64,000 nt of DNA from Melaminivora jejuensis (GTDB lineage Bacteria; Pseudomonadota; Gammaproteobacteria; Burkholderiales; Burkholderiaceae_C): positions 1,302,001-1,366,000 of the forward strand of contig NZ_JACWIJ010000002.1 of the NCBI RefSeq assembly GCF_017811175.1, in the 5' to 3' direction. Shown here in pieces: positions 1 through 64,000 of this stretch (its first letter is position 1; the number at the start of each line of letters is the position of its first letter). The notes under the pieces are model-generated. The model saw nothing but the letters and a program-made list of their open reading frames with translations, was not told the DNA's origin and ran no database searches. The position numbers were made by a program, and so were the translations under genes.

Positions 1-340
1 GCTCCGGCGGCTGGTGCGGCGGCGAACGCCAGGACGGCGCGCTGCACGCCGGGCGACTTCAGGGCCGGGGCCAATGCCAGCACAGCCTTGCGCACATCGC
101 CAGGCGAGCCATCGCCGCATGACACCAGCACCAGGTGCCGGGCCGCCACGCCCGGGCTGGCATACAGGCGCAGCAGCTTGCCCGGCTTGTCCTGCAGGTC
201 ACCCGCCTGCAAGGCCTGGGCAGCCAGCGTGCCGATGGCGCCGTCCTGTCCGGCGAAGTCCTGGGGATAAGCACGGCCAGCAGATCGCACTTGTGGCGTG
301 CAGCGGCGGACAGCGAAAGCGTCTTGAGTTCGAAGTTCAT
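1..340 (-). pseudogene. pepA: pepA 5' part, leucyl aminopeptidase, frameshifted and cut by window edge
   Basis: The minus-strand start at 340 gives MNFELKTLSLSAAARHKCD, the typical N-terminus of cytosolic leucyl aminopeptidase (peptidase M17), which removes N-terminal residues from peptides. After residue 25 the frame runs into unrelated sequence. Shifting by one base restores a PepA-like N-domain (QDFAGQDGAIGTLAAQAL, then LVLVSCGDGSPGDVRKAV) that stays open to base 1. The shift lies in a run of four G at 263-266, where five would keep the frame. Only the non-catalytic N-domain is in the window. pepA divergent from lptFG is the usual proteobacterial order. It may be a true pseudogene or a homopolymer sequencing error. 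Confidence 0.8.
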
Positions 341-349
341 AATCGACCG

Positions 350-1447
350 ATGTTATTCGATTCGTCCATCCGCAAGGAGCTGGCCCGCTCGTTCGGCGCG
401 ACGCTGGTGGTCTTGATCACCGTCGTCATGACCATGATGCTGATCCGCACGCTGGGCCAGGCCTCAAAGGGCAGCGTGGCACCTACCGATGTGCTGCTGG
501 TCATGGGCTTTACCGTTTTGGGCCAGTTGCCCACCATCCTGAGCCTGAGCCTGTTCGTGGCCGTCGTCAGCGTGCTCTCGCGCATGTACCGCGACAGCGA
601 GATGGTCATCTGGTTTGCTGCCGGTCGGGGCCTAGCCAACCTGCTCGAGCCGCTGCTGCGCTTTGCCTGGCCGGTGGTGCTGGTCGTAGGTGCGCTGTCG
701 CTGGTGGCCTGGCCCTGGGCCAACCAGCAGATCCAGGATCTGAAGACACGCTACGAGCAGCGCTCGGACATCGACCGCATCGCTCCCGGCCAGTTCCAGG
801 AATCGGCAGGCGGCACGCGGGTGTTTTTCATCGACAAGGACACGCCGGACGCGCTCTCGGCCAGCAATGTCTTCATTGCCACCAGCGATGCCAGCCGCGA
901 GACCGTGACCTCGGCTCAAGGGGCACGCCTGCAAGTCATCGATGGCGAACGCGTGGTCATCCTCAGCCAGGGGCAGCGCCTGGAGACGCTGCGCGAGCAG
1001 CCGCGCCTGCGCCTGAGCGAATTCATGGAGTACGGCACGCGCATCGGTGCCGCCTCCGGCAGCGGCGCCGAGGAGGGCGCCATCAAGGCGCGCGACACAC
1101 GGCAACTGCTGGCCGATCCGCTGCCCGCCTACCGCGCCGAACTCGCCTGGCGTGCCGGTCTGGTGCTGGCGGTGCTGAACTTCGTGGTGCTGGGCGCTGC
1201 CCTGGCTGCCGCCAATCCGCGCGCCGGGCGCAGCGCCAGCATGTTGCTGGCCCTGTTCACCTTCTTGGTCTATTACAACCTGATGACTGTCGGGCAAAGC
1301 TGGATCGCCAGCGAGCGCACCACCCTGCCCACCTTCATGATCGGGCTGCACGGCGGCACGCTGGCGCTGGGCCTGCTGCTGCTGGCCGCACGGCACAACC
1401 AGTGGTCGCTGCGCGCGCTGCTGCCTCGCAGGGAGGCGGCGGCGTGA
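350..1447 (+). CDS. lptF: LptF, LPS export permease
   Basis: Inner-membrane permease of the YjgP/YjgQ family. With LptG and the LptB ATPase it extracts lipopolysaccharide from the inner membrane and feeds the LptC-A-DE bridge. The 365-residue product starts MLFDSSIRKELARSFGATLV. It has the family layout of a membrane helix near residues 17-35, two more before residue 130, a periplasmic beta-jellyroll-like domain (about 130-270) and three C-terminal helices. The ATG at 350 is chosen because it matches the family start; an in-frame extension back to 14 would run into pepA. Its stop overlaps the lptG start (GTGA, 1444-1447), so the two are translationally coupled. Confidence 0.95.
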   Translation: MLFDSSIRKELARSFGATLVVLITVVMTMMLIRTLGQASKGSVAPTDVLLVMGFTVLGQLPTILSLSLFVAVVSVLSRMYRDSEMVIWFAAGRGLANLLEPLLRFAWPVVLVVGALSLVAWPWANQQIQDLKTRYEQRSDIDRIAPGQFQESAGGTRVFFIDKDTPDALSASNVFIATSDASRETVTSAQGARLQVIDGERVVILSQGQRLETLREQPRLRLSEFMEYGTRIGAASGSGAEEGAIKARDTRQLLADPLPAYRAELAWRAGLVLAVLNFVVLGAALAAANPRAGRSASMLLALFTFLVYYNLMTVGQSWIASERTTLPTFMIGLHGGTLALGLLLLAARHNQWSLRALLPRREAAA

Positions 1448-2550
1448 AAGTCCTACGTCGCTTCATCTATCGAGAGATCGCTCTGAGCGTCGGCTTCGTG
1501 ACGCTGGCTTTCCTAGGCCTGTTCTTCTTCTTCGACCTGGTCGATGAACTGCGCTGGGTGGGGCGCGGCGCGGGCGGATACCAACTGACGCAGGCACTTC
1601 TGTATGTCGCCCTCAGCCTGCCCCAGCACCTGTACGAACTGCTACCCATCACGGTATTGATCGGCACCATCTTCGTCATGGCACGGCTGGCACAGAGCTC
1701 GGAATTCACCATCATGCGTACCAGCGGACTGGGGCCGGGGCGGGCGCTGTCCACGCTGCTGCTGCTGGGCAGCAGCTTTGTGGCACTGACGTTCCTGATT
1801 GGCGACTACGTGGCGCCGACCAGCGAGCGGGCGGCACAGCTGGTGGGTGTGCGCCACCTCGGCCAGCTCAGCACCGGCGCCACCGGCGCCTGGCTCAAGG
1901 AGCGCCGGGGCAGCCACTCGCGCGCCATCAACGTGCGCGGCCTGGGCACGGATGGACAGATGCTGGGCGTCCGCGCGTTCGAGTTCGACGAACGCGGCCG
2001 CGTGGCTGCCACAGTGACTGCCGAGCGCGGCGAGTTCGACGCTAGCGGCGAGGCTTGGCGGCTGCACCAGGTGCAGCGCAGCCTGTTCCAGCGCAGCAAG
2101 GGCGACGAGCTGCAGGTGCAGCGCACCAGCGAGGCTGAACTGCTGTGGCCCACCAGCATCAGCCCGAGCATGGTGGCCGCCGCCGTGCTCAAGCCAGACA
2201 AGATGCCGGCCATCGAATTGTTTCGCTACGTGCGCCACCTGAAGGCCAACGGCCAAGCCGCTCAACGTTACGAAATCGAGTTCTGGCGCAAGGTGTTCTA
2301 TCCACTGAGTTGCCTGGTCATGGTGGTGCTGTCGCTGCCTTTTGCCTATCTGCACTTTCGCTCTGGCGGCATTGCCGGCTACGTTTTTGCCGGGGTCATG
2401 GCTGGCATCAGCTTCTTCTTGCTCAACAACCTGTTCGGCTTCGTCGGCAATCTGCGCAACTGGTCGCCCTGGATCACCGCTGCCGCTCCAGGGCTGATCT
2501 ACACGGCAGTGTCACTGGCAGCTTTCGGCTGGCTGGTGCATCGGCGCTGA
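1444..2550 (+). CDS. lptG: LptG, LPS export permease
   Basis: Second permease of the LptB2FG lipopolysaccharide exporter, the partner of LptF. It is 368 residues from the GTG at 1444, starting VKVLRRFIYREIALSVGFVT, a typical LptG N-terminus. It has the same architecture as LptF: N-terminal transmembrane helices, a periplasmic domain (about 130-270) and three closing helices. The GTG overlaps the lptF stop. An in-frame start at 1402 exists but would lie deep inside lptF. No further gene follows on this strand for 100 bases, so the operon probably ends here. Confidence 0.95.
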   Translation: MKVLRRFIYREIALSVGFVTLAFLGLFFFFDLVDELRWVGRGAGGYQLTQALLYVALSLPQHLYELLPITVLIGTIFVMARLAQSSEFTIMRTSGLGPGRALSTLLLLGSSFVALTFLIGDYVAPTSERAAQLVGVRHLGQLSTGATGAWLKERRGSHSRAINVRGLGTDGQMLGVRAFEFDERGRVAATVTAERGEFDASGEAWRLHQVQRSLFQRSKGDELQVQRTSEAELLWPTSISPSMVAAAVLKPDKMPAIELFRYVRHLKANGQAAQRYEIEFWRKVFYPLSCLVMVVLSLPFAYLHFRSGGIAGYVFAGVMAGISFFLLNNLFGFVGNLRNWSPWITAAAPGLIYTAVSLAAFGWLVHRR

Positions 2551-2651
2551 GGCCTGTCCTCAGCCAATGCTCTGACGATTGAAAGCAGTTCAACTGATCA
2601 CTTCCCCAGCCCCGGCGCTGCCACCCCTGCCCCCTGTCTTCCCGCCACTCC

Positions 2652-3662
2652 ATGCCACCACCCAGCGCCCACAGCCACGACAGCGGCTACAAGCAATTGT
2701 TCTCGCACCCCCAGATGGTGCGCGACCTGCTGCTGGGCTTCGTGCCCGGGCCGTGGCGCGAGCGAGCGGACTTCTCATCACTGGAGCGCGTCAACGCCAG
2801 CTATGTGAGCGAATCCGACCGCCAGCGCCACGACGACATGGTCTGGCGCCTCAAGGTGGGCGAGCAGTGGGTGTGGGTCTATTTGCTGCTGGAGTTCCAA
2901 AGCGAGGCGGACGCCTGGATGGCGCTGCGCATGTTGGTCTATGTGGGCCTGCTGTCGCAGCACCTGGTCAAGGAGGGGGAATTGCAGGACGGCAAGCTCC
3001 CTGCCATCGTGCCCATCGTGCTGTACAACGGCGCGCCGGCGTGGAAGGCCGCCACCGACGTGGCCGAGTGCTACGCGCCCAGCCTGCCCGGGCTGGAACC
3101 CTATCGCCCGCGCCTGCTCTACCACCTGGTCGACGAGGCGCGGCTGAAGCTGCATTCCCTGCAGGGAGTGCGCAACCTGGCCGAGGCGCTGTTTCAACTG
3201 GAGCAAAGCCGCACGCCCGAGGACATCATCCGCGTGCTCAAAAGCCTGGGCGAGGTGCTGCAGGGCCAGGAGATGCAACAGCTGCGGCGTACGGTGGACA
3301 TCTGGGTGCGCAAGCTGCTGCGGCGCAAGGTGCCCAAAGCTAACATCACCGACATTGAGACCATCACCGACCTGTTGGAGGGCCATGCCATGCTGGAGCA
3401 GACGATTGAACGCTGGTTTGATGAGGCCACCATGCGCGGCGTGCGCCAGGGCATGGAAAAGGGCATGGAAAAGGGCATGCACAAAGGCCTGGCCCGCGCC
3501 ATCGCCCTGCAGGTGCAGATGCGCTTTGGCGGCGTGCCGCCCTGGGTCTATGCCCGGCTCCAATCGGCCACGCAAGATGAGCTGATCGGTTGGGCGACAG
3601 GTATCCTCACCGCCAATTCGGTGCAGGAGCTGTTTGGTCAGACGGGTGGCGAGCATTCCTGA
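2652..3662 (+). CDS. Rpn/YhgA-like recombination-promoting nuclease
   Basis: A 336-residue protein of the Rpn (YhgA-like, transposase_31) family of PD-(D/E)XK nucleases, which in Escherichia coli promote RecA-independent DNA transfer. The N-terminal HDSGYKQLFSHPQMVRDLL block is characteristic. The nuclease signature follows as D-M-V-W (about residues 58-61), then the strand YLLLEFQSEAD (about 76-86). The C-terminus carries a short repeat, GMEKGMEKGMHKG (about 262-274), a slippage-prone region also seen in relatives. It stands alone between lptG and cbiX. Possible roles are DNA transfer or a defence-like nuclease; the biological role is unknown. Confidence 0.85.
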   Translation: MPPPSAHSHDSGYKQLFSHPQMVRDLLLGFVPGPWRERADFSSLERVNASYVSESDRQRHDDMVWRLKVGEQWVWVYLLLEFQSEADAWMALRMLVYVGLLSQHLVKEGELQDGKLPAIVPIVLYNGAPAWKAATDVAECYAPSLPGLEPYRPRLLYHLVDEARLKLHSLQGVRNLAEALFQLEQSRTPEDIIRVLKSLGEVLQGQEMQQLRRTVDIWVRKLLRRKVPKANITDIETITDLLEGHAMLEQTIERWFDEATMRGVRQGMEKGMEKGMHKGLARAIALQVQMRFGGVPPWVYARLQSATQDELIGWATGILTANSVQELFGQTGGEHS

Positions 3663-3808
3663 AGCAGCCGTTCTGCCTGGCGCACTGGCCACTCTCTGAA
3701 TCCCCCAGACCGCTTCCACCGGGCGGCCTTCTTCATCAAGGCCTCCAGCCCTCTTCCCCTAGCGGAGCCGATCGATGACGCTCCCTGGCAGCGAAACAGA
3801 CAATATCC

Positions 3809-4201
3809 ATGAGTGAACGCGCCATCATCCTGCTGGCCCACGGCTCGCGCGATCCGCTGTGGCGCCGGCCCATCGAAGCCGTGCAGGCCCGGCTGCAGAC
3901 GCTACGACCCGGCATTGCCGTGCGCTGCGCCTATCTGGAGCTGTGCCCGCCTTCGCTGGAACAAGTGCTGCAGGAGCTGGCAGATGGCGACTGCACCCGC
4001 ATCGCCATCGCACCGCTGTTCCTGGGCGCCGGCCGGCATGTGCGCGAAGACCTGCCGCAGACCGTGCGCGCGCTGGCGCAGCAATTTCCGCAGCTGCGCT
4101 TGAGCCTGGCCGGGCACATCGGCGAGGACGAGCGCGTGGTGGCGCTGCTGGCGCAAATGGCAGCACAGGCACTGGATAGCCAGGATTTCATAGATGATTG
4201 A
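3809..4201 (+). CDS. CbiX/SirB-type sirohydrochlorin chelatase
   Basis: A 130-residue short CbiX protein, the single-domain form that acts as a homodimer. The family inserts Co2+ or Fe2+ into sirohydrochlorin for cobalamin or siroheme synthesis. The N-terminal AIILLAHGSRDP carries the metal-binding catalytic histidine. The second histidine is in FLGAGRHVREDLP (about residues 71-83). The end overlaps the 5' side of the next locus, a CysB-type regulator. This suits a siroheme/sulfur-assimilation context, since siroheme is the cofactor of sulfite reductase. The metal used cannot be told from sequence. Confidence 0.87.
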   Translation: MSERAIILLAHGSRDPLWRRPIEAVQARLQTLRPGIAVRCAYLELCPPSLEQVLQELADGDCTRIAIAPLFLGAGRHVREDLPQTVRALAQQFPQLRLSLAGHIGEDERVVALLAQMAAQALDSQDFIDD

Positions 4202-4236
4202 GGCATAATAATTTAATTCATTATTCTCAACAAGAT

Positions 4237-5178
4237 ATGAACCTGCACCAATTTCGCTTCGTCCAGGAGGCCGTGCGCCGCAACCTGAACCTGACCGAAG
4301 CCGCCAAGGCGCTGCACACCTCCCAGCCCGGCGTGTCCAAGGCCATCATCGAACTGGAAGACGAGCTGGGCGTGGACATCTTCGCGCGCCACGGCAAGCG
4401 CCTCAAGCGCGTGACCGAGCCTGGCCAGCACGTGCTCAAGAGTATCGAGCTGATCATGCGTGAGGTCGGCAACCTCAAGCGCATCGGCGAGCAGTACAGC
4501 CAGCAAGACAGCGGCACCCTGTCGATCGCCACCACGCACACCCAGGCACGCTACGTGTTGCCGCTGCCGGTGGCCAAGCTGCGCGAGCAATACCCCAAGG
4601 TCAACATCAGCCTGCACCAAGCCACGCCGCACGAGGTGGCGCGCATGGTGCTCGACGAGGTCGCGGAAATCGGCATGGCCACCGAGTCGCTCGCCGCCTA
4701 CCCCGATCTGGTCACCCTGCCCTGCTACGAGTGGCAGCACGTGCTGGTCATCCCGGTCGCACACCCGCTGGCCAAGAAGGAGCGCGTCGGCCTGGACGAC
4801 CTGGCGCACGAGCCGCTGATCACCTACCACCCCTCCTTCACTGGCCGGGCCAAGATCGACCAGGCCTTTGCTGCGCGCAAGCTGCAGCCGCGCATCATCC
4901 TGGAGGCCATCGACTCGGACGTCATCAAGACCTACGTGCGCCTGGGCCTGGGCATTGGCATCGTGGCCGAGATGGCCATGCGCGACGACCCGCAGGGCGA
5001 TCTGGCCGTGCGCCCGGTGGGCCACCTGTTCGGCCAGAGCGTGGCGCGCGTGGCCTTCAAGCGCGGCGCCTATTTGCGCAACTTCGTCTATCGCTTTGCC
5101 GAACTGCTCAGCGACCGGCTGAACCGCGATCTGGTCGATCGCGCCATGACCGGGCATGTCAACGACTACGAACTATGA
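4237..5178 (+). CDS. cysB: CysB-family LysR-type regulator of sulfur assimilation
   Basis: A 313-residue LysR-family activator. It starts MNLHQFRFVQEAVRRNLNLT, with a winged helix-turn-helix (AAKALHTSQPGVSKAIIELE, about residues 19-38) and a substrate-binding domain whose sequence (TTHTQARYVLPLPV; ITYHPSFTGR) is typical of CysB/Cbl proteins that sense N-acetylserine, sulfate or adenosine phosphosulfate. The ATG at 4237 is preferred over an in-frame upstream ATG at 4198 because family members begin MNLHQ. The upstream 35 bases are AT-rich and could hold the promoter. The stop overlaps the next gene (ATGA, 5175-5178). Confidence 0.92.
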   Translation: MNLHQFRFVQEAVRRNLNLTEAAKALHTSQPGVSKAIIELEDELGVDIFARHGKRLKRVTEPGQHVLKSIELIMREVGNLKRIGEQYSQQDSGTLSIATTHTQARYVLPLPVAKLREQYPKVNISLHQATPHEVARMVLDEVAEIGMATESLAAYPDLVTLPCYEWQHVLVIPVAHPLAKKERVGLDDLAHEPLITYHPSFTGRAKIDQAFAARKLQPRIILEAIDSDVIKTYVRLGLGIGIVAEMAMRDDPQGDLAVRPVGHLFGQSVARVAFKRGAYLRNFVYRFAELLSDRLNRDLVDRAMTGHVNDYEL

Positions 5179-6326
5179 ACACACCGAGTTTCCCCAGCCG
5201 CCTGCCCCAGGTGGGCACGACCATCTTTTCCATCATGTCGCAGCTCGCCGCCGAGCACGGCGCCGTGAACCTGGGCCAGGGCTTTCCAGATTTCGCCTGC
5301 GACCCGGCGCTGGTGGATGCCGTGAGCCGCGCCATGCAAGCCGGCCACAACCAATACCCACCCATGCCCGGCATCCCCGCGCTGCGCGCTGCTGTTGCTG
5401 CAAAAATAGAAGCACTGCACGCACGCCGGTATTGCGAAAACAGCGAAATCACCATCACCGCCGGGGCCACCCAAGCCATCCTGACGGCCATCCTGGCCTG
5501 CGTGCAGCCGGGCGACGAAGTCATCGTGCTGGAACCCTGCTATGACAGCTACGTGCCCAACATCGAGCTGGCCGGCGCCGCCGTGGTGCGCGTGCCGCTC
5601 ACGCCAGGCAGCTTTGCGCCCGACTTCGAGCGCATCGCCGCCGCCCTGTCGCCACGCACCCGGCTGCTGCTGCTCAACACGCCGCACAACCCCAGCGCCA
5701 GCGTCTGGAGCGCCGCGCAGATGCGCCAGCTCGAAGCCCTGCTGGCGCCCACCGACGTGCTGCTCATCAGCGACGAGGTCTATGAGCACATGGTCTTCGA
5801 TGGCCAGGAGCACCAGAGTGCAGCGCGCTTTGCCGGCTTGGCCGAGCGCGCCTTCATCGTGTCGAGCTTCGGCAAGACCTTCCACGTCACTGGCTGGAAG
5901 GTGGGCACCGTAGCTGCACCCGCCGCCCTGATGGCCGAGTTTCGCAAAGTGCATCAGTTCAACGTCTTCACCGTGAACACGCCCATGCAGCACGGCCTGG
6001 CCGAATACCTGCAAGACCCCGCGCCCTACCTGGGCCTGCCGGCCTTCTACCAGGCCAAGCGCGACCTGTTTCGCGCCGGCCTGGCCGACTCGCGCCTGAA
6101 GCTCCTGCCCAGCAGCGGCAGCTACTTCCAGTGCGTGGACTATTCCGCCGTGAGCAACCTACCCGAGCGCGAGTTCTGCGAATGGCTGATCCGCGAGGTC
6201 GGCGTGGCCGGCATCCCGCTGTCGGCCTTCTACGGCGACGGCTTCGAGCAGGGCGTGATGCGCTTTTGCTTTGCCAAGCAGGATGCCACGCTGCACACGG
6301 CACTTGCGCGACTGCGCCGGCTGTGA
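5175..6326 (+). CDS. methionine-type PLP aminotransferase (YbdL-like)
   Basis: A 383-residue fold-type I class I/II aminotransferase, closest in character to YbdL/methionine aminotransferase, which transaminates methionine and aromatic amino acids. Seen: the substrate-loop NLGQGFPDF (about 33-41), YPPMPGIPALR, the aspartate in the strand LLISDEVYEHMVF that contacts the pyridine nitrogen, and the Schiff-base lysine in SSFGKTFHVTGWK (about residue 235). The start overlaps the stop of the CysB-type gene, so translation is coupled. This suggests control within sulfur amino-acid metabolism. Exact substrate is inferred. Confidence 0.88.
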   Translation: MNTPSFPSRLPQVGTTIFSIMSQLAAEHGAVNLGQGFPDFACDPALVDAVSRAMQAGHNQYPPMPGIPALRAAVAAKIEALHARRYCENSEITITAGATQAILTAILACVQPGDEVIVLEPCYDSYVPNIELAGAAVVRVPLTPGSFAPDFERIAAALSPRTRLLLLNTPHNPSASVWSAAQMRQLEALLAPTDVLLISDEVYEHMVFDGQEHQSAARFAGLAERAFIVSSFGKTFHVTGWKVGTVAAPAALMAEFRKVHQFNVFTVNTPMQHGLAEYLQDPAPYLGLPAFYQAKRDLFRAGLADSRLKLLPSSGSYFQCVDYSAVSNLPEREFCEWLIREVGVAGIPLSAFYGDGFEQGVMRFCFAKQDATLHTALARLRRL

Positions 6327-6350
6327 GCATCGATTTTGAGCATCAAATCA

Positions 6351-6397
6351 GCCTCAAACCCTTGCCAGTCAAGCGATTACAGCTATTGATAAAATAG
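6351..6397. repeat. family A dispersed repeat, copy 1
   Basis: An intergenic copy in the reverse orientation reading ctcaaacccttgccagtcaa, then gcgattacagctattga. It fills most of the space between the convergent aminotransferase and rng genes. It belongs to the dispersed family whose forward core is agctgtcagcgcttg...caagggttt. Confidence 0.8.
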
Positions 6398-6403
6398 CAA
6401 AAC

Positions 6404-7891
6404 TCACAGCAGCACGATGTCGTACTGCTCCTGCCCCATGCCGCTTTCCGCTTGCAGCGAGATGGGCTTGCCGATGAAGTCCGACAGGCCGGCCAAGTGC
6501 TGGTTCTCCTCATCCAGGAACAGCTCGATGACCTTGGGCGAGGCCACCACGCGGAACTCGCGCGGGTTGAACTGGCGCGCCTCCCTCAGCACCTCGCGCA
6601 GGATGTCGTAGCACACGCTGCGCGCCGTCTTGACCTCGCCCACGCCGGCGCAGGTCGGGCACGGCTCGCACAGCATGTGCGCCAGCGATTCGCGCGTGCG
6701 TTTGCGCGTCATCTCCACCAGGCCGAGCTGCGAGAAGCCGCCCACCATGGTCTTGACCCGATCGCGCGCCAAGTGCTTCCTGAACTCGGCCAGCACGGCC
6801 GCGCGGTGCTCCTCGCGCGCCATATCGATGAAGTCGGCAATCACGATGCCGCCCAGGTTGCGCAGGCGCAGCTGGCGGGCAATCGCCCCGGCGGCCTCCA
6901 GATTGGTCTTGAAGATGGTGTCGTCAAAGTTGCGCGCGCCCACATAGCCGCCAGTGTTCACGTCGATGGTCGTGAGCGCCTCGGTCTGATCGACGATCAG
7001 ATAGCCGCCGGACTTGAGATCGACGCGCCGGCCCAGCGCCCGGCCAATCTCCTCATCGATGGCGTACAGGTCAAAAATCGGTCGCTCGCCCTTGTACAGC
7101 TGCAGCTTGGGCGCCGCCGCCGGCATGAACTCACGCCCGAAACCCAACAGCAGCTCGAACTGCTCGCGCGAGTCAATGCGGATCGACTGCGTGTGCTCGC
7201 TGGCCAGGTCGCGCAGCACCCGCTGCAGCAGGTTCAGATCCTGGTGCAGCAGCGAGCCGGCTGGGCGCTCCAGCGCCGCCTGGCGGATGCGGCCCCAGGT
7301 CTTGCGCAGGTAGGCGATGTCCTCGGCCAGTTCCTCGTCGCTGGCGTCCTCGCCGTTGGTGCGCAGGATGAAGCCGCCTCCCCCGCCCGATGCCTTGTCG
7401 CCCACCAGCACCTGCAGCCGCGCGCGCAGCGCCTCGCGCTCGGCAGACGGGATTTTTTGCGAGATGCCGATGTGGTCGTCCTGCGGCAGGAACACCAGCA
7501 GCCGCCCGGCCACGCTGATCTGGGTCGAAAGACGTGCGCCCTTGCTGCCGATCGGATCCTTGATGACCTGCACCATGAGCGGCTGGCCCTCGAAGACCTG
7601 GCGCTCAATCGGCACGGGCGGCTCGCCCTTGCGCGCGAACATGGGCGCCTCGCCGCCCTCCTGGCGATGCCACACGTCGCCGACGTGCAAAAAGGCCGCG
7701 CGCTCCAGCCCGATGTCGATGAAGGCCGACTGCATACCCGGCAGCACGCGCGAGACCTTGCCCAGGTACACGTTGCCGACCAAGCCGCGCTCCAGCGTGC
7801 GCTCGACGTGCAGCTCCTGCACGGCACCGTTTTCGACCACGGCGACGCGCGTTTCCTGGGGCGACCAGTTGATGAGAATGTCTTGTTGCAT
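6404..7891 (-). CDS. rng: ribonuclease G
   Basis: A 495-residue RNase E/G-family endoribonuclease for 5' maturation of 16S rRNA and mRNA decay. Order: start MQQDILINWSPQETRVA, an S1 domain (LVGNYLGKV-like; here GLVGNVYLGKVSRVLPGMQ, about residues 35-53), an RNase H-like region, and a DNase I-like catalytic site in LTTIDVNTGGYVG (about 302-314) with FIDMAREEHR. The zinc-link CEPCPTC (about 406-412) joins dimers. The length matches RNase G and lacks the RNase E scaffold tail. A longer upstream frame exists, but the ATG at 7891 gives the family N-terminus. In many relatives it follows maf; here its upstream neighbour is different. Confidence 0.95.
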   Translation of the reverse strand: MQQDILINWSPQETRVAVVENGAVQELHVERTLERGLVGNVYLGKVSRVLPGMQSAFIDIGLERAAFLHVGDVWHRQEGGEAPMFARKGEPPVPIERQVFEGQPLMVQVIKDPIGSKGARLSTQISVAGRLLVFLPQDDHIGISQKIPSAEREALRARLQVLVGDKASGGGGGFILRTNGEDASDEELAEDIAYLRKTWGRIRQAALERPAGSLLHQDLNLLQRVLRDLASEHTQSIRIDSREQFELLLGFGREFMPAAAPKLQLYKGERPIFDLYAIDEEIGRALGRRVDLKSGGYLIVDQTEALTTIDVNTGGYVGARNFDDTIFKTNLEAAGAIARQLRLRNLGGIVIADFIDMAREEHRAAVLAEFRKHLARDRVKTMVGGFSQLGLVEMTRKRTRESLAHMLCEPCPTCAGVGEVKTARSVCYDILREVLREARQFNPREFRVVASPKVIELFLDEENQHLAGLSDFIGKPISLQAESGMGQEQYDIVLL

Positions 7892-8057
7892 GGGACGTTC
7901 ATGATGCCTGAAAGCTGGTCGGCACAACGGGCCGCGTGGCACCATCGGCAGGGCCATCCTGCCTGCTTGCCTGCCCGTCCAGCCAGAGCCGCCCGCCGCC
8001 ATGCCCTCCGACACGCCACTGCCGCTCTCACCCTGCGCCCTGCCCACCCTCCCAGCC

Positions 8058-9398
8058 ATGCACCGGCGCACTGCCGTACTGACGCTAGCGGGCAGTTGCC
8101 TGATGCCATCCGCCAAGGCTCTGCACGCAGCCCAGGGCGAAGCGCCGGCGCCGTCCCAGGCCGAGGCCGAGGCCGACATCCGCGCCTCCCGCCAGACCTT
8201 CGCTGCGCCCACCGATGCAAGCCCCGAGCCACCCGCCTGGGCCAGTGCCGGGCGGGAGTTGTTCATCGCCATCGAGGGTGATGGGCACCTGAGCCTGCTG
8301 GACGGCACGCACCTGGCAGTCCTGGCACGCCAGCGCATCCGCCCGCAACTGCTGCCCGCCGTACACCTGGCCCCCGACCGGCGCCATGCTTTCCTGGCCA
8401 CACGCGATGGCTGGGTCGTGAAATACGACCTGTGGCGCAGCCGGCAGGCAGCGCAGGTGCGCATTGGCCAACGGCTGCAGGGCTTACTGTTGAGCGGCGA
8501 TGGCCGCTGGCTGCTGGCTGCCAGCGATGCCCCAGGCGCCGTCGCCCTGTTCGACGCCGAGCTGCACCTGGCCCGGCTGCACCGCGCCGCCACGCTGGAC
8601 GGCAGGCAGACATCGCGCATCGCCGCCCTGCAGCACGCGCCGCTGCGCCGCAGCTTCATCGTCGCGCTGCGCGACATCCCGCAGCTCTGGGAGATCTCCT
8701 ACGACCCTGGCGCCGCGCCCATCTACGACGGCCTGGTGCATGACTACCGCATGGGCGAGGCCATCGCCCGGCCTGGCCATCTGGGCGTGCGCCGCACCCC
8801 GCTGGGCGCGCCGCTGCGGCAATTGCGGCTCGACCCGGCCCAGCGCTACCTGCTGGGTGCCGGCCCGGATTACGCCGGCATGGCCATGCTGCACCTGGAC
8901 GCGCGAGTGCAGATCAGCCTGACACCCGAGCCTGGCCAGCCCAGCCCGGCCACGGGCGCCTTCTTCACCTGGCAGGGGCGCAGCGCCCTGGCCAGCGCCA
9001 ATCGCCACGCTGCGCTGCTGCACGTGTTCGACCTGGAAAAGCGCCAGAGCATCCGCTCCCTGGTGCCCGCAGCCGCAGGGACTTTCGTCGCCAGCCACGT
9101 GGCGGCGGCCCACCTGTGGACGGATGCTGCCCTGCCCGGCACGCTGGCGCTGTACGACAAGGACACGCTGGAGCCGACCGGCGCACTGGACATCCCGGGC
9201 GGCACGCCGACCCAGACGCTGTTCAGCCGCGATGGCCGCCATGCGCTGGTCAGCGTGCAGGGGCAGGAGGCCAATACCGGCGCGCTGCTCATCCACGACA
9301 CGCAGAGCCTGCGCGAGATCAGGCGCCTGCCCATGCGCGCGCCTTGCAGCGTCCAGCCAGTGCCTTTTGTCAATCCGGTGCTGGCACTGGATCATTGA
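8058..9398 (+). CDS. NirF-like cytochrome d1-domain beta-propeller protein
   Basis: A periplasmic beta-propeller of the cytochrome D1 / NirF family. NirF acts in heme d1 synthesis for nitrite reductase NirS. From the ATG at 8058 the product is 446 residues, with a signal-like start MHRRTAVLTLAGSCLMPSA; an ATG at 8001 in the same frame would add 19 residues. Family blocks seen: FLATRDGWVVKYDLW, SGDGRWLLAAS and LWEISYDPGAAPIYDGLVHD followed by YRMGEAIARPGHLG. No other nir gene is near: its flanks are rng and rnhA. It could be a stray NirF paralogue or a related heme-handling protein. Start position is uncertain. Confidence 0.78.
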   Translation: MHRRTAVLTLAGSCLMPSAKALHAAQGEAPAPSQAEAEADIRASRQTFAAPTDASPEPPAWASAGRELFIAIEGDGHLSLLDGTHLAVLARQRIRPQLLPAVHLAPDRRHAFLATRDGWVVKYDLWRSRQAAQVRIGQRLQGLLLSGDGRWLLAASDAPGAVALFDAELHLARLHRAATLDGRQTSRIAALQHAPLRRSFIVALRDIPQLWEISYDPGAAPIYDGLVHDYRMGEAIARPGHLGVRRTPLGAPLRQLRLDPAQRYLLGAGPDYAGMAMLHLDARVQISLTPEPGQPSPATGAFFTWQGRSALASANRHAALLHVFDLEKRQSIRSLVPAAAGTFVASHVAAAHLWTDAALPGTLALYDKDTLEPTGALDIPGGTPTQTLFSRDGRHALVSVQGQEANTGALLIHDTQSLREIRRLPMRAPCSVQPVPFVNPVLALDH

Positions 9399-9462
9399 AA
9401 TATTTTGATAGCTTTTTCCGCTTTCCCAGCTTGGCTTTGGGCCACTTTTTACCCCAAAACCC

Positions 9463-9918
9463 TCAGGCCGCCAGCGCCAGCTCCACGCCGCGATTGGCCA
9501 GCGCGTCGGCGCGCTCGTTGCCGGGGTCGCCGGCATGGCCGCGCACCCAGTGCCAATCGATGCGGTGCCCGGCGCCATGCGCCAGCTGATCGAGGCGCTG
9601 CCACAGCTCGACGTTCTTGACCGGCTGGCCAGCAGCCGTGCGCCAGCCCTTTTTCTTCCAGCCGTGGATCCAGCTCGTGATGCCCTGGCGCACGTACTGG
9701 CTGTCCAGGTACAGCTGCACCTGGCAGGGCCGCTTGAGCGCCGACAGCGCCTGGATCACGGCCATCAGCTCCATGCGGTTGTTGGTAGTACCCAGCTCGC
9801 CGCCGAACAGCTCCTTTTCCAGCGTGCCCGCGCGCAGCAGCACACCCCAGCCACCCGGCCCCGGATTGCCCTTGCAAGCCCCATCGGTATAGATCACCAC
9901 CTCGGTCAGAGCAGACAA
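9463..9918 (-). CDS. rnhA: ribonuclease HI
   Basis: A 151-residue RNase HI that cleaves the RNA strand of RNA-DNA hybrids. All four carboxylates of the active site are visible in [26 protein letters not shown] and [10 protein letters not shown]; the basic handle is WKKKGWRTA. The start is not an ATG: the best candidate is TTG at 9918 (then [12 protein letters not shown]), with a GGGG-containing ribosome site just upstream. The in-frame ATG far upstream would reach into the methyltransferase gene. It lies head-to-tail after that methyltransferase with a 49-base gap, so the two are probably cotranscribed. Confidence 0.92.
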
Positions 9919-9967
9919 ACCACACCCCTTGAAAACATCGACAACCTCGAAAAATTGAAAAAACCGC

Positions 9968-10741
9968 TCATCCGGCCCGCCGCTGCGCCACCTGCGCCTG
10001 CGCGGCCACCGGCGCCGCTGCCGTGCGCCACGCTGGCTCCAGCAGCCGCGCACCAGCCACGCGCTTGACAGCCACCGTCACATGGCCTGCGCCCAGCACC
10101 GGCCACCAGCGCGCGCCCAGGCCGTCCATCCACTCGTACTGCTGCAGCCAGCGCTGGCTGGACACGGCAGGCCGAAAGCAGCCAAAACTCACGCTCTCCA
10201 GCTCGAAGCCCAGCAGCTGCAGCCAGTCGCGCAGGCGTCCCGGGGCGATGAATTCGCCGCTTTCGGGCAGATACAGCTGACCGCCCGCGCCCAGGCGCTG
10301 GTACAGCCGGGCGCGCTTTTGCCGCAGGCCCCACAGGCTCCAGGGATTGAGGCCGCTGATGACCACCCGGCCCTCGGGCACCAGCACGCGGTGGACTTCG
10401 CGCAGCGCGGCGTGCGGCTCCACGCTGAGCTCCAGGGTGTGCGGCATCAGCACCAAGTCCAGACTGGCCTCGGGGAAGGGCAGCATGACCGCTTCGGCCA
10501 GCAGCGCCGGTCTGCTACCCTGCAGCCCGCTGTCGCGGCTTTCCTCCTGGCTCAGCGCCAGCCAGCGGTGCGGCATACGGTTGGCGCGCAGGCCCTGCAG
10601 GGCCGGCAGACCCAGCTGCAGCGCATGAAAGCCGAACACATCCGCCACCAGCTCGTCATAGCGGGCTTGCTCCCAGTCCAGCAGATAGCGGCCTGGGGCA
10701 GACCCGAACCATTGATGCAAACCTATAATTTCGCCGCTCAT
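9968..10741 (-). CDS. class I SAM-dependent methyltransferase (type 11)
   Basis: A 257-residue methyltransferase-11 domain protein. [20 protein letters not shown] begins at 10741. The region [20 protein letters not shown] (about residues 82-101) corresponds to motifs II/III, and [20 protein letters not shown] follows. The glycine-rich motif I is weak, as in this betaproteobacterial subfamily, which is usually found next to gloB and rnhA. Substrate unknown. The ATG overlaps that of divergent gloB by two bases (CATG, 10739-10742), leaving no spacer between the start codons. Confidence 0.85.
10724..10729 (+). promoter_or_regulatory. candidate -10 box for gloB, leaderless transcript possible
   Basis: A perfect TATAAT ends 10 bases before the gloB ATG. 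A start site 5-8 bases after it would leave almost no leader. No convincing -35 is seen at standard spacing; a TTGATG lies only five bases upstream. The whole box lies inside the 5' part of the divergent reading frame only if the methyltransferase starts further upstream than 10741. Confidence 0.4.
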
Positions 10742-11519
10742 GAAGTTGCTGCCGCTGCCCGCTTTCGCCGACAACTACATCTGGATGCTGCAAGGCGCGC
10801 AAGGCGCCATCGTGGTAGACCCGGGTGATGCTGCGCCTGTGCTGGCAGCGCTGCGCGGCGCAGGGGTGCCGCTGCAGGCAATTTTAGTCACCCACCACCA
10901 CGGCGATCATGTCGGCGGCGTGACCGAACTGCAGCAGGCCACCGGCGCCCAGGTTCACGCCCCAGCCACCGAGGCCGAGCTGCCGCAGCCCGTCCACCGC
11001 GTCGCCGGCGGCCAGAGCATCCAGGCGCTGGGCCTGCATTTCCAGGTCATCGACGTGCCCGGCCACACCGCTGGCCACATCGCCTATTTCTGCGCCGATG
11101 CGCCCGGCGGGCCGCTGCTGTTTTGCGGCGACACGCTGTTTTCCGGCGGCTGCGGGCGCATCTTCGAGGGCACGCCGGCGCAGATGCTGGCCTCGCTCGA
11201 CCGCCTGGCCGCGCTGCCGGATGACACCCGGGTCTGCTGCGCCCACGAATACACCCTGTCCAACCTGAAGTTCGCGCGTGCGGTGGAGCCAGCCAACGCC
11301 GAGCTGCTCCAGTACAGCCAGCGCTGCGAGGCCCTGCGCGCGCAGGGCCGGCCCACCCTGCCCGCCGCGCTGGCGCTGGAGCGCCAGATCAACCCCTTTC
11401 TGCGCGTGCGCGTGCCCGCCGTGGCCCAGGCCGCACGCCGCTTCGACAGCAGCGTGGACACGGCCTCGCCCGCATCCGTCCTGGCCGCGCTGCGCCAATG
11501 GAAAAACGAATTCCGATGA
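10740..11519 (+). CDS. gloB: hydroxyacylglutathione hydrolase (glyoxalase II)
   Basis: A 259-residue metallo-beta-lactamase-fold thiolesterase that hydrolyses S-lactoylglutathione, the last step of methylglyoxal detoxification. The start [17 protein letters not shown] is typical. The binuclear metal site is THHHGDHVGG (residues 51-60), with further ligands in PGHTAGHIAY, FCGDTLF and AHEYT. The glutathione-binding C-terminus (INPFLRVR) is present. The stop overlaps the next gene (ATGA, 11516-11519). Confidence 0.95.
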   Translation: MKLLPLPAFADNYIWMLQGAQGAIVVDPGDAAPVLAALRGAGVPLQAILVTHHHGDHVGGVTELQQATGAQVHAPATEAELPQPVHRVAGGQSIQALGLHFQVIDVPGHTAGHIAYFCADAPGGPLLFCGDTLFSGGCGRIFEGTPAQMLASLDRLAALPDDTRVCCAHEYTLSNLKFARAVEPANAELLQYSQRCEALRAQGRPTLPAALALERQINPFLRVRVPAVAQAARRFDSSVDTASPASVLAALRQWKNEFR

Positions 11520-13060
11520 AATTCCTGCACCTGCTGCTGCTGGCCAGCCTGCTGCTGACCGGCTGTGCCACCACCAGCACGCCCGACGCCTCCGCCCCTG
11601 CCGACTCCAGCCCCGCCGCCGCCGCGCACCAGCCGCTGTACCCCACCGGGCCGCTGCGCCCGATCACGGCAGGCAGCACCCGGGCGCAGGCCGTCGCCGG
11701 CATCGACGCCCCGGCCGACCTGTGGGATCGCATCCGCCGCGGCTTTGCCATGCCCGACCTGGACAGCGAGCTGGTCGCCGACCGCGAGCAGTGGTATGCC
11801 AACCGCCCGGACTACATGCAGCGCATGACCGAGCGCTCGCGCAAGTACCTGTTCCACATCGTCGAGGAGCTGGAGCGCCGCGGGATGCCGACCGAGCTGG
11901 CGCTGCTGCCCTACATCGAGAGCGCCTTCAACCCGCAGGCCGTCTCCAGCGCCAAGGCCGCCGGCATGTGGCAGTTCATGCCGGCCACGGGGACGTATTT
12001 CGACCTCAAGCAAAACGCCTTCCGCGATGACCGGCGCGACGTGCTGGCCTCCACCCGTGCGGCGCTGGACTACCTGCAAAAGCTCCACGGCATGTTCGGC
12101 GACTGGCACCTGGCCCTGGCCGCCTACAACTGGGGCGAGGGCAGCGTGGCCCGCGCCATCGCCAAGAACGAGAAACTCGGCCTGGGCACGAGCTACCCGG
12201 AGCTTTCCATGCCCGCCGAGACGCGCATGTATGTGCCCAAGCTGCAGGCGGTGAAGAACATCGTGGCCGAGCCAGAGCGCTTCGGCGCCGAGCTGCCGCT
12301 GATCCTGAACCACCCCTACTTCCAGAGCGTGGAGATCACACGCGACATCGACGTGGCGCTGGTGGCCAGCCTGGCCGGCATCCGCGAGGAGGACTTCCGC
12401 GCGCTCAACCCGTCGCTGCACCGGCCCGTCATCCTGGCTGCCGGAATGCCGCGCATCCTGCTGCCCTGGGACAACGCGCAGGTCTTCCGGCGCAACCTGC
12501 AGGCCTACAGCGAAGGCCAGTACGCCAGCTGGACGGTGTGGACAGTGCCCAGCAACATGACCGCAGCCGCCGCCGCCCAGCGCGCCGGCATGAGCGAGGC
12601 CGACCTGCGCCAGCTCAACGGCATCCCGCCGCGCATGATGATCAAGGCCGGCTCGGCGCTGATGGTGCCGCGCGCCGCCACCACGCGCCAGGACGTATCC
12701 AGCCACCTGGCGGACAACGGCCAGATCGCCTTCACGCCCGAGATCGTCACGCGCCGCACCAGCGTGCGCGCGGCCAAGCGCGGCGAGACCGTGGCCGCCA
12801 TCGCCCGGCGCTACAAGGTCAGCGCCGCCGACGTGGCCGACTGGAACGATGTCAAGGTGGGCAGCCGCTTCAAGGCGGGCGAGGCCGTGACCATGTATCT
12901 GCCGGTGCGCCTGACCGCCACCTCGCTGGCACGCACCAGCCCACGCCAGCCGGTGGCCGCCGCCCCGCGCGGCAAGGTGGCTGCGACCAAGGCCCGCGCG
13001 CCGATTGCCCGCACGGCCACCGCCAGCGCCCGCCCGGCAGCCAAGGCACGGGTGCGCTGA
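11516..13060 (+). CDS. mltD: membrane-bound lytic murein transglycosylase D
   Basis: A 514-residue lipoprotein transglycosylase that cleaves peptidoglycan between MurNAc and GlcNAc. A lipoprotein signal ends LLLTGC with the lipidated Cys at 17. The SLT domain carries the catalytic glutamate in LLPYIESAFNP, then GMWQFMPATG and LALAAYNWGEG. Two LysM domains follow: WTVPSNMTAAAAAQRAGMS, and a better one with RGETVAAIARRYKVS. The tail is Ala/Arg/Lys-rich. The start overlaps the gloB stop; the in-frame ATG at 11498 is not used because it would displace the lipobox. A strong terminator follows. Confidence 0.94.
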   Translation: MKFLHLLLLASLLLTGCATTSTPDASAPADSSPAAAAHQPLYPTGPLRPITAGSTRAQAVAGIDAPADLWDRIRRGFAMPDLDSELVADREQWYANRPDYMQRMTERSRKYLFHIVEELERRGMPTELALLPYIESAFNPQAVSSAKAAGMWQFMPATGTYFDLKQNAFRDDRRDVLASTRAALDYLQKLHGMFGDWHLALAAYNWGEGSVARAIAKNEKLGLGTSYPELSMPAETRMYVPKLQAVKNIVAEPERFGAELPLILNHPYFQSVEITRDIDVALVASLAGIREEDFRALNPSLHRPVILAAGMPRILLPWDNAQVFRRNLQAYSEGQYASWTVWTVPSNMTAAAAAQRAGMSEADLRQLNGIPPRMMIKAGSALMVPRAATTRQDVSSHLADNGQIAFTPEIVTRRTSVRAAKRGETVAAIARRYKVSAADVADWNDVKVGSRFKAGEAVTMYLPVRLTATSLARTSPRQPVAAAPRGKVAATKARAPIARTATASARPAAKARVR

Positions 13061-13079
13061 AGCGCTCCGGCCATGCCCG

Positions 13080-13118
13080 GCCCAGTCAGTTCACACAGAA
13101 CTGCCTGGGCTATTTTTT
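13080..13118 (+). terminator. rho-independent terminator after gloB-mltD
   Basis: The stem is GCCCAG-t-CAGTTC paired with GAACTG-c-CTGGGC, with loop acaca, followed by TATTTTTT. It lies 20 bases after the mltD stop. Confidence 0.85.
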
Positions 13119-13160
13119 GATAGCTGTCAGCGCTGTCCCAGCAAGGGTTTCAGCCGTTTT
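13119..13160. repeat. family A dispersed repeat, copy 2
   Basis: A forward copy reading gatagctgtcagcgctgtcc then cagcaagggtttcagccg. It directly abuts the T-tract of the mltD terminator, in the convergent space before the binding-protein gene. Confidence 0.85.
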
Positions 13161-13165
13161 TATCC

Positions 13166-14239
13166 TCAAACCCGCTCCAGCTTGGCGCGCGCCCTGTGCG
13201 CCCAGGTGTTGCTGAAGGTGCGCTCCAGCGCCACGCGGGCTTGCTGGCTGGCCTCGGGCCGCATGCGCTGCACGGCGCGCAGCGCAGTGACCGGGCCGTC
13301 GGCGGGCATCAGGCCGTCGGGCGAGAGAGTCTCGCGCACCTTCTCGAAGGCCGCGAGGTAGGCGCCGCGATCACCCAGCAGATAGGCCTTGGGCACGATC
13401 TGCGCCAGATCGGCCGGGCTGGCGGTCTGCAGCCAGCGCAGCGCCCGCACCATGGCATTGGCCAGCGCCTGGGCCTGCTCCGGCTGGCTCTGGATGAAAG
13501 TCTGCGCGGCAAACAGGCAGCCACCCGGCATGGGGCCGCCATAGACCTGCGCCGTGCCCTTGAGCGAGCGCGTGTCGGCCAGCACCGTGACACGGCTGCG
13601 CTGCTCCAGCAGGGTCAGCAGCGGATCGGCATGGCACAGGGCGTGGATGCGGCCCTGGCGCAGGGCGTCCAGCGCCGTCGTGCCGACGCCCACCGGCACG
13701 AACTGGGCCGCATCGGCAGGTATGCCGGCACCCTGCAGCCACAGGCGAGCCAGGTAGTGGGTGGACGAGCCCGGCGCAGTAACCCCGATGCGCAGCGTCG
13801 CCAGCCGCCCCGGGTCGGCGTCCAGGCGCAGATGGGCCGGCGCCATCAGGGCGATCTGCGGCGCCCGGGCCAGCAGCGCCAGGCTGCGCCAGTCGCGGCC
13901 CTGCAGCTGGCCGCGCACCACGTGCTCGTAGGCACCGCAGCACACATCGACCGCACCGCTGGCCAAGGCCTGCACGGCCTGGGCGCCGGCAGAAAAATCC
14001 ACGATGCGCACCGCCAGCTTTTCCTGGGCGAAGTAGTCCAGCTCCTGCGCCACCAGCAGCGGCAGGTGGTAGAGCGTGCCGCGTGCGCCGACGGCAATGC
14101 GTAGCGGCGGCTGGCCGCCTCCCTGGTCTTGTGCGCCCGCTGCAGGCCAGGCAAGGGTGGAGCGGGGCAGTGCAGCCGTGGCCCCCAGACAGGCCAGCTG
14201 GCTGAACCACTGGCGACGCGACGAAGCAGAATCGAACAT
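13166..14239 (-). CDS. NMT1/SsuA-like ABC transporter substrate-binding protein
   Basis: A 357-residue periplasmic binding protein of the NMT1/SsuA-THI5 family (uptake of sulfonates, nitrate, pyrimidine precursors and similar). From the ATG at 14239 it begins MFDSASSRRQWFSQLACLGA, a twin-arginine-like signal peptide. PLRIAVGARGTLYHLPLLVA starts the mature domain, followed by VDFSAGAQAVQALASGAVDV, the usual aperture segment. No permease or ATPase gene is adjacent, so it is an orphan here. The longer in-frame start at 14371 adds a non-signal-like stretch and is not favoured. Ligand unknown. Confidence 0.82.
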   Translation of the reverse strand: MFDSASSRRQWFSQLACLGATAALPRSTLAWPAAGAQDQGGGQPPLRIAVGARGTLYHLPLLVAQELDYFAQEKLAVRIVDFSAGAQAVQALASGAVDVCCGAYEHVVRGQLQGRDWRSLALLARAPQIALMAPAHLRLDADPGRLATLRIGVTAPGSSTHYLARLWLQGAGIPADAAQFVPVGVGTTALDALRQGRIHALCHADPLLTLLEQRSRVTVLADTRSLKGTAQVYGGPMPGGCLFAAQTFIQSQPEQAQALANAMVRALRWLQTASPADLAQIVPKAYLLGDRGAYLAAFEKVRETLSPDGLMPADGPVTALRAVQRMRPEASQQARVALERTFSNTWAHRARAKLERV

Positions 14240-14408
14240 CGAAGGACAGAAGAAAAAGGCACTGCAAAGTTTCATGTTGCAGCGCAGCAATATTGCCTCA
14301 CCACTGCCCTGAAACCACTCGGGACAACCCTTGCAGCAACTACGTAAGGGAAACCCACAACTTGCCTTCATCCGGTCTGCTGCAAGCGGTATTTTTTGAA
14401 TGAAAACG

Positions 14409-14451
14409 TCCGCAAACCCTTGCTGGGACAGCGCTGACAGCTATCAAAATT
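14409..14451. repeat. family A dispersed repeat, copy 3
   Basis: A reverse-orientation copy reading ccgcaaacccttgctgggac then agcgctgacagctatcaaaa. It lies between the LysR gene's end and the binding-protein gene. Confidence 0.85.
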
Positions 14452-14506
14452 ACAAATCAGAAGCTCACTGCCAAACGCGCCACGCACAACCTCCCTGCAG
14501 CCGCCC

Positions 14507-15403
14507 TCACCCCGGCATCAGGCGTGCTGCCTCGCGCTGGCCGACATCCTTGAGATGCGCCCACACCGCCTGCGTGCGTGCCAGGTGCTTGGCCTCCGCC
14601 GGCATACTCATCCAGAAGGTGCGGATGAAGCGCGCCTCGCCCGGCAGCACGCGCGCCAGGGTCGGGTCGCGGTCGGCCAGGAAGGCCGGCAGCACCGCCA
14701 GACCGGCACCGGCACGCACCGCCTCGTACTGCGCGGTGACGCTGGTGCTGCGCAGGGCAAAGCGCTCGGGCGGCCACAGCTGGTCGATGAACTGCAGCTC
14801 CTTGGAAAACAGCAGGTCATCGACGTAGCTGACGAAATCGTGGTGCCGCAAGTCCTCGCGCCGCGCCACCAGTGGGCGGCGCGCCAGGTACTCGCGCTGG
14901 CCGTACAGGTGCAGCGCGTAGTCGGCCAATTTGGTGACCAGCACCGAGCCGCGCTTGGGCCGCTCCAGCGAGATCACGATGTCGGCCTCGCGCCGCGACA
15001 GGTGCAACATGCGCGGCACGGCCAGCAGGTCGATGGACAGGTGCGGATGCTGACGTGTCAGGCGCGCCAGGTGCGGCGCCAGGATCAGCGTGCCAAAGCC
15101 CTCGGTCACCCCCACGCGCACCAGGCCAGCCGGGCCGCTGGCGGCGGCATTGGCCGGGGCGGCGCGCTCCACGCCCAGCACGGCAGCCTCCATGGCCTCG
15201 ACGGCGGGCAGCAAATGGCGGCCCGCCTCGGACAGGCGGTGCCCTGCCGCCTCGCGCACGAACAGCGGCGCGCCCATCTGTTTCTCCAGCGCCTGGATGC
15301 GCCGCGCCACCGTCGTGTGCTCCACGCCCGTGCGCCGGGCGGCGGCGGCCAGCGTGCCCGAGCGAGCCAGCTCCAGGAAATAGCGCAGGTTGTCCCAGTC
15401 CAT
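14507..15403 (-). CDS. LysR-family regulator, divergent from mmsA
   Basis: A 298-residue LysR-type regulator. The ATG at 15403 gives MDWDNLRYFLELARSGTL with a helix-turn-helix (AAAARRTGVEHTTVARRIQA, about 19-38) and an effector domain. An in-frame ATG at 15460 would place the start inside the intergenic operator. It is transcribed away from mmsA across a 139-base shared regulatory region, so it is the likely regulator of the valine-degradation genes. The effector is unknown; 3-hydroxyisobutyrate or a CoA ester is plausible. Confidence 0.88.
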   Translation of the reverse strand: MDWDNLRYFLELARSGTLAAAARRTGVEHTTVARRIQALEKQMGAPLFVREAAGHRLSEAGRHLLPAVEAMEAAVLGVERAAPANAAASGPAGLVRVGVTEGFGTLILAPHLARLTRQHPHLSIDLLAVPRMLHLSRREADIVISLERPKRGSVLVTKLADYALHLYGQREYLARRPLVARREDLRHHDFVSYVDDLLFSKELQFIDQLWPPERFALRSTSVTAQYEAVRAGAGLAVLPAFLADRDPTLARVLPGEARFIRTFWMSMPAEAKHLARTQAVWAHLKDVGQREAARLMPG

Positions 15404-15434
15404 CAGCGGCCTTTCTCCAGCGCACGGTGTGATG

Positions 15435-15446
15435 TGCATATATGCA
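15435..15446. promoter_or_regulatory. candidate LysR operator between regulator and mmsA
   Basis: A perfect 12-base palindrome, TGCATATATGCA, lies in the divergent intergenic region. A further half-site GGTGCAT lies at about 15454-15460. It fits the T-N11-A style of LysR-family recognition sites. This assignment is inferred from position. Confidence 0.4.
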
Positions 15447-15542
15447 AAGCCAAGGTGCATTCTTGGGCCTTGCCCTCACAATTTTGCACACATACCATAG
15501 GCGCCGTCCTTCCCCCCTTTTTCTTCAGGAGACATCAACGCC

Positions 15543-17066
<1,524 letters not shown>

Positions 17067-17089
17067 GACGCCGCGCCCGCTGCCCTGAT

Positions 17090-17111
17090 CCCTCTCCCTG
17101 CAGGGAGAGGG
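17090..17111. repeat. family B GC palindrome
   Basis: A perfect 22-base palindrome (ccctctccctg and its complement), 24 bases after the mmsA stop. It has no T-tract, so it is more likely a dispersed palindrome than a classical terminator, although it could stabilise the mRNA 3' end. Confidence 0.7.
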
Positions 17112-17124
17112 AGTAGCAGCCAAA

Positions 17125-17165
17125 ACAGGCTCCAGCGCTTACCCAGCAAGCGCTGGCAGCTATAA
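17125..17165. repeat. family A dispersed repeat, copy 4
   Basis: A reverse-orientation, diverged copy reading aggctccagcgcttacccag then caagcgctggcagctataaa. It ends 15 bases before the AGGAG of the acyl-CoA dehydrogenase gene, inside the putative valine operon. Confidence 0.75.
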
Positions 17166-17195
17166 AAACACGAGCATCCGAGGAGATTGAAGCGC

Positions 17196-18362
17196 ATGAA
17201 CTTTGACCTGACCGAAGACCAACGCGCCTTTGCCGACACCGCCCGGCAATTCGCCCAGTCGGAACTCGCGCCACACGCCGCCCACTGGGACGCCGAGGCC
17301 ATCTTCCCGCGCGAAGCCATCGCCAAGGCCGGCGAACTGGGCTTTTGCGGCCTGTACGCGCCCGAAAACGCCGGCGGCCTGCAGCTGCCGCGCCTGGACG
17401 CCACGCTGGTGTTCGAGGAGCTGGCAGCGGTTGATCCCAGCACCACAGCCTTCATCACCATCCACAACATGGCGACCTGGATGCTGGGCACCTGGGCCAC
17501 GGATGAGGTGCGCGCCGAATGGGGCGAGCCACTGACCAGCGGCCAGAAACTCGCCAGCTACTGCCTGACCGAGCCGGGCGCCGGCTCGGACGCGGCCAGC
17601 ATCAAGACCCGCGCCGAGCTGGTCGGCAGTGAATACGTCATCAACGGCGCAAAAGCCTTCATCAGCGGCGCCGGCGCCACCGACGTGCTGGTGCTGATGG
17701 CGCGCACGGGCGACAGCGGCTCGGGCGCGGGCGGCATCAGCGCCTTTGCCGTGCCAGCGAATCTGCCCGGCATCGAATACGGCAAGAAGGAAGAAAAAAT
17801 GGGCTGGAACAGCCAGCCCACGCGCACCATCAGTTTTGACAGCGTGCGCATCCCCGCGAGCCACCTGCTGGGCCGCGAGGGCGAGGGCTTCAAGATCGCC
17901 ATGAAGGGCCTGGACGGCGGGCGCATCAACATCGCCACCTGCTCGGTCGGTGCGGCGCAAGGAGCGCTGACCCACGCCCAGCGCTACATCCAGGAGCGCA
18001 AGCAGTTCGGCAAGCCGATCGCCAGCTTTCAGGCGCTGCAGTTCAAGCTGGCCGACATGGCCACGGAACTGGTCGCCGCGCGCCAGATGGTGCGCCTGGC
18101 TGCAGCCAAGCTGGACGCCGGCGCGCCCGACGCATCGACCTACTGCGCCATGGCCAAGCGCTTTGCCACGGATGCCGGCTTCAATGTGGTCAACGAAGCG
18201 CTGCAGCTGCACGGCGGCTACGGCTACATCCGCGAATACCCACTAGAGCGCCTGCTGCGCGACGCCCGCGTGCATCAGATTCTGGAAGGCACGAACGAGA
18301 TCATGCGCGTCATCATCGGTCGCCGGATGCTGGACGGCGACGCGCCGGACGCGATCCGATAA
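17196..18362 (+). CDS. acyl-CoA dehydrogenase, probable isobutyryl-CoA dehydrogenase
   Basis: A 388-residue FAD-dependent acyl-CoA dehydrogenase. Between mmsA and mmsB it most likely oxidises isobutyryl-CoA to methacrylyl-CoA in valine breakdown (the ACAD8 role). Seen: YCLTEPGAGSDAASIKT (FAD/substrate loop, about 124-140), TRTISFDSVRIP, and GGYGYIREYPLERLLRDARV containing the Glu general-base region (about 349-368) before HQILEGTNEIMR. The ATG at 17196 follows a GGAG site; the TTG nine bases upstream is less likely. The enoyl-CoA hydratase and 3-hydroxyisobutyryl-CoA hydrolase needed between this step and MmsB are not in the window. Confidence 0.9.
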   Translation: MNFDLTEDQRAFADTARQFAQSELAPHAAHWDAEAIFPREAIAKAGELGFCGLYAPENAGGLQLPRLDATLVFEELAAVDPSTTAFITIHNMATWMLGTWATDEVRAEWGEPLTSGQKLASYCLTEPGAGSDAASIKTRAELVGSEYVINGAKAFISGAGATDVLVLMARTGDSGSGAGGISAFAVPANLPGIEYGKKEEKMGWNSQPTRTISFDSVRIPASHLLGREGEGFKIAMKGLDGGRINIATCSVGAAQGALTHAQRYIQERKQFGKPIASFQALQFKLADMATELVAARQMVRLAAAKLDAGAPDASTYCAMAKRFATDAGFNVVNEALQLHGGYGYIREYPLERLLRDARVHQILEGTNEIMRVIIGRRMLDGDAPDAIR

Positions 18363-18367
18363 CCATC

Positions 18368-18418
18368 AAAAACCATAGCTGTCAGCGCTTGCTAAACAAG
18401 GCTTTGCGCCGCTTTTCA
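18368..18418. repeat. family A dispersed repeat, copy 5
   Basis: A forward copy reading accatagctgtcagcgcttg then ctaaacaaggctttgcgccg. It fills the gap between the acyl-CoA dehydrogenase gene and mmsB, upstream of the AAGGAGA site of mmsB. Confidence 0.85.
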
Positions 18419-18441
18419 TCTGAATTTCCAAGGAGACACAC

Positions 18442-19338
18442 ATGCAAATCGCCTTCATCGGCCTGGGCCACATGGGCGGCCCCATGGCCATCAACCTGCA
18501 CAAGGCTGGCCACAGCGTCAAGGCCTTCGACCTGAGCCAGGACGCGCTGGCCAAGGCCCGCGCCGAAGGCCTGGCCATCGCCACCAGCGCCGAGGACGCC
18601 GTGCAGGGCGCCGAGGCCGTGGTCACCATGCTGCCGGCCAGCCAGCACGTCGAAGGCCTGTTCCTGGGCCGGGACGGCTCGGGCGGGCTGCTGGCGCACA
18701 TTGCCAAGGGCGCGCTGGTCATCGACAGCTCGACCATTGCCGCCGCCACCAGCCAGAAGGTCGCCAAGGCTGCCGAGGCTGCGGGCATCGCCTTCATCGA
18801 CGCGCCGGTCTCGGGCGGCACGGGCGGGGCGATTGCCGGCACGCTGACTTTCATGGTCGGCGGCAGCGACGCCGACCTGGAGCGCGCCCGCCCGCTGCTG
18901 GAAAAGATGGGCGCCAACATCTTCCACGCCGGCAGCGTGGGCGCCGGCCAGACCGCCAAGATCTGCAACAACATGCTGCTGGGCATTTTGATGATCGGCA
19001 CCAGCGAGGCCATGGCGCTGGGCGTGGCCAACGGACTGGATCCCAAGGTGCTGGCCGAAATCATGCGCCGCAGCTCGGGCGGCAACTGGGCGCTGGAGAA
19101 ATACAACCCCTTCCCCGGCGTGCATGAGAACGCGCCGGCCAGCAAGGGCTATGCGGGCGGCTTTGGCACGGATCTGATGCTGAAGGATCTGGGCCTGGCG
19201 CAGGAGAATGCGATGGCGATGAAGGCCAGCACGCCGCTGGGCGGCATGGCGCGGGCGCTGTATGCGGCGCATAGCCTTGCCGGACATGGTGGCGAAGATT
19301 TTTCGAGTGTGATCAAGATGGTGCAGAAACAGGGGTGA
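18442..19338 (+). CDS. mmsB: 3-hydroxyisobutyrate dehydrogenase
   Basis: A 298-residue NAD+-dependent beta-hydroxyacid dehydrogenase that oxidises 3-hydroxyisobutyrate to methylmalonate semialdehyde, the substrate of MmsA. The Rossmann motif is IAFIGLGHMGGPMAINL (residues 3-19). The family signature is FIDAPVSGGTGGAIAGTLTF (about 116-135), and the catalytic lysine is in GAGQTAKICNNM. An AAGGAGA ribosome site is at ideal spacing. It is the last gene of the valine cluster; accessory DNA begins straight after it. Confidence 0.95.
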   Translation: MQIAFIGLGHMGGPMAINLHKAGHSVKAFDLSQDALAKARAEGLAIATSAEDAVQGAEAVVTMLPASQHVEGLFLGRDGSGGLLAHIAKGALVIDSSTIAAATSQKVAKAAEAAGIAFIDAPVSGGTGGAIAGTLTFMVGGSDADLERARPLLEKMGANIFHAGSVGAGQTAKICNNMLLGILMIGTSEAMALGVANGLDPKVLAEIMRRSSGGNWALEKYNPFPGVHENAPASKGYAGGFGTDLMLKDLGLAQENAMAMKASTPLGGMARALYAAHSLAGHGGEDFSSVIKMVQKQG

Positions 19339-19368
19339 GCTGCTGAGGTAGTGGCTTTACCGCAGAGC

Positions 19369-19401
19369 AAGGGCGCTGTAGCATGTCGTTTCAGCGCCCT
19401 T
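19369..19401 (+). terminator. hairpin after mmsB, probable terminator
   Basis: AAGGGCGCTG pairs perfectly with CAGCGCCCTT around a 13-base loop, 31 bases after the mmsB stop. The T-tract is weak (ggcgttttc). Confidence 0.6.
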
Positions 19402-19800
19402 GGCGTTTTCTATCCGGGGAAATTTAGGTTTGGCTAAACGATTCTGCGGTGAAACCGCAACAAAAGAAAACCCGGATGGCGATCTTTTTATGCGACTGTC
19501 GTCCACGAAAGACTGTCGCCTAAACCTAGTTAGCACCACTCAAAACCCGCTTTATTCATCAAGCCCATGCTTATTCAAACGGCATTTATTTTCTCAAGCG
19601 TTGTGCAGCGCTTGGTTTGTCGTTTCTCTGGGCTTCGCCTGCTGTCGTCACGCGGGTTTTTATTATTTTTGGCCTCTAGCCCTTGCCTAGCAAGCGCAAG
19701 CAGCTATTGTTTTTGCAGTGCTGCGCAGCCTCAGTTGCGCTGTGCTTTTCCGCAGTTCGTGCCCGTCGCCAAATCCAAGTTATCGGTTTTCGCTTCTGGC
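19402..19800. other. AT-rich left flank of cassette array, no convincing gene
   Basis: This stretch, about 400 bases, is clearly richer in A+T than its surroundings. Short open frames exist (for example 19400-19690 and 19567-19857), but none has a ribosome site, and the second runs straight through an attC site. The stretch contains one family A repeat (19676-19715). Its last 50 bases (from 19751) are nearly the same as those before the next attC site at 20457-20505. It is probably the decayed 3' end of an earlier cassette. Confidence 0.6.
19676..19715. repeat. family A dispersed repeat, copy 6
   Basis: A reverse-orientation copy reading ctagcccttgcctagcaagc then gcaagcagctattgtttttg. It lies within the AT-rich left flank of the cassette array. 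Confidence 0.7.
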
Positions 19801-19859
19801 TCTAACATTTCGGTCAAGCCGACCCGCCTACGGCGGTCGGCTTACCTCGCCCGTTAGAA
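19801..19859 (+). other. attC site a
   Basis: Outer boxes TCTAAC and GTTAGA. Inner arms TCAAGCCGACC and GGTCGGCTTA, with loop cgccta. Recombination point expected between 19853 (G) and 19854 (T). It closes an earlier, now geneless cassette. Confidence 0.85.
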
Positions 19860-19864
19860 AATAT

Positions 19865-20422
19865 ATGCCTAATCTTCCAGATGTTGCTATCGGCGCTGTT
19901 GTGGCCGCCTTAATTGCGGGCCTGATATCTCTCTTAGGATTGATCGTAAGTAAAGAACAAAAAACTTCCGAGTTCCGCCAAGCATGGATTGACGCTTTGC
20001 GCTCCGAAATAGCGGCTGTCATTGCACATACCAATGCTATTTATGGTGCTGGTGCTGCAAACATAGAAAGCTCCGTCGAACTCTGGAAGGTCGTGCGAGA
20101 CGACTTCGTCGGAATTAATGAAGCAACTGCCAAGATTAGGCTTAGATTAAATCCCAAAGAAGCCCAAGCTATCGCCGTGCTTTCTACTATCGAATCTCTT
20201 GAAAATTTATTGCAGCCTGGTCAAAAAATGGATTATCGAGAAATCAACGCCATAGAAAAGAGATTGGTCGGTGAAGCTCAATTGCTGCTAAAGGAAGAGT
20301 GGCGCCGAGTACAAACAGGCGAGTCTACTTATCGAGTAGCCCGGTTTACTGCACTCGCAGTCAGTAGCGCCTGTATTTTGGCACTCATAGCGCTTTCACT
20401 CTTACGATTCACCGCAGCATGA
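19865..20422 (+). CDS. cassette 1 hypothetical membrane protein
   Basis: A 185-residue protein that I do not recognise. The ATG at 19865 lies 11 bases after the cassette boundary with no clear ribosome site, as is common for cassette genes. Visible features: a hydrophobic segment at about residues 8-28 (AIGAVVAALIAGLISLLGLI), a soluble charged middle of about 130 residues likely to be helical (EFRQAWIDALRSEIAAVIAH), and a second hydrophobic segment close to the C-terminus (ALAVSSACILALIALSLL). This suggests a two-pass inner-membrane protein with a cytoplasmic or periplasmic helical domain. Low GC relative to the chromosome. Confidence 0.75.
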   Translation: MPNLPDVAIGAVVAALIAGLISLLGLIVSKEQKTSEFRQAWIDALRSEIAAVIAHTNAIYGAGAANIESSVELWKVVRDDFVGINEATAKIRLRLNPKEAQAIAVLSTIESLENLLQPGQKMDYREINAIEKRLVGEAQLLLKEEWRRVQTGESTYRVARFTALAVSSACILALIALSLLRFTAA

Positions 20423-20505
20423 GCCATAACTCGCAGCGGTGGCGCCACGCTTTTTCGCAGTTCGTGCCCGTCGTCAAATTTAGGTTATCGATTTTGGCTT
20501 CTGGC

Positions 20506-20564
20506 TCTAACATTTCGGTCAAGCCGACCCGCATTCTGCGGTCGGCTTACCTCGCCCGTTAGGA
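20506..20564 (+). other. attC site b
   Basis: Outer boxes TCTAAC and GTTAGG. Inner arms TCAAGCCGACCCG and CGGTCGGCTTA. Nearly identical to site a, and the identity extends about 50 bases upstream. Recombination point expected between 20558 and 20559. Confidence 0.87.
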
Positions 20565-20598
20565 ATTTTTCACTTCAATTTTCAGAAAGGAAATATTT

Positions 20599-20889
20599 AT
20601 GGATAGAGGAATTAAAGACGAGGGATTTGTTAGACATGCTCTCGATATCGCCAAAAACGAAGATGGTCGCTGGATTGCAAATCAATCCTGCTTTAACGGA
20701 AGTGCTGACTCAGAATTACAACCCGCTGTTCATGCAGCGCTGGTCACAAGTGTTTCCATTTATGTTGAGAGATACAAATGGGATCAGGAGGAAATAAAAA
20801 ATGCTCTGCAGGCAAAAACTGTTGGTCAAGCCCGTGCCTTAGTGGATAGGCTTTCGGGCTCTATTCCAAGAGGTGAAACTCAAGCCTAA
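20599..20889 (+). CDS. cassette 2 hypothetical protein
   Basis: A 96-residue soluble protein with no family I recognise. It starts MDRGIKDEGFVRHALDIAKN after a good ribosome site (AAAGGA, nine bases upstream). The middle (LQPAVHAALVTSVSIYVERY) is likely helical, and the C-terminus is basic. The TAA stop (20887-20889) lies inside the CCTAAC box of the next attC, a typical cassette arrangement. GC content is well below that of chromosomal neighbours. Confidence 0.75.
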   Translation: MDRGIKDEGFVRHALDIAKNEDGRWIANQSCFNGSADSELQPAVHAALVTSVSIYVERYKWDQEEIKNALQAKTVGQARALVDRLSGSIPRGETQA

Positions 20890-20943
20890 CCCATCGCTCA
20901 AGCCGACCCGCATACTGCGGGCGGCTTATCTAGCCCGTTAGAT
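20885..20943 (+). other. attC site c
   Basis: Outer boxes CCTAAC and GTTAGA. Inner arms TCAAGCCGACCCG and GCGGGCGGCTTA. It overlaps the stop codon of the cassette 2 gene. Recombination point expected between 20937 and 20938. Confidence 0.86.
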
Positions 20944-20961
20944 TTCACTGGAGGTTATCGG

Positions 20962-21552
20962 ATGCTCGAATCGCCAGAAGAGCTTGTGAAGAAGTTCGGA
21001 TACACGTTTGAGCAAGCCAAAGAGATGCATGCCGCGCTTACGGAGGGTGCTAAGACACAGCGCAAGATAAGCCTTCAGATTTTCCAACTAGCAAACAAGT
21101 ATCTCGAATCGTCAAACGCTCTCGGAAAGCACATCGAGACTGTAAAGAATGCAAATGTGGCGCCTGGGCAAATCATGTGCCTCTCCATGGCGTTAGAACT
21201 GTACTTCAAATGCCTTGTTGTACTGGAGCACAGCAACGCATTTGAATATTCAGCTCTTCCAGCATCTCTTCGCAAGAAGCTAGAGACGCATCACATCCCG
21301 ACGATCTTTGACCTTATCGAAGGTCGACACAAAGATCGCCTCGCTGACATCTTCGGCGCTCGGATGGGAGTCCCACGATTGAAGCTTGAAGACTTTCGGG
21401 AGCAACTCGTTGAGAAGGCGAGCCGCATTTTTGTTGACTGGCGTTACATATATGAGAACGCCCCCGGGACCTTCATGCACCTAGACCTCGTGCCAGTTCA
21501 CCACCTGATCATGGCTGCGCAGCTGGTAGCAATTGAGGCCAAACGAGTGTGA
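20962..21552 (+). CDS. cassette 3 hypothetical protein, possibly HEPN-like
   Basis: A 196-residue protein with a strong GGAGG ribosome site eight bases before its ATG. It starts MLESPEELVKKFGYTFEQAK. The helical region around residues 65-90 (PGQIMCLSMALELYFKCLVV) resembles the helical core of HEPN-type or SAVED-associated proteins, but the RX4-6H signature of active HEPN nucleases is not clear, so this is only a suggestion. A second helical block ends HHLIMAAQLVAIEAKRV. The stop lies two bases before the attC box. I do not recognise a firm family. Confidence 0.75.
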   Translation: MLESPEELVKKFGYTFEQAKEMHAALTEGAKTQRKISLQIFQLANKYLESSNALGKHIETVKNANVAPGQIMCLSMALELYFKCLVVLEHSNAFEYSALPASLRKKLETHHIPTIFDLIEGRHKDRLADIFGARMGVPRLKLEDFREQLVEKASRIFVDWRYIYENAPGTFMHLDLVPVHHLIMAAQLVAIEAKRV

Positions 21553-21554
21553 AA

Positions 21555-21613
21555 TCTAACAATTCATTCAAGCCGACGCCGCTTCGCGGCGCGGCTTAAC
21601 TCAGGTGTTAGGG
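21555..21613 (+). other. attC site d, end of array
   Basis: Outer boxes TCTAAC and GTTAGG. Inner arms TCAAGCCGACGCCGC and GCGGCGCGGCTTA around loop ttc. From memory it strongly resembles the short attC of aadA resistance cassettes of mobile integrons. It is the last site; beyond 21613 the sequence is no longer cassette-like. Confidence 0.87.
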
Positions 21614-21741
21614 CGCACACAGACATCAGCCAACCTCAGAAAAAATGGAAAAACAAAATGGCGCGCGTGGAGCTCCGCCCTCTTAATGAGTGGCAAGGCT
21701 ACTCTGCGCCCTGTGGTGGCATCAGCTCACGCGCACTAGCC

Positions 21742-21870
21742 TTATTCGGTTTCCGAGCCGTCGTCTTCGAACACCGCACACACTGCAGCGATGATCCGCA
21801 CATGCCTTGGGTAAAAGACCCCACCTTCGGCAAAGATTTGTGGCAAATCCTTGCGCAGCTTATTGCTCAC
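21742..21870 (-). CDS. small 42-residue ORF coupled to fic
   Basis: The GTG at 21870 overlaps the fic stop codon (GTGA on the minus strand), so it would be translated by coupling. The product begins VSNKLRKDLPQIFAEGGVFY and continues PRHVRIIAAVCAVFEDDGS. I do not recognise it, and it does not look like YhfG, the Fic partner of Escherichia coli. It could be a small regulator of the Fic protein or a chance frame. Confidence 0.4.
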   Translation of the reverse strand: MSNKLRKDLPQIFAEGGVFYPRHVRIIAAVCAVFEDDGSETE

Positions 21871-23336
21871 CTGCCAGCCCCTTCCTTGAGCGAGCGGATG
21901 AGCCGGTCCGCATCCGCGTCCGGCATCTCGACAAACTCCTTGATCGCCGCTCGCGCCTGGTCGTTGCGGCGCAGCGCTAGCGCCTCCTGCGCCATTTCCT
22001 GCTCGACCGTCTGGCGCAGCACGCCGCTCAGGTAGCGTGCCTGCCCGGTCAGATCGAGGTAACGCCACGCATGCTGCGCATCCTCTGCCTGCAGGAATTC
22101 GACATTGGTCTCGACACCATCCGGGCACACCCGCTTCTGTCCAAAGCGGTAGGCATCGGCGTAGAGCTGCATGAAGGGCCGCGAGAAAGCCTCCAGGGCC
22201 AGGTCATAGTCAGCACGCCCTTTGGCCGAGCCGGCGATCGTTGCCGAGACCGGCACGATGATGTTGGCCGGCACCACCTTATCCGCCGCGAGCAGGTGAT
22301 TGACCAGGAAGCGATGGATGCGGCCGTTGCCATCGGCGAGCGGGTGCAAATAGATGAAGGCGAACGACACCGCCGCCGCGCGCGCCACCGGGCTCGTGCC
22401 CCGCGTGCGGGCCTCGAAGCGGCGCAACGCACCGAGCATGTCCGTCACCAGTTCCGCAGGCGGCGCGATGTAGTGGACGATCTCGCGCGCAAAGCTGCGT
22501 TCGCCCACGAACACGGGCGATTGGCGTATGCCCACCCGCAGTGCTGCCTCGCCCAGGACGGCCTGCTGCAGCGTCAGCAGCTGCTCGGGCGCCATTGGGT
22601 CGTCCATACGGCCGCTGTAGTGGGCGATGGCCGCCGCGAAGCGCTTCACCCGGTCTTGCTGGTCTGCCTCGTGCTCGATCGCGAAGCTGGCCCGCGATTC
22701 CTTGAACGTCAGCCAGGCCGCGCTGCGCAGCAGCAACTCTGCCCCATAGGTGTCGTCAAGCGACTGGACACCCGCTGCCACGTCATAGAGCAAGTCACGC
22801 TGATCCTGTAGTCCCAGGAAGACCATCGGGCAGAAATCGCGTGAACCTGGCAGGTTGTCGTTGACCCGCCAGCGCCGCACCCGGTCCGGCCGCTGCGCGG
22901 CCAGGTACTGGCCGGCATCGATCGCGTCCACGTAGCCCACGTTGGGCGGAGTGTCCGGCACGGCCAGTTGCCGCCCGGTGAACCATTCATAGAAGAAGGC
23001 GGCACGCCGGGCATAGCGGCCCATGGGTTCGTCCCTCACCCAGGCCGCCACGTCCTCTGGCTCGACACGGTGAAACAGCCGTGAGAAGAACTCGAAGCTG
23101 AGCCGCTCGTACTTCAGGCCGAATTCGAAGTGCCCGCGGAAGTTGTCGGCTGGCTGGTATTGCGCGGGCCAGGTGCGTGTTTCCTGGCCTTCGGTCGCTT
23201 CACGCTGGCGCACAGACCCCAGGCGGCTGCGCGTGAACAGCGGCTGCACCAGTTGGATGCCGTAAATTTCCGCGAGCCGGTGGAAGCCCAGGAGGGTGTC
23301 GGGCATGGTCTGTAATTTCGCTATGGGAGCAGCCAT
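21867..23336 (-). CDS. Fic-domain adenylyltransferase, probably autoinhibited
   Basis: A 489-residue Fic/DOC protein from the ATG at 23336; a TTG at 23366 in frame would add ten residues. Fic enzymes usually transfer AMP from ATP to target proteins. The catalytic motif is HPLADGNGR (about residues 331-339), close to the consensus HPFxxGNGR. About 110 residues upstream, SFAIEHE resembles the (S/T)xxxE inhibitory helix of class II Fic proteins, where the Glu blocks ATP, although His replaces the usual G/N after it. The N-terminal half resembles the long bacterial Fic/filamentation type. It lies beside toxin-antitoxin genes on an accessory island. Targets unknown. Confidence 0.85.
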   Translation of the reverse strand: MAAPIAKLQTMPDTLLGFHRLAEIYGIQLVQPLFTRSRLGSVRQREATEGQETRTWPAQYQPADNFRGHFEFGLKYERLSFEFFSRLFHRVEPEDVAAWVRDEPMGRYARRAAFFYEWFTGRQLAVPDTPPNVGYVDAIDAGQYLAAQRPDRVRRWRVNDNLPGSRDFCPMVFLGLQDQRDLLYDVAAGVQSLDDTYGAELLLRSAAWLTFKESRASFAIEHEADQQDRVKRFAAAIAHYSGRMDDPMAPEQLLTLQQAVLGEAALRVGIRQSPVFVGERSFAREIVHYIAPPAELVTDMLGALRRFEARTRGTSPVARAAAVSFAFIYLHPLADGNGRIHRFLVNHLLAADKVVPANIIVPVSATIAGSAKGRADYDLALEAFSRPFMQLYADAYRFGQKRVCPDGVETNVEFLQAEDAQHAWRYLDLTGQARYLSGVLRQTVEQEMAQEALALRRNDQARAAIKEFVEMPDADADRLIRSLKEGAGR

Positions 23337-23341
23337 TTTGC

Positions 23342-23395
23342 TAGAAAAACCCTCGTTTTCTACCAAACCGCTATATTCAGCGATAGTGATAGCGG
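23342..23395. promoter_or_regulatory. inverted repeats between yoeB and fic
   Basis: Two hairpins lie just upstream of the fic start on the minus strand: TAGAAAA/TTTTCTA (23342-23362) and CCGCTAT/ATAGCGG (23368-23395, reaching into the yoeB 3' end). They are candidate operators or a weak terminator. No T-tract. Confidence 0.35.
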
Positions 23396-23664
23396 CAGGC
23401 GATCACCACCAACGCCTGCCCGTCCACGCAATACACCAGCCTGTTCGTATCGTCGATGCGCCGTGACCAAAAGCCATACAGGTTTTCTTTCAGCGGCTCA
23501 GGTTTGCCGATGCCGGAAAGCGGTTGGCGCAGGCAATCCTGGATCAGCAGGTTGATGCGTTTCAGGGTTTTTTTGTCCTGGCCCTGCCAATAGGCGTAGT
23601 CGTCCCAGGCCGCCTGCGTCCAGGTCAGCCGCACCAGCCTGTCTGCTGGCGACTCAATCGGCAT
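23377..23664 (-). CDS. yoeB: YoeB/Txe-family mRNA interferase toxin
   Basis: A 95-residue toxin of the YoeB family, which cleaves mRNA in the ribosomal A site. All main catalytic positions are visible: the Glu in GKPEPLKENL, the Arg in GFWSRRID and the His of the C-terminal CRYHYR. The N-terminus TWTQAAWDDYAYWQ is typical. It overlaps the 3' end of the yefM-like antitoxin gene by 11 bases, the usual antitoxin-toxin order and coupling. The toxin looks intact although its antitoxin has an altered N-terminus. Confidence 0.92.
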   Translation of the reverse strand: MPIESPADRLVRLTWTQAAWDDYAYWQGQDKKTLKRINLLIQDCLRQPLSGIGKPEPLKENLYGFWSRRIDDTNRLVYCVDGQALVVIACRYHYR

Positions 23665-23911
23665 CTGCCAGATCCCGCTCCTGCACCTGGCCTGCGCGCA
23701 ACTGGGCGATCGAGCGCGCCAGATGGGTGGCGTTGGCGGGCGACTTGAGCAGGTGCACGGTCTCCATCAGGCTGTTGAAAGTGTCCAGAGACATGACCAC
23801 GGCATCGGGCGCGTCACGCCGGACGATGACTGTGTAGTCGGCATCCTCGAAGGCTCCAGCCACTGCGTGTTCATCCGTGCGGACGGCAAGACCTTGCCGG
23901 TTCCAGCACAT
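23654..23911 (-). pseudogene. yefM: yefM-like antitoxin, N-terminus replaced at a deletion junction
   Basis: From residue about 20 on, the product is an ordinary Phd/YefM antitoxin (AFEDADYTVIVRRDAPDAVV, then MSLDTFNSLMETVHLLKSPA). That region holds the dimer core and the toxin-binding C-terminus. The first 19 residues from the only ATG (23911) are MCWNRQGLAVRTDEHAVAG, which do not resemble the DNA-binding YefM N-terminus. That stretch is the antisense strand of the hicA remnant. The 5' end was thus lost near 23850 and replaced. An 85-residue frame survives and might still bind YoeB, but no ribosome site is visible before the ATG. It could be functional or decaying. Confidence 0.72.
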
Positions 23912-23968
23912 CGACCGGTAAAGCCGATCTATGTGAAGAAATTTCTGTCTTTGGTCAGTGGAGCGTGA
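23846..23968 (+). pseudogene. hicA: hicA 3' remnant
   Basis: A plus-strand frame whose last 40 residues, LEGSSHCVFIRADGKTLPVP then AHRPVKPIYVKKFLSLV, match the second half of HicA mRNA-interferase toxins. It contains the histidine strand (normally GSHH, here GSSH) and the Lys-rich C-terminus. The N-terminal half is absent: upstream of about 23850 the frame is antisense to yefM. hicB follows after three bases. A frame remains open back to an ATG at 23723, but that part is not HicA-like, so the toxin is considered dead. Confidence 0.75.
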
Positions 23969-23971
23969 GCC

Positions 23972-24331
23972 ATGCGAAACCTGGACGACTACCCTTTTGA
24001 AATCCGTCCCCTGACCGCTGCCGAGGGCGGCGGTTTTTTGATTGCCTATCCGGATTTCTCGGAGTGCATTTCCGATGGCGAGACCATCGCGGAGGCCATC
24101 GGCAACGGCCGCGATGCACTGGCAAGCACCATTGCCGCGCTGGAGGCCAAGGGCTTTGCCGTGCCCGCCCCCAACAGTGGCGGCGTGGCTTCCGGCAAGT
24201 TTGTCGCGCGCGTGCCCAAGAAGACACACGCCCAGCTGACCACCCGCGCGAAGGCCGAAGGTGTGTCGCTCAATGCTCTGGTGCTCACCTTCATCGCAGA
24301 AGGCCTGGGGCGCCGCGAGCACCTGACCTGA
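23972..24331 (+). CDS. hicB: HicB-family antitoxin
   Basis: A 119-residue HicB antitoxin. The N-terminal partial RNase H fold is FLIAYPDFSECISDGETIAE then AIGNGRDAL (about residues 22-50). The C-terminal half (FVARVPKKTHAQLTTRAKAE then GVSLNALVLTFIAEGL) is a ribbon-helix-helix DNA-binding domain. It normally neutralises HicA and represses its own operon. Here it lies three bases after the stop of a truncated hicA, so it is an antitoxin without a working partner. Its promoter may have been lost with the 5' half of hicA. Confidence 0.88.
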   Translation: MRNLDDYPFEIRPLTAAEGGGFLIAYPDFSECISDGETIAEAIGNGRDALASTIAALEAKGFAVPAPNSGGVASGKFVARVPKKTHAQLTTRAKAEGVSLNALVLTFIAEGLGRREHLT

Positions 24332-24377
24332 GGCGCATGAGCGCGGGCGTGGCAACGGCAACAGCAACAGCAACAGC

Positions 24378-26209
24378 TCACGCAGTGAACTGCAGCCGCG
24401 CCAGCCGCGCATATACCCCGTCCGCCGCCAGCAGCTGCGCATGGCTGCCCTGCTCCACCACCCGGCCCTGCTCCAGCACCACGATCCGATCCGCGTGCTG
24501 CACCGTCGCCAGCCGGTGTGCGATGACCAGCGTGATGCGCCGGCCAGCACCCTGCGCCAGGGCCGCGTCCAGCGCCTGCTGCACCGCCCGCTCGCTGTGC
24601 GCGTCCAGCGCACTGGTGGCCTCGTCCAGCAGCAGCACCGGCGCATCCTTGAGCAGCGCCCGCGCAATGGCGATGCGCTGGCGCTGGCCGCCCGACAGGC
24701 GCACGCCGCGCTCGCCCAGGAAGGTCTCGTAGCCCTCGGGCAAGGCCTCGATGAAATCATGCGCGAAGGCGGCGCGTGCCGCAGCCATGACCTCGGCGCG
24801 CGTGGCCTGCGGGCGGGCGTAGCGGATGTTGTCCAGCGCGCTGCTGGAGAAAATCACCGCGTCCTGCGGCACCACGGCGATATGCGCGCGCAGTTCATCC
24901 AGCCCCAGCGTGCGGATGTCGCAGCCGCCCAGCGCGATGCGCCCGGCCTGCACGTCATAAAAGCGCTGCAGCAGCTGGAACACCGTGGTCTTGCCGGCCC
25001 CGCTGGCACCGACCAGGGCCACTGTCTCGCCGGGCCGGCAGTGCAGCGTGAAGCCCGCCAGCGCCGCCCGATCCGGGCGCGACGGGTAGTGGAAATCCAC
25101 CGCCTCGAACGCCACCGCCCAGGCCCGCCCGGGCGGCAGGTGCTGCCGTTCAGCAGGATGGGGGAGGCAATGTCCGGCTGGGCGGCCAGCAGCTCCATCA
25201 GCCGCTCCATGGCGCCGGCGGCGCGCAGCAGGTCGCCATAGACCTCGCCCAGCACCGCCACGGCACCGGCCAGGAACAGCGCATAGACGATGGTCTGCCC
25301 CAGCGCGCCGGCGCTCATCTGGCCGGCCAGCACGGCCTCGGCGCCGCGGTACAGACCCCATAGCAGCAGCGCGGCATTGGCGACGATGATGAAGGCGATG
25401 AGCGCCGCGCGCACGCCGCTTCTGCGCACGGCGGTGCGAAAGGCGTCCTCGGCGGCGGCGGCAAAGCGCGCGGCCTCGCGCCCTTCGGCGGTGAAGCCCT
25501 GGACGGCGGGGATGGCACCCAGCACCTCGGCGGCGATGGCGCTGGCATCGGCCACCCGATCCTGGCTGGCGCGCGAGAGGCGCCGCACGCGCCGGCCAAT
25601 CAGCATGGCCGGCAGCACCACGACCAGCACTGCCGAGAGCGCCAGGCCCATCAGCAGCGGGCTGCTCCACACCAGCATGGCCAGCGCACCCAGGCCCAGC
25701 ACGGCGTTGCGCAGCCCCATGGAAAACGACGAGCCGATGACGGTCTGCACCAGCGTGACATCCGCCGTCAGGCGCGACAGCACTTCGCCCGTCTGCGTGG
25801 TCTCGAAAAACGCCGGGCTTTGCCGCAGCACCTGGGCATAGACCCGGCTGCGCAGGTCGGCGGTGACGCGCTCGCCCAGCCAGCTCATGGCGTAGTAGCG
25901 CGCCGCCGAGAACACCCCCACCGCCGCCGCCACGGCAAACAGCAGCGCGAAATAGGCGCGCAGCCGGCCCAGGTCATGCGCGTGGGCTGCCCCGCCCGCT
26001 GCCCCCGCCGCCCCTGCCAGCGCCTGGTCGATCAACTGGCGCAGCGCCAGCGGAAAAGCCAGCGTGGCCGCCGATGCCAGCAGCAGGCACAGCAGCGCCG
26101 CCGCAATCGGCCAGCGGTAGGGCCGCAGGAACGGCAGCAGCCCGCGCAGCGCGCGCGGCTGGCCCCGGACGGCAGGGCTGGCAGAGGGTGCGGGCGATGT
26201 GCGGGTCAT
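24378..26209 (-). pseudogene. ABC-transporter exporter (MsbA-like half-transporter), frameshifted
   Basis: The first part (26209 to about 25165) encodes an N-terminal exporter membrane domain of six helices ([40 protein letters not shown]), ending at DIASP. The second part, one frame over, encodes the nucleotide-binding domain: [15 protein letters not shown], Walker [11 protein letters not shown]-loop VVPQDAVIF, signature [16 protein letters not shown], Walker [14 protein letters not shown]-loop AHRL. The total of 1832 bases is one short of a 611-codon gene. The lost base is in the G run at 25160-25164. Family: lipid or drug exporter, often annotated next to acyl-CoA synthetases in relatives. 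It may be a true pseudogene or a sequencing error. Confidence 0.85.
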
Positions 26210-26264
26210 GAAGGAAAAAGCGCCACCCGGCCCGGGCGGCCCCGGGTCTCGGCTCGTCCAGCCA

Positions 26265-28025
26265 TCAGGCCTTCAGATCCGGAAAATCGTCCTCGAAGAA
26301 CTCGCCCTGCTCGCGCTCGCCGCGCCCGCGCCGCTCGTCTTCCAGCGCGCGCAATGCCACGCGGCGGATCTTGCCGGAGATGGTCTTGGGCAGCTCCTGC
26401 ACGAACTCGATGCGCCGCACGCGCTTGTAGGGCGCCAGCGCCTCGCGGGCATAGGCCAGGATCTCGCGGGCGGTCTGCGCGTCGGGCACGCAGCCCTGGG
26501 CCAGCGTGATGAAGGCCTTGGGCACGGACAGGCGCAGCGGATCGGGACTGGGCACCACGGCCACCTCGACCACGGCGTCGTGCTCGATCAGGATGCTCTC
26601 CAGCTCGAAGGGGCTGATGCGGTAGTCGCTGGCCTTGAACACGTCGTCGGCCCGGCCCACGAAGGTGTAGTAGCCGTCCGCGTCGCGCCGCGCCACGTCG
26701 CCCGTGCGGTAGTAGCCGCCCTCCATGACGGCGGCGGTGCGCGCAGCGCTGTCCTCGTAGCCGGCCATCAGGCCCAGGGGCCGGCCCGTGCCGGGGTGGC
26801 CGCCGGGGGCGTCACCCGGCGCGTCGTCCAGCCGCAGGGCCACCTCGCCGTCCTCGGCCTCGTTGCCGTCGGGGTCGAGCAGCACCACGCGGTAGCCTGG
26901 CAGCGCCAGCCCCATGGAGCCGGCCTTCACCGGCAGCCCCGGTGCATTGCCGACGATGGCCGTGGTCTCGGTCTGGCCGTAGCCGTCGCGCAGCGTCAGG
27001 CCCCAGGCCGATTGCACCTGCTCGATGATCTCCGGGTTCAAAGGCTCGCCCGCGCCTATGACCTCGCGCAGCGCCAGCTTGCCGCGCCAGGCCTTCAAGT
27101 CCTCCTGGATCAACATGCGCCAGACCGTGGGCGGCGCGCACAGCGTGCTGACCTGGCAGCGCGCCAGCACTTCCAGCAGCGGCCGGGCGGCAAAGCGCGC
27201 GTTGTTGTGGATGAAGATGCAGGCGCCGGCATTCCAGGGCGCAAAAAAGCAGCTCCAGGCGTGCTTGGCCCAGCCGGGCGACGAGATGTTCAGGTGAATG
27301 TCGCCGGGCTGGATGCCGATCCAGAACATGGTGGACAAATGCCCCACCGGATAGCTTTGGTGCGTGTGCAGCACCAGCTTGGGCTTGGAGGTGGTGCCTG
27401 AGGTGAAGTACAGCAGCAGCGGATCGGTGGCGCGCGTGGCGCCATCGGGCGTGAAATCGGCGCTGGCGCCGCCGCTGGCGGCAAAGTCCGTCCAGCCGGC
27501 AGGGGCGGCGCCCACGCAGATGCGCGTGTACTCGCCCGGCACCTCGGCGAACTTGTCCACATGCGCCTCGCCGGCAATCACATGGCGCACGCCGCCGCGC
27601 TCGACGCGGTCGCACAAGTCCTGCGGCGTGAGCAGGGCGGACGCCGGGATGACCACTGCGCCCAGCTTGAAGGCGGCCAGCAGCGCCTCCCACAGCGCCA
27701 CCTCGTTGCCCAGCATCATCAGGATGCGCTCGCCGCGCGCCACGCCCAGGCTGCGCAGCCAGTTGGCCACCTGGTCGGAGCGCGCCGCCATCTGGCCGTA
27801 GCTGATGCGTAGCTCATCCGCGCCCTCGTTGACGATCCACAGCGCCGGCGCTTCGGGCTGCTCGCGCGCCAGCCGGTCGAAGTGATCCAGCGCCCAGTTG
27901 AAGTGCTCCAGGCGCGGCCAGCGGAAAGCGGCGGCCGTGGCCGCCGGGTTGGCGCCGTGGGCCAGCAGATGGTCGCGTGCGGTGCGGAAGGCAACAGCCG
28001 AAGCAGGGTCAGCAAGGTAGGTCAC
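26265..28025 (-). CDS. acyl-CoA synthetase, AMP-binding (acetyl/medium-chain type)
   Basis: A 586-residue adenylate-forming enzyme that would activate a carboxylic acid to its CoA thioester. Seen: the P-loop-like LLYFTSGTTSKPKLVLHT, the A5 core GYGQTETT, A7 YRTGDVA, A8 GRADDVFKASDYRISPFE, and the catalytic lysine in LPKTISGKIRR (A10). The start is taken as GTG at 28025 (VTYLADPAS) because a GGAGG site lies five bases upstream; a much longer in-frame extension upstream is not protein-like. It probably acts on acetate, propionate or benzoate-like acids. It is downstream of the esterase gene on the same strand. Confidence 0.88.
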   Translation of the reverse strand: MTYLADPASAVAFRTARDHLLAHGANPAATAAAFRWPRLEHFNWALDHFDRLAREQPEAPALWIVNEGADELRISYGQMAARSDQVANWLRSLGVARGERILMMLGNEVALWEALLAAFKLGAVVIPASALLTPQDLCDRVERGGVRHVIAGEAHVDKFAEVPGEYTRICVGAAPAGWTDFAASGGASADFTPDGATRATDPLLLYFTSGTTSKPKLVLHTHQSYPVGHLSTMFWIGIQPGDIHLNISSPGWAKHAWSCFFAPWNAGACIFIHNNARFAARPLLEVLARCQVSTLCAPPTVWRMLIQEDLKAWRGKLALREVIGAGEPLNPEIIEQVQSAWGLTLRDGYGQTETTAIVGNAPGLPVKAGSMGLALPGYRVVLLDPDGNEAEDGEVALRLDDAPGDAPGGHPGTGRPLGLMAGYEDSAARTAAVMEGGYYRTGDVARRDADGYYTFVGRADDVFKASDYRISPFELESILIEHDAVVEVAVVPSPDPLRLSVPKAFITLAQGCVPDAQTAREILAYAREALAPYKRVRRIEFVQELPKTISGKIRRVALRALEDERRGRGEREQGEFFEDDFPDLKA

Positions 28026-28152
28026 GTGGGCCTCCAGATAGGGTTGCAGTCGCGGGTGTTTATACCCAAACCCGGCCAAGTCCAGCAGCAGGCCAGAAGC
28101 GTTGGCAGAGCCGGCCCCAGCGGACTGCGCACCCCGGCAAGCCCCGCCGCCG

Positions 28153-29265
28153 TCAGCGCGCGCCCGTCTGGCGGTGCGCCAAGAAGAAGCGCAGCATCTG
28201 CGCACTGGCGTCCACCCCGCCGGGCGCCGTGTGGCTGCCCGCTGCACTGCCACCCGACCAGGCATGGCCGGTGCCATGCAGTTGCCAGTATTCGATGGCC
28301 GTGCCGCCTTCCGCCCGGCCATGCAGGGTGCGCGTGAAGCGCTGCTGGTTGGGCGCCCGGCCCTCGCTGACCTGCGCCGCGCCCAGGCTCGCGCGCTGCG
28401 CGCTGCGTGCGGCCTCGACCAGGGCCGCGCCGTTGGCCGGATGGACGGTGGCGTCCGCATCGCCGTGGAACACGATCAGCGGGCGCAAGGCCGGCGCACT
28501 GGCATGGCCTGCCGCCGCACCGCCGTGCATAGCACTCAGCGCCGAAGGCAGGTCGGCAGCGGCGCCGGCAGCCAGACCCGAATGCACGCCCACACCAGCG
28601 AACAGCTCGGGATAGGTGCGGCCCAGGATGTCGGCCATGGCGCCCCCCGCCGACAGTCCGGCGACATAGATGCGCGTGGGATCGGCGTGGTACTCGGCCA
28701 TGATCTGCTGCGTCAGCGCAGCCAGCAGCGCTGGCTCGCCCCGGTTGCGCTGCTGGTGCTGCGGCTTGAACCAGTTCCAGCACCGCTGGGCGTTGGCGTG
28801 CTGGGTCTGCTCGGGATAGAGCACCAGCACGCCAGCCTCGCGCGCCAGCGCATTCATGCGCGTGCCGGCAGCGAAGTCGTCGGCATCCTGGGTGCAGCCG
28901 TGCAGCATCAGGATCAGCGGGCGCGCCTCGTCCTGGCCCGCCTGGCGCGGCGGCACATACAGCCGATAGGCCAGCTGCCGCCCCTTGCCGGCGTAGCTGC
29001 CGCGCAGCCATTGCTCGGCGGCGCCGGGGATGACATCGGGATCGGGGATGGGATCGGCAAGCACGCGGCTGTCCACGTCGATCACCAGGCCGGCACCAGC
29101 ACCGGTAGCGGCACCGGCGCGGTCGGGGCGCGGGCTGGCGGCTGGCGGAGCGAAGGCGGCCTGCCCGCACAGCACGCGCTGGATAAGCTCGGTGGCGGCC
29201 ATCAGGTCGCCGCTCTGCGTCAGGCGCGTGGCCTCGCCGAGCATGTCGTGGAAAGGGTGGTTCAT
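28153..29265 (-). CDS. PHB depolymerase-family esterase (LpqC-like)
   Basis: A 370-residue alpha/beta hydrolase of the poly(3-hydroxybutyrate) depolymerase / feruloyl-esterase family. Oxyanion region LILMLHGCTQDADDFAAGT (about 117-135), nucleophile elbow GLSAGGAMAD, and the catalytic His near GTGHAWSGG. There is no signal peptide, so it is likely cytoplasmic. The N-terminus begins MNHPFHDMLGEATRLTQSG, as in the betaproteobacterial group. It precedes the acyl-CoA synthetase, which could act on the acid released; this pairing is an inference. Confidence 0.87.
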   Translation of the reverse strand: MNHPFHDMLGEATRLTQSGDLMAATELIQRVLCGQAAFAPPAASPRPDRAGAATGAGAGLVIDVDSRVLADPIPDPDVIPGAAEQWLRGSYAGKGRQLAYRLYVPPRQAGQDEARPLILMLHGCTQDADDFAAGTRMNALAREAGVLVLYPEQTQHANAQRCWNWFKPQHQQRNRGEPALLAALTQQIMAEYHADPTRIYVAGLSAGGAMADILGRTYPELFAGVGVHSGLAAGAAADLPSALSAMHGGAAAGHASAPALRPLIVFHGDADATVHPANGAALVEAARSAQRASLGAAQVSEGRAPNQQRFTRTLHGRAEGGTAIEYWQLHGTGHAWSGGSAAGSHTAPGGVDASAQMLRFFLAHRQTGAR

Positions 29266-29396
29266 AGGAAAAACTGCTTGCGGCGCTCAAAGCGCGCGTG
29301 AAGTGAAAGGTGGCAAAAGATCGGCCCTGACGGGCTGGCAACCTGCGCGCCACCCTGGCCGGCCATGTTGCCGTCCCGACCGGCCTGCAGCTGCGG

Positions 29397-30515
29397 TCAG
29401 CCGCCGTGGCTGGCTGTAGTCCCAGCGCCCTGTTCCTGTTGCACTTCCTGTACCTCCTGCACTTCCTGCGCTTCCCGTTCCCCCTGCCCGCCTGCGCTGC
29501 CACCTGGGAGCAGGGGTTTTTTCAGCCGCGATGGCGCCACGCCAAACCAGCGCTGGCAGCTGCGCGTCAGCACCGATGCCTCGGCATAGCCCAGGATGTG
29601 GGCGATCTGCGTCAGGCCAGGCCCGCCGGGCATGGCAATCAGCGCCTCGAACTGGCTGCGGCGCACCTCATCGAGCAGCCGCGCAAACGTCGTGCCCTCG
29701 CTGTGCAGGCGCCGCTGCAGGGTGCGCGGGTGCATGGACAGGGCGCGCGCCAACTCCTCGTGCCCGGTGCTGCCCGAGCCCAGCAGGCCGCGCAGCAGGC
29801 CGCGCACCTGGCTGGAGACCGGCGTGTGCGCACTGCCGGCGAGTTGCTCCAGATAGCCCAGCGCCAGCGCCTTGATCTGCGGGTCGTGCTCGGACAGCAC
29901 CAGCGCCAGGTCGGCGCTGGCCAGACGCACGGCAGCGGCGGACGCGCCGAACACCACTGCGCAGCCATAGGCCTGCCGGTAGCTCCCGGGCGCAGCCACA
30001 GGCAGATGGGGCAGGCTCACCTGCACGGGCTGCGCCTGGCCATCCGTGAGCGCCCGCAGGCTGTGGCAGATGATGCCCAGCGACAGGCTGATGACCTGGG
30101 GCCGGGGCGTCAGCGCGGCGCCGTCCAGGGCGAACAGCACATCCATCTCGTGCGCACGGCCCGGCACCGGGTCGATCTGCAGGGGCAGCGCCGGGCTGTG
30201 GACAAACAGATAGCGCGAGGCCAGGGCCAGCGCCTCGCCCACCGTGGCCGCGTGGCGCAGCAGCACGGCAATCGGCCCGAGCACGCCGATGCCCTGGCGC
30301 TGCGCCAGCCGCAAGCCCAGATCGGGGCAGCGTCCCGCCTGGGCGCAGTGCTCCAGCAGATTGATGAAGGCCTGGTAGGACACGGGCAAATCCGGGTCGG
30401 TCGCCGCCTCGGGCGGCAGGCCGAAGCGCCGCAGCAGCAGGGGCAGCTGCAGGCCCAGGCCGGCGGCCAGTTCGTCCAGGCCGGACAGACACGAGGAGCG
30501 CACGAGGACAGTCAT
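29397..30515 (-). CDS. AraC-family regulator with arabinose-binding-like N-domain
   Basis: A 372-residue AraC/XylS regulator. The N-terminal ligand domain (LPVSYQAFINLLEHCAQ; FVHSPALPLQI) is of the Arabinose_bd type common in regulators of lipid or aromatic degradation. The C-terminal double helix-turn-helix includes ELARALSMHPRTLQRRLHSE and LTQIAHILGYAEASVLTRSC. An unusual C-terminal tail contains a small tandem repeat (EVQEVQEVQ), mirrored in the DNA by cttcctgnacctcctg-like repeats near 29446-29480. The start is taken as the ATG at 30515; 30527 and 30677 are alternatives. It is divergent from the broken coniferyl-aldehyde dehydrogenase, which it probably regulated. Confidence 0.86.
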   Translation of the reverse strand: MTVLVRSSCLSGLDELAAGLGLQLPLLLRRFGLPPEAATDPDLPVSYQAFINLLEHCAQAGRCPDLGLRLAQRQGIGVLGPIAVLLRHAATVGEALALASRYLFVHSPALPLQIDPVPGRAHEMDVLFALDGAALTPRPQVISLSLGIICHSLRALTDGQAQPVQVSLPHLPVAAPGSYRQAYGCAVVFGASAAAVRLASADLALVLSEHDPQIKALALGYLEQLAGSAHTPVSSQVRGLLRGLLGSGSTGHEELARALSMHPRTLQRRLHSEGTTFARLLDEVRRSQFEALIAMPGGPGLTQIAHILGYAEASVLTRSCQRWFGVAPSRLKKPLLPGGSAGGQGEREAQEVQEVQEVQQEQGAGTTASHGG

Positions 30516-30678
30516 GGATAGAAACATGCGGCTGAATGGATCGGGCAGGGACGGGCACCGGGGATAACCCGAAGCCGAATTGTCGTGCAAAGTCAAATCA
30601 TTGACGTCAATTGTCAAGACTTGACCGGCTTCTTGGGGAAACATCCAGGTTTGGCATCGTTTCGTTGGTTTAAGCATG

Positions 30679-30729
30679 AAAAACGGCTGAAACCCTTGCT
30701 GGACAAGCGCTGACAGCTATCAAAATAAT
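30679..30729. repeat. family A dispersed repeat, copy 7
   Basis: A reverse-orientation copy reading ggctgaaacccttgctggac then aagcgctgacagctatcaaa. It lies in the divergent spacer between the AraC gene and the aldehyde dehydrogenase remnant. Confidence 0.88.
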
Positions 30730-30783
30730 TGCAAACCAGCGGTACGCCCCAGCCCCTGTCCTGCCCGCCCTCCCGGAGCCACC

Positions 30784-31662
30784 ATGAACGCATCCCTGCC
30801 CCCGATCACCCTGGGCCTTCCAGCCGAATTCACCGACTGCCTGGCCCTGCAGCAGGCCGCCTGGCGCGCCCAGCGCAACCCCACGCGTCAGTAGCGCGCG
30901 GCCGACCTGCGCGCCCTGCACGCTCTGGTGGCCGAGAACCAGGACGCCTTCGTGGCTGCCGTCAATGCCGATTTCGGCTGCCGCAGCGCCTTCGAGACCC
31001 GCGCCACCGAGCTGCTGCAGGTCATGGACGCCTGCCTGCACGCCATCCGCCACCTGCGCCGCTGGATGCGCCGCCACCTCGACATCACCAACGGCGACTA
31101 CACCGCCAGCATCGATGCGCGCCAGTATGAGCGCCTGCAGCAGCTGCGCCAGGACGCGCTGGAGCGCGGCGCGCGCCTGGTCAACCTGTGCGGCGGCCAG
31201 CCGGGCGATGCCAGCCGGCACCTGATGCCGCTCGAAGCCGTGGTCGGCGCCACCGACGACATGCAGCTCATGCAGCGCGAGATCTTCGGCCCGCTGCTGC
31301 CCATCCTGACCTACCGCGACCGCCAGCAGGTCGTTGACTACATCGCCAGCCGTCCGCACCCGCTGGCGCTGTACCTGTACAGCGACGACCGGCGCGAGCA
31401 GGACTTCTATCTGGATCAGACCCTGTCGGGCGGCGTCGGCCTGAACGAATCACTGGTGCAGGCCAATATGCACGACCTGCCCTTTGGCGGCGCGGGCATG
31501 AGCGGCATGGGGCACTACCACGGCTACGAAGGGTTTCTGACGTTTTCCAAGCTGCGCCCGGTGTTCCGCCAGGGGCCGTGGCGGGCGCTGGATCTGTTCA
31601 TGCCGCCGTACCGGGGGATGCCGCAGCGCATTCTGGAGGTGATGACGCGGATGAAGTCGTAG
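30784..31662 (+). pseudogene. coniferyl-aldehyde dehydrogenase remnant (nonsense and internal deletion)
   Basis: The ATG at 30784, after a GGAG site, starts MNASLPPITLGLPAEFTDC. TAG at 30892-30894 stops the frame after 36 codons, then the same frame continues (RAADLRALHALVAENQDAFV). At about 31080 the sequence jumps from RRWMRRHL to DITNGDYTASIDARQYERLQ, skipping roughly 200 residues that hold the NAD-binding core, the catalytic Glu and the catalytic Cys. The C-terminal third ([40 protein letters not shown]) is intact. The family is the short-chain CALDH-type ALDH. Two independent lesions make it a firm pseudogene. Confidence 0.88.
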
Positions 31663-31672
31663 CGCCGCGTTG

Positions 31673-31787
31673 CTCCTTCCCCCGCTGGGGGAAGGCGGGG
31701 ATGGGGGCCGGCGGGTTCTGGCAAGCCGTGCGTTCAAGGCCACCGTCGCTGGCCCCACCCCAGCCCTCCCCCAAAGGGGGAGGGAGC
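31673..31787. repeat. pair of family B palindromes in inverted orientation
   Basis: ccttccccc/gggggaagg at 31675-31695 plus tail gggatgggggcc, and an opposite copy ggccccaccccag then ccctccccc/gggggaggg at 31751-31787. The two copies face each other across 40 bases, so the whole stretch can form a cruciform. It separates the aldehyde dehydrogenase and SDR remnants. Confidence 0.7.
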
Positions 31788-31860
31788 AAAGGCCAGCCCT
31801 CCTCCTGCAGGGCGAGAGAGCCAATACCCACGCCCATCAACGCCCCCCGCACCATCAAAA

Positions 31861-32277
31861 TCACTCAACCTGACCCACCATCTGGTGCTGGTGGCCTCGC
31901 TGGCCGGGCTGGTGGGCAACTACGGCTATGCCGCCTACGGCGCATCGAAATTCGGCGTGGTGGGCCTGGCGCGCACGCTCGACCTGGATTTGCTGGCGCT
32001 GGGCATAGACGTCAGCGTGTGCTGCCCCGGCATCATCCACACACCCATGGTGGCGCACGAGCAGCAAGTCGAACACCCCACCACCCGCCTGCCGGCCGAG
32101 CTGCCCGGAGTGCTGGAGGTCGGCCCGGCCTGCCACAGCATGCTGCGCGGCATTGCACGGCGGCAATTTCTCATCAAGGTGGGCTTCAAGGGCCGCGCCA
32201 CCGCCTGGCTGACACAGCACCTGCCTGGCCTGATGCGCCGCATGAGCCGCGCCATCGTGCGCCGCAGCCTGCGCTAG
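31861..32277 (+). pseudogene. SDR-family oxidoreductase, 5'-truncated remnant
   Basis: The open frame from 31861 encodes only the C-terminal half of a short-chain dehydrogenase: [20 protein letters not shown] with the catalytic Tyr and Lys (YGASK), then [20 protein letters not shown], ending in a basic tail. The Rossmann nucleotide-binding half (about 120 residues) is missing; upstream lie only palindromic repeats. There is no credible start codon or ribosome site. With the aldehyde dehydrogenase remnant it looks like a decayed operon that once followed the AraC regulator. Confidence 0.82.
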
Positions 32278-32402
32278 CCGGGCCAGGGCGCGCTGGCGCT
32301 GTCAGGGACGGAGCAGTTTTCCGGGACACAATCGCCGGCGCGGCGCCCTCCGCCGGCGCGGCCTCGTTCTTCCATCAACCCGCTTTTCCTGTCTTTCGCA
32401 CC

Positions 32403-33611
32403 ATGAGCCAACAGCCCACCTTCGCCCCCATGCCCGACGCCGCCGGCTTCTTCGGCCCCTACGGCGGCCAGCTCGTGCCGCCGCATCTGAAGCAGGCCAT
32501 GGACGACATCAACGCCGCCTATGCCGAGATCACCCAGCGGCAGGATTTCCAGGACGAGCTGGCGCAGCTGTTTGCCGATTACGTGGGCCGGCCCAGCCCG
32601 ATTTTTCACGCCCGGCGCCTGTCCGAGCAGCTGGGTGGCGCGCAGATCCACCTCAAGCGCGAAGACCTCAACCACACCGGCGCGCACAAGATCAACCACT
32701 GCCTGGGCGAGGCGCTGCTGGCCAAGTTCATGGGCAAGAAAAAGGTCATTGCCGAGACCGGCGCCGGCCAGCACGGCGTGGCCCTGGCCACGGCCTGCGC
32801 GCTGGTAGGCATCCCCTGCGAGATCCACATGGGCCAGGTGGACATCGAGAAAGAGCACCCCAACGTGACCAAGATGCGCATCCTGGGCACCAAGCTGGTG
32901 GCCGTGACGCGCGGCGCGGCGACGCTCAAGGAGGCCGTGGACAGCGCCTTCGAGGAGTACCTGAACAACCCCACCGACTACCTGTACGCCATCGGCTCGG
33001 TGGTCGGCCCGCACCCCTTCCCCATGATGGTGCGCGACTTCCAGTCCATCATCGGGCGCGAGGCGCGCGAGCAGTTCCAGGCCAGGCATGGCCGCCTGCC
33101 GCACTATGTCGCGGCCTGCGTGGGCGGCGGCTCCAACGCCATCGGCATGTTCACCGCCTTCCTGAACGACCAGGATGTCAGGCTGGTCGGCGTCGAGCCG
33201 GCTGGCGAGGGCACGGACAAGCCGGGCCGCCACGCCGCCACCCTGACCATGGGCAAGCCCGGCGAGATCCACGGCATGAAGTGCTACGTGCTGGAAAATG
33301 CCCAGGGCGAGCCGGATGCCGTCCACAGCATCGCCTCGGGCCTGGACTACCCCGGCATCGGCCCGCAGCACAGCTATCTGAAGGACGTGGGCCGCGTGCA
33401 GTACGAAGTCGCCAGCGACCAGGAGACGCTGGACGCCTTCATGCGCCTGTCGCGCGTCGAGGGCATCATCCCGGCGCTGGAGAGCGCCCACGCCGTGGCC
33501 TGGGCCATGCGCGTGGCGCCGACGCTGCCCAGGGAGCAGCACATCCTGATCAACCTGTCGGGCCGGGGCGACAAGGATGCCGACTACGTGGCCAAGGTAC
33601 TGGGCATCTGA
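32403..33611 (+). CDS. trpB: TrpB-like tryptophan synthase beta subunit, orphan paralogue
   Basis: A 402-residue PLP enzyme of the tryptophan synthase beta family (indole + serine to tryptophan). The PLP lysine is in [13 protein letters not shown] (Lys96), the catalytic Glu in [13 protein letters not shown], and the phosphate-binding [10 protein letters not shown] is present. It differs from the usual proteobacterial TrpB: the start is [20 protein letters not shown], and [18 protein letters not shown] replaces the common INNVIGQALLARRMGK. No trpA or trpF is adjacent. It is therefore more likely a stand-alone paralogue than the operon copy. The in-frame extension upstream to 31578 runs over the SDR remnant and is rejected. 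Confidence 0.87.
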
Positions 33612-33683
33612 CACCTGACACCTGACACCTGACACCTGACACCTGACACCTGACATCTGACATCTGACATCTGACACCTGACG
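33608..33683. repeat. heptanucleotide tandem repeat
   Basis: Ten full copies of a 7-base unit, ctgacac or ctgacat, plus a partial eleventh. The order is six ctgacac, three ctgacat, one ctgacac. The first unit contains the trpB stop codon. There are no spacers. Confidence 0.95.
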
Positions 33684-33715
33684 TTTGGCACTCGAAAACA
33701 TCGATTTTTCAGGTG

Positions 33716-33770
33716 TTTTCGACCTCAAACCCTTGCCAATCAAGCGATGACAGCTATCATTTTTGATAAA
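33716..33770. repeat. family A dispersed repeat, copy 8
   Basis: A reverse-orientation copy reading gacctcaaacccttgccaat then caagcgatgacagctatcat. It ends four bases before the aat start codon, so it occupies the leader of aat. Confidence 0.85.
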
Positions 33771-33774
33771 CAGC

Positions 33775-34542
33775 ATGTCCCTGCCGCTGCCCTGGCTGAC
33801 TCCTGACCAGCCGCTGCCGGCGCCGCAGCAGGCCTGGGGCGACCATTCGCCCGCGCCGGGCCTGCTGGCGGCGGGCGGCGCCCTGAGCGTGCCGTGGCTG
33901 CTGCAGGCCTACCGCCAGGGCACGTTCCCGTGGTTCAGCGAGGGCCAGCCCATCCTGTGGTGGTGCCCGCAGCCGCGCATGGTGCTGCCGGTGGCGCAGT
34001 TCCGGCTACACCGCTCGCTGCGCAAGACCTTGCAGCGCTTTCGCGCCACACCGGGCTGCGAGGTGCGCGTGGACAGCGATTTTTCCGCCGTCATCCAGGC
34101 CTGCGCCAGCACGCCGCGCGCCGGCCAGGGCGGCGGTACCTGGATCGTGGCCGAGATGGTGGCCGCCTACGAGGCGCTGCACGCCGCCGGCCACGCGCAC
34201 AGCGTCGAGACCTGGGTCGATGGCCGGCTGGTCGGCGGCCTGTACTGCGTGGCGCTGGGCCGGGCGGTGTTTGGCGAATCCATGTTCGCGCACGTCACCG
34301 ACGCTTCCAAGATCGCGCTGGCGGCGCTGGTGGCCATCGCCCGGCGCGGCGGCGTGCAGCTGATCGATTGCCAGCAAAACACCCGGCATCTGGCCTCGCT
34401 GGGCGCGCATGAAGTGCCGCGCGCGCAGTTCCTGCAGCATGTGGCGGCAGCCAGTGCCAAGCCGGCGCTGCACTGGCGCTTCGAGAGCCGTGATTGGGCT
34501 GCCGTACTGGGCGCTGCAGGCCAGGCCGCCTCTGGCCCCTGA
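33775..34542 (+). CDS. aat: leucyl/phenylalanyl-tRNA--protein transferase
   Basis: A 255-residue Aat enzyme that adds Leu or Phe to N-terminal Arg/Lys, creating a ClpS/ClpAP degron. Seen: YRQGTFPWFSEGQPILWWCP (about 47-66), VETWVDGRLVGGLYCVALGR then AVFGESMFAHVTDASKIALA, and GVQLIDCQQNTRHLASLGA. The ATG at 33775 gives the family start MSLPLPWL. Its functional partner bpt is downstream, but a broken GH15 gene separates them. Confidence 0.95.
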   Translation: MSLPLPWLTPDQPLPAPQQAWGDHSPAPGLLAAGGALSVPWLLQAYRQGTFPWFSEGQPILWWCPQPRMVLPVAQFRLHRSLRKTLQRFRATPGCEVRVDSDFSAVIQACASTPRAGQGGGTWIVAEMVAAYEALHAAGHAHSVETWVDGRLVGGLYCVALGRAVFGESMFAHVTDASKIALAALVAIARRGGVQLIDCQQNTRHLASLGAHEVPRAQFLQHVAAASAKPALHWRFESRDWAAVLGAAGQAASGP

Positions 34543-34544
34543 CC

Positions 34545-35498
34545 CACGCCGCCCTGCTCCTGCGTCCTATAGCCGAAACCGACCAGCGGCGCAGCATAGC
34601 GGTCGCGGGCGCCGAGGACGGGCCGGTGCATGTGCCCGTGCCGCAGCTCAGCGACGAGGGGCTGGAGCGCACCATCGCCTCCTGGCAGCGCTGGTCGCGC
34701 GACTTTCGCTACGAAGGGCCGTGGGCGCAGGCTGTGCAGCGCAGCGCGCTGATCCTGAAGCTGCTGATGCACTAACCCACCGGCGCCATTGCCGCCGCTG
34801 CCACCACTTCGCTGCCCGAGAGCTGGCGCGGCGGCAAGAACTGGGACTACCGCTTCGGCTGGATACGCGACGCCGCCTTCACGGTGGAGGCGTTGATCCG
34901 CTTCGGCCTGCGCGAGGAGCCGCACGCCGCCGTCGCCTGGCTCTTGCGCGCCATCCAGCGCCACGGCCCGCGCCTGCACATCTTCTATGCCCTCGACGGC
35001 AGCCTGCCGGGCGGCGTGCAAGAGCGCTGCGTGCCGGGCTGGCGCGGCATCGGCCCGGTGGTGGCCGGCAACCGCGCCAATGGCCAGATGCAGTTCGGCA
35101 TCTTCGGCGACCTGATGAAGCTCATGCGCGTCTATGTGCAAGCGGGCAATCTGCTGGACGCCGGGACGGCGCAGCTGCTGCGCACGCTGGCGGACGAAGT
35201 GCTGGGCCTGTGGCGCCAGGAGGATTCGGGCATCTGGGAGCTGCCGCAGACGCGGCACTACACCTCCTCCAAGATGGGCTGCTGGCAGGCGCTCATCGAG
35301 GCCGTGCGGCTGCACGAGATGGGCGCCATCGACGGGCCGGTGGCGCAATGGCGCGCCGAGGCCGACACCATCCGCGCCTGGGTGCGCGAGCACTGCTGGT
35401 CGCCGCAGCAGCGCAGCTACACCGCCTGGGCGGGCGGCACGGCGCTGGACGCCTCGGTGCTGCTGCACGCGGGCAGCGGCTTCGCCACCTGGCGCTGA
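34545..35498 (+). pseudogene. GH15 glucoamylase/trehalase-like gene, broken at both ends and by a stop
   Basis: From three bases after the aat stop, one frame encodes the middle of a glycoside hydrolase 15 protein: AALLLRPIAETDQ, ALILKLL, then a TAA at 34773-34775 where an aromatic/Ala codon is expected, then PTGAIAAAATTSLPESWRGG and KNWDYRFGWIRDAAFTVEAL, with the conserved catalytic region. The N-terminal domain (about 180 residues) and the C-terminal part after LHAGSGFATWR are absent. There are thus three lesions. It would have hydrolysed alpha-glucosides or trehalose. Confidence 0.85.
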
Positions 35499-35674
35499 TC
35501 AACGCGGCGGTCACCGTGCAGGAATGCCGCAGGCAGGAGCAGGGATCGGCGCCGCCCGGGCAGGACTGAACCTGCTGCTGCCTATACTGGAAGCGCCCCC
35601 TGGAGCCGCCCCGGACACCAGCCGGACACCAGCCCGCCACCAGCCCTTTCGTTCGCTCCATTTTCGACAGCCGC

Positions 35675-36418
35675 GTGACGCAACTCAACGATCTCCCGCT
35701 GCAAAGCCTGCAGTTCTATGCCACGGCGCCCTACCCGTGCAGCTACCTGCAGGGCCGCCAGGCGCGCTCTCAGGTGGCCACGCCCAGCCACCTGATCCAG
35801 GGCGCGGTGTACTCGGAGCTGGTGGCGCAGGGCTTTCGCCGCAGCGGCATGTTCACCTATCGCCCGCACTGCGACGGCTGCCAGGCCTGCGTGCCGCTGC
35901 GCGTGCTGGCCACCGAGTTCCGCCCGGATCGCAGCCAGCGCCGTGCCGAGCGCCGCCACCAGGATCTGCAGGTGCGCGTGCTGCGCCTGTGCTATGTGCC
36001 CGAGCACTACCAGCTGTACCTGCGCTACCAGAACCAGCGCCACGCCGGCGGCGGCATGGATCACGACAGCATCGATCAGTACACGCAGTTCCTGCTGCAA
36101 AGCCGGGTCAACTCGCGCCTGGTGGAGTTTCGCCAGCCGTCCGAGGGCGGCGGGCCGGGCGTGCTCAAGATGGTCTCCATCCTGGACGTGCTCGACGACG
36201 GCCTGTCCGCCGTCTATACCTTCTACGAGCCTGAGGCCAACACCAGCTACGGCACCTACAGCGTGCTGTGGCAGATCCGCCAGGCGCAGGCGCTGGGCCT
36301 GGCGCATGTCTATCTGGGCTACTGGATCGAGCAAAGCGCCAAGATGAACTACAAGGCGCGCTTCCTGCCGCACGAGCGGCGCCTGGCGGGTCAGTGGCAG
36401 CGCTTTGAGGAAATTTAG
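35675..36418 (+). CDS. bpt: aspartate/glutamate leucyltransferase (Bpt)
   Basis: A 247-residue arginyl/leucyl-transferase of the ATE family. Bacterial Bpt leucylates N-terminal Asp/Glu for the N-degron pathway. Seen: [20 protein letters not shown], the conserved Cys pair region [12 protein letters not shown] (about residues 66-77), [20 protein letters not shown], and [19 protein letters not shown]. The GTG start at 35675 is chosen because the family begins with TQLNDLPL. It pairs with aat upstream. Confidence 0.93.
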
Positions 36419-36423
36419 GTGAT

Positions 36424-36474
36424 TTCGGGCCCAAACCCAAGCCAGGCAAGCGCTGACAGCTACTATTTTAATAG
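36424..36474. repeat. family A dispersed repeat, copy 9
   Basis: A reverse-orientation copy reading ttcgggcccaaacccaagcc then aggcaagcgctgacagctac. It starts six bases after the bpt stop. Confidence 0.85.
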
Positions 36475-36508
36475 TCACGCAGGGCTATTCATCGCTGCAA
36501 CGCCGCTG

Positions 36509-36671
36509 AGAGCGTGTTTACGATCCCCGCGCGGGTGCGCGAGCGCGGCCTCGGGCGGTCTGCGGCGTTGCAAATCCTCGCGATAGCACGAGCTATCGCT
36601 GCGGTTTGCGCCTGGCAGCCCATCCCGATCCGCACCGGCGCCCCTGCGCGCGGAGATCGTAAACACGCTCT
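36509..36671. mobile_element. 163-bp element with 25-bp terminal inverted repeats (MITE-like)
   Basis: The left end agagcgtgtttacgatcccc and right end (complement agagcgtgtttacgatctcc) match over 25 bases with one mismatch. A central hairpin CGATAG/CTATCG lies at 36581-36598, flanked by gcaaa/tttgc arms, so the whole element can fold back on itself. No coding capacity and no transposase nearby. It sits between bpt and the pirin gene, 13 bases before the pirin stop. Confidence 0.7.
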
Positions 36672-36684
36672 GAGGGCGGACTCC

Positions 36685-37386
36685 TCAGGGCGCCAGGTCG
36701 AACACCAGCACCTCCGCGTCCTGCCCCTGCGCCAGCGCCACGGCGGCTTCGTCGCGCAGCAACAGCGCATCGCCCGCCTGCAGCGCCACGCCATTGGCCA
36801 CGACGCTGCCGCGCGCCACCTGCACATAGGCCTTGCGCCGGGGGTTCAGCTCCAGCCGCTCCGACTCGTCACCGTCGAACAAGCCGGCATGGATGCGCGC
36901 ATCGGCATGGAGGGCGACGGCGCCGCCCTGGCCCTGCGGCGCGGCGATGCAGTGCAGCCGGCCACGCTTGTCGGCATCGCTGACGCTGGCCTGCTCGTAG
37001 CCCGGCTCGATGCCATGCTGCGCGGGCAGGATCCAGATCTGCAGAAAATGCACGGCCTGGCTGGCCGAGTGGTTGAACTCGCTGTGCATGACGCCGGTGC
37101 CGGCGCTCATGCGCTGCACGTCACCGCTCGGGATGGTCTTGACGTGGCCCAAGCTGTCGCGGTGCGCCAGCTCACCCGAGAGCACGTAGCTGATGATCTC
37201 CATGTCCCGGTGGCCGTGCGTGCCGAAGCCCATCCCGGGGGCCACACGGTCTTCGTTGATGACGCGCAGGTTGCCCCAGCCCATGTGCTGCGGGTCGTGG
37301 TAGCTGGCAAAGGAAAAGCTGTGCCGGGATTGCAGCCAGCCGTGGTCGGCCTGGCCGCGTTCGTGCGAGCGGCGGATGGTGTGCAT
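36685..37386 (-). CDS. pirin-family protein (YhaK-like)
   Basis: A 233-residue bicupin. It begins MHTIRRSHERGQADHGWLQS. Metal ligands are in MGFGTHGHRDMEIISYVLSG (the two His and the later Glu of the cupin, about 52-71) and in GVMHSEFNHS. YhaK/pirin proteins have quercetin 2,3-dioxygenase activity in vitro and respond to oxidative stress; the in vivo role is unclear. Divergent from the FAD oxidoreductase gene with a 181-base spacer. Confidence 0.9.
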   Translation of the reverse strand: MHTIRRSHERGQADHGWLQSRHSFSFASYHDPQHMGWGNLRVINEDRVAPGMGFGTHGHRDMEIISYVLSGELAHRDSLGHVKTIPSGDVQRMSAGTGVMHSEFNHSASQAVHFLQIWILPAQHGIEPGYEQASVSDADKRGRLHCIAAPQGQGGAVALHADARIHAGLFDGDESERLELNPRRKAYVQVARGSVVANGVALQAGDALLLRDEAAVALAQGQDAEVLVFDLAP

Positions 37387-37567
37387 GGAGTCTCCAGATG
37401 GCAAAAAACAAGAGGCGGCAAGAGGCGGCGCCCATCGGCGCCTACGGGTATGTGCTGTGCCGGCACCAGGGGAGAGCGCTGGGCCGGCCCCATCAGCGCG
37501 TGTAGAGTAAAGCCACTTCCCTGCCGGCGCTGCCGGCACATCGCCACCCTCCGTGCCAGGCCCGACC

Positions 37568-38638
37568 ATGACTGCATCCCGACACCCCACCCCTGCCGCC
37601 GGTGCGCGCCGCTTTGCCGTGGTCGGCGCCGGCATGGCCGGCGTGGCCTGCGCGCGCACGCTGGCGCAGGCCGGCCACACGGTCACCCTGATCGAAAAAC
37701 AGCCGCACGCCGGCGGGCGCACCAGCTCGGTGGACACAGCCTATGGCAGCTTCGACGCTGGCGCGCAGTATTTCACTGTGCGCGACGAGCGTTTCGCCCT
37801 GGCGCTGCAGACCGTGCCCGAGCTGACGCGCCGCTGGAGCGTCAGCACCGTGCGCGTGCTCGACGCCAGTGGCCGGGTGGCCGCCGCCGCGCCACCGCCG
37901 GGCGAGGCGCACTGGGTGGCCACGCCGACCATGGATGCGCTGGTGCAGGCCTGGGCCGAGCCGCTGGCGCGCGCCGGGCGGCTGCTGACCCACACCAGCG
38001 TCACGCGCATCGAGCGCGACCCCATGCGCCCGCGCGCCTGGCAACTGCGCACCGAATCGCTCGACGGCAGCTCGCGCACCCTGGCCGGCTTCGACGCCGT
38101 GGTGCTGGCCCTGCCGGCGCCGCAGACACAAGAGCTGCTGGCGCAGTGCGCCCTGGCCCCCGAGTGGGCGCCGGCCCTGTCGGACGTGCAGATTGCGCCG
38201 TGCTGGACGCTGATGCTGGCCTTTGCCCAGGCCGTGCGCCCGGGCCTGGTGACGCTGGGGCCGCAGTGGAACGCCGCGCGCAGCACGCATCACCGCGTGG
38301 CCTGGGTGGCGCGCGAGTCCAGCAAGCCGGGCCGCACGCAGATCGAGCGCTGGACGGTGCAGGCCTCGCCGGCCTGGTCGCGCGAGCATCTGCACGACGA
38401 CCATGCCCGCATCCGCGCCAAGCTCACGCGCGCCTTTGCCGAAGTCACTGGCATCCACGCCGCGCCCACGCAAGCCCAGGTGCGCTGCTGGCCTCATGCC
38501 CAGACGCAGACTGCGCTGGGCCAGCCCTTCGTCTGGGACGAGGCCGCCGGCCTGGGCGCCTGCGGCGACTGGTGCCTGGGGCACAGGCTGGAGGACGCCT
38601 TCGTCTCGGGCCTGTCGCTGGCGCTGGCGGCCCTCTGA
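37568..38638 (+). CDS. FAD-dependent oxidoreductase (renalase/amine-oxidase-like)
   Basis: A 356-residue flavoprotein. The dinucleotide fold is FAVVGAGMAGVACARTLAQA (about 16-35), then ITLIEKQ-like TLIEKQPHAGGRTSSVDTAY and FDAGAQYFTVRD, as in renalase-like NAD(P)/FAD proteins. The C-terminal FAD-contacting segment is LGACGDWCLGHRLEDAFVSG. The ATG at 37568 is taken; an ATG five codons upstream is possible. Substrate unknown, possibly oxidised nicotinamide isomers as for renalase. Confidence 0.85.
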   Translation: MTASRHPTPAAGARRFAVVGAGMAGVACARTLAQAGHTVTLIEKQPHAGGRTSSVDTAYGSFDAGAQYFTVRDERFALALQTVPELTRRWSVSTVRVLDASGRVAAAAPPPGEAHWVATPTMDALVQAWAEPLARAGRLLTHTSVTRIERDPMRPRAWQLRTESLDGSSRTLAGFDAVVLALPAPQTQELLAQCALAPEWAPALSDVQIAPCWTLMLAFAQAVRPGLVTLGPQWNAARSTHHRVAWVARESSKPGRTQIERWTVQASPAWSREHLHDDHARIRAKLTRAFAEVTGIHAAPTQAQVRCWPHAQTQTALGQPFVWDEAAGLGACGDWCLGHRLEDAFVSGLSLALAAL

Positions 38639-38662
38639 TGTTCTGAAGTCCTGCCGCGTCTC

Positions 38663-39610
38663 TTGCCATACGTTGGCCGTTTCGCCCCCTCGCCCACCGG
38701 CGCGCTGCACGCCGGCTCGCTGGTCGCCGCGCTGGCCAGCTGGCTGGACGCGCGCGCTGCCGGCGGACGCTGGCTGGTGCGCATCGAGGACATCGACCCG
38801 CCGCGCTGCCCCGGTGGCGCCGCCGAGCGCATCCTGCAGCAGTTGGCCGCCTGCCAGCTGCTGCCCGACGCACCGCCGCTGTGGCAGTCCAGCCGCAGTG
38901 CGCGCTACCAGCAGGTGCTCGACGCGTGCGTGGCGCGCGGCCTGGCCTATCCCTGCGCCTGCACGCGCCGCGACATCGATGCCGCCCTGGCAGCGCGCGG
39001 CCTGGTGCATGAGCGCCATGTCGAGCGCCCCTACCCCGGCACCTGCCGCGCCGGCCTGGGGGGGCGCGCGCCGCGTGCCTGGCGCTTCCACACCGAAAAA
39101 TACCAGTCGAATCAGCCGCAAACCCTTGCCAGTCAAGCGCTGACAGCTATGATTTTTTTGAGCAGCCAAGGCGTGCGCTGGCACGACCGCCGCCTGGGCT
39201 GGCAGGCGCAGGACGTGGCCGCCCAGGTGGGCGATTTTGTGCTGCGCCGCGCTGACGGCCTGTGGAGCTACCAGCTGGCCGTGGTGGTCGATGATGCCGA
39301 CCAGGGCATCACCCACATCGTGCGCGGCGAGGATCTGGCCGACAACACGCCGCGCCAGCTCCTGCTGCAAGCCGCCCTGGGCCTGGCCACGCCGCGCTAC
39401 CTGCACGCGCCGCTGGTGCGCGCCAGCGATGGCGAAAAACTCTCCAAGCAGCACGGCGCCCCGGCCATCGACGAAACACGCCCGCTGGCCGTGCTGGCCG
39501 ACGCAGCACGCGCGCTGGCCCTGCCCCCGCCTCCGGCTGGCGCCACAGTCGGCCAAGCGCTTGCTTTGTGGGTACGCGCCTGGGCGGATATCTACAATCG
39601 CACACCGTGA
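38663..39610 (+). CDS. gluQ: glutamyl-Q tRNA(Asp) synthetase with an in-frame repeat insertion
   Basis: A 315-residue GluQ-RS that attaches glutamate to queuosine-34 of tRNA(Asp). The start is TTG at 38663 ([18 protein letters not shown], with the HIGH-like site). The zinc ligands are CACTRRD and YPGTCRAG. The KMSKS equivalent is GEKLSKQHG. Between RFHTEK and QGVRWHDR lie about 22 extra residues ([20 protein letters not shown]). They are encoded by a family A repeat that keeps the frame and contains no stop. The insertion is in a loop that varies in the family, so activity may be retained. The stop overlaps trmB (GTGA). Confidence 0.9.
39106..39162. repeat. family A dispersed repeat inside gluQ, copy 10
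   Basis: A reverse-orientation copy reading atcagccgcaaacccttgcc then agtcaagcgctgacagctat. It lies wholly within the gluQ reading frame and is translated as about 19 residues. Confidence 0.9.
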
Positions 39611-40356
39611 CCGAAACCCCGACCTCTCCCGCCACCGCCCGCCCCGCACCGCACCGCCCTGACACTCCTGCGGATGTCGCCCACCCCAAGGGCATCAAAA
39701 GCTATGTGCGCCGCGCCGGCCGCACTACCACCGGCCAAAGCCGCGCCCTGGAAGAACTCGGGCCGCGCTACGTGCTGGACTACGCCCCGCAGCCGCTGGA
39801 CGCGCACGCTGCCTTTGGCCGCCAGGCGCCGCTGATCCTGGAGATCGGCTTCGGCATGGGCGAGGCCACGGCGCATATCGCCGGCGTGCGCCCGGGCGAT
39901 GACTTCCTGTGCTGCGAAGTCCATGAGCCCGGCGTGGGCGCGCTGCTCAAGCGCATCGGCGAGCAAGGCCTGACCAATATCCGCATCGTGCAGCACGATG
40001 CCGTCGAGGTGCTGGAGCACATGCTGGCGCCGCAGTCGCTGGCCGGCATCCACATCTTCTTTCCCGACCCGTGGCACAAGAAGCGCCACAATAAGCGCCG
40101 CCTGATCCAGCCGCCGCTGGTGGCCCGGCTGGCCAGCCGCCTGGCGCCCGGCGGCTACCTGCACTGCGCCACCGACTGGCAGCCCTACGCCGAGCAGATG
40201 CTGCAGGTGCTGTCGCACGAACCCCTGCTGGCCAACACGGCCACCGGCTATGCACCCAAGCCCGACTACCGCCCCCTGACCAAGTTCGAAAACCGCGGCC
40301 TGCGCCTGGGCCACGGCGTGTGGGATCTGGTGTTTCGGCGCACCGGGCAGGCCTGA
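39607..40356 (+). CDS. trmB: tRNA (guanine-N7)-methyltransferase
   Basis: A 249-residue TrmB enzyme that methylates G46 in the tRNA variable loop. After a disordered N-terminus come [17 protein letters not shown], the SAM motif [17 protein letters not shown] (about 80-96), and the family signature [19 protein letters not shown]. The GTG at 39607 overlaps the gluQ stop; the ATG at 39568 would lie inside gluQ. Coupled tRNA-modification genes make functional sense. Confidence 0.93.
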
Positions 40357-40397
40357 TGCCCGTCCTTTCCGTCCCGTTCAGCTGAGAATCTCCCGCC

Positions 40398-41411
40398 ATG
40401 AAACCCCTGCTGCAGAACCTGGCCGAGATGACTGCCCACCGCGATCACCTGCGCCTGGAGGTATCGGTTCTCTCTACCATCCTGCAGCAAGGACGCAACA
40501 TGCAGGTGCGCGCGCTGGAGCTGTTCAATGCCGGGCGCGATGGCGAGACCATGCTGCGCCCGCGCAGCTGGAGCCATGACGGGCAGATCGTCACCAGCAC
40601 CTTCGAGGCCGTGTCCGACCCCCATGCCATTACCCTGGCGCAGTTGCCCGAGCTGGCCGAGTGCATCGCCGCCAGCGCACGCAGCGCCGAGCGCGTCAGT
40701 GCCGAGCAGCACGTGCTGTGGCTGCCGGTCTGGCTGGGCGAGCGCGCCCAGACTTGCCTGGAAGTGACCCAGCCGCGCCGCCTGAGCCGCCATCAGCGCG
40801 ACGTCATCACCGCCGTGTTCCTGGTCTATCAGAACTACCAGAGCCTGCTGGACTACAGCGAGCGCGATGCGCTGACCGGCCTGCTCAACCGCAAGACCTT
40901 CGACGAGCAGTTTGCCCGCCGAGGCAACATCAGCGCACAGCCCCTGCCGGACGCACCCGAGCAGCCGCGCGACTGGCTGGCGGTGGTGGATATCGATCAT
41001 TTCAAGCTGGTCAACGACCGCTTCGGCCACCTGTATGGCGACGAGGTGCTGATCCTGGTGGCCAACCGCCTGCGTAGCCAGTTCCGCAGTCAGGACAGGA
41101 TCTTCCGCTTCGGCGGCGAGGAGTTCGTGGTGCTGCTGCGCTCAAGTACGCTGGAGCAGGCCTGCAGTGCCATGGAGCGCCTGCGTGCCGCCGTGGCCGC
41201 GCATGAGTTCCCACAAGTCGGCCACATCACCGTCAGCGTCGGATTTGCAGCCACCGACAGTGGCGCGCCCGTGGAAATCCTGGGCCGGGCCGACCAGGCG
41301 CTGTACTACGCCAAGGAGCACGGGCGCAATCGCGTCTGCCACTACGAGGAGTTGGTGGCCAGCGGCGCCCTGGCCCGCAAGGTCGAACACAGCGAGGTCG
41401 AGTTGTTCTGA
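40398..41411 (+). CDS. diguanylate cyclase (GGDEF)
   Basis: A 337-residue cytoplasmic protein without membrane segments. The N-terminal about 160 residues form an unassigned sensory region (RDHLRLEVSVLSTILQQGRN). The C-terminal GGDEF domain has RDALTGLLNRKTFDEQF, DIDHFKLVNDRFGH and the active-site loop FRFGGEEFVVLL. The GGEEF form is catalytically competent. A typical RxxD inhibitory site is not obvious upstream. It would make c-di-GMP from two GTP. The signal sensed is unknown. Confidence 0.9.
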   Translation: MKPLLQNLAEMTAHRDHLRLEVSVLSTILQQGRNMQVRALELFNAGRDGETMLRPRSWSHDGQIVTSTFEAVSDPHAITLAQLPELAECIAASARSAERVSAEQHVLWLPVWLGERAQTCLEVTQPRRLSRHQRDVITAVFLVYQNYQSLLDYSERDALTGLLNRKTFDEQFARRGNISAQPLPDAPEQPRDWLAVVDIDHFKLVNDRFGHLYGDEVLILVANRLRSQFRSQDRIFRFGGEEFVVLLRSSTLEQACSAMERLRAAVAAHEFPQVGHITVSVGFAATDSGAPVEILGRADQALYYAKEHGRNRVCHYEELVASGALARKVEHSEVELF

Positions 41412-41454
41412 GCGCCTGAGGCCCCCTGAGGGGCCACCATCGAGCCGCAGAGGC

Positions 41455-44079
41455 TCAGAGGCGCTCGCCCACCCAGCCGGCCACCGAGGCCAGCGCCTGC
41501 GGCAGCGCGGCCGCATCGGTGCCGCCGGCCATGGCCATGTCGGGCTTGCCGCCGCCCTTGCCGCCGACCTGCGCGGCGACGAAGTTGACCAACTCGCCGG
41601 CCTTGACGCGGCCCAGGCTGTCGGCGGTGACGCCGGCGGCCAGCTGCACCTTGTCGCCGTCAACCGCAGCCAGCACGATGGCGGCAGTCCCCAGCTTGTC
41701 CTTGAGCTTGTCCATGGTCTCGCGCAGTGCACGGGCGTCGGCGCCTTCGAGCCTTGCCGCCAGCACTTTCAGACCCTTGACCTCGACAGCCTGGCTGACC
41801 AGGTCGTCGCCCTGCGAGGCCGCCAGCCGGCCCTTGAGCGCGGCGACTTCCTTTTCCAGGGCGCGCACCTGATCGAGCACCTGCGCCAGGCGCGGCTGCA
41901 CTTCGGTCAACGGGGCCTTGAGCGTGGCGGCAGCGGATTCGAGCGTGGCTTCGAGCTGCTGCACCCAGGCCAGGGCATTGGCGCCGGTGATGGCTTCGAC
42001 GCGGCGCACGCCGGCGGCCACGCCGCCCTCGGCGACGATCTTGAACAGGCCGATGTCACCGGTGCGCGCCACGTGCGTGCCGCCGCACAGTTCGCGGCTG
42101 GTGCCGATGTCCAGCACCCGCACGGTCTCGCCGTATTTCTCGCCGAACAGCATCACGGCGCCGGTCTTTTGCGCGCTCTCGATGTCCATGACGCGCGCCT
42201 GGGTGGCGCCGTTGGCCAGGATTTCTGCGTTGACCAGGCGCTCGATCTCGGCAATCTGCGCGTCGTTCAGGGGCGCGTTGTGCGTGAAGTCGAAGCGCGT
42301 GCGCTCATCGTTGACCAGCGAGCCCTTTTGCTGCACGTGGCCGCCCAGCACTTCGCGCAGCGCCTTGTGCATCAGGTGTGTGGCGCTGTGGTTGCGCACG
42401 GTGGCGGCGCGCAAGCCGGCATCGACGCGCGCGGTCACGGCATCGCCCACGCGCAGCGTGCCCTGGGTCTGCGTGCCGTGGTGGCCGAAGACATCGGCGC
42501 GGATCTTTTGCGTGTCCGACACGCCGAACTGCACGCCCTCGGCGGCGAGCAGGCCCTGGTCACCCACTTGGCCACCGGACTCGGCATAGAACGGTGTCGA
42601 GGACAGCACGACCACGCCGCTCTGGCCCTCGGTCAGCTCCTGCACCGGGCTGCCTTCGTGGTACAGGGCCACGACCTGCGCGCCCTCTTGCAGGCAGTCG
42701 TAGCCGGTGAAGGCGTGTCCGGCGCCCGAATACTCGAGCGCCTTGTCCATCTTGAACTTGCCCGCCGCGCGCGCCTGGCTCTTTTGCCGCTCCATGGCGG
42801 CGTCGAAGCCGGCGCTGTCCACCTCCACGCCGCGCTCGCGCGCCACGTCCTGCGTCAGATCCAGCGGGAAGCCGTAGGTGTCGTGCAGCTTGAAGGCCAC
42901 GTCGCCGGGCAGTTCGGTGGCGCCACCGGCCAGCGCCGCATCCAGGATTTCCATGCCATGCGCCAGCGTCTCGAAGAAACGCTCTTCTTCCACGCGCAGC
43001 ACCTCGGTGATGCGCCCGGCCTGCTCGCGCAGCTTCGGATAGGCATCGCCCATCTGCGCCACCAGGTCAGCCACCAACTTGTGGAAGAAGGGCGCTTTCT
43101 GGCCCAGCTTGTAGCCGTGGCGGATGGCGCGGCGGATGATGCGCCGCTGCACGTAGCCGCGCCCTTCGTTGCTGGGGATGACGTCGTCGGCCACCAGGAA
43201 GGCCGTGGCGCGGATGTGGTCGGCAATCACTTTCAACGACGGATTGGCCAGGTCGGCGGTGTCCGTTTCACGTGCGGCGGCCCGGATCAGCACTTCGAAC
43301 AGGTCGATCTCGTAGTTGCTGTGTACGTGCTGCAGGATGGCGGCCAAGCGCTCCAGGCCCATGCCGGTATCGACGCAAGGCGCCGGCAGCGGCACCACGC
43401 TGCCGTCTTCCTTCATGTCGAACTGCATGAACACGTGGTTCCAGATCTCGATGAAGCGGTCGCCGTCCTCGTCCGGGCTACCCGGGGGGCCGCCGGGGAT
43501 GTGCGGGCCGTGGTCGTAGAAGACCTCCGAGCACGGGCCGCAGGGGCCGGTGTCGGCCATCATCCAGAAGTTGTCGCTCTTGTACTTGCCGCCCTTGTTG
43601 TCGCCGATGCGGATCACGCGCTCGGGCGGCAGGCCGATTTCCTTGGTCCAGATGTCGTAGGCCTCGTCGTCCTCGTGATAGACCGTGGCCAGCAGCTTGT
43701 CTGCCGGCAGCTTGTACACCTGGGTCAGCAGCTCCCAGCCCCAGTGGATGGACTCGCGCTTGAAGTAGTCGCCGAACGACCAGTTGCCCAGCATCTCGAA
43801 AAATGTGTGATGACGCGCGGTGTAGCCGACGTTTTCCAGGTCGTTGTGCTTGCCGCCGGCGCGCAGGCAGGTCTGCACCGAGGCCGCGCGCACGTAGGGG
43901 CGCTTGTCGGTGCCCAGGAACACATCCTTGAATTGCACCATCCCAGAGTTGGTGAACATCAGCGTCGGGTCGTTGCCCGGCACCAGCGGGCTGGAAGCCA
44001 CCACCGTATGTCCCTTGGCGGCGAAGAAGTCGAGAAACGTCTTGCGGATGTCCGCAACGGAAAAAGTGGGTGTGCTCAT
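41455..44079 (-). CDS. alaS: alanyl-tRNA synthetase
   Basis: An 874-residue AlaRS, close to the 876 of Escherichia coli. It starts [20 protein letters not shown]. Class II motifs include [13 protein letters not shown] and [13 protein letters not shown]. The editing domain carries [20 protein letters not shown] and the distal [13 protein letters not shown] zinc site. The C-Ala dimerisation domain ends [11 protein letters not shown]. The ATG at 44079 is the family start; the in-frame extension is not. A large antisense frame covers it but is a shadow. Confidence 0.97.
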
Positions 44080-44213
44080 GGCTGTCGTGGGGAGTGGGCG
44101 TGCTGCGTGCTGCGCTGCGGCAAACCGGCCATTATAAATTTCCGGCCTACAGCGGATCGACCAAAAAAAAGGCCTGGATACGCTCCAAGCCCTTGATTTC
44201 ATTTATGAGAGGG

Positions 44214-44289
44214 TGGTGGGTGCTGACGGGCTCGAACCGCCGACCTACGCCTTGTAAGGGCGCCGCTCTACCAACTGAGCTAAGCACCC
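44214..44289 (-). tRNA. tRNA-Val (anticodon UAC)
   Basis: A 76-base cloverleaf on the minus strand. Acceptor GGGTGCT pairs with AGCACCC, D-arm GCTC/GAGC, anticodon stem GCGCC/GGCGT with loop CTTACAA (anticodon TAC), T-arm containing GGTTCGAGCC, discriminator A and an encoded CCA. It lies downstream of hupB on the same strand. Confidence 0.96.
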
Positions 44290-44321
44290 CTCTCAAGAAT
44301 TGTTGAAACTCTTTCCTGCGT

Positions 44322-44594
44322 TCAGTTCAGGGCATCCTTCAATGCCTTGCCTGGACGAAACTTCGGCACTTTAGCAGCTTTTATCTTGATCGTGGCGCCA
44401 GTGCGCGGATTGCGGCCCGTGCGCGGGGCGCGGCGCCCGACGGCAAAGGTGCCAAAGCCCACCAGGGACACCGTGCCGCCTTCTTTCAGAGTCTGCTTGA
44501 CCGCATCGATGGTGGATTCGAGCGCGCGCGTGGCAGCGGCCTTGGAGATGTCGGCGTTGTTGGCGATGTGCTCGATCAATTCGGTCTTGTTCAC
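44322..44594 (-). CDS. hupB: DNA-binding protein HU
   Basis: A 90-residue HU-family nucleoid protein that bends DNA as a dimer. The start is GTG at 44594 ([20 protein letters not shown]) with an AGAGGGA site upstream; an in-frame ATG at 44663 is not family-like. The DNA-binding arm is [20 protein letters not shown], and the C-terminus is [14 protein letters not shown]. It stands alone upstream of tRNA-Val. Confidence 0.96.
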
Positions 44595-44756
44595 AGAAAA
44601 ATCCCTCTCGCGTGGACAGTGGATACATGGCGCGGAACGGCAAATTCTAGACGCAATTGCCACCCCGATTCAGGCTGGGCGCTGCCGTGCTGTCGCGCAG
44701 ACGCCGGTGCCGGGTCGATACCCGATTGACAAGCAGCGCACCAGGCAGCCGCCTCC

Positions 44757-45323
44757 TCAACGCTTGACGCGCGCACGGATTTCCGGCAGCGCCTTTTGCA
44801 GGTAGTACACCATCGACCACACCGTGAGCACCGCCGCCAGCCAGATCAGCCAGGTGCCCCACACGCCGGTGTCGATGCCCGCCACGCGCCCGTCGTAGAG
44901 CAGAAAAGGGATGGCTACCATCTGCACCGTGGTCTTGAGCTTGCCCAGCATGTGTACGGCCACGCTGCGCGCCGCGCCGATCTGCGCCATCCACTCGCGC
45001 AGCGCGCTGATGGCGATCTCGCGGCCAATGATGATCAGGCCGACGAACACGTCGGCGCGCTGCAGATGCACCAGCACCAGCAGCGACGCACAGACCAGGA
45101 ATTTGTCCGCCACCGGGTCGAGGAAGGCGCCGAAGGCCGAGGTCTGGTTCAGCTTGCGCGCCAGGAAGCCATCGAGCCAGTCGGTGGCGGCAAACACCAT
45201 GAACATGACGGTGGCGATGAGGTTGCGCGCCTCGGGCGCCAGCGGCAGGTAGAACACGCCCACGATCAGCGGGATGGCGACGATGCGCGTCCACGTCATC
45301 AGGGTGGGGATGGTGAAAAACAT
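44757..45323 (-). CDS. pgsA: CDP-diacylglycerol--glycerol-3-phosphate 3-phosphatidyltransferase
   Basis: A 188-residue integral membrane enzyme making phosphatidylglycerol phosphate from CDP-DAG and glycerol-3-phosphate. The CDP-alcohol phosphotransferase signature is complete: DWLDGFLARKLNQTSAFGAF then LDPVADK (DGx2ARx8Gx3Dx3D). There are several hydrophobic segments. The ATG at 45323 (MFFTIPTLMTWTRIV) is preferred over one six codons earlier. It follows uvrC after 37 bases, the conserved uvrC-pgsA order. Confidence 0.95.
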   Translation of the reverse strand: MFFTIPTLMTWTRIVAIPLIVGVFYLPLAPEARNLIATVMFMVFAATDWLDGFLARKLNQTSAFGAFLDPVADKFLVCASLLVLVHLQRADVFVGLIIIGREIAISALREWMAQIGAARSVAVHMLGKLKTTVQMVAIPFLLYDGRVAGIDTGVWGTWLIWLAAVLTVWSMVYYLQKALPEIRARVKR

Positions 45324-45360
45324 GGGGCGCGATTGTGGCATGGGGTGTCGCCCTGCTGCA

Positions 45361-47328
45361 TTAGCGCAGCGCGCGGTAGATGTCCTCTGCCAGTGCCTGC
45401 GAAATGCCTTCCACCTGCATCAGATCCTGCACGCTGGCATCGTGTACGCCGCGCACGCCGCCAAAGCGCTGCAGCAGCCGTGCGCGCCGCTTGGGGCCGA
45501 TGCCGGGGATGTCCTCCAGCCGGCTGGCCCCCGCGCCCACGCGCACCCGGGCGCGCGCCGCGCGCATCCCGGTGATGGCGAAGCGGTGCGCCTCGTCGCG
45601 GATTTGCGCCACCAGCATCAGCGCTGCCGAATCGCGCCCGAGGAAGATCTTGGGCCGGCCATCGGCAAAGACCAGCTCCTCCAGGCCCACCTTGCGGCCC
45701 TCGCCCTTTTCCACGCCGACGATGCGCGCGATGTCCAGGCCCAGCCCGGTGAACACTTCGCGCGCCATGCTGACCTGGCCCTTGCCGCCATCGACCAGCA
45801 CCACGTCGGGCAGGCGCGCCTGACGGCTGCTGACCTCGGCCCCGCCGGCCTCGCGCTGGGCCTGGGCCACCGGGGCATAGCGGCGCTCCAGCACCTGGCG
45901 CATGGCGGCGTAGTCGTCGCCGGGCGTGATGCCCTCGATGCGGTAGCGCCGGTACTCGCTGCTTTGCATCCTGTGGTGGTGAAAAACCACGCACGAGGCC
46001 TGCGTGGCCTCGCCCGCCGTGTGCGAGATGTCGAAGCACTCGATGGTGATCTCGTCGAGCCGCTCCATGTCCAGATCCAGCACCTCGGCCAGGGCGCGCG
46101 TTCTGGCCTGCTGCGAACCTTCCTCGGCCAGCAGGCGGGCCAGTTGCAGCTCGGCGCCGCGCTGCGCCATGTCCAGCCAGGCGCGGCGCTGCTCGCGCGG
46201 CTGCTGCACGGCCGTCACGCGCACGCCGCTTTGCTGGGCCAGCGCGGCCAGCAGCTCGGGGCTGACCGGCTCGCTCACCACCAGCGTCGGCGGCACCGGC
46301 ACGCCCAGGTAGTGCTGGGCGATGAAGGCCTCCAGCACCTGCGCGGCGACGCTGTGCCCGCCGTCGCTGGCGTGCGCGGCGGCCTCTTCCTCGGCGTGCC
46401 AGACGCCGGCGGCATCCTCGACATGCACCGGAAAATAGGCCCGGTCGCCCAGATGCCGCCCGCCGCGCACCATGGCCAGGTTGACGCAGGCACGCCCACC
46501 CTGCACGCGCACGGCCAGGATGTCCACATCCTTGTCGCTCACCGTCTCGATGGCCTGCTGGTGCAGCACGCGCGACAGGGCCGTGATCTGGTTGCGCACC
46601 TCGGCGGCCTGCTCGAACTCAAGCTGCTCGGCGTGCGTCAACATGCGCTGCTCCAGCTGCGCCAGCAACTCCTGCGTCTCGCCGCGCAGCAGCGCCTCGG
46701 CGTGGGCCACGTCCACGGCGTAGGCCTGGGGCGAGATCAGGCCGACGCAGGGCGCCGTGCAGCGCTTGATCTGGTAGAGCAGGCAGGGCCGGGTGCGGTT
46801 GGCAAAAACCGTGTCCTCGCAGGTGCGCAGGCGAAACACCTTCTGCAGCAGCTGGATCGTTTCCTTGACGGCCCAGCCGCTCGGATAGGGGCCGAAGTAG
46901 CGGTGGCGCCGGTCGGTGCTGCCGCGGTAGTAGGCCATGCGCGGGAAACGCTGGCCGGGCGCCTCGCCCGTGCCATCCCTGGCCGCCACGCCGGTGAGCT
47001 TCAGGTAGGGGTAGCTCTTGTCGTCCCGAAACAGGATGTTGTACTTCGGGTGCAGCGTCTTGATGAGGTTGTTTTCCAGCAGCAGCGCCTCGGCCTCGGA
47101 GCGCACCACCGTCGTCTCCAGCCGCACGATCTTGCCCACCATGTGGCCGATACGCGTGCCGCCATGCTGCTTGGTGAAATAGCTGGAAACGCGCTTTTTC
47201 AGGTTGCGCGCCTTGCCTACGTACAAGAGCGTGCCCGCCTCGTCGAAATAGCGATAGACGCCGGGCAGCGGCGGCAGGGCCGCCACCTGGGCGAGCAGTT
47301 CCTCGGGATGGGCAGCAGCGCGGGTCAT
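45361..47328 (-). CDS. uvrC: UvrABC system protein C
   Basis: A 655-residue excinuclease subunit that makes both incisions in nucleotide excision repair. The GIY-YIG nuclease is at [20 protein letters not shown] (about residues 20-39). A UVR domain lies near residue 210. The C-terminal RNase H-like nuclease includes [19 protein letters not shown], and a helix-hairpin-helix pair ends the protein ([20 protein letters not shown]). The ATG at 47328 ([14 protein letters not shown]) is used; a TTG nine codons upstream is possible. Probably cotranscribed with pgsA. Confidence 0.95.
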
Positions 47329-47367
47329 GGCGCTATTGTGGGTGCAGCGGGACAAGCCTGTTTTGCT

Positions 47368-47418
47368 ACCAAATAAATAGCTGTCAGCGCTTGTCCTGTA
47401 TGGTCAAAATCGTCTTTT
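47368..47418. repeat. family A dispersed repeat, copy 11 (diverged)
   Basis: A forward copy reading aataaatagctgtcagcgct then tgtcctgtatggtcaaaatc. The second half is diverged. It lies between the uvrC start and the CoA-transferase stop. Confidence 0.7.
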
Positions 47419-47435
47419 GACCCAAAATCATCCAC

Positions 47436-48668
47436 TCACTGGACGATGCCCCGCTCGCGCAGCAGCGCGATCTGCCCGGGCGTCAGGCCGGCCTCGGCCA
47501 GCACGGCATCGGTGTCCTCGCCCAGGTGCGGGGCGCTCGCGCGGATGCGCCCGGGCGTGGCCGAGAGCTTGGGGACTATGCCCGGCACCAGCAGTTCATG
47601 GCCATCGCGCGTGCGCTGGGTCAGCAGCATGTCGCGCGCGCGGTAGTGCGGATCCTGGGCGATGTCGCGTGCGGTATAGACCTTGCCCGCCGGCACGCGC
47701 GCCGCCGCCAGCGCCTCGACCACTTCGGCCACGCCGCGCGCAGCCGTCCACTGCCCGATGGCATCGTCGATCTCGGCCACGCGCGCCACGCGGCCAGTGT
47801 TGCCGGCCAGTTGCGTATCGGCGGCCAGATCGGCGCGGCCAATGGCCGTCATCAGGCGCCTGAAGATGCTGTCGCCATTGCCGGCCACCAGCACCCAGCC
47901 GTCCTGGCAGGGGTAGGCATTGCTTGGCGCGATGCCCGGCAGGGCGCTGCCGGCGGGCTCGCGCACGGCGCCAAAGGCGCTGTACTCGGGGATCAGGCTT
48001 TCCATGCAGTTGAAGACGGCCTCGTGCAGCGCCACGTCGATGACCTGGCCCGGCCCGCCGTGCGCCTTGCGGTGGTACAGCGCCAGCAGCACGCCGATGG
48101 CGCCATGCAGCGCCGCCAGCGTGTCGCCGATGGACACGCCTACGCGCACCGGCACGCGGCCCGGCTCGGCCGTGAGGTGGCGCAGGCCGCCCATGGCCTC
48201 GCCGATGACGCCAAAGCCCGGCAGGTCGCGGTACGGCCCGCTCTGGCCGTAGCCGGAGATGCGCAGGATGATCAGCCCGGGGTTGAGCGCGTGCAGCGCC
48301 TCGGGCGCCAGGCCCCAGCCCTCCAGCGTGCCGGGGCGGAAGTTCTCGATCAGCACGTCGGCCTCGGCGATCAGGCGCCGGGCGATGTCCTGGCCCTCGG
48401 CGCAGCGCAAGTCCAGCGCCAGCGACTGCTTGTTGCGCGACTGCACCTGCCACCACACCGAGGTGCCGTCCTGCAGCAGGCGCCACTTGCGCAGCGGATC
48501 GCCCTCGCCCGTGGCCTCGATCTTGATGATGTCGGCGCCGAAGTCGCCCAGCGTCTTGCCGGCAAACGGCCCGGCGATCAGCTGGCCCATCTCGACCACG
48601 CGCACGCCGGCCAGGGCCTGCGGGGCGGCGGTGCTGGAGGGGTGCTGGGTCAGTGCCTGCTCGGTCAT
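47436..48668 (-). CDS. CaiB/BaiF-family (class III) CoA-transferase
   Basis: A 410-residue class III CoA-transferase that moves CoA between carboxylic acids. ALAGVRVVEMGQLIAGPFAG opens the fold. The catalytic aspartate lies in the GFG-IGEAMGGLRHLTAEPG region or just after, as in family members. VSIGDTLAALHGAIGVLLAL and GPGQVIDVALHEAVFNCMES follow. The ATG at 48668 is taken. It stands alone, divergent from earP by 110 bases, so the substrate cannot be inferred (succinyl-CoA-dependent activation of an organic acid is common). Confidence 0.9.
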   Translation of the reverse strand: MTEQALTQHPSSTAAPQALAGVRVVEMGQLIAGPFAGKTLGDFGADIIKIEATGEGDPLRKWRLLQDGTSVWWQVQSRNKQSLALDLRCAEGQDIARRLIAEADVLIENFRPGTLEGWGLAPEALHALNPGLIILRISGYGQSGPYRDLPGFGVIGEAMGGLRHLTAEPGRVPVRVGVSIGDTLAALHGAIGVLLALYHRKAHGGPGQVIDVALHEAVFNCMESLIPEYSAFGAVREPAGSALPGIAPSNAYPCQDGWVLVAGNGDSIFRRLMTAIGRADLAADTQLAGNTGRVARVAEIDDAIGQWTAARGVAEVVEALAAARVPAGKVYTARDIAQDPHYRARDMLLTQRTRDGHELLVPGIVPKLSATPGRIRASAPHLGEDTDAVLAEAGLTPGQIALLRERGIVQ

Positions 48669-48778
48669 CGAAAGCCTCTCGCGTAGTGAATCCTGGTCTG
48701 GAAAGAAGGCAAGGCGACGGCGCGCCTGCCATGCGCGCGGCATCTTGCCATGCCCGGCGCTGCCGATAATCGCCCGCC

Positions 48779-50053
48779 ATGCCCAGCCCCGCCCCTGCAC
48801 CAGCCCCTGCCGCCGCGCCTTTGCTCCCGGCCCGGCCCTCGCCACCCGCACTGCGCTGGGATATCTTCTGCCAGGTCATCGACAACTTCGGCGACATAGG
48901 CGTGTGCTGGCGTCTGGCTGCCGACCTGGCGGCGCGCGGACACAGCGTGCGCCTGTGGACGGACGACGCCAGCGCCCTGGCCTGGATGGCACCGCAGGGC
49001 GCTGCCGGCGTGCAGGTGCTGCCCTGGCCGACGCAGCCGCCCGAGGACGGTGCGGGCGACGTGGTGGTCGAGGCCTTCGGCTGCGAGATCCCGGCGCCCT
49101 TTGTTACCGCCATCGCACAGGCGGCACGGGAAAGCGCAGGCACAGGCGAAAGCACAGGCGAAGGCCAACGCGCGCCGCTGTGGATCAACCTGGAATACCT
49201 GTCCGCCGAAGCCTATGTCGAGCGCTGCCACGGCCTGCCCTCGCCGCTGGCCAGCGGGCCGGGAGCCGGGCTGACGCGCTGGTTCTTCTACCCCGGCTTC
49301 ACGCCGCGCACGGGCGGCCTGCTGCGCGAGCCGGGCCTGTCGGCACGCCAGGCGGCCTTCGACCGCACGGCCTGGCGACGGCGCCACGGCATCGCCCCGG
49401 ATGCCCTGACCGTCAGCCTGTTTTGCTACGAGCCACCGGCGCTGGGACAGTTGCTGGCGCAATTGCAGGGCTGCCCGGGCGCCCACCTGCTGGCCACCCC
49501 GGGCCGTGCCAGTGCTGCGCTGCGCCAGGCGCTGTGCGCCGCGTCTCCTGCCTTGCTCCCTCTCCCGCTGGCGGGAGAGGGGGCTGAAGGCAGGCTGGAG
49601 CGTGGCGAACAGGCACGTTTTTCAGATGAAATCGGCCTCAAACCATTGCTGGGCAAGCGCTGCCAGCTATCAATTTCGTATCTCCCACCCCGCCCACAGC
49701 CGCAGTTCGACGAGCTGCTGTGGGCCTGCGAGCTGAACTTCGTGCGCGGCGAGGACTCGCTGGTGCGCGCCCTGTGGGCCGGCCAGCCGCTGGTCTGGCA
49801 CATCTACCCGCAGCACGACAACGCCCACCACGCCAAGCTGCACGCCTTCCTGGACTGGCTGGCCGCCCCGCCCTCGCTGCGCCAGGCTCATCTGGCCTGG
49901 AACGGCCTGGCTGCGCCCACCTCACTGCCTGCATTGCTGCAGCCTGCCACCCTGGCCGAATGGCGCGCCTGCATCCAGACGGCGCGCCATCGCCTCATGC
50001 AGCAGCCGGATTTGTTGACCCAACTGCTGGGGTTTGTGCGCGACAAAAGCTAG
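48779..50053 (+). CDS. earP: EF-P arginine rhamnosyltransferase EarP with repeat insertions
   Basis: A 424-residue GT-B glycosyltransferase that rhamnosylates Arg32 of EF-P using TDP-rhamnose. Seen: WDIFCQVIDNFGDIGVCWRL (about residues 27-46), GAGLTRWFFYPGFTPRTGGL, and the conserved FVRGEDSLVRALWAGQPLVW then HIYPQHDNAHHAKL. It is about 45 residues longer than usual (about 380). Residues about 256-301 (LPLPLAGEGAEGRLERGEQA then RFSDEIGLKPLLGKRCQLSI) are encoded by a family B palindrome and a family A repeat in frame. They fall in the linker between the two Rossmann domains. efp follows 179 bases later. Confidence 0.92.
   Translation: MPSPAPAPAPAAAPLLPARPSPPALRWDIFCQVIDNFGDIGVCWRLAADLAARGHSVRLWTDDASALAWMAPQGAAGVQVLPWPTQPPEDGAGDVVVEAFGCEIPAPFVTAIAQAARESAGTGESTGEGQRAPLWINLEYLSAEAYVERCHGLPSPLASGPGAGLTRWFFYPGFTPRTGGLLREPGLSARQAAFDRTAWRRRHGIAPDALTVSLFCYEPPALGQLLAQLQGCPGAHLLATPGRASAALRQALCAASPALLPLPLAGEGAEGRLERGEQARFSDEIGLKPLLGKRCQLSISYLPPRPQPQFDELLWACELNFVRGEDSLVRALWAGQPLVWHIYPQHDNAHHAKLHAFLDWLAAPPSLRQAHLAWNGLAAPTSLPALLQPATLAEWRACIQTARHRLMQQPDLLTQLLGFVRDKS
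49556..49584. repeat. family B palindrome inside earP
   Basis: ccctctcccgc and its complement gcgggagaggg form an 11-bp perfect stem around tg (49558-49581). It lies within the earP reading frame. Confidence 0.85.
49624..49680. repeat. family A dispersed repeat inside earP, copy 12
   Basis: A reverse-orientation copy reading cggcctcaaaccattgctgg then gcaagcgctgccagctatca. It is translated in frame within earP, 40 bases after the family B palindrome. Confidence 0.9.
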
Positions 50054-50232
50054 AATCGCCGGCTTTGCGCCATCCGTGGCCGGCTCTTTCAGCGTGATCG
50101 ATGCCAGCCGGCGCCCCCGCCGCAAGCGTCCCAGCGCCGGGGTGATTCAGCAGAGGCCCTGCCCGGCAGGCCCTGCCGGTTTCGCCCCGCCTCGTGCGAG
50201 CGGCCTAACCTTCACCTCTATCAGGCCAAGCC

Positions 50233-50787
50233 ATGAAACTCGCTCAAGAAATCCGCGCCGGCAACGTCATCATGCAGGGCAAAGACCCCATGATCGTGCT
50301 GCGCACCGAATACGCCCGCGGTGGCCGCGGCGCCGCCACCGTGCGCATGAAGCTCAAGGGCCTGCTCAACAGCATGGGCACCGAAGTCGTCTTCAAGGCC
50401 GACGACAAGATCGACAACGTGGTGCTGGACAAGAAGGAATGCACCTATTCCTACTTCGCCGACCCGATGTATGTCTGGATGGACACCGAGTACAACCAGT
50501 ACGAGGTCGAAGCCGGCAACATGGGCGACGCCATCAGCTTCCTGGAAGACGGCATGACCGCCGAAGTGGTGTTCTACGACGGCAAGGCGATTTCGGTCGA
50601 ACTGCCCACCAGCGTCGAGCGCGAAATCACCTGGACTGAGCCCGCCGTCAAGGGCGACACCTCGGGCAAGGTGCTCAAGCCGGCCAAGATCGCCACCGGC
50701 TTTGAAGTGCCGGTGCCGCTTTTCGTCTCGCAAGGCGACAAGATCGAAATCGACACCCGCACGGGCGAATACCGCAAGCGCGTCTGA
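50233..50787 (+). CDS. efp: elongation factor P
   Basis: A 184-residue EF-P, the factor that relieves ribosome stalling at polyproline. The KOW-like domain I has the modified loop with Arg32 ([15 protein letters not shown]), which is the rhamnosylation target of EarP. Two OB domains follow ([40 protein letters not shown]). Arg at 32 rather than Lys agrees with the earP gene upstream. A terminator follows. Confidence 0.97.
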
Positions 50788-50808
50788 AGCGCCGGCAGCG
50801 TCCAGCAG

Positions 50809-50835
50809 AAAGGCTTCCCGAGGGAAGCCTTTTTT
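50809..50835 (+). terminator. rho-independent terminator after efp
   Basis: AAAGGCTTCCC pairs perfectly with GGGAAGCCTTT around loop ga, followed by a T-run. It lies 21 bases after the efp stop. Confidence 0.9.
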
Positions 50836-50860
50836 GTGCCTGCCCGGCCTACTGGTTTGT

Positions 50861-50900
50861 GCTCCTTCCCCCTTGGGGGAAGGCTGGGATGGGGGCCGGC
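50861..50900. repeat. family B palindrome with tail
   Basis: ccttccccc/gggggaagg around tt, followed by ctgggatgggggccgg, between the convergent efp and rimO genes. Same type as the copies at 31673-31787. Confidence 0.75.
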
Positions 50901-50955
50901 TGGCGGTGGGCGCAGCGGCCAGATATTCAGCCGCCGCCGGGGGAGCAGGAGATCG

Positions 50956-52362
50956 TCAGACCGGCACGCCCACCAGATCGTGCCCCTGCGTGCCGACGAT
51001 GCGCGCGCGCACGAAGTCGCCGCTCTTGTAGGCCCGGCTGGCCTTTTCGACGGGCTGCAGATGCACCACGCCGTCGATCTCCGGCGCATCGGCCCAGGAG
51101 CGGCCCACGCCGCCCTTCTTGCCCAGGCTCACGGCCTTGTCCACCAGCACCTGCATTGTCGAGCCGATGCGCTGCGCCAGGCGCGCCGTGGACACCTCTT
51201 CCGCCACCGCCATGAAGCGCGCGCGGCGCTCCTCGCGCAGCAAGGTGGGCAACATGCCCGGCAGCGCATTGGCCGCCGCGCCCGGCACGTCGCTGTAGGC
51301 AAAGCAGCCGGCGCGGTCGATCTGCGCCTCGCGCAGGAAATCCAGCAGGTGCTGGAATTCCTCCTCCGTCTCGCCCGGAAAACCGGCGATGAAGGTGCTG
51401 CGAATGACCAGTTGCGGACACTGCTCGCGCCAGCGCTGGATGCGCTCCAGGTTCTTCTCGCCGCTGGCCGGGCGCTTCATGCGGCGCAGCACATCCGGGT
51501 GGCTGTGCTGCAGCGGCACGTCCAGATAGGGCAGCACCAGGCCCTCGTTCATCAGCGGGATCAGCTCGTCCACGCTGGGGTAGGGATAGACGTAGTGCAG
51601 CCGCACCCAAGCGCCGTGGGGCCGGGCCAGCTCGCCCAGCGCCTGCACCAATTCGAGCAGCCGCGTGCGCACCGGCTTGCCGTCCCAGAAACCCGTGCGG
51701 TATTTCACGTCCACGCCATAGGCCGAGGTGTCCTGACTGACCACCAGCAACTCCTTGACGCCGCCCTCGAACAGCGCACGCGCCTCACGCAGCACGTCGC
51801 CCACCGGGCGCGAGACCAGGTCGCCACGCATGGACGGGATGATGCAGAAGGTGCAGCGGTGGTTGCAGCCCTCGCTGATCTTCAGGTAGGCGTAGTGGCG
51901 CGGCGTGAGCTTGATGCCGGCTTCGCCAAACGCCCCCGGCACCAGGTCGATGAAGGGGTCGTGCGGCTTGGGCAGGTGGCGATGCACCACATCCATGACC
52001 TCCTGCGCCGCGTGCGGGCCAGTCACCGCCAGCACGCTCGGGTGTACGTCCTGCACCAGCGTGCCGCCGCCGTCCTTGCCGGCCTTGGCGCCCAGGCAGC
52101 CGGTGACGATGACCTTGCCGTTTTCGGCCAGCGCCTCGCCTATGGTGTCCAGGCTTTCGCGCACGGCGTCATCAATGAAGCCGCAGGTGTTGACGATGAC
52201 CAGATCGGCGCCGTCGAAGGACTTGGAGGTGCGGTAGCCCTCGGCGGAGAGCTGGGTCAGGATGAGTTCGGAATCGGTCAGATTCTTCGGGCAGCCCAGG
52301 CTGGCGAAGGCGATCTTGGGAGCCTGGGCCGCCGACTGCGCGCCCTCGACAGTGGATTGCAT
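50956..52362 (-). CDS. rimO: ribosomal protein S12 methylthiotransferase RimO
   Basis: A 468-residue radical SAM enzyme that methylthiolates Asp89 of ribosomal protein S12. The UPF0004 domain holds one Fe-S cluster ([23 protein letters not shown]). The radical SAM domain has [20 protein letters not shown] (CX3CX2C). The C-terminal TRAM domain ends [15 protein letters not shown]. The ATG at 52362 is the family start; an in-frame upstream start is weaker. Confidence 0.95.
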
Positions 52363-52465
52363 GGCGTGTGTCTCGCAGCGTCGCAGCGCGACCTGTTTGG
52401 GGAGGTTGCGGAAGGGAAAAAGGCGCAAATTCTACGGCAGTGCCTGTTTTTCCCCTCTGTCCAGG

Positions 52466-53329
52466 CTATTTTTCCAGCCAGACCAGCAAGTCCTTCATCG
52501 CGCCCTCGCCATCGGTGCCAAAGCCGGCGATGCCGATGCGCTTGAGGATTTCGACCCCTTGCGGCCTTCCAGCCAGGCTTTCCAGCTCGCCCTGGACAGC
52601 CTTGATCTGCGCGGCATCGAAGCGGCGGTGCGCCACCAGCGGAAAGTAGGGTTGCGGGACGCTGCCATGCAGGATGCTCAGGCCCTCTTGCTCCAGTTTT
52701 CTGGCCGGGCCCGAGTACGAAGCAATACCGCCCACATCAGCAAGCTTGTTGTTCAGGTAAAACGACACGGCGGCCTGCTCGCGCACGTATTTCACGTCCT
52801 CGGCTGCCAGCTTGATGCCCTGGTCACGCAGTTCGGCACGGCAAAACCGCGCCATGTACGACACCTGCTCGGGCATCACGAAACGCCTGCCGCGGGCATC
52901 GGCCAGTGTCTTGACGGGCGAATCTTGGGGCACAACGATCAGGCACTGACCGGCGGGCTTGGCGTTGGCGACGTAGCGATAGCCGCTGTCGCGCATACCC
53001 CGGGCCGGATAGTCGCTGGGCCGGGCCATGACGAAATCGAACCGGCCCTCCTTCATGCCGTTTTCCAATGTGGCGAACTCGCGCGCAAACACTACGCGGA
53101 CTTTGCTGTTCAGGGCGCCCCCGATGACGTTGGCCAAGTCCTGGTACTTGGCGATGGCCTGGGCATGATCCAGCCCGCCAGAGGTGCCCTCACTGACCAC
53201 CAGCACCAACTGCTGTGCCTGGGGCGGCATCTGGGGCTGCGCCTGAGCGTGCGACATGCTGGCCGGCAACAGCAGGCAGCTCAGGAAAGCGGACAGGCAC
53301 AGCAACTGGAACATGCGAACGGTGGTCAT
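52466..53329 (-). CDS. PhnD-like periplasmic phosphate/phosphonate-type binding protein
   Basis: A 287-residue periplasmic binding protein of the PhnD/SsuA2-like family (PF12974 type). A signal peptide, MFQLLCLSAFLSCLLLPASM followed by SHAQA, starts at or just after the ATG at 53329. The mature part opens QQLVLVVSEGTSGGLDHAQA, and EGRFDFVMARPSDYPARGMR is the aperture segment. No transporter genes are adjacent. In relatives such orphans may serve as sensors for histidine kinases or as stress-related proteins. Ligand unknown. Confidence 0.82.
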   Translation of the reverse strand: MTTVRMFQLLCLSAFLSCLLLPASMSHAQAQPQMPPQAQQLVLVVSEGTSGGLDHAQAIAKYQDLANVIGGALNSKVRVVFAREFATLENGMKEGRFDFVMARPSDYPARGMRDSGYRYVANAKPAGQCLIVVPQDSPVKTLADARGRRFVMPEQVSYMARFCRAELRDQGIKLAAEDVKYVREQAAVSFYLNNKLADVGGIASYSGPARKLEQEGLSILHGSVPQPYFPLVAHRRFDAAQIKAVQGELESLAGRPQGVEILKRIGIAGFGTDGEGAMKDLLVWLEK

Positions 53330-53508
53330 GGAAGGTCTCGAGCAAGATGGGCAGGATGGCTTTAGGCGACGAGCCAGCATAGCCAACCCAGCCTGTGCGA
53401 CCAAGAGGTTTTGCCAGCCCATTGCCTGGGCCGCCATTGCGTTCTTTGCCCTTGGGGGACAATCGCCGGCTTTGCCCGCCTGCGCCCCCTGCCCAGCCCC
53501 ACCCCGCC

Positions 53509-54894
53509 ATGAAAAGCCCCGAACTGCTGCTGCCCGCCGGCTCGCTCGACAAGATGCGCGCCGCCTACGATTTCGGCGCCGATGCCGTCTATGCCGGCCA
53601 GCCGCGCTACAGCTTGCGTGCGCGCAACAACGAGTTCCGCCTGGAGCAGATCGCCCAGGGCATCAGCGAAGCGCACGCGCGCAGCAAGAAGTTCTTCGTC
53701 ACCAGCAACCTGATCGCGCACAACGACAAGGTGCGCACCTATCTGCGCGACATCGAGCCGGTCATAGCGTGCCGGCCCGACGCCTTCATCATGGCCGACC
53801 CGGGCCTGATCATGATGGTCAAGGACAAGTGGCCCGAGACCGAGATCCATCTGTCGGTGCAGGCCAACACGACCAACTGGGCCACCGTCAAGTTCTGGCA
53901 GAGCGTGGGTGTGTCGCGCATCATCTTGTCGCGCGAGCTGTCGCTCGACGAGATCGAGAAGATCCGCCAGGAATGCCCGGACATGGAGCTGGAGGTGTTC
54001 GTCCACGGCGCGCTGTGCATTGCGTATTCAGGCCGCTGCCTGCTATCGGGCTACTTCAACCGGCGCGACCCCAACCAGGGCACCTGCACCAACGCCTGCC
54101 GCTGGGAGTACAAGACGCACGATGCGGCCGTCGATCCCAACACCGGCGAGGCCCTGGCCTCGCGCATGGACAGCAGCGGCGGCGCGGCCTTCAACTTCGA
54201 GGCCGCGCGCCAGGAGGCCGACAGCCAGTTCAGCAGCACCACGCAAAGTACCTGCGGCAGCGGCCAGCGCCACCCCAGGGCCGATCAGGTCTATCTGATC
54301 GAGGAAAGAGGCCGCCCCGGCGAGCTGATGCCCATCATGGAAGACGAGCACGGCACCTACATCATGAACAGCAAGGACTTGCGCGCCGTCGAGCACGTCG
54401 AGCGGCTGGTCAGGATAGGCGTCGATTCGCTCAAGATCGAGGGCCGCACCAAGAGCCTGTACTACGTGGCGCGCACGGCGCAGGTCTATCGCCGGGCGAT
54501 TGATGATGCCGTGGCGGGGCGGCCCTTCAATCCACACCTGATCACCGAGCTGGAGGGCCTGGCCAATCGCGGCTACACCGGTGGCCTGCTGGAGCGCCGC
54601 CCGGCCAACGACTACCAGAACTACGAAACCGGCAACAGCGTGCTGCAGCGCGCCCACTTCGTCGGCGAGGTACGCGGCTATGCGGACGGCATGGCCGAGG
54701 TGGAAACCAAGAACCGCTTCGCCGTGGGCGATCGGCTGGAGATCATCCACCCCAGCGGCAACCGCCAGATCGAGCTGAGGGAAATGTTCAACCTGGACGG
54801 CGAGCCGGTGCAGGTCGCCCAGGGCAGCCCGATCCGCGTGCGCATCCCGCTCGAAGGGCCGGTGGACGGCGCGCTGATCTCGCGCCTGCTTTGA
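53509..54894 (+). CDS. trhP: TrhP (YegQ), tRNA uridine-34 hydroxylation protein
   Basis: A 461-residue U32-family protein. TrhP makes 5-hydroxyuridine at tRNA position 34 using prephenate and an Fe-S cluster. Seen: KSPELLLPAGSLDKMRAAYD (start), FVHGALCIAYSGRCLLSGYF, the Cys-rich NQGTCTNACRWEYKT (cluster ligands), and EDEHGTYIMNSKDLRAVEHV then SLKIEGRTKSLYYVARTAQV. The length is near the 453 of Escherichia coli. The ATG at 53509 is chosen because an in-frame extension upstream is not protein-like. Confidence 0.92.
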   Translation: MKSPELLLPAGSLDKMRAAYDFGADAVYAGQPRYSLRARNNEFRLEQIAQGISEAHARSKKFFVTSNLIAHNDKVRTYLRDIEPVIACRPDAFIMADPGLIMMVKDKWPETEIHLSVQANTTNWATVKFWQSVGVSRIILSRELSLDEIEKIRQECPDMELEVFVHGALCIAYSGRCLLSGYFNRRDPNQGTCTNACRWEYKTHDAAVDPNTGEALASRMDSSGGAAFNFEAARQEADSQFSSTTQSTCGSGQRHPRADQVYLIEERGRPGELMPIMEDEHGTYIMNSKDLRAVEHVERLVRIGVDSLKIEGRTKSLYYVARTAQVYRRAIDDAVAGRPFNPHLITELEGLANRGYTGGLLERRPANDYQNYETGNSVLQRAHFVGEVRGYADGMAEVETKNRFAVGDRLEIIHPSGNRQIELREMFNLDGEPVQVAQGSPIRVRIPLEGPVDGALISRLL

Positions 54895-54896
54895 TA

Positions 54897-54985
54897 TGCA
54901 TAGCTGGCAGCGCTTGCCCATCAAGGGTTTGAGGCAGAAAACACCTTGAAACCGTTGTGCAGCAAGCGCTGCCAGCTATTGTTTT
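54897..54985. repeat. inverted pair of family A repeats (copies 13 and 14)
   Basis: A forward copy (tagctggcagcgcttgccca) and a reverse copy (agcaagcgctgccagctatt) face each other right after the trhP stop. tagctggcagcgcttgc and gcaagcgctgccagcta are perfectly complementary over 17 bases, giving a long hairpin followed by tgtttttga. It may act as the trhP terminator. Confidence 0.88.
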
Positions 54986-55043
54986 TGATGAAAGGCCCGA
55001 CCGGGCCTTTTGCTTTTGCCTGCGTTTTTTGTGGTTTGCCCCT

Positions 55044-55931
55044 ATGGATTTCACGCCCCCCGCCATCACCGTCCTGCCCGAGCTGCAGGCCTATATCGAC
55101 CCGCTCACCCCCGATGAATACGAGGCGCTGGAGCGCAGCCTCCTGGCCGAGGGCTGCCGCGACGCGCTGGTGCTGTGGGGCGACGTGCTGGTCGATGGCC
55201 ACAACCGCTATCGGCTGTGCCAAAAGCACGGTCTGCCCTTCCAGACCGTGCAGAACCCGCACTTTCAGAGCCTGGAGGACGTACACCTGTGGATGATCGA
55301 CCAGCATCTGGGCCGGCGCAGCGTGTCCGAGTTCCAGCGCGGCGTGCTGGCGCTGAGGAAGCGCGAGATCATCGCCGCGCGCCGGGCGGCTGCCGCTGCC
55401 GCCGTGGTCGCCGCCCGGGCCGACGCGCCGGACGAGGCCGGCGGCCCTGCCCCCTGGGAGGGCGAGGCCGACCCGGCGGTGGCGCGCGCCCTGGCCAGCG
55501 TGCCCAAGGTGCCCGACGAGGCGCTGGACACGCGCGAGGCGCTGGCGCGCGCTGCGCGGCTGACGGCCAGCCAGGTCAAGATGATCGAGGCCATCCACCA
55601 GAACGCCGCGCCCGAGGTGGTGGCTGCCGTGAAATCCGGCGAGCTGTCGCTCAACGCCGCCGCCGTGGTGGCCAGCCTGCCGCAGGAGGAGCAGAAAACC
55701 GTCGCTGCCGGCGGCGCGCAGGAGCTCAAGCAGGCCGCCCGCCGGGTGCGCGAGGCAAAAAAGAAGCCCAAGGCCGACGCCGGCGGCGGCAGCACTGCCG
55801 AGCAGGCCGCGCCCACCCCCGCGCCTGACGCTGCCGCCCTGCAGCAGCGCATCACCGAACTGGAGCAGGAAAACGAGCGCTTGCGCCAGCAGGTCAAGGC
55901 GCTGCAGGAGCTGCTGGCCGAGCAGGAGTGA
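55044..55931 (+). CDS. ParB-like partition/replication-related protein
   Basis: A 295-residue protein with a ParB-like nuclease-type N-domain: LQAYIDPLTPDEYEALERSL (about 11-30), DALVLWGDVLVDGHNRYRLC (about 39-58, with the conserved DGHNR) and LGRRSVSEFQRGVLALRKRE. The middle contains a helix-turn-helix-like SAAARL-type segment (EALARAARLTASQVKMIEAI). The C-terminus is an Ala/Lys-rich linker and a coiled coil (RITELEQENERLRQQVKALQ). It resembles proteins annotated as plasmid replication/partition related. There is no parA nearby, so a chromosome-segregation role is doubtful. Confidence 0.78.
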   Translation: MDFTPPAITVLPELQAYIDPLTPDEYEALERSLLAEGCRDALVLWGDVLVDGHNRYRLCQKHGLPFQTVQNPHFQSLEDVHLWMIDQHLGRRSVSEFQRGVLALRKREIIAARRAAAAAAVVAARADAPDEAGGPAPWEGEADPAVARALASVPKVPDEALDTREALARAARLTASQVKMIEAIHQNAAPEVVAAVKSGELSLNAAAVVASLPQEEQKTVAAGGAQELKQAARRVREAKKKPKADAGGGSTAEQAAPTPAPDAAALQQRITELEQENERLRQQVKALQELLAEQE

Positions 55932-55980
55932 GGAGGGAGGCGGCGCTGGCGCTGCCGTGCCACCATCGCCGGCCCTTGCC

Positions 55981-56724
55981 CTACCCGCCCTCGCAGGAAA
56001 AGGGGAAATCAGCAGGCAGCGCCAGCGCCACGCCCCATTCGCGCTGCAGGCGCTGCACATCCTGCGGCGTATCGACATCGGTGCAGTGGCGCGCGTGCCG
56101 GGCTGCCAGGGTTTGTACCTGCTGCGCATGGGCGCGGCGCCACTCGCGCACGCCCTGCCCGCCCGGCATCTGCATGACGGCGGCGCGCAGCGCCGGGCCA
56201 AGGGCGATGGGGTGGCCGGGCTGCCCCTGGTGGACGGGCACCAGCAGCTCGATGCCCGGGCCGCGCTGCTGCCAGGCCTGCAGCACGGCCTGCACGTCGG
56301 CCAGCTCTAGCAGCGGCTGGTCGGCCAGAGCCACCAGCACCGTGGGTGCCTCGGGCAGCAGCGCCAGGGCGCAGCGCAGCGAACTGCCCGGCCCAGCGTC
56401 GGGTGCCGGGTTGATGGCCCAGGCCAGCTGCACCGCGCCGGCGCTGCGGCCCTGCAGCTCGGCGCGCACATCCTGCAGCACCGGCTGCAAGCGTCCGGCA
56501 TGGTGGCCCAGCGCCACGGCGATCCGCGCAGCACCGGCGCCGGCCAGCAGGCGGATCTGCCGCGCCAGCAGCGTCTGGCCATCGCGCAGCAGCAGCGACT
56601 TGGGTACGCCGCCCATGCGCCGGCCAGCGCCAGCGGCCAGCAGCACGGCGACACAGGCCGGCGGGTCACCCGGCAGCGGTTGCGGGGCGACCGGCAGGGC
56701 CGCAGGCCTGTCCGGCTGGCTCAC
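55981..56724 (-). CDS. mocA: MocA-like molybdenum cofactor cytidylyltransferase
   Basis: A 247-residue nucleotidyltransferase. CVAVLLAAGAGRRMGGVPKS (about residues 24-43) is the NTP-binding loop; VALADQPLLELADVQAVLQA holds the catalytic metal aspartate. MocA-type enzymes add CMP to molybdopterin to form MCD, the cofactor of CO dehydrogenase/xanthine oxidase-family enzymes such as CoxL upstream. The start overlaps the xdhC stop by four bases, so it is translationally coupled. Confidence 0.9.
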   Translation of the reverse strand: MSQPDRPAALPVAPQPLPGDPPACVAVLLAAGAGRRMGGVPKSLLLRDGQTLLARQIRLLAGAGAARIAVALGHHAGRLQPVLQDVRAELQGRSAGAVQLAWAINPAPDAGPGSSLRCALALLPEAPTVLVALADQPLLELADVQAVLQAWQQRGPGIELLVPVHQGQPGHPIALGPALRAAVMQMPGGQGVREWRRAHAQQVQTLAARHARHCTDVDTPQDVQRLQREWGVALALPADFPFSCEGG

Positions 56725-57830
56725 ACTGCCGCGCCCATTGCGCCCGGCGTATGCGCCGCGCTGGCGGCATCTGCCACATCCACGGTGCAGGCCGAGCCGG
56801 GCGGCACGGCGCCCAGCCTGTCCTTGACGTGGGCCACATCCATATCGCGCGGCAACGGCACGCCGTTCTTCACCGCCAGCACCTCGGCCATGATGCTCAC
56901 GGCGATCTCGGGCGGGGTTTTGCTGCCGATGTAGATGCCCACCGGGCCGCGCAGGCGCGCCAGGCTTTCTTCGGTCTGCTCTAGGTGCTCGATCATGCGC
57001 TGGCGCCGCGCGGCGTTGTTGCGCCGGCTGCCGATGGCGCCGATGTAGAAGGCCGGCGTCTGCAGCGCCTGCAAGAGCGCCAGGTCATCCAGCTTGGGGT
57101 CGTGCGTCAGGGCGACGACGCAGGTGCGCGCATCGGGCTGCATTTCGGCCACGGTGTCGTCGGGCATGGTGGTCACCAGCCGCGCGCCGGGTACGGCGAA
57201 GCTGCCGCGGTACTCCTCGCGCGGGTCGCACACGGTGACGGCAAAGCCGCAGAACTGCGCCATGGTCGCCAGGTATTCGCTCATCTGGCCGGCGCCGATG
57301 ATCAGCATCCGGTATTCCGGGCCGAAGGTGTTGACCAGTTGCGCCTCGCCCACGCGCAGCTCGGCAGGGGCGTCGGCCGGCTGCAGCGTGACCACGCCAT
57401 CGGCCAAGCGCACGCTGCGGTGCATCAGTTGGCCGGCATCGAGCGCCTGCACCAGTTCGCGCAGCCGCGCGGCGTCGGGGTCGAATTCAAGCAGCAGCTC
57501 CAGTGTGCCGCCGCAGGGCAGGCCGAAGCGAAAAGCCTCCTCGGCACTGACGCCGTAGCGCACCAGTTGCGGGGGAGCAGCGCTGCGCGGCAGGGCCTCC
57601 TGGGCATCGGGCTGGGTGGCGGGTCGGGTATAGCGAGCGATCAGGTCGTCCTCGATGCAGCCGCCCGAAACCGAGCCGACCACTGCGCCATCGCCGCGCA
57701 GCGCCATGATGGAGCCGACCGGGCGCGGCGACGAGCCCCAGGTGCGCACCACCGTCACCAGCAGCGCGTGCTGGCCGGCAGCGCGCCAGTCGCGCAGGCC
57801 GCGCAATACGGTGACGTCGAGGTTTTCCAT
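56721..57830 (-). CDS. xdhC: XdhC/CoxF-family molybdoenzyme maturation protein
   Basis: A 369-residue protein with an N-terminal XdhC_CoxI domain (RTWGSSPRPVGSIMALRGDG; GSVSGGCIEDDL; GLPCGGTLELLLEF) and a C-terminal Rossmann domain (MLIIGAGQMSEYLATMAQFC; YIGAIGSRRNNAARRQRM). Members bind Mo-cofactor, help its sulfuration and insert it into xanthine dehydrogenase or CO-dehydrogenase-type enzymes. It is located between coxG and mocA on the same strand, fitting service to the cox gene products. Confidence 0.92.
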   Translation of the reverse strand: MENLDVTVLRGLRDWRAAGQHALLVTVVRTWGSSPRPVGSIMALRGDGAVVGSVSGGCIEDDLIARYTRPATQPDAQEALPRSAAPPQLVRYGVSAEEAFRFGLPCGGTLELLLEFDPDAARLRELVQALDAGQLMHRSVRLADGVVTLQPADAPAELRVGEAQLVNTFGPEYRMLIIGAGQMSEYLATMAQFCGFAVTVCDPREEYRGSFAVPGARLVTTMPDDTVAEMQPDARTCVVALTHDPKLDDLALLQALQTPAFYIGAIGSRRNNAARRQRMIEHLEQTEESLARLRGPVGIYIGSKTPPEIAVSIMAEVLAVKNGVPLPRDMDVAHVKDRLGAVPPGSACTVDVADAASAAHTPGAMGAAV

Positions 57831-57945
57831 GGCGGGCCTTTCGTGAGGGTTTGCTGATCAAATTGATAGCACACTGTCCAGTTGGCGTTGGAGCGCGGGC
57901 AAGGCGGTGATTTTTCCAATGTCGCAAGCGCATGGCGACGCAACT

Positions 57946-58055
57946 CCCTCTCCCGCGTGCGGGAGAGGGTGAGGGTGAGGGCAGGCCTGCAACAGGCGCA
58001 GCGCTCGAACCGGCCCCTCACCCCACCCCAGCCCTCTCCCCAGAGGGGAGAGGGA
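57946..58055. repeat. two family B palindromes between coxG and xdhC
   Basis: ccctctcccgc/gcgggagaggg at 57946-57969 (24 bases, perfect) with tail tgagggtgaggg, and ccctctcccc/ggggagaggg at 58032-58054 preceded by cctcaccccaccccag. They are the only structures in the 283-base gap between the two genes. Confidence 0.8.
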
Positions 58056-58113
58056 GTGGCGGCCGCTCCCGGGGCAGCTGCCCTCTTTCCCCGCAGAGGG
58101 CGTGCAGTCAGGC

Positions 58114-58674
58114 TCAGGCCTCGCCCTGGGCTGCCGGCTCGTCCTTGCCGCCCCCCGTCAGCTTGCCCCACATCTTCTTGAGCGCACCGGGCTTGGCCTC
58201 CTCTTGCGCCCCCTCCTCGGGTTGCGGGCCGTGGCGGCGCTGCATCTCCTCCTCGAAACGCTTGAAGAAGCTCTCCGCCATGGACTTGGCCACGCCGTCG
58301 ATCAGCCGTTGGCCAACCTGGGCAATCTTGCCGCCCACCGTGGCATTGGCGCTGTAGTGCAATTCGCAGCCGCCGTCGCTGGGCAGCAGCCGTACCTGGG
58401 CGCTGCCCTTGCCGAAGCCGGCCACGCCGCCGTTGCCCTCAAAGACCAGCGTATAGCTCTCGGGCGGCTGGATGTCGGACAGTTCGATGCTGCCTTTGAA
58501 CTTGGCCGACACCGGGCCGACCTTGATGGCATTGACCAGGTCGTAGGCGTTCTCGCCCGTGGCCTCGATGCTGTCGCAGCCCGGGATGCAGGCCTTGAGC
58601 ACTTCGGGGTCGTTCAGTCCCTCCCAGGCCTGCTGCTGGGTGACGGCGAGCTGGCGCGTGCCTTGCATTTCCAT
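58114..58674 (-). CDS. coxG: CoxG, SRPBCC-family CO-dehydrogenase accessory protein
   Basis: A 186-residue SRPBCC (START-like) protein of the CoxG family. MEMQGTRQLAVTQQQAWEGL and NDPEVLKACIPGCDSIEATG are diagnostic. In Oligotropha CoxG helps anchor CO dehydrogenase to the membrane; the C-terminal tail here is charged and Gly/Lys-rich (ALKKMWGKLTGGGKDE). The ATG at 58674 follows an AAGGAG site; an ATG eight codons earlier would destroy that spacing. Confidence 0.92.
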   Translation of the reverse strand: MEMQGTRQLAVTQQQAWEGLNDPEVLKACIPGCDSIEATGENAYDLVNAIKVGPVSAKFKGSIELSDIQPPESYTLVFEGNGGVAGFGKGSAQVRLLPSDGGCELHYSANATVGGKIAQVGQRLIDGVAKSMAESFFKRFEEEMQRRHGPQPEEGAQEEAKPGALKKMWGKLTGGGKDEPAAQGEA

Positions 58675-58701
58675 GGTGTGTCTCCTTTCCTTTGACAAAT
58701 C

Positions 58702-59940
58702 TCAGCGCTGGCGCAGCAGCTCGGCCAGCGCGTCGGCCAGTTGCTGCAGCCGGGTGACGTTATGCACGGCCAGCATGGCATCGCAGGCGCGGTGCAGCGC
58801 CGCTGCGCCCTGGGCCAGCGGCTGGTAGCCATCGAAGCGCAACAGCGGGTTGAGCCACAGCAGGCTGCGCGTGTGGCGCTTGAGCCAGTCCAGCTCCTGC
58901 GCCAGCGCCTCAGGCCCTCCCGTGTCCAGGCCGTCGCTGACCAGCAGCACCAGCGTGCGCCGTCCCACCAGGCGGCGCGCATGGTGGCGGCGCAGCGCGG
59001 CCAGGCTCTCGCCCAGGCGGGTGCCGCCGCCGAAGTCCTGGATCAGCCCGCCGGCGTGTACCAGCATGGCGTCGGTGTCGGCATGGGCAAAAGCGGCCTG
59101 CAGGTCGGTCAGGCGCGTGCCGAAGGCGAATACGTCACGGCGCACCGGCAGCCGCTGCCCACCCACGACCACGCGCGCCGTGGCGGCGTGCAAAAAGGCC
59201 AGCAGCAGTCGGGCGTAGCGCTCCATGGAGCCGGATACGTCCACCAGGATCAGCAGCGGCAGCGGCTGGCGCCGGCGCCGGCGGCGTGCCAGCAGCGCCA
59301 CATCGCCCCCGCTGCGCGCGGCTGCGTGCAGGGTGCGCGCCCAATGGATGCGCGCGCCCCGGCTGCCGGCGCGGCTGCGACGCCCGGCCACCGTCGGCAC
59401 GGGCAGCGCGATGGTCTGCACCAGCTGCTCGACCATGCGGTACTCGCTGGCGCTGAGCTGGTTGAAGTCGGCGTTTTTCAGGCGTGCCGTCTGGCTGGCA
59501 CTCATGGCGGCGTCCAGGTCGATGGCCTGCTCGTGCGCCGGCTGGGCGGCCTGGGCCGTGCGCGGCGGCGTCAGGGCCTCGCGCACGCGCGGGCGCCGGC
59601 GCGGCGCTTCGGCCCGGCCATCGGCGCGCGGCAGCATCTGCGCCAGCAGCTTGCTGGCCAGGTCGGGGTCGCGAAAGAACGCGGCGAACAGCTCGCGAAA
59701 CACCAGCCGGTCGGCCTCGCGGCTGACCAGCACGGCCTCCAGCGCCGCCTCCATGTCCTGACGCTGCGCCACGCCCACGGCCAGCAGGGCCTGCTGCGCC
59801 AGGGCGATGCGCGCGGCATCGACCGGCACGCCGGCGCGGCGCAGGCTGCGGCCAAAGGCACTCAAGTTGGCCGACAGCTTGCCGCTGCGCGCGTCGCCCA
59901 GCTGCGCAATGGGTCGGTCAGGGATGGTCTGCTCTGACAT
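58702..59940 (-). CDS. coxE: CoxE, VWA-domain protein
   Basis: A 412-residue von Willebrand A protein of the CoxE family. The metal-ion-dependent adhesion site is LILVDVSGSMERYARLLLAF (DxSxS), with later VLLVSDGLDTGG. It works with the MoxR-type ATPase CoxD in maturing the Mo-Cu or Mo site of the molybdoenzyme. It follows coxD; the 51-base spacer is a family A repeat. The C-terminal end lies 27 bases before the coxG start. Confidence 0.92.
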   Translation of the reverse strand: MSEQTIPDRPIAQLGDARSGKLSANLSAFGRSLRRAGVPVDAARIALAQQALLAVGVAQRQDMEAALEAVLVSREADRLVFRELFAAFFRDPDLASKLLAQMLPRADGRAEAPRRRPRVREALTPPRTAQAAQPAHEQAIDLDAAMSASQTARLKNADFNQLSASEYRMVEQLVQTIALPVPTVAGRRSRAGSRGARIHWARTLHAAARSGGDVALLARRRRRRQPLPLLILVDVSGSMERYARLLLAFLHAATARVVVGGQRLPVRRDVFAFGTRLTDLQAAFAHADTDAMLVHAGGLIQDFGGGTRLGESLAALRRHHARRLVGRRTLVLLVSDGLDTGGPEALAQELDWLKRHTRSLLWLNPLLRFDGYQPLAQGAAALHRACDAMLAVHNVTRLQQLADALAELLRQR

Positions 59941-59991
59941 TTTGATAGCTGCTGGCGCTTGTCCAGCAAGGGTTTGCGCCGGTTTTGGCTC
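59941..59991. repeat. family A dispersed repeat, copy 15
   Basis: A forward copy reading tttgatagctgctggcgctt then gtccagcaagggtttgcgcc. It fills exactly the gap between coxD and coxE inside the operon. Confidence 0.88.
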
Positions 59992-61005
59992 TTAATCTTG
60001 CTGGAATCCTGGGGCAGCCCGGGAGACTGCGGCCTGCAGCGCTGTCTTTTGCTGTTCCTTTACCTGTTCTTTTGCCTGATCTTCCTGCTGCAACCGCACG
60101 GCCTGCAGGGCTTCATCGGCCAGCGCCAGGTTCAGGGCGGCCACGTCACCCCGCTGCTTGAACAGGATGCCGGCGGTGTCCACGACCACTTCGGGGTCGA
60201 GCGCGATGGTGTCCAGCGCCACCAGGGCGCGCGCCCACTCAACCGTCTCGGCGATGCCGGGTGCGCGCTGGAACTGCCCGCCGTAGGGCGCGCTGCGCAG
60301 CTGCTGCACGAAGGCGGCGACCTGGGCTGCCAGCTGCTGCGGTGCCTCAGGCACCAGGGCGCGCACGATGGCCAACTCGCGCGCGCGCTCGGGGTAGTCC
60401 AGCCAGTGGTACAGGCAGCGGCGCTTGACGGCATCGTGCAGTTCGCGCGTGCGGTTGCTGGTCAGGATGGTCACCGGTGGCACGGCGGCGCGCACCGTGC
60501 CCAGCTCGGGAATGCTGACCTGGTACTCGCCCAGGTATTCGAGCAAGAAGGCCTCGAATGGCTCGTCGGCGCGATCGACCTCGTCGATCAGCAAGAGCGC
60601 TCCCGGCTCGGGCGTCTGCAGCGCCTGCAGGAGCGGGCGGCGCACCAGGTAGCGCGGCTGATAGACCTCCTGCTCCAGCTCCTCGGCGGTGTTCCTGCCT
60701 TCTGCCGCGCGCAGGTGCAGCAGCTGGGCGGCGTAGTTCCATTCGTACAGGGCTTCGCGCTGCTCCAGGCCATCGAAGCACTGCAGGCGCAGCAACTGGC
60801 GCCCCAGCACGGCGGCCAGGGCCTTGGCCAGCTCAGTCTTGCCGACGCCCGGCTCGCCTTCCAGCAGCAGGGGCCGGCCCAGCCTCAGCGCCAGGAAGGT
60901 GGCCGTGGCCAGGCGGCGGTCGGCGTAGTAGCCGACCGCCTGCAGGGCAGCCTGCAGGGCGTCGATGGAGGCGAAGGCGGCGCTGGGACTGGGCGGTGAA
61001 GTCAT
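59992..61005 (-). CDS. coxD: CoxD, MoxR-family AAA+ ATPase
   Basis: A 337-residue AAA+ protein. Walker A is LLLEGEPGVGKTELAKAL (about residues 50-67), Walker B is LLLIDEVDRAD, and sensor-1 is VTILTSNRTRELHDAVKRRC. CoxD-type ATPases act as chaperones that complete the active site of CO-dehydrogenase-family enzymes, together with the VWA protein CoxE. The C-terminus is unusually Gln/Lys-rich (QQEDQAKEQVKEQQKT). It is separated from coxM by 239 bases that hold repeats. Confidence 0.92.
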   Translation of the reverse strand: MTSPPSPSAAFASIDALQAALQAVGYYADRRLATATFLALRLGRPLLLEGEPGVGKTELAKALAAVLGRQLLRLQCFDGLEQREALYEWNYAAQLLHLRAAEGRNTAEELEQEVYQPRYLVRRPLLQALQTPEPGALLLIDEVDRADEPFEAFLLEYLGEYQVSIPELGTVRAAVPPVTILTSNRTRELHDAVKRRCLYHWLDYPERARELAIVRALVPEAPQQLAAQVAAFVQQLRSAPYGGQFQRAPGIAETVEWARALVALDTIALDPEVVVDTAGILFKQRGDVAALNLALADEALQAVRLQQEDQAKEQVKEQQKTALQAAVSRAAPGFQQD

Positions 61006-61027
61006 CAGGGGCAGTCTAAAAAAACAA

Positions 61028-61078
61028 TGAAATCCGGCTCAAACCTTTGTGGGATAAGCGATGTCAGCTATCAATCTT
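61028..61078. repeat. family A dispersed repeat, copy 16 (diverged)
   Basis: A reverse-orientation copy reading ccggctcaaacctttgtggg then ataagcgatgtcagctatca. It lies in the coxM-coxD gap. Confidence 0.75.
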
Positions 61079-61204
61079 GATGATTCTGATGAACGATATG
61101 GCTGCCTGCACGTGGCCGTGGCACGCATGGCAGGTGGTATGCAGGCAGTGTGCAGGTCTTGTGCTGCGTCTTCGTTTGGCGGGACGGTGCGCCACGGCTG
61201 CCTG

Positions 61205-61233
61205 GCTCCCTCGCCCCCTTGGGGGAGAGGGAG
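61205..61233. repeat. family B palindrome before coxD
   Basis: ctccctcgccccc pairs with gggggagagggag (one mismatch) around tt, 12 bases from the coxM stop. It lies in the same gap as a short ctgcctgca/tgcaggcag hairpin (61102-61147). Confidence 0.75.
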
Positions 61234-61244
61234 CAGGGACGGGA

Positions 61245-62036
61245 TCAGGTCAGGGCCTGCTGCACTGCCTTGCGGGCCATCACGCCCACCAGATGTGCGC
61301 GGTAGGCGCTGCTGCCGTGCAGGTCGCTGGACATCTCGGCCTCGTCGGTGGCCACGCCGGCCACCGCCTCGGGCGCGAAGTTGGCCGACAGCGCCTGCTC
61401 CAGCGCCGTATGCCGGAACACGCCGTTGCCGCCGCCGGTCACCGCCACGCGCACGCCGTGCGCCGTCTGCGCGACGAAGACGCCGATCAGCGCAAAGCGC
61501 GAGGCCGGCTGGCGGAACTTGGCGTAACCCGCACGCTGCGGGATGGGGAAGTCGATGGCGGTGATCAGCTCGCCATCTTCCAGCGCCGTGGCGAACAGGC
61601 CCTGGAAGAAATCGTCGGCGGCGATGCTGCGCTGCGTGGTCTGCACGGTGGCGCCCAGGCCGAGCACGGCGGCCGGGTAGTCGGCAGCCGGGTCGTTGTT
61701 GGCCACCGAGCCGCCCAGCGTGCCGCGTGCGCGCACCTGGCGGTCGCCGATCAGGCTGGCCAGATGGGCCAGCGCCGGGATGGCCGAGCGCACTTCGGCG
61801 CTCTCCACAACCTGGTGGTGGCGCGTCATGGCGCCGATGTGCAGCCTATCGCCCTCGCGGCGGATGCCGGCCAGCTCGGACACGCCCGCCAGGTCGATCA
61901 ACTGCCCGGGCGCGGCCAGGCGCAGGCGCATGGAGGGCAGCAGGGTCTGGCCGCCGGCGATGGCCTGGCCGCCGGCGCGCATCAGCGACTGGGCCGCATC
62001 GCGGCTGGTGGGGCGCTCGTAGGTGAATGCGTACAT
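61245..62036 (-). CDS. coxM: CoxM-like FAD-binding medium subunit
   Basis: A 263-residue FAD subunit of a CO-dehydrogenase/xanthine-dehydrogenase-type molybdoenzyme. FAD motifs: MRAGGQAIAGGQTLLPSMRL (about 20-39) and GTLGGSVANNDPAADYPA (about 109-126), both typical. MYAFTYERPTSRDAAQSL starts the protein. It passes electrons from the Fe-S subunit to the acceptor. It follows coxL by 20 bases on the same strand. Confidence 0.93.
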   Translation of the reverse strand: MYAFTYERPTSRDAAQSLMRAGGQAIAGGQTLLPSMRLRLAAPGQLIDLAGVSELAGIRREGDRLHIGAMTRHHQVVESAEVRSAIPALAHLASLIGDRQVRARGTLGGSVANNDPAADYPAAVLGLGATVQTTQRSIAADDFFQGLFATALEDGELITAIDFPIPQRAGYAKFRQPASRFALIGVFVAQTAHGVRVAVTGGGNGVFRHTALEQALSANFAPEAVAGVATDEAEMSSDLHGSSAYRAHLVGVMARKAVQQALT

Positions 62037-62056
62037 GGTCTAGGTCTCCCTGGCGT

Positions 62057-64000
62057 TCAGGCCTTGGCTTGCTGGATGGCCTGCCAGACGCGGTGCGGCG
62101 TGGCCGGCATGTCGAAGTCCTGGACGCCCAGGTCTTTCAGGGCGTCCAGCACGGCGTTGATGACCGCCGGGGGCGAACCGATGGCGCCGGCCTCGCCGCA
62201 GCCCTTGGCGCCGATGGGGTTGTGCGTGCAGGGCGTGCAGACGTGGCCCAGCCTGAACTCGGGGAAGTCCGAGGCGCGCGGCATCTGGTAGTCCATGTAG
62301 CTGCCGGTGACCAGTTGGCCGCTGTCCGGGTCATAGACGCCGTGCTCCATCAGCGCCTGGCCGATGCCCTGCACCAGGCCGCCATGCACCTGGCCCTCGA
62401 CGATCATGGGGTTGATGATGACGCCGAAGTCATCGACGGCGGTATAGCGATCGACGCGCACCACGCCGGTCTCGGGGTCGATCTCGACCTCGCAGATGTG
62501 CGTGCCTGCCGGGTAGGTGAAGTTGGTCGGGTCGTAGAACGCGGTTTCGTTCAGGCCCGGCTCCAGCTTGTCCAGCGGGTAGTTGTGCGGCACGTAGGCG
62601 GCCAGCGACACCTGGGCAAAGGGCACCTTCTTGTCCGTGCCCTTGACGGTGAACTCGCCATTGGCAAATTCGATGTCGGCGTCCGACGCTTCGAGCAGGT
62701 GCGCGGCGATTTTCTTGGCCTTGGCCTCGATCTTGTCCAGCGCCTTCATGATGGCCGTTCCGCCCACGGACAGCGAGCGGCTGCCGTAGGTGCCCATGCC
62801 AAAAGGTACGCGGCCCGTGTCGCCATGCACGATGTCCACCTGGCTGGGGTCGAGCCCCAGGCGGGCGGCCACCAATTGGGCAAAGGTCGTCTCATGCCCC
62901 TGGCCGTGGCTGTGCGAGCCGGTGAACACGGTGACGCTGCCCGTGGGGTGTACGCGCACCTCGCCAGCCTCGAACAGGCCGGCGCGCGCACCCAGGGCGC
63001 CGGCGATGTTGGACGGCGCCAGGCCGCAGGCTTCGATGTAGCTGCTGTAGCCGATGCCGCGCTTGAGGCCCCGGGCCTCGCTGGCGCGGCGCCGCTCCTC
63101 GAAGCCGGCCACCTCGCCCAGCTCCTGCGCCTTGTCCATGCAGGCGGGGTAGTCGCCGATGTCGTACTGCAGCGCCACTGGCGTCTGGTAGGGAAACTGG
63201 GTGATGAAGTTGCGCCGGCGGATCTCGTCCTGGGCCAGGCCCATGTCCCAGGCGCAGCGCGTGACCAGGCGCTCGACCACATAGGTCGCCTCCGGGCGGC
63301 CTGCGCCGCGGTAGGCATCGACAGGCGCGGTGCTGGTGAACCAGCCATCGACCTCGACATAGATCTGCGGCGTGGCGTACTGCCCGGCCAGCAGCGTGCC
63401 GTAGAGGATGGTCGGCACGCTGGAGGCGAAGGTGGACAGGTAGGCGCCCAGGTTGGCGTCGGTATGTACGCGCATGGCCAAAAATTTGCCATCCTGGTCC
63501 ATGGCCATCTCGGCGTGCGTGATGTGGTCGCGCCCGTGGCAGTCGCTCAGGAAGGACTCGCTGCGCTCGGCCGTCCATTTGACGGCGCAATTGAGCTGTT
63601 TGGCCGCCCAGGTCACGGCCACGTCCTCGGCGTACAGGAAGATTTTCGAGCCGAAGCCGCCGCCCACGTCGGGCGCGATGACGCGCACCTTGTGCTCGGG
63701 CAGACCCAGCACGAAGGCCGTCATCAGGAGGCGCTCCACGTGCGGGTTCTGGTTGGCCACGTACAGGGTGTATTCGTCGGTCGCGCGGTTGTAGCTGGCG
63801 TTGGCGGCACGCGGCTCGATGGCGTTGGGGATCAGGCGGTTGTTGACCAGATCGAGCCGGCTGATATGCGCCGCGCCCTCGAAGGCCGCATCGACGGCTG
63901 CCTTGTCGCCCAGCGTCCACTTGTAGCACTGGTTGTCGGGTGCCTCATCGTGCAGGGCCGGGCCGTCCTTGGCACGCTTCATGTCGATGACCGGGGCCAG
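62057..64000 (-). CDS. coxL: CoxL-like molybdopterin large subunit, form II (partial)
   Basis: The C-terminal about 647 residues of a xanthine-oxidase-family large subunit; the 5' part lies beyond the right edge and the frame is open to base 64000. The loop that distinguishes subtypes reads [23 protein letters not shown] marks form II, not the AYXCSFR loop of true Mo-Cu CO dehydrogenase. Other motifs: [40 protein letters not shown], and the catalytic Glu region [20 protein letters not shown]. Substrate is unproven: CO, or another aldehyde/N-heterocycle. An internal ATG at 63982 is not the true start. The small Fe-S subunit is expected upstream. Confidence 0.93.

Follow-up and report, generated by a model that had tools for sequence, protein, structure and literature searches.

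A cassette array with an attI and no integrase of its own, probably loaded in trans, in a Comamonadaceae chromosome

CALINs are arrays of at least two attC sites with no neighbouring integrase gene (intI). Their described origins are off-target cassette insertion, loss of intI and rearrangement, and their mobilisation in trans by a functional IntI has also been described (PMC8618304, PMC12444791). They have been proposed to be degraded integrons, and IntegronFinder 2.0 leaves attI sites outside class 1 undetected (PMC9024848). In Xanthomonas, CALINs occupy recurrent positions (secF, lamG), and intI, where kept, lies elsewhere (PMC12444791). The Shewanella prophage M16-3 carries a complete integron alongside a CALIN, and both have an attI (PMC9892861); a further report deals with delta-attI cassettes (PMC12901181). 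Apart from the Shewanella prophage, a literature search covering the accessible parts of the published texts found no report of dispersed chromosomal attI sites without intI.

The locus described here lies in a window of 64,000 nt (the whole stretch of DNA that was analysed) from a member of the Comamonadaceae, the family to which a sequence-only reading of the window had likened its chromosome. It is a CALIN by the usual definition that has kept its attI: the same reading had recognised the CALIN layout, to which we add a recognisable attI at the array head. The locus resembles other CALINs in having at least two attC sites and no neighbouring intI, but differs from them in its full attI and in a position common to two species. 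With complete sedentary chromosomal integrons it shares an attI, of the same family as that of the native integron of this genome, and a cassette array; unlike them, it has no intI. Xanthomonas CALINs likewise combine recurrent chromosomal positions with an intI elsewhere, a comparison made with their published description, the available part of which mentions no attI. As far as the accessible part of the Shewanella report describes it, M16-3 is a single case with a 28-nt prophage attI, whereas here the attI is chromosomal, 123 nt long and recurrent in the family, with evidence of exchange in relatives. The apparent novelty lies in the scale, in the length and conservation of the attI, and in the evidence for in-trans filling of such a site in a relative. 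We conclude that the locus is probably a satellite integron, that is, an attI followed by four cassettes, without an integrase of its own and loaded in trans.

Table 1. Features of the array and its flanks (window positions)
Feature	Position	Strand	Details
mmsB, left chromosomal anchor	18442..19338	+	PF03446 and PF14833; matched in 5/5 genus genomes
attI-like site without neighbouring intI, 123 nt	19411..19533	+	full-length alignment with native attI of 5 genus genomes
attI left block ATCCG..TTTAGGTTTGGCTAAA, palindromic	19412..19438	+
TTATGCGAC box, counterpart of family attI TTATCCGAC box	19488..19496	+	by eye, from right-anchored alignment rows
attI core GTCGCCTAAACCTAGTT	19515..19531	+	14/17 matches to family core; expected crossover after G19529
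Cassette 1, DUF1010-type; ORF 19567-19857 runs into attC	19530..19853	+	PF06231, E 3.4e-28; copies in other arrays
attC1	19802..19858	+	78.9 bits
Cassette 2; 185-aa protein 19865-20422, long helices with hydrophobic ends	19854..20558	+	613 matching proteins including its own; model pLDDT 89
attC2	20507..20563	+	76.6 bits
Cassette 3; 96-aa protein 20599-20889	20559..20937	+	24 matching proteins including its own
attC3	20886..20942	+	70.3 bits
Cassette 4; 196-aa protein 20962-21552, possible HEPN fold	20938..21607	+
attC4	21556..21612	+	76.6 bits; 95% identity over 57 nt to G000:C2:893660-893716, the attC after an aadA1-type cassette in the same genome
Right flank, 72% identity with sister-species array (~150 bp)	21592..21740	+

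The features of the locus are collected in Table 1. Four head-to-tail attC sites with the outer boxes YCTAAC/GTTAGR had been read from the sequence, and they are borne out as similar repeats with paired arms, all on the + strand. Their bottom strands gave fold z-scores of -3.6 to -5.8 against shuffled sequences, with 0 or 1 per 200 shuffles folding equally well. An attC covariance model built from 17 seeds (this genome and one genus mate) accepted all four palindromes at 70.3-78.9 bits (E <= 6.1e-16); since the four sites are themselves among the seeds, high scores are expected, and the fold z-scores and repeat structure stand as evidence independent of the model. At E values up to 1, the only other covariance matches in the 64 kb were antisense to three of the same four sites, and Rfam matched no family over the array. 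The GC content of the array is 0.49 versus 0.675 for the window, and one consensus promoter was observed in it versus 2.2 expected. The low GC of the array agrees with the sequence-only reading, but the number of genes given there does not hold: the array starts 390 nt before the span noted earlier, headed by the attI, and a first cassette directly behind that attI precedes attC1, which makes four cassettes rather than three. As the reading had it, mmsB occupies the integrase side, ending 72 nt before the attI.

The attI sites of this genus share a layout of ATCCG, a palindrome TTTAGGTTTGSCTAAA, a TTAT-type box and a core ending in CTAGTTAG. They measure 122-124 nt in the nine sites used and 119 nt in a degraded copy (L072, genome G002). 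The window site is a homologue of the attI at the native intI, 2.1 Mb distant, and shows the end blocks at conserved spacing and the crossover GTTAG of native Comamonadaceae attI sites. R1, a sequence model of nine attI sites (five native, four without intI, hereafter solo), scored it at 56 bits (E 1.6e-15), the window attI being one of the nine seeds. A profile made from four native attI sites only matched it weakly (first 32 nt, E 0.02) and matched three other intI-less genus sites at E 3.9e-6, 2.6e-5 and 1.3e-3, with a best match on reversed sequence of E 0.28. Measured against a complete integron, the locus has the attI at its head, albeit weakly matched by the native-only profile, and lacks the intI beside it. 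The same profile gave a better value (E 0.012) at 10707-10734 of the window, a chance-looking match that lacks a core at the expected distance. In the 64 kb, both strands considered, the two end blocks are found correctly spaced at a single place, 19421 (block 16/18, core 14/17). Across five genus genomes, the palindrome with at most one mismatch is found at 8 places, all of them attI (15 strand-counted matches versus 5 in the reversed control); because it is confined to attI in the genus, we rejected it as a regulator box, and a genome-wide regulon is unlikely. Two features of the window attI count against loading in trans: its core has 3 mismatches in 17 positions, and promoter-like hexamers, seen by eye in the attI of several relatives, were not seen in it. 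In several relatives, at native and solo sites alike (e.g., L133, L151, L155, L150, L153), a promoter-like TTGNNN-17-TANNAT overlaps the TTATCCGAC box by eye and is possibly a cassette promoter.

The integron integrase profile TIGR02249 has no match within the window, in line with the earlier reading. Searched over the whole genome, it found no intI beside the array and one full-length match, the native intI at G000:C2:3453295-3454260 (469 bits; an open 330-aa ORF that spans the whole model), which adjoins a 7-attC array and lies ~2.1 Mb from the window array. A second intI, in a class-1-like integron at 890 kb, is interrupted, with a fragment at 901686. Thus, the genome has an integrase and the locus is without one. 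The genome has 22 attC matches, in five clusters. One is the four-site array of the window; the others lie near 891 kb (3 sites, in the class-1-like integron), near 1118 kb (2 sites), at 2106-2110 kb (6 sites) and at 3454-3461 kb (7 sites). Besides its interrupted intI, the class-1-like integron (G000:C2 ~890-895 kb; L010 9800-15134) carries cmlA-like and aadA1-like cassettes, followed by qacE and a truncated sul1. The native chromosomal integron holds an aadA-family cassette (L023 4453-5241; 447 bits versus a cut-off of 375), which may be related, as an environmental form, to the clinical gene.

Among the readings other than loading in trans, the one that survives best is a frozen relic, in which intI was lost, the attI and cassettes have so far not decayed, and cassette differences between sister species date from exchange before integrase activity ended. 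We consider it unlikely, and comparison of the mmsB locus among genus genomes, along the lines that the sequence-only reading had proposed for sister strains, supplies the first reasons. The mmsB-terminator-attI junction (site A) is common to this genome (G000) and a sister species (G004), with a shared left flank and a right flank at 72%, so that the local intI was most simply lost before their split. Yet the two arrays, compared by blastn, tblastx and tblastn at 1e-3, have one similar attC and no cassette gene in common. Of the two fates that the reading had allowed, an immobile or a trans-mobilised array, this comparison favours exchange in trans and speaks against immobility. The relic reading is also opposed by the conservation of the attI end blocks relative to the spacer, which amounts to 40/48 versus 41/82 positions between the orthologous solo sites behind mmsB (Fisher 1.6e-4). 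A second intI-less attI (site B), common to G000 (2106 kb) and G003 (2744 kb), gives 44/51 versus 48/76 (p 0.0046), and five native attI pairs show a similar pattern. On the other side, the attI of G002 at the mmsB site is degraded, was missed by R1 and has no attC match, which fits a relic and counts against loading in trans. Two in-frame stops in the intI of G004 also count against loading in trans. G001 and G003 have no attI match at the mmsB site.

A further argument against a relic comes from a relative, G228, whose solo and native arrays share a cassette. The copy that stands first behind the solo attI (L162) is identical to two copies in the native array (L154) over 301/301 positions and to one over 300/300; the identity starts at the crossover GTT and ends right after the next GTTA. 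The solo and native attI sites of this genome are alike at only 76/135 positions, and the shared cassette is therefore not a segmental duplication. Loading in trans is also supported by G232, in which a stretch of 653 bp is common to the native and solo arrays at 98.3% identity; it begins inside an attC, and GTTAG is its end. The window array gives no such sign of recent exchange, a point against loading in trans: none of its cassettes is near-identical to one in the two other attI-headed arrays of the genome that were compared (best 87.5% over >300 bp). The cassette that stands first at the attI in both L154 and L162 is ~298 bp long; it lacks an obvious ORF but shows inverted repeats by eye. 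Its first 12 nt also open L146, and the native array of the present genome has an element of similar appearance in first place (L023 2446-2744).

The family-wide survey yields evidence in both directions. The R1 search (E <= 0.01) picked up 50 sites, spread over 27 of the 299 genomes from the family, with up to four per genome. We fetched 40 of the 42 non-seed sites (all except G295:C1:1075791 and G179:C1:3539647) and searched them by tblastn with native IntI (E <= 1e-5). A full-length intI was present at 12 sites: at 11 it was adjacent, in one case with a stop in frame, and at the twelfth it lay ~1 kb off. At 14 sites there was no intI match, and at the remaining 14 intI was broken, partial or cut off by the contig end, a decay series that a relic would lead one to expect. 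With the four genus solos added, there are 18 intI-less sites in 12 genomes. For twelve of them, in 7 genomes, an intI scoring above the cut-off is present elsewhere, G004 with its interrupted frame included; the other 6 lie in 5 genomes (G024, G069, G091, G179, G234) with no TIGR02249 match at 1e-25, four of these five assemblies being multi-contig. Thus, 5 of the 12 solo-attI genomes are without an intI match, which suggests that some solo attI sites outlast any helper; this counts against loading in trans and likewise agrees with a relic. Many intI-less sites head attC arrays (e.g., L142, L150, L153); L149 has no attC match.

Sequence conservation differs between the two kinds of site at the position adjoining intI. 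The C without which the intI start codon (CAT on the attI strand) would be incomplete is kept in 17/17 native versus 11/17 solo sites (p 0.018), and at every position of ATCCG the base is retained by 15 to 17 of the 17 solo sites; these counts leave out L072, L166 and L169 as degenerate or partial attI, and block conservation in R1-found sites is in part ascertainment. A check that avoids part of this bias used the left block only and returned 60 stretches in named genomes, from genera that include Acidovorax, Simplicispira, Giesbergeria, Paracidovorax, Comamonas, Polaromonas, Hydrogenophaga, Ottowia and Xylophilus. By tblastn, 27 of them have a full intI, 7 a partial one and 17 none, and 9 were indeterminable. 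Where intI is absent, a core with at least 14/17 matches follows 80-120 nt downstream in 13 of 16 testable sites (control windows reaching 13: 0/342); where it is present, such a core occurs in 23 of the 25 testable among the 27 (1/583). L219 and L226 (MAG) are chance-looking left-block matches. L191 looks like a recent intI loss, again as a relic would have it: by eye, ~70 nt resemble the intI 5' region of L183 and L190 and are followed by other DNA, with attI and attC kept. L152 has two facing attI-like sites, one at 2501-2622 and a weak one (16.2 bits) at 5567-5687; the stretch that separates them has attC on each strand.

It is improbable that solo attI sites spread as units, by whatever route, instead of arising through local intI loss. 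Such spread would account for homology to native loci that begins at ATCCG at several solo sites with no intI match upstream, but intI remnants beside other attI sites (L134, L136, L140, L170), together with L191, show that loss occurs. An attG shows similarity to attI in the core only, without extended homology. The window site and native attI are homologous along all 123 nt, spacing included, and in the genus the palindrome (up to one mismatch) occurs only at attI; off-target cassette insertion by IntI at a non-attI chromosomal site, although a described origin of CALINs (PMC8618304, PMC12444791), is thus very improbable. That misassembly hides the integrase of a complete integron is a general caution that hardly deserves credence here, as the window (G000:C2:1302001-1366000) lies in a 3.7-Mb contig and contains no N, mmsB is 72 nt from the attI, and the same junction recurs in a second genome, which make a hidden adjacent intI very unlikely.

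Under the satellite integron reading, an ancestral event, most simply deletion of the local intI, would have left the attI directly behind the mmsB terminator before at least two species of the genus diverged. From its locus 2.1 Mb off, the native IntI would recombine circular cassettes through their folded bottom-strand attC sites into the window attI and excise others, and cassette content would turn over while the attI blocks stay. From the comparisons above we infer that the IntI of this genome uses the window attI, and that this attI is presumably kept by selection rather than caught in slow decay. For the family, the best reading is one of satellite integron platforms that arose mostly by intI loss and are loaded in trans by one chromosomal IntI. 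A stronger version, for which we see the case as evenly balanced, is that Comamonadaceae have one chromosomal IntI acting on several scattered attI platforms without intI; selection would keep these platforms where they are, and they would rely on an attI of unusual length whose palindromic left block is more than the start region of intI. One class of CALINs thus keeps its docking site, and a solo attI in a relative holds a cassette identical to one of the native array, so that such loci look like extra landing pads. This view is a testable claim on the distribution of cassettes across the chromosome, and the 123-nt attI signature offers a way to find pads where current tools do not seek attI.

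The proteins of cassettes 2, 3 and 4 had struck the sequence-only reading as unfamiliar and indeed have no Pfam or NCBIfam match; searches of the three families against PDB sequences gave nothing below E 0.1. For the 185-aa protein, a PADLOC LeoBC match (E 0.0095) and weak PHROGs matches (E 0.013 and 0.093) were obtained. The 196-aa protein may have a HEPN fold, a weak lead. R104 and H110 (R-x5-H) are invariant in 11 sequences, the motif of HEPN proteins being R-x4-6-H. The DUF1010 (PF06231) ORF of cassette 1, whose C-terminus is translated attC, has 32 near-full copies among 45 matches in the arrays searched. Its frame is open for at least 80 codons in 26 of the 32, versus 15-36% by simulation, the copies being related to one another. 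In contrast, two gapless pairs show no excess of third-position substitutions (11/15/14 and 11/16/11), and a third copy is shifted. The ORF is a candidate coding sequence. An Rfam search for an integron-borne small RNA in cassette 1 gave no match at E <= 5. Inside the same cassette, a short repeat TTTTTGGCCTCTAGC...AGCTATTGTTTTT (19666-19715) has more than 20 scattered genome copies among 40 of 75 candidates scored, and more in genus mates.

Downstream of the array, the window encodes a Fic-domain protein (21867-23366), a match to PDC-S24 (E 5.8e-158), one of the candidate defence families of PADLOC; its gene is adjoined by that of a YoeB-like toxin (23377-23664).
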